From a virus, in IMG/VR virus record IMGVR_UViG_3300007345_000330, positions 1-21,720 of that record: 21,720 bases of DNA; one strand, 5' to 3'. The notes beneath the pieces are model-generated. The model searched no databases. It was not told the DNA's origin and worked only from the letters and a program-made list of their open reading frames with translations. Each line of letters starts with the position of its first letter. Position 1 is the first letter of the stretch. Positions 1 through 21,720 of the stretch are shown in pieces. A program made the position numbers and the translations under genes.

Positions 1-1
1 T

Positions 2-109
2 AATGATATTTTACCTAATGTTATAAGTAGTAAAAAACAATATCCTTGTCCAAATTGTCAAGGTGGTGGATGCCCTACTTGTAGCGGATTTGGAACAATA
101 GAGGAATAA
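2..109 (+). CDS. C-terminus of a protein with a DnaJ-like zinc motif (partial)
   Basis: Only the last 35 residues are present; the gene starts left of the window. The visible part contains CPNC, a Gly-rich turn, then CPTCSGFG, so four cysteines in CxxC pairs close to the CxxCxGxG pattern of DnaJ-type zinc fingers. It ends GTIEE before TAA. The family is unknown: such short zinc-finger tails occur on many small phage proteins and on true DnaJ domains. The frame is convincing because of the clustered Cys/Gly pattern, but no function can be given. Confidence 0.6.
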   Translation, partial: NDILPNVISSKKQYPCPNCQGGGCPTCSGFGTIEE

Positions 110-165
110 TTTATTACTTATAATGATAAGTGTAAAAACTGGCGGTAGCTTGTTTTTAATACTTG

Positions 166-621
166 TTAGCATTAGTACGGATTATTAACGAAAAAATAAA
201 TATAATGAGCAGATTACAGAGTGATGAAACACCATATATTTGGAATGGAACTTATACTGATATATTAAAAAATGGAGGTAATAAGTTTGAAGAAATAAAC
301 AAATTAAGAGATTTATTGAGTGGTAAGTTTAGAATAGTATTAAAACTTACAGATATTTTTGGAAACCTTTATGTTAATGGAAAACCTTGTTTAGTTAGAA
401 AGAATAAACAAAAACCAATAACAGTTTACCCAAATGTTAAAATTTTAGAAGGAACAGACAGCGGTTGGGGAGGCTCACATAAACATCCTCGTATTTGTTT
501 TAAAGAGGGTTATTGTGTGGTTGAAGTAATAACAAAAGGATTTCCTCACATGGAATTAGATACATACGAAATGAAAATTGAAATAATTGAATTTGAAAGG
601 ATTGGTTAGTATTAATGCTAA
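166..621. repeat. 13-bp imperfect inverted repeat flanking one small gene
   Basis: TTAGCATTAGTAC at 166-178 is the reverse complement, with one mismatch in 13, of GTATTAATGCTAA at 609-621. The two arms bracket the gene at 205-609 almost exactly; the right arm begins at the last base of its stop codon. This could mark a cassette-like unit or protein-binding sites, or be chance in AT-rich DNA. No target duplication, transposase or integron-type attC core was recognised. Confidence 0.3.
205..609 (+). CDS. hypothetical protein, 134 aa
   Basis: I do not recognise the family. The ATG at 205 is preferred to an upstream in-frame TTG at 163 because it follows an A-rich leader (AAAAAATAAATATA) typical of Bacteroidetes starts. 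The protein is soluble-looking, has no signal peptide or membrane segment, and is mixed alpha/beta with a Gly/His/Pro patch (GWGGSHKHPR) in the middle and an acidic, strand-rich end. Base use (codons such as CGT and AGC) differs from the phage structural genes, so it may belong to an early or accessory module. It lies between two arms of an imperfect inverted repeat. Confidence 0.6.
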   Translation: MSRLQSDETPYIWNGTYTDILKNGGNKFEEINKLRDLLSGKFRIVLKLTDIFGNLYVNGKPCLVRKNKQKPITVYPNVKILEGTDSGWGGSHKHPRICFKEGYCVVEVITKGFPHMELDTYEMKIEIIEFERIG

Positions 622-661
622 TGATACAACTAAACACAGTTATTTTTAAATATTAAAAGTT

Positions 662-913
662 ATGACACAAGAATTAATAAATGAGATAATTGCCCTTGTT
701 AACGAACAAAGAGATTCACAAGGGATGATAACTAAAGTTGATTTAACGCTGAAAATTAAAACATTATTGGAAACAAACTTTGAAAATAATAGTGTTTTAG
801 ATGATGTTAGTGGTTGTACGCAATGCGAAATTATAGACGCTAGAAATGAAATTATCGAGAGTGGTTATATGTGTATTAAATGTCATAAGTTATTTAAAGC
901 GTATGACCACTAA
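662..913 (+). CDS. small zinc-ribbon-like hypothetical protein, 83 aa
   Basis: The N-terminal half is predicted helical (QELINEIIALVNEQRD). The C-terminal half has C52-x2-C55 and C71-x2-C74, a spacing that would bind one zinc ion. The 15-residue gap contains a short Glu/Arg/Ile helix. Small proteins of this type are common in phage early regions, where some bind nucleic acid or host proteins; that role is inference. The ATG follows an AT-rich leader (AAATATTAAAAGTT), with TATTTTTA at 641-648, one base off the Bacteroidetes -7 consensus. A hairpin terminator follows about 30 bp after the stop. Confidence 0.65.
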   Translation: MTQELINEIIALVNEQRDSQGMITKVDLTLKIKTLLETNFENNSVLDDVSGCTQCEIIDARNEIIESGYMCIKCHKLFKAYDH

Positions 914-941
914 TAACCTTATAAACAAAGTTGACTGCCAG

Positions 942-968
942 AGGCCCAATAAAGGGCCTTTGTGTTTT
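942..968 (+). terminator. hairpin terminator between convergent genes
   Basis: AGGCCC, a six-base loop AATAAA, then GGGCCT form a perfect 6-bp GC-rich stem, followed by TTGTGTTTT. It ends the + strand transcript of the small genes. The minus-strand portal gene ends 13 bp to its right, so the same hairpin may also stop portal transcription, although no U-run follows on that strand. Confidence 0.65.
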
Positions 969-980
969 ATAAGGATGTTA

Positions 981-2348
981 TTATTCTCTTGTTATTGGAT
1001 TAATACTATTGATGATACTTTCTGCCTGTGCTCTTGATATTCCAAAAGAAACTATCAAGATTTCAATTGCAGATTCTTGTGATAATATTCCCTCTGCAAC
1101 TTTCTCTGCAACAGTTACCATTGATGTTACCTGTGCACCATTCAAGGCCTGTATTGCTCTTTCTTGCTCCTCCTTTTCAGTATAACCAAGAACATTTCTT
1201 GCCTCATTTGCATCAATTACTCCATTTTGCACCAAGCTAACAACGGTTGCAGATTCAGAGGCCTTATCACTTTGCAGTGCAGGTATATGTGAAAAGTCAG
1301 CCTTAAGATATACACCATCATCATACAGTCCTAATTGTTGGGAGATGGTTTCATACATTTGATTGGTTTCAGGTATAATGGTATCCTGATAACTCATTCT
1401 CATTCCCTCCTTAACATTGGTAAATGTAGCACCGTTGGATTGAGAGAACAAATAATAAGATAATCCATAAGCATCAATGATTGCCATTTTATCCTCTGTT
1501 AGCTCCTCAAATAACATTAGATCCTTTGTTGGATAAGACATTGGAGTCCAATCAACATCAGCCTCTGTCATTACAAGTTTATCTTTGCTACGTTTTAACC
1601 AATCCTTTTGTATTTCATCCCTTTCCTCTGGAGTCATTGGCAAAGCTCCTCCCATATCACTTTTTTTGGATGATAGGATTCCAATTGCTCCCATGTTTTC
1701 GAGTATCACATTCCTTTTGTTGTATTGGGCCATGATGTTACTCAAGGGATATTTAAGAGTATCAATTCGATTCACAGGATTAAGAAGATTGATTCCATCA
1801 GGAGTATTGAGATACACCATATCATCAACCTGTATGATTTCCATTTTTTCTGTATCATACCAGAATTGGAATTCCTTTATTAATCCATCCGTATCAATTT
1901 GATCCAAATACTTTCCAGTTCCAACAACCTTAATCTGATTTGATGGTAAAGGAATAAACAGATTCCGTATATCGAATGAACGTTTTGGACAATAGGCAAA
2001 AGAATTATTAAATAATCCATCATTAACAGCAAGTGAGAATACTACATCAGACCATGATTGGGTTGGATTAGGTTTATTGATGAGATCCAACATCCAATGA
2101 GATTCCACAGGATTGCCATCAAGATCACAAAGAACAGGAATACCACTTGACATCATAATGGCCCGTTTATTAATTACTGTTCTTAATTCAGGAATTTGGA
2201 TGTATAGTTCATATGGTTTATTTGTATCAATCCAAGTTGGTTTTGTATTTCCCCAAAATTGGTTGTGTTGACGAGTCAGCATCTTGATAAGGTTATCATT
2301 TTTACCACTTGTCCATCCGAATAAGTTAGTCCAAAAATTGTTTTGCAT
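981..2348 (-). CDS. phage portal protein (HK97 type)
   Basis: A protein of 455 aa, normal for HK97-type portals. It would form the dodecameric ring at the capsid vertex through which DNA enters and the tail attaches. Supporting marks in order: an N-terminal tryptophan-rich segment (FWTNLFGW), a clip/wing region with LINKPNPTQSW near residue 90, a central MTPEERDEIQKDWL helix, the YGLSYYLFSQSNGATFTNVKEG stretch followed by IIPETNQMYETI, and a helical C-terminal 'barrel' with SATVVSLVQNGVIDANEARNVLGY, typical of portal ends. The ATG is at the minus-strand 5' end after an A/T-rich leader. It is the only minus-strand gene here and is divergent from the protease and capsid genes. Its base use matches the main phage block, so it is not an obvious import. 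Confidence 0.9.
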   Translation of the reverse strand: MQNNFWTNLFGWTSGKNDNLIKMLTRQHNQFWGNTKPTWIDTNKPYELYIQIPELRTVINKRAIMMSSGIPVLCDLDGNPVESHWMLDLINKPNPTQSWSDVVFSLAVNDGLFNNSFAYCPKRSFDIRNLFIPLPSNQIKVVGTGKYLDQIDTDGLIKEFQFWYDTEKMEIIQVDDMVYLNTPDGINLLNPVNRIDTLKYPLSNIMAQYNKRNVILENMGAIGILSSKKSDMGGALPMTPEERDEIQKDWLKRSKDKLVMTEADVDWTPMSYPTKDLMLFEELTEDKMAIIDAYGLSYYLFSQSNGATFTNVKEGMRMSYQDTIIPETNQMYETISQQLGLYDDGVYLKADFSHIPALQSDKASESATVVSLVQNGVIDANEARNVLGYTEKEEQERAIQALNGAQVTSMVTVAEKVAEGILSQESAIEILIVSFGISRAQAESIINSINPITRE

Positions 2349-2433
2349 ACAAAAAAAATATAAAATTTACATCAATAACGTCAAAAATAGTTAATTTTAA
2401 AAATAAAATCCTTATAATGCAGAGATTTATAAA
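2349..2433. promoter_or_regulatory. divergent promoter region between portal and head genes
   Basis: This 85-bp AT-rich gap must hold promoters or leaders for both directions. On the minus strand, TATTTTTG (complement of 2382-2389) fits the Bacteroidetes -7 motif TAnnTTTG and lies 33 bp from the portal ATG; an overlapping TTGACG with TATATT 16 bp away is an alternative sigma70-like reading. On the + strand, TATAAT at 2413-2418 and TAATTTTA around 2392 are candidates, with no clear -33 element. Placement is by eye. Confidence 0.45.
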
Positions 2434-3501
2434 ATGGTTAATATAATGAAAAAGAATTTTAATCAATACTCAATTAAGTCATTCAATAACTCAATTAAGG
2501 ATATTTCATTGGGAAAAAGAGAGGTTGCAATGTACCTATCCAAATTCGATGTAATTGATTCAGATAATGATATGATTGTATCTGGAGCATTTGAAAAAAG
2601 CATAAAGGAAAGAGGCCCACAAAGCAACTCAAATAGAAACATTGCATTTTTGAGGTACCATGATTGGCAACATCCTATTGGTAAGTTCTTAAAGTTAGAG
2701 GAGGATCAAAAAGGATTATTTGCAGTTGCTAAGTTGAGCACATCAACAAAGGGAGAGGATGCATTGAGAGATTATGAGGAGGGAATAATCAAAGAGCATT
2801 CCATTGGATTCCAGTACATGAGTGATAATGTAAAGTGGATTGAGAATGGAGAAAAAGGATACTATCAGATTGATGAAGTTAAACTCTTTGAAGGATCAGC
2901 AGTTACATTTGGAGCAAACGAATATACAGAGGTTTTAAGCGTTGGAAAAAGTGAGGATAAGGTAACAGCATTGGAGAAACTTACAAAGGAAATTGACGTA
3001 GTAACAAAGGCATTAATAAATGGGAGAGGTACAGATGAGAGAATGTACAATCTTGAAATGAAATTAAAATACTTGAATTCTCGTTTAGTTGATCTTGCAA
3101 TAATGAAATCCATTGAGCCTAAGATGGAGGAAGTTCAGCAAATCAATATTAAACAGGATTTTGATTGGGCAAAAGTAGATTATCTATTGAGCACCAAACA
3201 AACATATGCAGACTATCCACAACAGGCAGTGAATAATGCAAAGAAAGGGATTGAGTTGAATGAGGCAGTTAATAACAGATGTGCAACAGATGTTGGAAAA
3301 CAGAGAGCACAGGACATTGCAAATAAAAGAGGATTGTCATTGGATGTTATTAAGCGTACATTTAGCTATCTTTCAAGAGCAGAGGAATACTACAATGCAG
3401 AAGATACAGAGGCGTGTGGTACAATTTCGTACTTGTTATGGGGAGGAAAAGCAATGAAAAGTTGGTGTGAGAAGAAGATAACAGAGATTGAAAACAGTTA
3501 A
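2434..3501 (+). CDS. prohead maturation protease with extra C-terminal domain
   Basis: A peptidase of the HK97 prohead protease (U35/gp4-like) family, expected to cleave the capsid delta domain and itself during head maturation. Residues about 20-170 carry the family marks: H76 in RYHDWQHPIG (catalytic His), S123 in EHSIGFQ (nucleophile), and LFEGSAVTFGAN (E153) after it. A linker with coiled-coil character follows. Residues about 245-355 form a separate helical domain ending CGTISYLLWGGKAMKSWCEKK. I have seen similar GT-x3-LLWGG tails on other phage head proteins, but cannot name it firmly. At 355 aa it is much longer than a bare protease. An in-frame ATG at 2446 is an equally good start. 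It is first in the + strand head operon, 15 bp before the capsid gene. Confidence 0.88.
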   Translation: MVNIMKKNFNQYSIKSFNNSIKDISLGKREVAMYLSKFDVIDSDNDMIVSGAFEKSIKERGPQSNSNRNIAFLRYHDWQHPIGKFLKLEEDQKGLFAVAKLSTSTKGEDALRDYEEGIIKEHSIGFQYMSDNVKWIENGEKGYYQIDEVKLFEGSAVTFGANEYTEVLSVGKSEDKVTALEKLTKEIDVVTKALINGRGTDERMYNLEMKLKYLNSRLVDLAIMKSIEPKMEEVQQINIKQDFDWAKVDYLLSTKQTYADYPQQAVNNAKKGIELNEAVNNRCATDVGKQRAQDIANKRGLSLDVIKRTFSYLSRAEEYYNAEDTEACGTISYLLWGGKAMKSWCEKKITEIENS

Positions 3502-3516
3502 TTAAATTATTAAAAA

Positions 3517-4743
3517 ATGGAAAATCCAAACATTACACCAGAGGAAATGGTGGCAAAATTTGAAGGTAAAATTGAGGAGGCAACAAAAGGATTAGTTTCT
3601 TCAGATGAAATGGCCCAATTAAAATCAGAATTGGCAGGAATCAAAGCATTAGCAGAAAAGGACAACACATCAGAGTTGAAGTCCAAATTTGTTGAGTTGG
3701 AATCTGCGGTATCTGGATTAAAGGAGGCATCAAAAAGCGTACCTGCAAAGGCAAAGTCATTAGTTGACTTAATTAAAGAAAAAGCAGAAAGAATCAATGA
3801 GGTTGTAAAATCTGGAAAGGGAAAAGTTGAGATTGCTTTAAAAGCACAACAGAATCCATCAGATATTGGTACTCGTGATGATTATGCAACTTTCTTAGAT
3901 GGTACTATCAAAAAGCCAGTTAGAGCAACAAGAATCATTGATCTTTTCAGACGAGTTGCTGTATCTACTGAATACGTAAAGTATAGAGAGCAGGATGTGG
4001 TAACAAGAGATGCATCAGTGGTAGTAGCTTGTGCAACATCAACAAGTAACACAAAGACAACTTGGGTTAATAGAACAGTTCAGATCCAAAAGATCAGAGA
4101 TTTCGTTGACATTTGTATCGATATGATTGATGATTATTCATTCGTTGCATCAGAGGTTGAGCAGTTGGTTAATGAATCTGTAAAACTTAAAGAGGAGGCA
4201 GAAATTTTACTTGGATCAGGTAATATCTTATCTATTGATGCGATTGCATCTGAATTTGATCCTGCAAACGTTCTTGCTCCATTCTCAGGTGCTTTTCAAT
4301 CTGCAACATTAGCAGAATTAACAGCATCAATGAAGGCCCAAATATATACTTTTGGACAAGAGAATGCATGGGATGCTGACACAATTGTAATGAACTACAA
4401 TGATTTTGTTAAGTTCATGCACCAGAAGAACAGTGAGGGAGATTACTTGTTACCTAATTTTGTTATGGCAGGAGATGGTATCTTAAATGGGATGAGAATT
4501 GTTACAAGCCCATTGGTAACTGCTAACACTTTATATGTATTTGATTCTACAAAAGGAGAGATCCTTGATAGACAAGGAGCAACATTGGAGATGAGCTACG
4601 AAAACAATGACAATTTTGAGCATGAGATTGTTACTATGAAAGTTGTTGAGAGATTACAATTCCACGTTGCACAAATCAATCAAGATGCATTCATGAAGTG
4701 TACTGATATTGCTACGGCATTAACTGCAATTACAGCACCTTAA
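3517..4743 (+). CDS. major capsid protein (HK97 fold) with delta domain
   Basis: 408 aa, the usual size for an HK97-type capsid precursor. Residues 1-105 are highly charged, coiled-coil helices (KFEGKIEEATKGLVSS, LKSKFVELESAVSGL), matching the delta/scaffold domain removed by the protease. The shell domain follows: an N-arm, then DLFRRVAVSTEYVKYRE, the long spine-helix region with EVEQLVNESVKLKEEAEILLGSG, and the A-domain near ANVLAPFSGAF and NDFVKFMHQKNSEGDYLLP. It ends with strand segments such as HEIVTMKVVERLQFHV. The cleavage site is probably between residues 100 and 115 (inference). The ATG follows TTAATTAAATTATTAAAAA, a Bacteroidetes-type leader without Shine-Dalgarno. It sits between protease and connector genes. 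Confidence 0.93.
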   Translation: MENPNITPEEMVAKFEGKIEEATKGLVSSDEMAQLKSELAGIKALAEKDNTSELKSKFVELESAVSGLKEASKSVPAKAKSLVDLIKEKAERINEVVKSGKGKVEIALKAQQNPSDIGTRDDYATFLDGTIKKPVRATRIIDLFRRVAVSTEYVKYREQDVVTRDASVVVACATSTSNTKTTWVNRTVQIQKIRDFVDICIDMIDDYSFVASEVEQLVNESVKLKEEAEILLGSGNILSIDAIASEFDPANVLAPFSGAFQSATLAELTASMKAQIYTFGQENAWDADTIVMNYNDFVKFMHQKNSEGDYLLPNFVMAGDGILNGMRIVTSPLVTANTLYVFDSTKGEILDRQGATLEMSYENNDNFEHEIVTMKVVERLQFHVAQINQDAFMKCTDIATALTAITAP

Positions 4744-4761
4744 TTTAAAGCGATTTAAGCC

Positions 4762-4983
4762 ATGAAAAAGATAAAATTAATAAGAGATTACGGTAATAGT
4801 AAGAAAGGAGCTGTTATTGAGGTAACAGAGCCACAGGCATACTTTTTATTAACTAATTCAATTGCAGTTTTATCTGATTGTGGTAAAGATTGCAAAGAGT
4901 GCGAAGATTGCAAAGGCAAGGCAAAGAAGAAGGCACCAGCTAAAAAAACGGTAAGAAAAACAAAGGCCTCTGCAAAGAAGTAG
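4762..4983 (+). CDS. small Cys-cluster, Lys-tailed protein after the capsid gene
   Basis: 73 aa. Residues 1-37 form a compact beta-like domain (MKKIKLIRDYGNSKKGAVIEV) resembling small proteins seen after capsid genes in Bacteroidetes phages. A cysteine cluster follows, C40-x3-C44-x2-C47-x2-C50, then a strongly basic tail of Lys/Ala/Thr (about 14 Lys or Arg in 22 residues). The tail suggests contact with DNA or with the acidic capsid interior; the cysteines could bind metal or form disulphides. Decoration, capsid-lining or connector roles are all possible. The stop codon sits in the loop of a strong hairpin (4962-4991). No Shine-Dalgarno; 18 bp after the capsid stop. Confidence 0.75.
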   Translation: MKKIKLIRDYGNSKKGAVIEVTEPQAYFLLTNSIAVLSDCGKDCKECEDCKGKAKKKAPAKKTVRKTKASAKK

Positions 4984-4991
4984 AGGCCTTT
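4962..4991 (+). terminator. perfect 10-bp hairpin spanning the stop codon, no U-tract
   Basis: AAAGGCCTCT (4962-4971) and AGAGGCCTTT (4982-4991) pair fully around a 10-base loop that includes most of the TAG stop. The next bases are ACTTGAAG, not a U-run, and the next gene starts 13 bp later. It may be a leaky terminator, a processing site or a 3' end protector of the capsid mRNA rather than a full stop. Confidence 0.55.
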
Positions 4992-5003
4992 ACTTGAAGA
5001 AAT

Positions 5004-5516
5004 ATGAGCATACTGAATATTACATATGATGATTTTGGAAAGGGTAAGTTTGAATTGCATCATGGGATGTACGAGCAAACAAAGATCCAGGCATACATTG
5101 ATAAATATGAACGGCAATACCTTGTTAAATTATTAGGAGTTGACTTGTTTAATTTATTTGTTGCGGATTTGGTTGCAGGAGTTCCACAGTCAGCAATTTA
5201 TCTTAAGATTTACAATCCATTTGAGTATGATAATGTGAATTGCTATGTCTATATTTCAGAGGGTATGATTGATATGATCAAAGGATTTGTTTATTATCAG
5301 TATTTAAAGGATTTGACAAATACGGTTGCTGTATCTGGAAATGTTCGTCCATTGGGAGAAAATTCAGAGAATGTATCCACATTAAATTCAATGATTTATA
5401 CTCGTTATAATGACAGTGTAAGGACTTACAAAACGATACAAAAGTATATTTGTGATTTCAACTCTGATTATTTACAGTATAATGGTATAGGAATTAGTAC
5501 AGCGTATTGGCTATGA
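5004..5516 (+). CDS. putative head-tail connector protein
   Basis: 170 aa, mostly helical, no membrane segment. The N-terminal pattern of an aromatic-rich helix (YIDKYERQYLVKLLGVDLFNLF) followed by a central helical segment (MIDMIKGFVYYQYLKDL) resembles the connector proteins placed directly after the capsid gene in Bacteroidetes phages, the counterpart of HK97 gp6. It would dock under the portal ring. Assignment rests on position, size and general pattern, not a diagnostic motif. Its stop overlaps the next start by 4 bp (ATGA), indicating translational coupling. Leader: TACTTGAAGAAAT. Confidence 0.6.
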   Translation: MSILNITYDDFGKGKFELHHGMYEQTKIQAYIDKYERQYLVKLLGVDLFNLFVADLVAGVPQSAIYLKIYNPFEYDNVNCYVYISEGMIDMIKGFVYYQYLKDLTNTVAVSGNVRPLGENSENVSTLNSMIYTRYNDSVRTYKTIQKYICDFNSDYLQYNGIGISTAYWL

Positions 5517-6190
5517 TTGAAGCAAGTGAGTACATAAAGGATTTAGTATCAGAGATTGATAACAGCTTAACAGGCACATATGATGCTGTGAGTGAGAAAA
5601 CCTTTGTATGTAACACTAAGTGGGCCAGAGTTGGAAAGATTGTTACTGATTCAATGGATAGGAGATTCAGGATCAGTGAAATCGGATACGATGAGTATAT
5701 CAAAGCAGATGCATTGGATGGAGGAGTATTGGAGGGAGTTTTTTATTTGAAAAATACTTTTTTCATTACAGGAACAAAATTGGCAACCAATACGGAGTGG
5801 ACTTTGGCAGATAGTAATTTGGAGAATAAATTACCTTTAGTATGGCTATTAGAGATAATAAGTGAAACAGGGTATGGAAAAGGATCAGCATTGGAGAAGG
5901 ATATTGATGTAAGATTATTCTTTTTAGATGAAACAGATCCAAGCCAGTATTACACAAAGGATCACAGAGAGCAGGTTGTTATACCTATGCAAAAGTTGAT
6001 GTTAGAATTCCTTGAGGTTGTAAACAATGATAGGATGTATCAAACAATAGAAAATTACCGTTATAGAACATTTTCCCGTTTTGGTGTAGAGCAGGAGAGT
6101 GGTGTTATTCAAAATGTCTTGGATGCAAACTTATCTGGAGTTGCATTGGAGCTTACACTATCCAGATATAAAGAAATTTGTAAATGTTAA
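5513..6190 (+). CDS. putative head completion or tail terminator protein
   Basis: 225 aa, starting at the ATG that overlaps the previous stop (ATGA); a TTG two codons earlier is less likely. The sequence reads as alpha/beta with LPLVWLLEIISE followed by a strand segment VRLFFLDETDP and then helices (VVIPMQKLMLEFLEVV). That arrangement, and the location between connector and tail-tube genes, fits tail-terminator or head-closure proteins that cap the tail tube where it meets the head. No catalytic motif is seen. It is 12 bp upstream of the tail-tube gene in the same operon. Confidence 0.5.
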   Translation: MIEASEYIKDLVSEIDNSLTGTYDAVSEKTFVCNTKWARVGKIVTDSMDRRFRISEIGYDEYIKADALDGGVLEGVFYLKNTFFITGTKLATNTEWTLADSNLENKLPLVWLLEIISETGYGKGSALEKDIDVRLFFLDETDPSQYYTKDHREQVVIPMQKLMLEFLEVVNNDRMYQTIENYRYRTFSRFGVEQESGVIQNVLDANLSGVALELTLSRYKEICKC

Positions 6191-6202
6191 AAATTAAAAA
6201 AA

Positions 6203-7111
6203 ATGATAGGATGTAATTGCGACGCAGGATTATCAAATACAGGGAGGCCAAATTGTGTGCCAATCTTTGGTATTACGTCAAGTTTTATTATGGTGCCATT
6301 GATTGCGAATGATGGTACAAGAAATGGAATCGACTTATCTACTACTCTTCCAACATGGAGTGATTTAGTAAATGAGGCAGATTCTTCTAAACGTTGGTTT
6401 CCATTACCCGCGTTTGAAAATGTAGAATTGCCAAAGGCAGACTCACAGTTTGAGGAGGCAAACAGTGGTAGAATGGTATTCTTAAGACAAGGAAAGAGAT
6501 CCTTTTCTGGAGAGTTATGGGCAGAGGATTCAACTCCAACATTCTTAGGAAAATTACAGGCAAATAGATGTGTTGACTTTGGAATGTACATTGTTGATGT
6601 AAATGGTAACTTAATTGGAAGTGAGGAAGGAGGATACTTGTATCCAATTCCTGTTGATAATCCAAGTTTTGATCCAAAATTTGCCTTTGCTACTGATTCA
6701 ACTACTCAAAAAATTATGTTAGGATTTGACTTTGACAGATTATTTGATGAGTCAACTATGTACATGATTAATGTTGAGGAGGCAGGACAAGATTTCACTA
6801 AATTGGAAGGATTGAAGGATGTAAACTTATTATCATTAGCTGTATCAACTACGGTTGCTACTTTCACTGCAAAGTTAGACTATGGAACAGCAGTTAATAA
6901 GATCCTTTACAAAGGAGCAACAGCAACAGCAGATTGGAGCATTGAGAATGTTACTCAATCAGTTACTTTTGCACCTGATTCTGTAACAGAGAATCCAGAT
7001 GGTACATACTCATTGGATTATTCAGTGGGAGGAACTGTATCAGGAGGAGATGTATTAAAGGTATCCGTTGCAAAGAATGGATATGAAGGTAATGCAACTG
7101 CAACAGCATGA
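6203..7111 (+). CDS. major tail tube protein with C-terminal Ig-like domain
   Basis: 302 aa. The N-terminus MIGCNCDAGLSNTGRPNC is characteristic of a tail-tube family in Bacteroidetes phages (recognised from memory). Residues about 20-200 are strand-rich and should form the tube domain that polymerises around the tape measure. Residues about 205-302 (from LLSLAVSTTVATFTAKLDYG, with DSVTENPDGTYSLDYSV) look like an added Ig/BIG-like surface domain, as seen on lambda gpV. No signal peptide. The leader is A-rich (TAAAAATTAAAAAAA). The stop overlaps the next ATG by one base. Confidence 0.78.
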   Translation: MIGCNCDAGLSNTGRPNCVPIFGITSSFIMVPLIANDGTRNGIDLSTTLPTWSDLVNEADSSKRWFPLPAFENVELPKADSQFEEANSGRMVFLRQGKRSFSGELWAEDSTPTFLGKLQANRCVDFGMYIVDVNGNLIGSEEGGYLYPIPVDNPSFDPKFAFATDSTTQKIMLGFDFDRLFDESTMYMINVEEAGQDFTKLEGLKDVNLLSLAVSTTVATFTAKLDYGTAVNKILYKGATATADWSIENVTQSVTFAPDSVTENPDGTYSLDYSVGGTVSGGDVLKVSVAKNGYEGNATATA

Positions 7112-7287
7112 TGGATATAGTGATTGGAAAATACTCGTTTAATGCTAATACACTGAAAAGCATATCAAAGGAAAAAGCTGTGAGCAGTTTTAAATCCATT
7201 GATAGCAAGATAGTGGAAAGGGCATGGAGTGAGGCAAATCCAAAAAAGGCCAAGAGAAGGCCTTCCAAGAAAACTAAACAACAGTAA
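7111..7287 (+). CDS. 58-aa Lys-tailed protein after the tail-tube gene
   Basis: A short gene starting at an ATG that shares its A with the tail-tube TGA (TGATG), so it is translationally coupled. The N-terminal 40 residues (MDIVIGKYSFNANTLKSISK, then IVERAWSEAN) look like a compact beta-alpha unit; residues 43-58 are almost all Lys/Arg/Ser/Gln. I cannot name it. Position suggests a small tail-assembly factor made with the tube protein. Composition matches the neighbours. A terminator hairpin starts 6 bp after its stop. Its layout mirrors the small Lys-tailed gene after the capsid gene. Confidence 0.65.
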   Translation: MDIVIGKYSFNANTLKSISKEKAVSSFKSIDSKIVERAWSEANPKKAKRRPSKKTKQQ

Positions 7288-7292
7288 TAAGG

Positions 7293-7317
7293 GGAGGTCA
7301 AAAGGCCTCCTTTTTTT
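7293..7317 (+). terminator. Rho-independent terminator inside the tail operon
   Basis: GGAGG and CCTCC pair around an eight-base loop (TCAAAAGG), followed by seven T. The next gene's ATG is only 13 bp downstream, leaving little room for a new promoter. The likely effect is partial termination, lowering expression of later tail genes relative to capsid and tube proteins. Confidence 0.7.
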
Positions 7318-7330
7318 ATAATCACACCGA

Positions 7331-7774
7331 ATGATTGGAAATACTGATATTGATATACACTTAAAAAAGGCAGTTTTATTGGATGATTCCATTGCATGGA
7401 TTGATGCACATAGTGATGAGGTCAAAGAGGAGATTTTGAATCTGATTAGAAATGAGCAATTAATGGAGGAGGGAGTTGATGCCAATGATGATATTATTGG
7501 TACTTACAGCTATTTAACAGAGGTATTATCAGGAGGAAGGAAAAGAATGGGAGATCCTTACAACTTGAATGATACTGGTGCCTTTTTTCGTTCCATGTTT
7601 ATCAAGGTTTTATCAGATAGCATACTCATTGATGCAGACAGTGCAAAGATGGAGGATCAGAATTGGTGGAGTGTTGACATATTAGGATTGACAGAGGAAA
7701 ATCTTGACATATATGCTACAATGGTTAAAGAAAATTTTATCCTTTACGCAAGGAGAGTATTGGAGCTCGATTGA
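7331..7774 (+). CDS. putative tail completion/morphogenesis protein
   Basis: 147 aa, soluble, mixed alpha/beta. The block YNLNDTGAFFRSMFIKVL followed by strand DSILIDAD and then VDILGLTEENL resembles a protein conserved next to tape-measure genes in Bacteroidetes phages, and vaguely the gp10-like virion-morphogenesis proteins whose DTG-aromatic-S motif sits before a beta strand. The likely role is tail completion or joining; this is inference. It follows a terminator by 13 bp, and its TGA lies 4 bp before the next ATG. Confidence 0.5.
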   Translation: MIGNTDIDIHLKKAVLLDDSIAWIDAHSDEVKEEILNLIRNEQLMEEGVDANDDIIGTYSYLTEVLSGGRKRMGDPYNLNDTGAFFRSMFIKVLSDSILIDADSAKMEDQNWWSVDILGLTEENLDIYATMVKENFILYARRVLELD

Positions 7775-7778
7775 TGAA

Positions 7779-8192
7779 ATGCCTTTATATAATTGGATTA
7801 GATGCAATGATGGAAAATTAGAATACACCAGAAAAGAGAAAAAAGGAAATAAGATCCAAGATGTATATAATTGGAAAAAGTTGTATAATGAATATTTAAA
7901 GGAATTCGGATTGGATGTGAGATACAAAAAGTATCTTGAAGCACAAAAAAAAAGAGCATTATTGCAAAGCGAATATGTAATAACCAAAGAAAGATTTAAA
8001 TTGACAGAGATTGAAATTGAGAGTCAAAAGATACAGGATTTGGAGATTCACTTTGCAGGAGGAAAAAAAATTGAGGTAATATTAACATGGTTAGGAATGT
8101 TTTTAGGCTACAAATTAGATCAAAAAACAACCACAGTAAAAGAGTATTTTGTAATATTAGAGGAATATGGCAAAGCAAATAAAAAGGTCTGA
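7779..8192 (+). CDS. putative tail assembly chaperone-position protein, 137 aa
   Basis: The start is taken at ATG 7779, just after the previous stop; a longer reading from 7704 would overlap the upstream gene by 71 bp and is disfavoured. Starts MPLYNWIRCNDGKLEYTRKE, then a Lys-rich helical stretch (YKKYLEAQKKRALLQ) and a last strand/helix segment. It sits between the tail-tube and tape-measure genes, where tail assembly chaperones (lambda gpG/gpGT) lie, and overlaps the tape-measure start by 26 bp. An A9 run at 7945-7953 is a possible slippery stretch, but neither alternative frame gives a useful extension. Function by position only. Confidence 0.5.
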   Translation: MPLYNWIRCNDGKLEYTRKEKKGNKIQDVYNWKKLYNEYLKEFGLDVRYKKYLEAQKKRALLQSEYVITKERFKLTEIEIESQKIQDLEIHFAGGKKIEVILTWLGMFLGYKLDQKTTTVKEYFVILEEYGKANKKV

Positions 8193-10260
8193 AATAGCAG
8201 AAGAGGATTTGTATAAAGATATACGGGATTCAGCAGAGAAAACAATTGTTAATATCAATGAGTTAAATGATTCATTGGCCCAGACTGCAACAGTAATTAA
8301 GACAGAGTTACAAAAACCTTTAAAAGTAACTATTGATGGTATTAATAGCGTGAATACATCCGTTAATGCCATGAATGAAACTATGGAGGCATCCATCAAA
8401 CTTGATAAGGCAAAGGCAGATGCAATCAAAACACAGATTGATGCAGAAACCAAGTTGGAGAAGTTGGAGCAGGAGAGAATCAAAACACAGATTCAGGAGA
8501 ATAAACTTGCACAAGAGGAAATCAAGTTAAAGGACAAACAGAACAAACAGGATAAGCAAAGCGAAAAGCAAAAACAGAAAAATGTTGCCTTAACAAGGGA
8601 GGAGATTAAAGAAAAATTAAGGAGCCAAAAGATAAGCCAAGCATTAAAAAAAGAGTTGCAAGATGAGTTGATATTGCAAGATGATAATGCAGGAACGTTG
8701 GAGAAATTAAGTGCAAAAAGTAGGCAGTTAAGAAGGGAAAGAGAAAAATTGAATCTGGAAACAGAGGAAGGAAGGAAGAGATTAAAGGAAATTAATGAGG
8801 AGTTGGATGATAACAATGAGGTTATCAGAGAGAATTCAGATGCCTTAAAAAAGCAAAAGTTAAACGTTGGTAATTATACAGAATCAATCCAAGAGGCCAC
8901 AGGAGAGATTGGAGGGATGATCAAAGGAATTAAGGATTCCATTGATGGTATAAAGGATCAAGCAAAGGCATTCATGATACAGGCCAAATCAGCAGATACA
9001 AGTGCAAAAAAGATTCGTTTAATTGGTAAAGCAATTAAGGCCTCTGGAATAGGAATATTGATTGCAATGTTAGGATCTGTTGTAAGTGCATTAGGAGATA
9101 CAAGAGCAGGAGTATTGGCAATGCAAGGAACAATGCAAAAGACACAGGCATTTATTACCATGATAGGAAATAAAATCATGGATACCTTTGAGAAAATAAA
9201 AATAAGAGTTCAACTTGCAATGTTGTCCCTTGATAAGTTTAAAATGGCATTAATGGATTTAACTATTCCATATACTAATGTAAAGCCATTTGAAGGATTG
9301 TTTGATATTGATACCGAAAAAACAAAAAAGGAAATTGGTGAGCTTGAAAACAGGTTAAATATATTATCAAAAAAGGAGTATAAATTAGGAGATATTGTTG
9401 AGAATATTGATAAAACTATCAAGAAGGGATTTGAATATGAGGATTTAATTGCCAGTTTAAGTGATAAAATTGAGAAGTTGAGAGGAGAGGAGGAGTTGTT
9501 AAGTGAACAGGCAGGAGATATGACATTATCTTTTGACAAACAAAGAAAAGCACAAAAAGAATATAATGATACAGTAGAGGAAAGAATTGGATTGGAAAAA
9601 GATTTGGCACTGGCAAATGTTGACTTACAAGCGTTGAAAATCAAGCAAAGATTAATTGATGCAGGAATGCAATATAATGATGAACAGATAAAAAATTTAG
9701 ACTTTTTAAAGGATGAGGAGGCAAGGATGATAATCAATAGTGATGAGCTTGCCCAATTATCAGATGCAAAAAGAGAGTTAATTGCCATTGATAATGAGTT
9801 AAATTCGGCACAGGCCAAAAATGCAATGGAGGCCCGAAATACTGCAAAGGATGACTTTGAGAAACAGTTAGATTATGCAATAGATGCCTTTGATATACAG
9901 AAAACCATCAATGAAAGGATTATCAATAACGAAAAAACAACATTAGCACAGAGAGATGCAATGACAGAGGAAACAAGAAGATTGGCGGATAGTGCATACG
10001 CTAATCAGGTTAAGTTGGTTCAAGATTATACAAAGCAAAGGATTGATTTTGACAAGCTGTTGAAGATGACAGATGAGGAGGAAATCAGAAGAACATTAAA
10101 AAAGTTTGATCTTAATGAAACAACCTTGACTCGAATTCTGGATATATTAAAAAACAGAAAAACTGTTGTTCAGGATTTAGCAGATATTGAGGATGAAACA
10201 GCAAAAAAGAGAATTGAAAACAATCAAGCCATAGCAGAAAGTATCCAGAATGAAGGATAA
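8167..10260 (+). CDS. tape measure protein, N-terminal part (ends at in-frame TAA)
   Basis: 697 aa before the stop. The ATG follows GAGGAAT and lies inside the end of the previous gene. Residues about 45-255 are very long, charged coiled coil (repeats of K, E, Q, with KLEKLEQERIKTQIQE). Residues about 285-320 form a hydrophobic segment (ASGIGILIAMLGSVVSAL), typical of tape measures that enter the host membrane, then more coiled coil. This protein sets tail length and helps DNA pass into the cell. The reading stops at TAA 10258-10260, but the same frame continues without another stop for 1,125 bp, ending in a recognisable tape-measure C-terminus. An intact gene would be 8167-11385, about 1,072 aa. 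Either the gene is broken, the base is an error, or two proteins are made. Confidence 0.85.
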   Translation: MAKQIKRSEIAEEDLYKDIRDSAEKTIVNINELNDSLAQTATVIKTELQKPLKVTIDGINSVNTSVNAMNETMEASIKLDKAKADAIKTQIDAETKLEKLEQERIKTQIQENKLAQEEIKLKDKQNKQDKQSEKQKQKNVALTREEIKEKLRSQKISQALKKELQDELILQDDNAGTLEKLSAKSRQLRREREKLNLETEEGRKRLKEINEELDDNNEVIRENSDALKKQKLNVGNYTESIQEATGEIGGMIKGIKDSIDGIKDQAKAFMIQAKSADTSAKKIRLIGKAIKASGIGILIAMLGSVVSALGDTRAGVLAMQGTMQKTQAFITMIGNKIMDTFEKIKIRVQLAMLSLDKFKMALMDLTIPYTNVKPFEGLFDIDTEKTKKEIGELENRLNILSKKEYKLGDIVENIDKTIKKGFEYEDLIASLSDKIEKLRGEEELLSEQAGDMTLSFDKQRKAQKEYNDTVEERIGLEKDLALANVDLQALKIKQRLIDAGMQYNDEQIKNLDFLKDEEARMIINSDELAQLSDAKRELIAIDNELNSAQAKNAMEARNTAKDDFEKQLDYAIDAFDIQKTINERIINNEKTTLAQRDAMTEETRRLADSAYANQVKLVQDYTKQRIDFDKLLKMTDEEEIRRTLKKFDLNETTLTRILDILKNRKTVVQDLADIEDETAKKRIENNQAIAESIQNEG

Positions 10261-10287
10261 GAAAATTTTGATTTCACAATAGAGTTG

Positions 10288-11385
10288 ATGGAGAAGGCCT
10301 TTGATGAGGAAAAAAAGTTAAGGGATAAGTCATTACAAGATGAGAAGGTAAAGGGAGCAGAATCAATTGATGAGTTAAAACAAAGATTGAATAAGATTAG
10401 AGATGAAAGAAAAAAACAGTTAATGATTCAAGCAAGTTTTGAGAGGTTGGAGATCCGTAATTCTATAATGGAGGAGGATCAAAAGGCACAGAAAATTGAG
10501 GAGATCAATAACAAGTTGCAGAATGACATTATCCGAATAGAAAACGAAACGACAGATAAAAAGAAGGAACTTGATGAGGAGGAGATACAAAATGAGGAGG
10601 ACAAGGCAGAGAAATTGGCAGACCTTGAACAGCAAAGAGCAGAGGACAGGATTGCAGTTGCACAGGCCTTAACAGATGCACATGATTTCTATGCGGATAG
10701 AAGAATTGCAAAGATTGATGAGGAGATTGAGGCAAGCCAAAAAAGATTTGATAATTTACAGGATCTTGCAAATCAAGGAAACATCCTTGCAAAGGAGAGC
10801 CTTGCAGAGGAAACCAAGTTAATTGCAGAGCAGACAAGAAAAAGAGAGCAGTTGGAAAAGAGAAAACAAAGAGTTCAATTTGCCAATACAGTCCTGCAAA
10901 CTTATATGAAAAATTCATCAGATCCAGATGTAAAAAAGCCATTGCAGAAAACAATCACAGATACAGTGTTACTAACTGAATTTATTAAGTCATTTTCATT
11001 CTTTGATGGAATAGAGGATACAGGTACACATGGACAGGGGATTGATGGCAGAGGAGGATTTCTATCCGTATTGCATCCTAATGAGAGAGTTGTTCCAAAG
11101 AAGAATAATGACATGATTGGTAATATGTCCAATGATGATCTGGCACAGTTAGCATATAACTATCAAAACGGCCTTTTAAGGGATGTAACAGATGGTGTAA
11201 CAGTATCAAACAGTGTGAGTGGAGTTGATGTACTTGCAAAAAAATTGGATAGTTTAGAGCGAACAATATCAAATAAGCCAGAGCACAACATTGAATTGGA
11301 GCAGATTATTGATGGAGCTATGGCAATAACAAGAAGAACTAAACAAGGAAATACAAAGATATTTAACAGATACAGAGTATCATGA
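10288..11385 (+). CDS. tape measure protein, C-terminal part (same frame, after the stop)
   Basis: 365 aa from the first ATG after the interrupting TAA; the frame is identical to the upstream tape-measure reading and is open from base 10261. Residues 1-205 continue the charged coiled coil. Residues about 235-275 hold FFDGIEDTGTHGQG and GRGGFLSVLHPNERVVPK, the Gly-rich 'F-x-G ... G-x-V/L-H-x-x-E-x-V-V-P-K' ending seen on Bacteroidetes tape measures. The last part is helix and short strand. The start codon has a weak A/G leader (AATAGAGTTG), so independent translation or reinitiation 27 bp after the TAA is possible but unproven. The stop overlaps the next gene's ATG by four bases. Confidence 0.75.
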   Translation: MEKAFDEEKKLRDKSLQDEKVKGAESIDELKQRLNKIRDERKKQLMIQASFERLEIRNSIMEEDQKAQKIEEINNKLQNDIIRIENETTDKKKELDEEEIQNEEDKAEKLADLEQQRAEDRIAVAQALTDAHDFYADRRIAKIDEEIEASQKRFDNLQDLANQGNILAKESLAEETKLIAEQTRKREQLEKRKQRVQFANTVLQTYMKNSSDPDVKKPLQKTITDTVLLTEFIKSFSFFDGIEDTGTHGQGIDGRGGFLSVLHPNERVVPKKNNDMIGNMSNDDLAQLAYNYQNGLLRDVTDGVTVSNSVSGVDVLAKKLDSLERTISNKPEHNIELEQIIDGAMAITRRTKQGNTKIFNRYRVS

Positions 11386-13085
11386 AGCATTTTTTAAATA
11401 ATATACCTATAAGTCCAAGAAATGTTTTGGAGATTGGATTGATTACTGATTACACAGGCAATCCAAATATGCTCCAGATTGATTCAGATACTGTTGTTCT
11501 TCCAAGAGAGGCAAGAGAAATCATCCTCAATCATATTGCAACACAAGGAGTATTTGAGGGAATTCCATACATGATCGAAACAGAATCAGGAATAAAATTG
11601 GAGTATTATGTTGATTTAACAGAGGGAACAACATACAAGGATTTTGAAATTGAGGTTAAGATCAAAAAAAGGAAAGGATTTGACAACTTTATAGAGAATT
11701 CGCAGGGCCTATCCTTTGAATTGATGAATAAAAAAGGAGTAAATTTTGATTTCATTGATATTCCTTATGTGATTATTCCAGATAATCAGTTAGAGTTGGG
11801 AGTGAGTCTATCTATTGCAATATATGTGATGACAAAAGAGGCCATCCAAGCAACAAAGGATCTTAATACGGCATTAAGGGATTTGATTGAGGCATTAACA
11901 GGTACTCCATTCCCTCCATTGGGAGAGATAATATCATTAAGTTTAGCATTGGCAGGGCAATTGGCATATACATTGGCAGTATATACAGCATTGATCAAGT
12001 TAGGGAGGCAAATGTTGGAGTTAATCTTTCCAAAAGTCAGAACTTATAAGGGAGCTACAATAAAAAACTTAATTGAAAAAGGATGTGAATATCTTGGATA
12101 TACGTTGGATTCAACATTATTAAATGAATGGGATAAATTAACCATTATGCCTGTGCCATTGATAAAGAATAAAAAAAGCATATTCAATTTTATACAAAAT
12201 GAGTTGAATTTTAGCTTTACAAAAGGGTATCCATCAGCACAGGATACGGTATCAACATTAGGAGAGTTGATTACAGCAGTTGAGATATGGTTTAATGCAA
12301 GAACAAAGGTGTATAATGGAGTTGTGCAGATAGAAAGGAGGGATTATTGGCAGAACATCACATCCAACACAACGGTGCCTGCATTAAATTTACAGGATAG
12401 CAGACAATCACAGTATGTTTTGAATACAGATGAGGCATGGAAAAGGAGTTATGTGCATTATCAAGTGGACTATTCAGATACACATACATTGGATTTCTTT
12501 GATCCTACGGATGCAGAATTCAGCACAGAGCCATTGAACGTTATTAATGAAGATTTAGTAAGTATTAGAGGCCTAAATGATATTAATATTCCTTTTGCAT
12601 TAGGAGTGAGAAAGGATAGGTTGAGTTGGGTTGAGGCATTTGCAAAAACTTTCTTTCAATTACTGGATACGGTAACAGGATTATTTGGAGCAGGATTAAA
12701 CAGTACAGCATTAATCACAAATAGATTAGGAGTAACACAGATTTCACAGCAGTATTATTCAGTTACAAAGGTATTGTATGCTACAAATGGGAAACAGAGT
12801 GCAGATTATGTGGATAAAATCAAGGCAGGAAATATATACAATGAGTATCATAAAATCAATGAGATTAATATAAATGGCTATAAGATATACAGTGATGTGC
12901 CTATGAGATTGAAATCAGAGGAATTTGTATCTTTACTTGATAACAATTTTGCGTATATTGATGGAATACTTTGTGAGATCCTATCCATAAGATATATTGA
13001 TGAGTTAAGCAAGGCAATAATATCATATAAGGAGCCATTTGAGTATGCAGAGGGGAAAGTGGAAATTATTACAATAAATGACTAA
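11382..13085 (+). CDS. tail tip / baseplate-like protein after tape measure
   Basis: 567 aa, coupled to the tape measure by an ATGA overlap. In long-tailed phages this place holds the distal-tail or hub protein. N-terminal residues 1-130 are strand-rich (ESGIKLEYYVDLTEGTTYKD). Residues 138-150 and 183-216 are strongly hydrophobic helices (ISLSLALAGQLAYTLAVY), unusual for a structural tail protein and suggestive of membrane contact during DNA injection. The rest is mixed, with VQIERRDYWQNIT and a strand-rich C-terminal third. I recognise it only as a conserved tail protein of Bacteroidetes phages. The hub reading is by position. Confidence 0.55.
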   Translation: MKHFLNNIPISPRNVLEIGLITDYTGNPNMLQIDSDTVVLPREAREIILNHIATQGVFEGIPYMIETESGIKLEYYVDLTEGTTYKDFEIEVKIKKRKGFDNFIENSQGLSFELMNKKGVNFDFIDIPYVIIPDNQLELGVSLSIAIYVMTKEAIQATKDLNTALRDLIEALTGTPFPPLGEIISLSLALAGQLAYTLAVYTALIKLGRQMLELIFPKVRTYKGATIKNLIEKGCEYLGYTLDSTLLNEWDKLTIMPVPLIKNKKSIFNFIQNELNFSFTKGYPSAQDTVSTLGELITAVEIWFNARTKVYNGVVQIERRDYWQNITSNTTVPALNLQDSRQSQYVLNTDEAWKRSYVHYQVDYSDTHTLDFFDPTDAEFSTEPLNVINEDLVSIRGLNDINIPFALGVRKDRLSWVEAFAKTFFQLLDTVTGLFGAGLNSTALITNRLGVTQISQQYYSVTKVLYATNGKQSADYVDKIKAGNIYNEYHKINEININGYKIYSDVPMRLKSEEFVSLLDNNFAYIDGILCEILSIRYIDELSKAIISYKEPFEYAEGKVEIITIND

Positions 13086-13087
13086 TT

Positions 13088-13300
13088 ATGGACTTTAAGA
13101 AGGAGTTTGATAATCTGGAAAATTTGAATAAACAGATGGAAGGTTTTAACAAGATGATTAATCAGGCATATTCAAAACTTGATCCAGAGTCATATGAGAA
13201 AGTTAAACAGCATCATATTGATACTAATGCCATGATTAGAGAATTCAGGAAGGGAAACACAAATGCTGTTGATAACTTAATAAATAAATATTTGAAATAA
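13088..13300 (+). CDS. small helical protein between tail genes, 70 aa
   Basis: Starts 2 bp after the previous stop and ends 1 bp before the next start, so it is a firm member of the tail operon. Almost entirely alpha-helical and charged (NLENLNKQMEGFNKMINQAY, then SYEKVKQHHIDTNAMIREF). No motif is recognised. It could be a tail-assembly cofactor or chaperone for the large protein that follows. Confidence 0.6.
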   Translation: MDFKKEFDNLENLNKQMEGFNKMINQAYSKLDPESYEKVKQHHIDTNAMIREFRKGNTNAVDNLINKYLK

Positions 13301-13301
13301 G

Positions 13302-15614
13302 ATGCCTGTAATTATAGAAAATAGTGAGTATTCAAATGCATTTGGTTATACGGGCAATACATATGTATCCAATGCAGGGGATGTAACAACGTTGGAATTA
13401 ACAGTTGCAGAACAGATCAGGGTATCTACATTAAATAATCCATTTACATTTGATCCTCTTTTGTATATCCTTACAAGTCCTGCTGTCAGTTGGTTGGATG
13501 AGGGGATAAGATCAGGAGATTTGGTGTACATTGCAAGATACACAGCAAGTGGAAATTTAAGCCATAGTCATACGGCCACAGTAACAAGCGTAACAGATAC
13601 AGAGTTAAATGTTGATTCATGGGTAAATAACTTGTTTTATGATATTGGTGCAGGAGATTTAATGGTTGTTACTCCAGTTGTCAGCGTAGGTGGAGCAGTA
13701 AGAAGGAGAGAGGATCTATTGTTGGAATTTAATCATAGTTTAAACAATCAGGCAGGCAGTCCATCATCATTAATTGATGGAGAATTAACACGATCTTTTT
13801 TCTCCAATCTTTCTGCATTAGGTATTGGAGGCACACAAAGTGGTGCCATAGTTGGGAATGAGTCAGGGCAATTCCTTCAATCAACAGATATTGAATATCT
13901 TGGAACAAATGCAGATGGATTCAATCAATACACGATAACTTTTGTATTCGCAAATTCTGGAATCTATGATCAAGAGTGGTTTGCATTAGGAAATTGCTTA
14001 AAAATATTTGTCAGAGGCCTTTGGAGTAGTAAGGTTGGAGAGGTATTTGATAGAGTAGAATTCACATATGACAATCAAGCCAATACAGGATGGTTCAATG
14101 AGGCAAATAATGTAAGCATTGCAACTGGAGGAAGTGTTGTTAATACTTTTGCAGAATTAGAGTACAATGTAAGCCCAAATACGGTATCTTTTGAGGTTGA
14201 TTTGGCAGGAACAAACATTGCAGATTTGGCAATGGGAGGAGCATATGTGAGTAATGATGATGCATACTATAAGAATCAGGTTTACAATCAAGAAAATTTA
14301 ACATACTTATTACCAACAACTACAATAGTTGCAACAAATACTTATACATCCAACAGTGGTGTGGGTAGTTATTCAGGAGCAAATTGGGAAATAACTGTAA
14401 ATAGTATAACTCCAAGTGGAGGAAATGCAATTATCAATCTTGATTGGAGCTGTAATTCAAGCCTGCAAACTTTCTTTGAATCAAGGGATGCAGATGATAG
14501 GTTGTTCTATTTATGGGTTAAGATTGGGAATACTAACCATTTAGTGTACAGCAATCAATTAACAAAGGAGTTACCAGTTGGAGGAGCATTGACAATGAAT
14601 AGTGATTATGGTTTCTTGGATCATAGTCAAAACACTACATCAATTGCAGGAGATCATGTTGGATTTGTTGGAGATACAGAGGATGATATTGCCTATTATG
14701 GTACATTTAATCTGGAGTTAAACAAACAAACATACAACAGCATTAATTTAAGAGTTGAGGCATTTAATACGGTATCAGAGGATAAATTCACTTTACAGCA
14801 AACAAACTTTAGTTTTGGAGGAGTTACATATCAATCAAGTACAGGAAAGTATCTATTGAATGAAACATCCACAATCAACACAGAACTACCAACAACGAGC
14901 AATAAGAAGGATGCCAGAGTAACATTGACAGGAAATGATACATTGACAACATATGAGGTTGCAGTGTACTATCCATTTCTATTAAATTGGAAATATTGGT
15001 TACCATTGGAGGGAGTGAGTACAGATTTTGCACCTAATGAAAACCAGAATTGGGAGCAGTATGATAACACAGGCAATTGGACAATTAGAATGGTTGTGGA
15101 GTTGGATGATGGAGGATTGGCATTTATCCATGAAAATACTTTAATTGATAATCCATACAACAACAATGCAGATGTTACTACTACAATCGAGCTCCAAAGG
15201 CAATCGGATAACAGTGTGGTAAATATTATTCCAGAGGGAGAGCAATTGTTCATAGAGAGTACTCATGTATTAACAACAGGAAATTGGGATGTGCAGAAAA
15301 TATGGGGAATGATAACTGTTGAACCAAAAGAGGGAGCACCAAGATGGATAAGCAGTACAATAGTTGCTTATGATAACAATTCTAATAATCCGTTAACACC
15401 TATTAGTGGATTGTTATGTCAAATTTCGTATATTTCAGCAACTACAATAAAATTAAAATGTAAGTTTGACCCTAATAAATTAGACACCACTAATGGAGTT
15501 AAAATTACAGCAAAGATAAAACAGGTATGCGATGACATTGTAGAAGTAAATAAAATTACTACTGACGATGAGGATAAATTGACTACCGATGATGATGAGA
15601 AAATTTTAGCATAA
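13302..15614 (+). CDS. large distal tail structural protein, 770 aa
   Basis: Strand-rich, rich in Asn, Thr, Ser and Gly, with no signal peptide: typical of distal tail or side-fibre proteins. Several beta-sandwich-like stretches can be seen (about 250-330, 340-470, 480-600), with no catalytic site. The C-terminus ends in a short tandem motif, KITTDDEDK then LTTDDDEK then ILA, a form of the TTD-repeat end seen on other Bacteroidetes phage tail proteins. The last 50 or so codons (from about 15,460) change in base use toward the following genes, so a recombination junction appears to fall inside this gene. It probably connects tail tip to fibre. Confidence 0.55.
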   Translation: MPVIIENSEYSNAFGYTGNTYVSNAGDVTTLELTVAEQIRVSTLNNPFTFDPLLYILTSPAVSWLDEGIRSGDLVYIARYTASGNLSHSHTATVTSVTDTELNVDSWVNNLFYDIGAGDLMVVTPVVSVGGAVRRREDLLLEFNHSLNNQAGSPSSLIDGELTRSFFSNLSALGIGGTQSGAIVGNESGQFLQSTDIEYLGTNADGFNQYTITFVFANSGIYDQEWFALGNCLKIFVRGLWSSKVGEVFDRVEFTYDNQANTGWFNEANNVSIATGGSVVNTFAELEYNVSPNTVSFEVDLAGTNIADLAMGGAYVSNDDAYYKNQVYNQENLTYLLPTTTIVATNTYTSNSGVGSYSGANWEITVNSITPSGGNAIINLDWSCNSSLQTFFESRDADDRLFYLWVKIGNTNHLVYSNQLTKELPVGGALTMNSDYGFLDHSQNTTSIAGDHVGFVGDTEDDIAYYGTFNLELNKQTYNSINLRVEAFNTVSEDKFTLQQTNFSFGGVTYQSSTGKYLLNETSTINTELPTTSNKKDARVTLTGNDTLTTYEVAVYYPFLLNWKYWLPLEGVSTDFAPNENQNWEQYDNTGNWTIRMVVELDDGGLAFIHENTLIDNPYNNNADVTTTIELQRQSDNSVVNIIPEGEQLFIESTHVLTTGNWDVQKIWGMITVEPKEGAPRWISSTIVAYDNNSNNPLTPISGLLCQISYISATTIKLKCKFDPNKLDTTNGVKITAKIKQVCDDIVEVNKITTDDEDKLTTDDDEKILA

Positions 15615-15625
15615 AATAAAAAGTT

Positions 15626-17257
15626 ATGGGAATAAAAATAAATCAGTATCCATTAGAAAGATTAACATTTGGCGATGACGATTACTACGACATTGACTAT
15701 TGGGATGGTGCAGGATACCAAACAGCGAAGATTAAAGGAAGTGTTATAAAAGCAGGGATTGAAGCAGGAGTTTTAACCATTTATGCCAATGACGGTACTT
15801 TATCGGGAAATAGGACTGTTAATTTAGACAGTTATTACCTTGCAATGCAAGGAGGGGAGGTAACATTTGGAGATTTTATGACGGTTATTTCCACAGATGC
15901 CTCAAGATATAGTTTAAGCCAATTCATAAGTAGCAATTCTCAACCTGTTTTGGTTGTTGGGAATCAACATGAAAATGTTGGAATCGGAACACACAATCCA
16001 AACACGTCTGCAAAATTGGAAATTATTAGTGATGACAAGGGTATTCTTATTCCAAGACTAACAACAACACAAAGGAATAATATTACATTAGGCGTAGGGG
16101 AGGAATCCTTATTGATATACAACACTACTACAAATCAGTTTGAGTATGTTGATTCATCATTAAATTGGGTTGCATTAGGAGGAGGCGGTGCGTCAATTTA
16201 TTCGTTGGACGGGACAATTGGAAGTGGAAGAATTGCTACTTTGACTGATACCGTAAGGTTTAAAGATGGTACTTTTGAAATACAAGGAGCTAATACATTA
16301 GGTACAGATACAGCTTTGGCAATCTATGACGGAGATTCAATACCAAATAAAAAGGTTGAATTTTTTAATAATGGAAATGTTGACATTAACGCAAATTGGA
16401 GAGCAAACGAAGGTACTATAAAACTTAACAGTAATAATCAGTCTTTTGTTGGTTTTGGATTAACTGATACAATTAACGGGTATTATGGTGGTTTCTTTTG
16501 GCGACCAACAACACAATACTTAACTATTGGTTCCAATACAGGAGGTTTTGCTATTGAGCACTCAGCAAATGTTCAATCATATATTTTTACATCTTCGAGC
16601 TTTACAAGTGAAAATGAATTAATAGTAAATGATAATTTTACATTAAACGGTAATCAAGAAATCAATGCGAATTGGGTTATAAGTAAAGGAACTCTTAACC
16701 TTAATTCCAACGACCAATCTTTTAACGGTATTGGATTAACTGATACAGTAACGGGATACATGGGATTCTTTGGTTATAGACCAACAAACGATTATTTAGT
16801 TATTGAGGCAACAAGTGCAGTAAGTGGTATTTCTTTTAATACAAGCGGAAGCATTGAAAGAGTTAAAATTACTGACAGCCAAACAACTATAAGTAATGAT
16901 TTAAACATGGACAACAACCGTATAAAAAATGCGGTTATTAATCCAAGTGTTCAAGAAACAGCATCAACAACATCATTCACAATAGATGCAGACAGTGAAA
17001 CAATGGGTGTTCTTACGGGAATGACACAAAATGTTAATATTGAAGCACCAACGGGAACTCCCGTTCAAGGTCAAAAGTTGATGTTAAGATTCAAGGATGA
17101 CGGAACAACAAGAAACTTTACATGGAATATTATTTGGAGAGCGATTGGTGTAACTTTACCAACAGCAACAACAGCTAATAAGACATTATATGTTGGAGCA
17201 GTTTACAACATCACTGATTCAAAGTGGGATGTTATTGCAGTAAAAGAAGAAGCATAA
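15626..17257 (+). CDS. tail fibre / receptor-binding protein, 543 aa
   Basis: The N-terminal 60 residues, with an Asp/Tyr-rich stretch (GDDDYYDIDYWDG), probably attach to the tail. Residues about 115-185 carry NVGIGTHNPNTSAKLEI, then PRLTTTQRNNI and LLIYNTTTNQFEYVDSS-W, a domain common to Bacteroidetes fibres and surface proteins. Residues 254-301 and 346-393 are two copies of one 48-residue beta unit (30 identical positions), 92 residues apart. The C-terminal 110 residues are strand-rich (QKLMLRFKDDGTTRNFTWN) and probably fold as a trimer head. It should bind the host surface. CpG content is far above the upstream tail genes, fitting exchange of host-range genes. Confidence 0.7.
   Translation: MGIKINQYPLERLTFGDDDYYDIDYWDGAGYQTAKIKGSVIKAGIEAGVLTIYANDGTLSGNRTVNLDSYYLAMQGGEVTFGDFMTVISTDASRYSLSQFISSNSQPVLVVGNQHENVGIGTHNPNTSAKLEIISDDKGILIPRLTTTQRNNITLGVGEESLLIYNTTTNQFEYVDSSLNWVALGGGGASIYSLDGTIGSGRIATLTDTVRFKDGTFEIQGANTLGTDTALAIYDGDSIPNKKVEFFNNGNVDINANWRANEGTIKLNSNNQSFVGFGLTDTINGYYGGFFWRPTTQYLTIGSNTGGFAIEHSANVQSYIFTSSSFTSENELIVNDNFTLNGNQEINANWVISKGTLNLNSNDQSFNGIGLTDTVTGYMGFFGYRPTNDYLVIEATSAVSGISFNTSGSIERVKITDSQTTISNDLNMDNNRIKNAVINPSVQETASTTSFTIDADSETMGVLTGMTQNVNIEAPTGTPVQGQKLMLRFKDDGTTRNFTWNIIWRAIGVTLPTATTANKTLYVGAVYNITDSKWDVIAVKEEA
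16385..16804 (+). repeat. diverged internal duplication in the fibre gene
   Basis: Copy 1 (16385-16528) and copy 2 (16661-16804) encode related 48-residue units with 30 identities, both starting INANW and sharing GLTDT and RPT. The DNA copies differ at many third positions, so the duplication is old and maintained at the protein level. Confidence 0.7.
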
Positions 17258-17275
17258 AAATAAAAACTAAATAAA

Positions 17276-17656
17276 ATGATTAAGAATAAAATACATTATC
17301 AAATCACAGGGGATTTCAAAGCAGATTTTGGAACGACAATCTCAAATCCTATCATTAAAATTGCAGTTTCAGACAAGGGAGTAATTGCAGACGGTTTATT
17401 GAAATGCGAATACAATGTATATGTTTCTGCGGATACGTATAATGCAGGAAAGTATTTCTTCAAGGGAGAGCATGAAGTAAACGAAGGAACAGAGGAAGAA
17501 CCCGTATTAGTATGGAAAAGGTTGGTTAATTTTACTTATCCAATTTCTGATGTACCTAATTGGGGAATTCAGAGTTACAAAGAGGATCAGAGAAAAATTA
17601 TTGCAAATACTTTTGGATATGATGTTTCAAAGGTTGTTTTAGTAGAGGAGGAATAA
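17276..17656 (+). CDS. small tail-associated protein, 126 aa
   Basis: Strand-rich N-terminus (FKADFGTTISNPIIKIAVS) and a mid-section KCEYNVYVSADTYNAG, ending with a helix and an acidic VVLVEEE. No known motif. Located between the fibre and adhesin-like genes in the high-CpG island, after an A-rich leader (AAAATAAAAACTAAATAAA). It may be a fibre-assembly or attachment accessory; this is position-based inference. Confidence 0.5.
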   Translation: MIKNKIHYQITGDFKADFGTTISNPIIKIAVSDKGVIADGLLKCEYNVYVSADTYNAGKYFFKGEHEVNEGTEEEPVLVWKRLVNFTYPISDVPNWGIQSYKEDQRKIIANTFGYDVSKVVLVEEE

Positions 17657-17682
17657 TTATGACATTCATAAATAATTAAAAG

Positions 17683-17970
17683 ATGCAATATTGGATAATA
17701 AGTAAAATAGAATTAATTGAAGGAACGGAAAACTTGCAGTTTACCGAAGTTGGATATACGGAGGATGAAAGTGTAGCAACAGAAATCAATGAGGATTATG
17801 ATTCTACTTTTGGAAAGTTTAGTGGGGAAAATAGAACTAAATTGGAAATTGGTCAAGTATTAATAAGTAGTTTTTTTGCAACTACTCCTTATGTCAATGA
17901 AGCAAGAACAATTGTGGATAATGTTGATGAATTAAACATACCGCAAATTAATTCTAAAAGTGAATTATAA
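17683..17970 (+). CDS. small hypothetical protein, 95 aa
   Basis: Not recognised. It is acidic (many Glu/Asp) and mixed alpha/beta, with WIISKIELIEGTENLQF at the start. Its stop overlaps the next gene's ATG by one base (TAATG), tying it to the following adhesin-like protein. No signal peptide or membrane segment. Same high-CpG base use as its neighbours, so probably transferred with them. Confidence 0.5.
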   Translation: MQYWIISKIELIEGTENLQFTEVGYTEDESVATEINEDYDSTFGKFSGENRTKLEIGQVLISSFFATTPYVNEARTIVDNVDELNIPQINSKSEL

Positions 17971-18650
17971 TGGCAGTACCAACAATAGGAAATGTTACCT
18001 ATAATAATCAGAATCCAAATGGAACAAGTATAACCATTAGTGGACATTCTCAAAATTCGGGAAGTGATAGACTGTTGGTTGTTACTGTTACTGCAATGAA
18101 TACAGCAAATATTACATCAATGACTTTTGGTGGAGTTGGATTGACTAAAATTCATGGTACGAACAGAAATGGAATAGGTCAAAGAATGGAAATGTGGTAC
18201 TTGTCAAATCCAAACTCAGGGAGTGGCAATATTGTTATCAATTATAATCCCGGACAATTTAATCCTATTGGATTTTGTGCAAGAAGTTTTACAAATAGCG
18301 GAGGTATTGGAAACTTTATATTAAATGGTGCAAGTGGAACACCAAGAAATGCAAATATAACTGTTAGTGATGACAGTTTAATAATGATGACAAGTTGTGC
18401 GTATAATGTTATTCCTTCAACAAATGGACAACAAATTCCAACAGGAACTAACAGAACTTTTACAGCTCAAAACACTTATAGACAGGTGGCAAATGGTGCA
18501 ATTAGTCAATCTTCGGGTCATAGTGCGGGTTCAATTCCATTGAGGGCGGTTGCAACAAGTGGTTCCATATCTTTAGATGCTGTAGAAATTTTAGGAATAA
18601 GTTCATCACCAACAACCGATGATGCAGATTTTTTTATGATATTAGAATAA
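17970..18650 (+). CDS. beta-sandwich adhesin-like tail protein, 226 aa
   Basis: Rich in Asn, Ser, Thr and Gly, with alternating strand pattern: RLLVVTVTAMNTANITSMTF, then a GVGLTKI turn, MWYLSNPNSGSGNIVINY, and a second half of the same type. The run 'LLVVTV...SMTFGGVGLT...MWYLSNP..GSGNIVI' resembles a domain found in bacterial and phage surface adhesins. It may be an additional receptor-binding or sugar-binding tip protein. It ends SSPTTDDADFFMILE, echoing the TTDD ending of the 770-aa tail protein. Its start shares one base with the previous stop and its stop touches the next ATG. Confidence 0.55.
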   Translation: MAVPTIGNVTYNNQNPNGTSITISGHSQNSGSDRLLVVTVTAMNTANITSMTFGGVGLTKIHGTNRNGIGQRMEMWYLSNPNSGSGNIVINYNPGQFNPIGFCARSFTNSGGIGNFILNGASGTPRNANITVSDDSLIMMTSCAYNVIPSTNGQQIPTGTNRTFTAQNTYRQVANGAISQSSGHSAGSIPLRAVATSGSISLDAVEILGISSSPTTDDADFFMILE

Positions 18651-19526
18651 ATGAGTGATTGTATAACCATAGAAGAAAGAGGATTTGCAGAGTATGAGGC
18701 AATCAGAATTCCAGTACCTAATACTGTGAATGAATTTGATGAGCCATTCAGATGCTGTGATGAAAAGCAATTAGTTTTGGCACATCCAACGGAAACAGAG
18801 AGTTATAAGAATGACATTACAAGTGCATGGATCAAATTATCTGGAATCACTGATACAATTACATTCAGTTTAACAAAGAATGGAGTTGCAACATCATATA
18901 CTCCGATTGAGAGAAGATTTGTGAAAGAGAGCCATTCATGGTACACAACAATTCAATGGAAGGATGTATTATTAAGTGATGGAGCAGGATGTTATAAGTT
19001 GGAATTACAGTATAGCATTGGAGGTATATCAGGGAGCTTGATATGGGGTATTTATGATCTTAAGCAATACAGCCTATCAACAGCAAAATATACAGCGAGA
19101 TTGAGAGTAAAATTCAATCTTAATCAAGCAATTGAAGGTATCAATTTCACAGATTCCAATGTGGAGGATACTTTGCGTTTTAATGGATTCATTGGAGAGC
19201 GACAACCAAACATGGAGATTGACAATCTGATATATCAAGATAGAACAGTGAGAACGGTTGTAAGGGAGAATCTTAATACATACCAGATAAAAACAGATCC
19301 TTATACAAACAGTATTATTGATTTAATGACTGATTTATACTTATTAAGTGAGAATGAGTTGTTCATATCAGATTACAATCAATTCAATCATACACATGGT
19401 ATCTTGGATCTTCCAGTGATTGTGCAGGAGAGTCCAGAGATAGATTATCTGGAGCAGTATCAGAGAAAAGCGGTATTAACGTGTACAGTTGGAGATAAGG
19501 TAAACAATAAAAGGACATATTATTAA
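18651..19526 (+). CDS. distal tail protein, 291 aa
   Basis: Begins directly after the preceding TAA, and base use returns to the main phage style from here. Two strand-rich halves: residues 1-150 include FDEPFRCCDEKQLVLAHP and a beta segment TDTITFSLTKNGVATSY; residues 150-291 include a helix LMTDLYLLSENELFISDYNQ and the strand-rich end VIVQESPEIDYLEQYQRK. I recognise the family only loosely as a conserved tail protein in Bacteroidetes phages. The cysteine pair CC may be structural. It may close the tail-gene block. Confidence 0.5.
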   Translation: MSDCITIEERGFAEYEAIRIPVPNTVNEFDEPFRCCDEKQLVLAHPTETESYKNDITSAWIKLSGITDTITFSLTKNGVATSYTPIERRFVKESHSWYTTIQWKDVLLSDGAGCYKLELQYSIGGISGSLIWGIYDLKQYSLSTAKYTARLRVKFNLNQAIEGINFTDSNVEDTLRFNGFIGERQPNMEIDNLIYQDRTVRTVVRENLNTYQIKTDPYTNSIIDLMTDLYLLSENELFISDYNQFNHTHGILDLPVIVQESPEIDYLEQYQRKAVLTCTVGDKVNNKRTYY

Positions 19527-19538
19527 AATAATTGACAG

Positions 19539-19841
19539 ATGAAAATTGAGATTAAGGGAAATTATGTGGTAATTGAGAGAGTAATTGGAGGAGTAACAAA
19601 GACTTTTGAATATGCACAGGGCAGGAGTTTTTATTTCACACGATTTGGACAATCAGGATTAGAAACTATTGAGATTATCAATGATATATCAGATGGTAAA
19701 ACATATGTAACAGTTGCAGATATTAATGCAGGATTGATTGTTGATGAGAATGATGCACCATACACTGTGCAGAGCCTTTTGGAGTTATTACAGGAGTACA
19801 CAGGTACTTTTGTTGGGAATAATGTAAAAACAACAGCCTAA
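19539..19841 (+). CDS. small hypothetical protein, 100 aa
   Basis: Not recognised. Residues 1-35 are strand-rich (MKIEIKGNYVVIERVIGG), residues 36-65 mixed, and residues 66-90 helical (VQSLLELLQEYTGTF). Its stop overlaps the next gene's start by one base (TAATG), so it is translationally coupled to the lysis genes but looks more like a tail component. No signal or membrane segment. Confidence 0.5.
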   Translation: MKIEIKGNYVVIERVIGGVTKTFEYAQGRSFYFTRFGQSGLETIEIINDISDGKTYVTVADINAGLIVDENDAPYTVQSLLELLQEYTGTFVGNNVKTTA

Positions 19842-20131
19842 TGGAACTTAATGCCTTAACCATTTCAGGAGTTATCATTACAATATTAATTGGTGTAGTG
19901 GGTTTCTTTCTTTCCAGATTGATTAATGATGTTAAACATTGCATGATTGAAACAGGAAGAAATAAGGGCCGTATTGACTTAATTGCAAAACAGCAGGAGA
20001 ATGATGTGAAAAGGATTGAGAATACAACACAATTGGAGATTAAGGCATTGGCCCAAAATGTGAGTGTGTTATCAAATAATGTGCATGAGTTGGTTGTGAT
20101 GATGGCAGAGAATGGAATTAAGAAAAAATGA
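19841..20131 (+). CDS. membrane-anchored coiled-coil protein, 96 aa
   Basis: One membrane helix at residues 7-28 (ISGVIITILIGVVGFFLSRL), then a charged coiled coil of about 60 residues (QENDVKRIENTTQLEIKALA). It is the first gene of the lysis cassette and overlaps the next by 4 bp (ATGA). Such proteins adjoining a holin may act as an antiholin or as a lysis regulator, or as a second holin; XhlA-type proteins have a comparable makeup in the opposite order. Assignment is tentative. Confidence 0.5.
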   Translation: MELNALTISGVIITILIGVVGFFLSRLINDVKHCMIETGRNKGRIDLIAKQQENDVKRIENTTQLEIKALAQNVSVLSNNVHELVVMMAENGIKKK

Positions 20132-20340
20132 ATGTTTTTCTATATATAAAAAAGTTAATTAACAGCAAGAGCAGTGATTCATCCAAGAGATTTCTTGGAA
20201 TTGGATTGACTGTTTTGGTTTATTTTGTAACATTAAGATATACCACAGTTGAAAACATGGAGTTCGTATTAGGGGAGCTTTTGAGTGCAATTTTGGTTAT
20301 AATGGGAGTATCAACATGGGAAACAATCAAAAAACAATAG
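20128..20340 (+). CDS. putative holin (two membrane helices), 70 aa
   Basis: Two hydrophobic helices: residues about 21-38 (RFLGIGLTVLVYFVTLRY) and 43-63 (MEFVLGELLSAILVIMGVS), with a basic N-terminal end (IKKLINSKSSDSSKR) and a charged C-terminal tail (ETIKKQ). Size, two-helix layout and the neighbouring spanin and endolysin genes point to a class II-type holin forming holes in the inner membrane. It overlaps the preceding gene (ATGA) and the next by 25 bp, so the four genes should be made from one transcript. Confidence 0.6.
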   Translation: MNVFLYIKKLINSKSSDSSKRFLGIGLTVLVYFVTLRYTTVENMEFVLGELLSAILVIMGVSTWETIKKQ

Positions 20341-20792
20341 GATTAAGCATTGCATTGATATTATTAGTTTTGATTTTTGCATTGGCATCATGCTCTCCAG
20401 TGAAAAGACATTCAAGATTAGTAAAAAAATACCCATTTGTACATCAAACTGATACAGTCATTCTAAGGGATACTTTGAGCATTATAGTACCAAAGGTACA
20501 ACATGATACAATTATGTTCTTAGATAGCTTTATAGTGGCCTTAAAAGACACAATTACGATTGAAAAGGATAATCTAACTGTTAAAATAACAGAGATCCAT
20601 GATTCCATATACATTGAGGCAGATTGTGATACGGTATATCTGGATAAGATAATAGAGAGAAAAATTCCTATAAAATACTACGAGGTTAATGATGGATTTT
20701 GTGTGAAGAATTATGCAAAATATATTGGATTAATATTCCTGATATTTGCATTAATGATTATTGCATATAAATTCCTCAAATTACTTAAATGA
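20316..20792 (+). CDS. unimolecular spanin (u-spanin), 158 aa
   Basis: The N-terminus has a signal sequence (SIALILLVLIFALASC) with lipobox LASC, so C26 would be lipidated and anchored in the outer membrane. Residues 134-154 form a second hydrophobic helix near the C-terminus (YIGLIFLIFALMIIAYKF), followed by KLLK, placing the other end in the inner membrane. Between them, residues 40-120 are rich in beta strands with repeated TDTV, HDTI, KDTI and HDSI turns. This is the layout of T1 gp11, the classic u-spanin that spans both membranes and fuses them in the last step of lysis of Gram-negative cells. Position between holin and endolysin supports this. A plain phage lipoprotein is a weaker alternative. 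Confidence 0.7.
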   Translation: MGNNQKTIGLSIALILLVLIFALASCSPVKRHSRLVKKYPFVHQTDTVILRDTLSIIVPKVQHDTIMFLDSFIVALKDTITIEKDNLTVKITEIHDSIYIEADCDTVYLDKIIERKIPIKYYEVNDGFCVKNYAKYIGLIFLIFALMIIAYKFLKLLK

Positions 20793-21406
20793 AAACCAAA
20801 GTCAAAGCATATACAGATCAGGAATTATTGAATAAAGTAAAAAGCCTGCCCACATTCACAAAGATTCCAAAACAAAGATGGATCTTAGGAGTAAGGTCAA
20901 AAGAGGATGTGTACAATAGTTATGATGATAAGTTCTATGAGTTTGAGGGAGAGAAATTTATCAGAGTATTAACAGGCACAACCAATGCAGGATCTGGAGT
21001 ATTAAGAGGAGGATTTCTTAAGTACAATAAGAGAGGAGTTGCAGTATTGAAGGCAGATGAATGGTACTATAACGTATGGAGTTATGGATTGCACAGAGGG
21101 AAGATGCCTGCATTGATCCAGAAAGGAAGGAGAGTGAAAGTGTATAGAGATGGTAACAAGAATAAGAAAGTTGAGCAGATTGGAGCTCCTGAATTGGGTT
21201 GGTATGGGATAAATTATCATACAAATACGTATGATTTTAGTTTAGCAAATTTAAAGGTTGTTAAGTGGGCCATTGGGTACTGGAGTGCAGGATGTCAGGT
21301 TATTAATGACAGGAGAAAATATATGGAGCAGATTGAATATTACAAGAAATCATTTGAGAATGGGGAGCAGATAATGGTATCTTTTTGCTTAATAGATGAG
21401 TTTTAA
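20789..21406 (+). CDS. endolysin with YkuD-like His/Cys motif
   Basis: 205 aa, last gene of the lysis cassette, overlapping the spanin by an ATGA. The region RGGFLKYNKRGVAVLKADEWYY, then SYGLHRGKMPALIQKG and VYRDGNKN, is typical of a peptidoglycan hydrolase family in Bacteroidetes phages. Near the end, H144 (INYHTNTYDFS) and WSAGCQVIND (C169) form the H...SxGC motif of L,D-transpeptidase (YkuD) folds and related phage peptidases, so the likely catalytic pair is His144 and Cys169. It would cleave stem-peptide bonds in the wall. No signal peptide is evident, so export would depend on the holin. Exact bond cleaved is not shown by the sequence. Confidence 0.72.
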   Translation: MKTKVKAYTDQELLNKVKSLPTFTKIPKQRWILGVRSKEDVYNSYDDKFYEFEGEKFIRVLTGTTNAGSGVLRGGFLKYNKRGVAVLKADEWYYNVWSYGLHRGKMPALIQKGRRVKVYRDGNKNKKVEQIGAPELGWYGINYHTNTYDFSLANLKVVKWAIGYWSAGCQVINDRRKYMEQIEYYKKSFENGEQIMVSFCLIDEF

Positions 21407-21443
21407 AAATCTTGATTGATTCCATTGTAAATCAAGGTGTGGT

Positions 21444-21481
21444 GGGCATGATCCTTAATTGGATTGTGCCTTTCTTTTTTT
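21444..21481 (+). terminator. Rho-independent terminator after the lysis genes
   Basis: GGGCATGATCC and GGATTGTGCCT form an 11-bp stem (three G-U pairs) around TTAATT, followed by TTCTTTTTTT. It lies 38 bp after the endolysin stop and should end the long + strand late transcript. A separate 7-bp inverted repeat (CTTGATT at 21411-21417, AATCAAG at 21430-21436) lies just upstream of it, without a U-run. Confidence 0.8.
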
Positions 21482-21545
21482 AGAATAATTGTCTTATATT
21501 GTGGGCAGTTCTTTATCTTAGACTTAAACAACTCAAGTTCACATG

Positions 21546-21577
21546 GGCACCTTTATTTGGCGAGGGTGCCTTTTTTT
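21546..21577 (+). terminator. second, tandem Rho-independent terminator
   Basis: GGCACC and GGTGCC pair around a 13-base loop, followed by seven T. Lying 65 bp after the first terminator, it either backs it up or ends a short RNA starting between 21482 and 21545. The 260-bp gap 21407-21666 otherwise shows only AT-rich promoter-like sequence and no convincing reading frame. Confidence 0.75.
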
Positions 21578-21593
21578 ATGTCCATGAAAGAAA

Positions 21594-21640
21594 TATTTTT
21601 GCATTTATTTTTGATATACAAGATAAATTTATATATTAGT
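21594..21640 (+). promoter_or_regulatory. candidate Bacteroidetes promoter for the next gene
   Basis: Two exact TATTTTTG octamers (21594-21601 and 21606-21613) fit the -7 consensus TAnnTTTG. Alternatively, their TTG ends serve as -33 elements for TAAATTTA (21624-21631, 22 bp later) or TATATTAG (21632-21639, 18 bp later), each one mismatch from consensus. Which set is used cannot be decided by eye. The next ATG is at 21667. Confidence 0.4.
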
Positions 21641-21666
21641 GCTTTATAACTTAAAATCATAACATC

Positions 21667-21720
21667 ATGTTAGAAATTTACAAAAAAGCTGAAAACAATT
21701 ACAGCGAGAATCCAGAGGGA
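21667..21720 (+). CDS. start of next gene (partial, 18 codons)
   Basis: An ATG after AT-rich leader TTAAAATCATAACATC opens a frame that runs to the window edge, reading MLEIYKKAENNYSENPEG. It follows two terminators and a promoter-like region, so it begins a new transcription unit. Too little is present to name it. Confidence 0.5.
   Translation, partial: MLEIYKKAENNYSENPEG

Follow-up and report, generated by a model that had tools for sequence, protein, structure and literature searches.

Tail tape measure genes split into two coding sequences have been described in plasmid prophages of the Bacillus cereus group, where the authors suspected either a non-functional phage or a sequencing error (PMC8026635). 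Premature stops created by single bases are likewise among the differences that separate near-identical T5-like phages (PMC5816814). The locus discussed here lies in a 21,720-bp linear virus record, the whole stretch of DNA that was analysed (hereafter the window), in which an in-frame TAA interrupts a putative tail tape measure gene. As in the Bacillus cereus group, one ancestral tape measure gene is read as two CDSs (PMC8026635), but that example concerns other phages with plasmid-prophage features, whereas in the window a lone in-frame stop is the sole lesion found. With the T5-like phages it shares a stop created by one SNP while the rest of the phage genome is intact, although there the stops fall in a tail fibre gene and in genes of unknown function of isolates, and not in the tape measure gene (PMC5816814). 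A third comparison is offered by tape measure genes from other members of this uncultured phage family (IMG/VR: L004, L012, L014, L031, L034; the records L012 and L014 are also listed as L033 and L036, respectively). They are located between chaperone-like ORFs and a PHROG 12387 gene, are approximately 64-70% identical to the window gene over the full length and have the HPNERVVPK C-terminal stretch in common with it; unlike the window, all of them encode one uninterrupted ORF.

The first part of the interrupted gene (8167-10257, plus strand) comprises 697 codons from its ATG and aligns with residues 1 to ~680 of the intact 1056-residue L004 protein. The second part (10261-11385, plus strand) continues in the same frame for 374 codons (10261-11382) and ends at a TGA (11383-11385). 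An earlier sequence-only reading had described two open stretches in one frame with nothing but the TAA at 10258-10260 between them, and had placed the FFDG...HPNERVVPK C-terminal stretch in the second part only; coordinates and description are both correct. Over their entire length the two halves can be aligned with unbroken proteins of 1056, 1059 and 1072 aa in close relatives (64-70% identity), and an intact relative aligned across the TAA gives a single join that is gapless at the stop, so the window carries one interrupted gene and not two ORFs that happen to be adjacent.

The assignment of this gene as a tape measure is suggested by its size, its position and its predicted helix content. 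Positions 8167-11385 form the longest reading unit in the window, directly after the tail-assembly chaperone-like genes, and a structure model of L004 is almost wholly helical, with low confidence (mean pLDDT 55.9). Neither part matches a curated tape measure family in Pfam or PHROGs at an E value threshold of 0.001, nor does the intact L004 in PHROGs, and the second part found no match in cultured phages. The stop would fall inside a long predicted helix (residues 633-710 of the L004 model; pLDDT ~70 there, low overall) and not at an evident domain boundary.

The relatives of the gene are informative with regard to the origin of the stop. A search of viral contigs with the tape measure gene, the gene that follows it and the conserved protein encoded at 6203-7111 returned approximately 90 loci. 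Each of the closest tape measures (L004, L033, L036, L031 and L034) is encoded by a single ORF (1046-1072 aa) that is 63-73% identical to the window both before and after the TAA; for L004 the identity is 0.70 before the stop and 0.72 after it. An uninterrupted ORF was found in 29 of 29 distinct complete homologues with the C-terminal HPxExV motif, and further complete single ORFs with a variant of this motif are present in L084, L086 and L105, such that a split gene was encountered in none of the complete relatives. One locus (L059) was left aside as uninformative because of an unrelated-looking tail near the contig end. The tape measure of L036 (positions 9984-13196) is far more divergent ahead of the stop column than beyond it, a contrast suggestive of recombination inside that gene.

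At the column of the TAA, where the alignment is gapless, the codon is CAA in L004, L033, L034 and L036 and CAG in L031, while CAA or GAA occupies this column in relatives further out; the stop itself is private to the window record. The sequence-only reading had proposed aligning related tape measures at this codon, and the alignment gives glutamine in all five of the closest. Its example of a GAA to TAA change finds no support in the window lineage, and a C-to-T transition in the glutamine codon is the shortest path to the TAA. An exact-site pattern search of other viral contigs recovered no near-identical record across the stop. A shorter record, L030 (IMG/VR 3300006404_000473), matches the window at 100% identity along its entire 5087 bp (window positions 2446-7532) and ends before the tape measure gene; the identity suggests that the window consensus is good elsewhere, and L030 may stem from the same sample.

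The sequence-only reading had also put forward a single substitution as the cause of the interruption, and the uninterrupted relatives and the glutamine codon of the closest five bear this out. It is highly probable that a change of one base, private to this record, interrupts what was ancestrally a single gene, and that it is either a recent nonsense variant or an indistinguishable consensus error. On this reading, the window comes from an uncultured tailed phage whose virion module is intact apart from this gene. By descent the phage has one tape measure gene specifying one protein of ~1072 residues, and a single base sets it apart from the family, at a glutamine codon that is conserved elsewhere. 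The stop may be a very recent nonsense variant in the sampled phage, which probably leaves the tape measure truncated and non-functional in that genome, or a base miscalled in the metagenomic consensus. Both produce the same sequence, and their odds are roughly equal. A disabled tape measure is expected to be lethal to a lytic phage, and for that reason a nonsense stop that is real and common enough to reach the consensus would be odd. The change has the appearance of a common point mutation or a base-call error and not of a new way of making the protein, and the explanation needs no special translation mechanism. For annotation, the two ORFs should be treated as a single gene with an interruption rather than as two separate tail proteins.

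The stop cannot be dated directly because synonymous sites are saturated in comparison with the relatives (pS 0.73-0.87). The 374 codons after the TAA contain no second stop, their identity to the relatives is as high as that of the codons before it, and the sequence 3' of the stop still looks to be under constraint. Changes private to the window are clustered right after the stop, where they affect 10 of the 29 columns that are invariant in the five close relatives; the same count made for each relative in turn gives 0-2 of 29-31 columns, and the best 29-column stretch has a permutation P of ~0.0004 against the five close relatives. Such a cluster counts against a fresh error, which would not predict one, but a control that re-estimated branch lengths for each stretch on a fixed tree topology does not confirm it. 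The window branch takes up 0.137 of the tree length in the post-stop patch versus 0.110 overall, and the patch ranks approximately 11th of 30 stretches; no outlier once scaled by local tree length, it gives no support to a local acceleration as the sign of an old split. Nor are the branch shares before and after the stop taken as relaxation: that of the window rises from 0.098 to 0.135, but those of L004, L033 and L031 rise too, largely owing to the strong divergence of L036 in the part before the stop. The idea that the sequence from the TAA to the ATG at 10468 is an untranslated spacer also failed, since in columns 712-744 the window departs at only two of the 17 positions at which four relatives are invariant, both times conservatively.

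These observations bear on the alternative that the gene now yields two proteins in this lineage, with termination-reinitiation at TTG 10285 or ATG 10288 (or at ATG 10423 or 10468) starting the second, and that both halves enter a working tail, which we regard as improbable. A restart at ATG 10288 had been suggested by the sequence-only reading; the ATG is indeed there, but the first possible restart codon 3' of the TAA is the TTG that precedes it (TTG ATG, 10285-10290, plus strand), and the ATG is private to the window, the three relatives compared having leucine codons in both columns (TTA or CTG, then TTA). The proximity of these start codons to the stop (24-27 nt) speaks for a restart, as do the scarcity of Met codons at 10288 and 10468, which nearly all aligned relatives lack, the cluster of private changes directly 3' of the stop, and a second part that is free of further stops and still similar to the relatives. 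Unsplit relatives nevertheless carry Met at 10423 (distant ones) or at 10288 (L041), so Met at these positions is no signature of a start; the contexts of 10285 and 10288 bear no particular similarity to the starts of the remaining window genes, which are A-rich; the cluster is unremarkable after scaling; and within the patch, variation is still lower at codon position 2 than at position 3. The gene is unsplit in every one of the 29 distinct complete relatives, and a split as an inherited, family-wide feature, another option raised earlier, is refuted because neither the stop nor the ATG at 10288 is conserved. A functional split would call into question the need for one continuous tape measure chain to set tail length, but nothing favours it here.

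Full-length tape measure could also be produced from the interrupted gene by readthrough of the stop or by nonsense suppression in the host, an option to which we attach a very low probability. The glutamine codon of the relatives is one change away from TAA, both parts are intact and in frame, and a suppressor in the host is conceivable. Against this, TAA is the usual terminator in the window, where it ends 18 of the 28 listed ORFs, i.e. 17 in addition to the interrupted one, and no other window gene has an internal in-frame TAA; recoding of TAA is very unlikely because it ends most other genes. A portal gene of one relative seemed to contain an internal TAA, but this TAA is the normal terminator of that gene and falls outside the aligned part. 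No tRNA gene, suppressor tRNAs included, was detected in the window, which is a fragment, or in any relative scanned, and a family-wide mechanism would place such stops in the relatives, where none is seen. A decaying prophage, a defective element in which the TAA would be accompanied by other lesions, is also very improbable. Degenerate prophages on plasmids of the Bacillus cereus group are reported to have split tape measure genes (PMC8026635), but the 21.7 kb of the window hold no second lesion: when the ORFs of five relatives were aligned back to it, no other premature stop or frameshift was apparent in real genes, flagged antisense ORFs and natural length differences at gene ends not being counted as lesions. 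Neither a tyrosine integrase nor a serine recombinase was found in the window and five related records, all of them fragments, and no related locus came out of two scans of genome contigs, which used the downstream tail protein (11382-13082) and the A2 alignment, respectively. The decaying prophage that the sequence-only reading had listed thus receives no support, and the private one-base interruption is still the preferred explanation.

The interrupted gene is embedded in a module that runs from the portal, prohead protease and major capsid protein through small head-tail genes, the conserved gene at 6203-7111 and the ORFs at 7331-7774 and 7704-8192 to the tape measure gene and further tail genes. 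The portal gene (981-2348, minus strand), for which only ~25% identity is reached in cultured phages, lies on the strand opposite to the protease (2434-3501, plus strand) and the other head genes, with a short divergent gap between portal and protease. Among relatives that have both genes, the two are divergent in 36 loci and on the same strand, the usual arrangement, in 11 (near-identical records counted); from these counts, a single-gene inversion or divergent operon marks a large subclade.

Immediately upstream of the tape measure gene, a tail protein of PHROG 6195 (7331-7774, plus strand), which by its position would be tail-assembly-chaperone-like, overlaps the tail ORF at 7704-8192 (plus strand). 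This overlapping pair, with a frame relation of +1 (or -2), is present in relatives too and may reflect a programmed frameshift of tail assembly chaperones. Downstream, the end of the tape measure gene overlaps by ATGA with a tail-module gene of unknown function (PHROG 12387; 11382-13085, plus strand) that is intact and conserved. The small protein encoded at 13088-13300 has 70 aa versus 78 in the relatives and ends eight codons sooner, just 5' of the ATG of the next gene. Finally, the likely tail-fibre-type gene at 15626-17257 is a mosaic, to which relatives match only over the first 60-75 residues and/or the C-terminal part (PHROG 3030).
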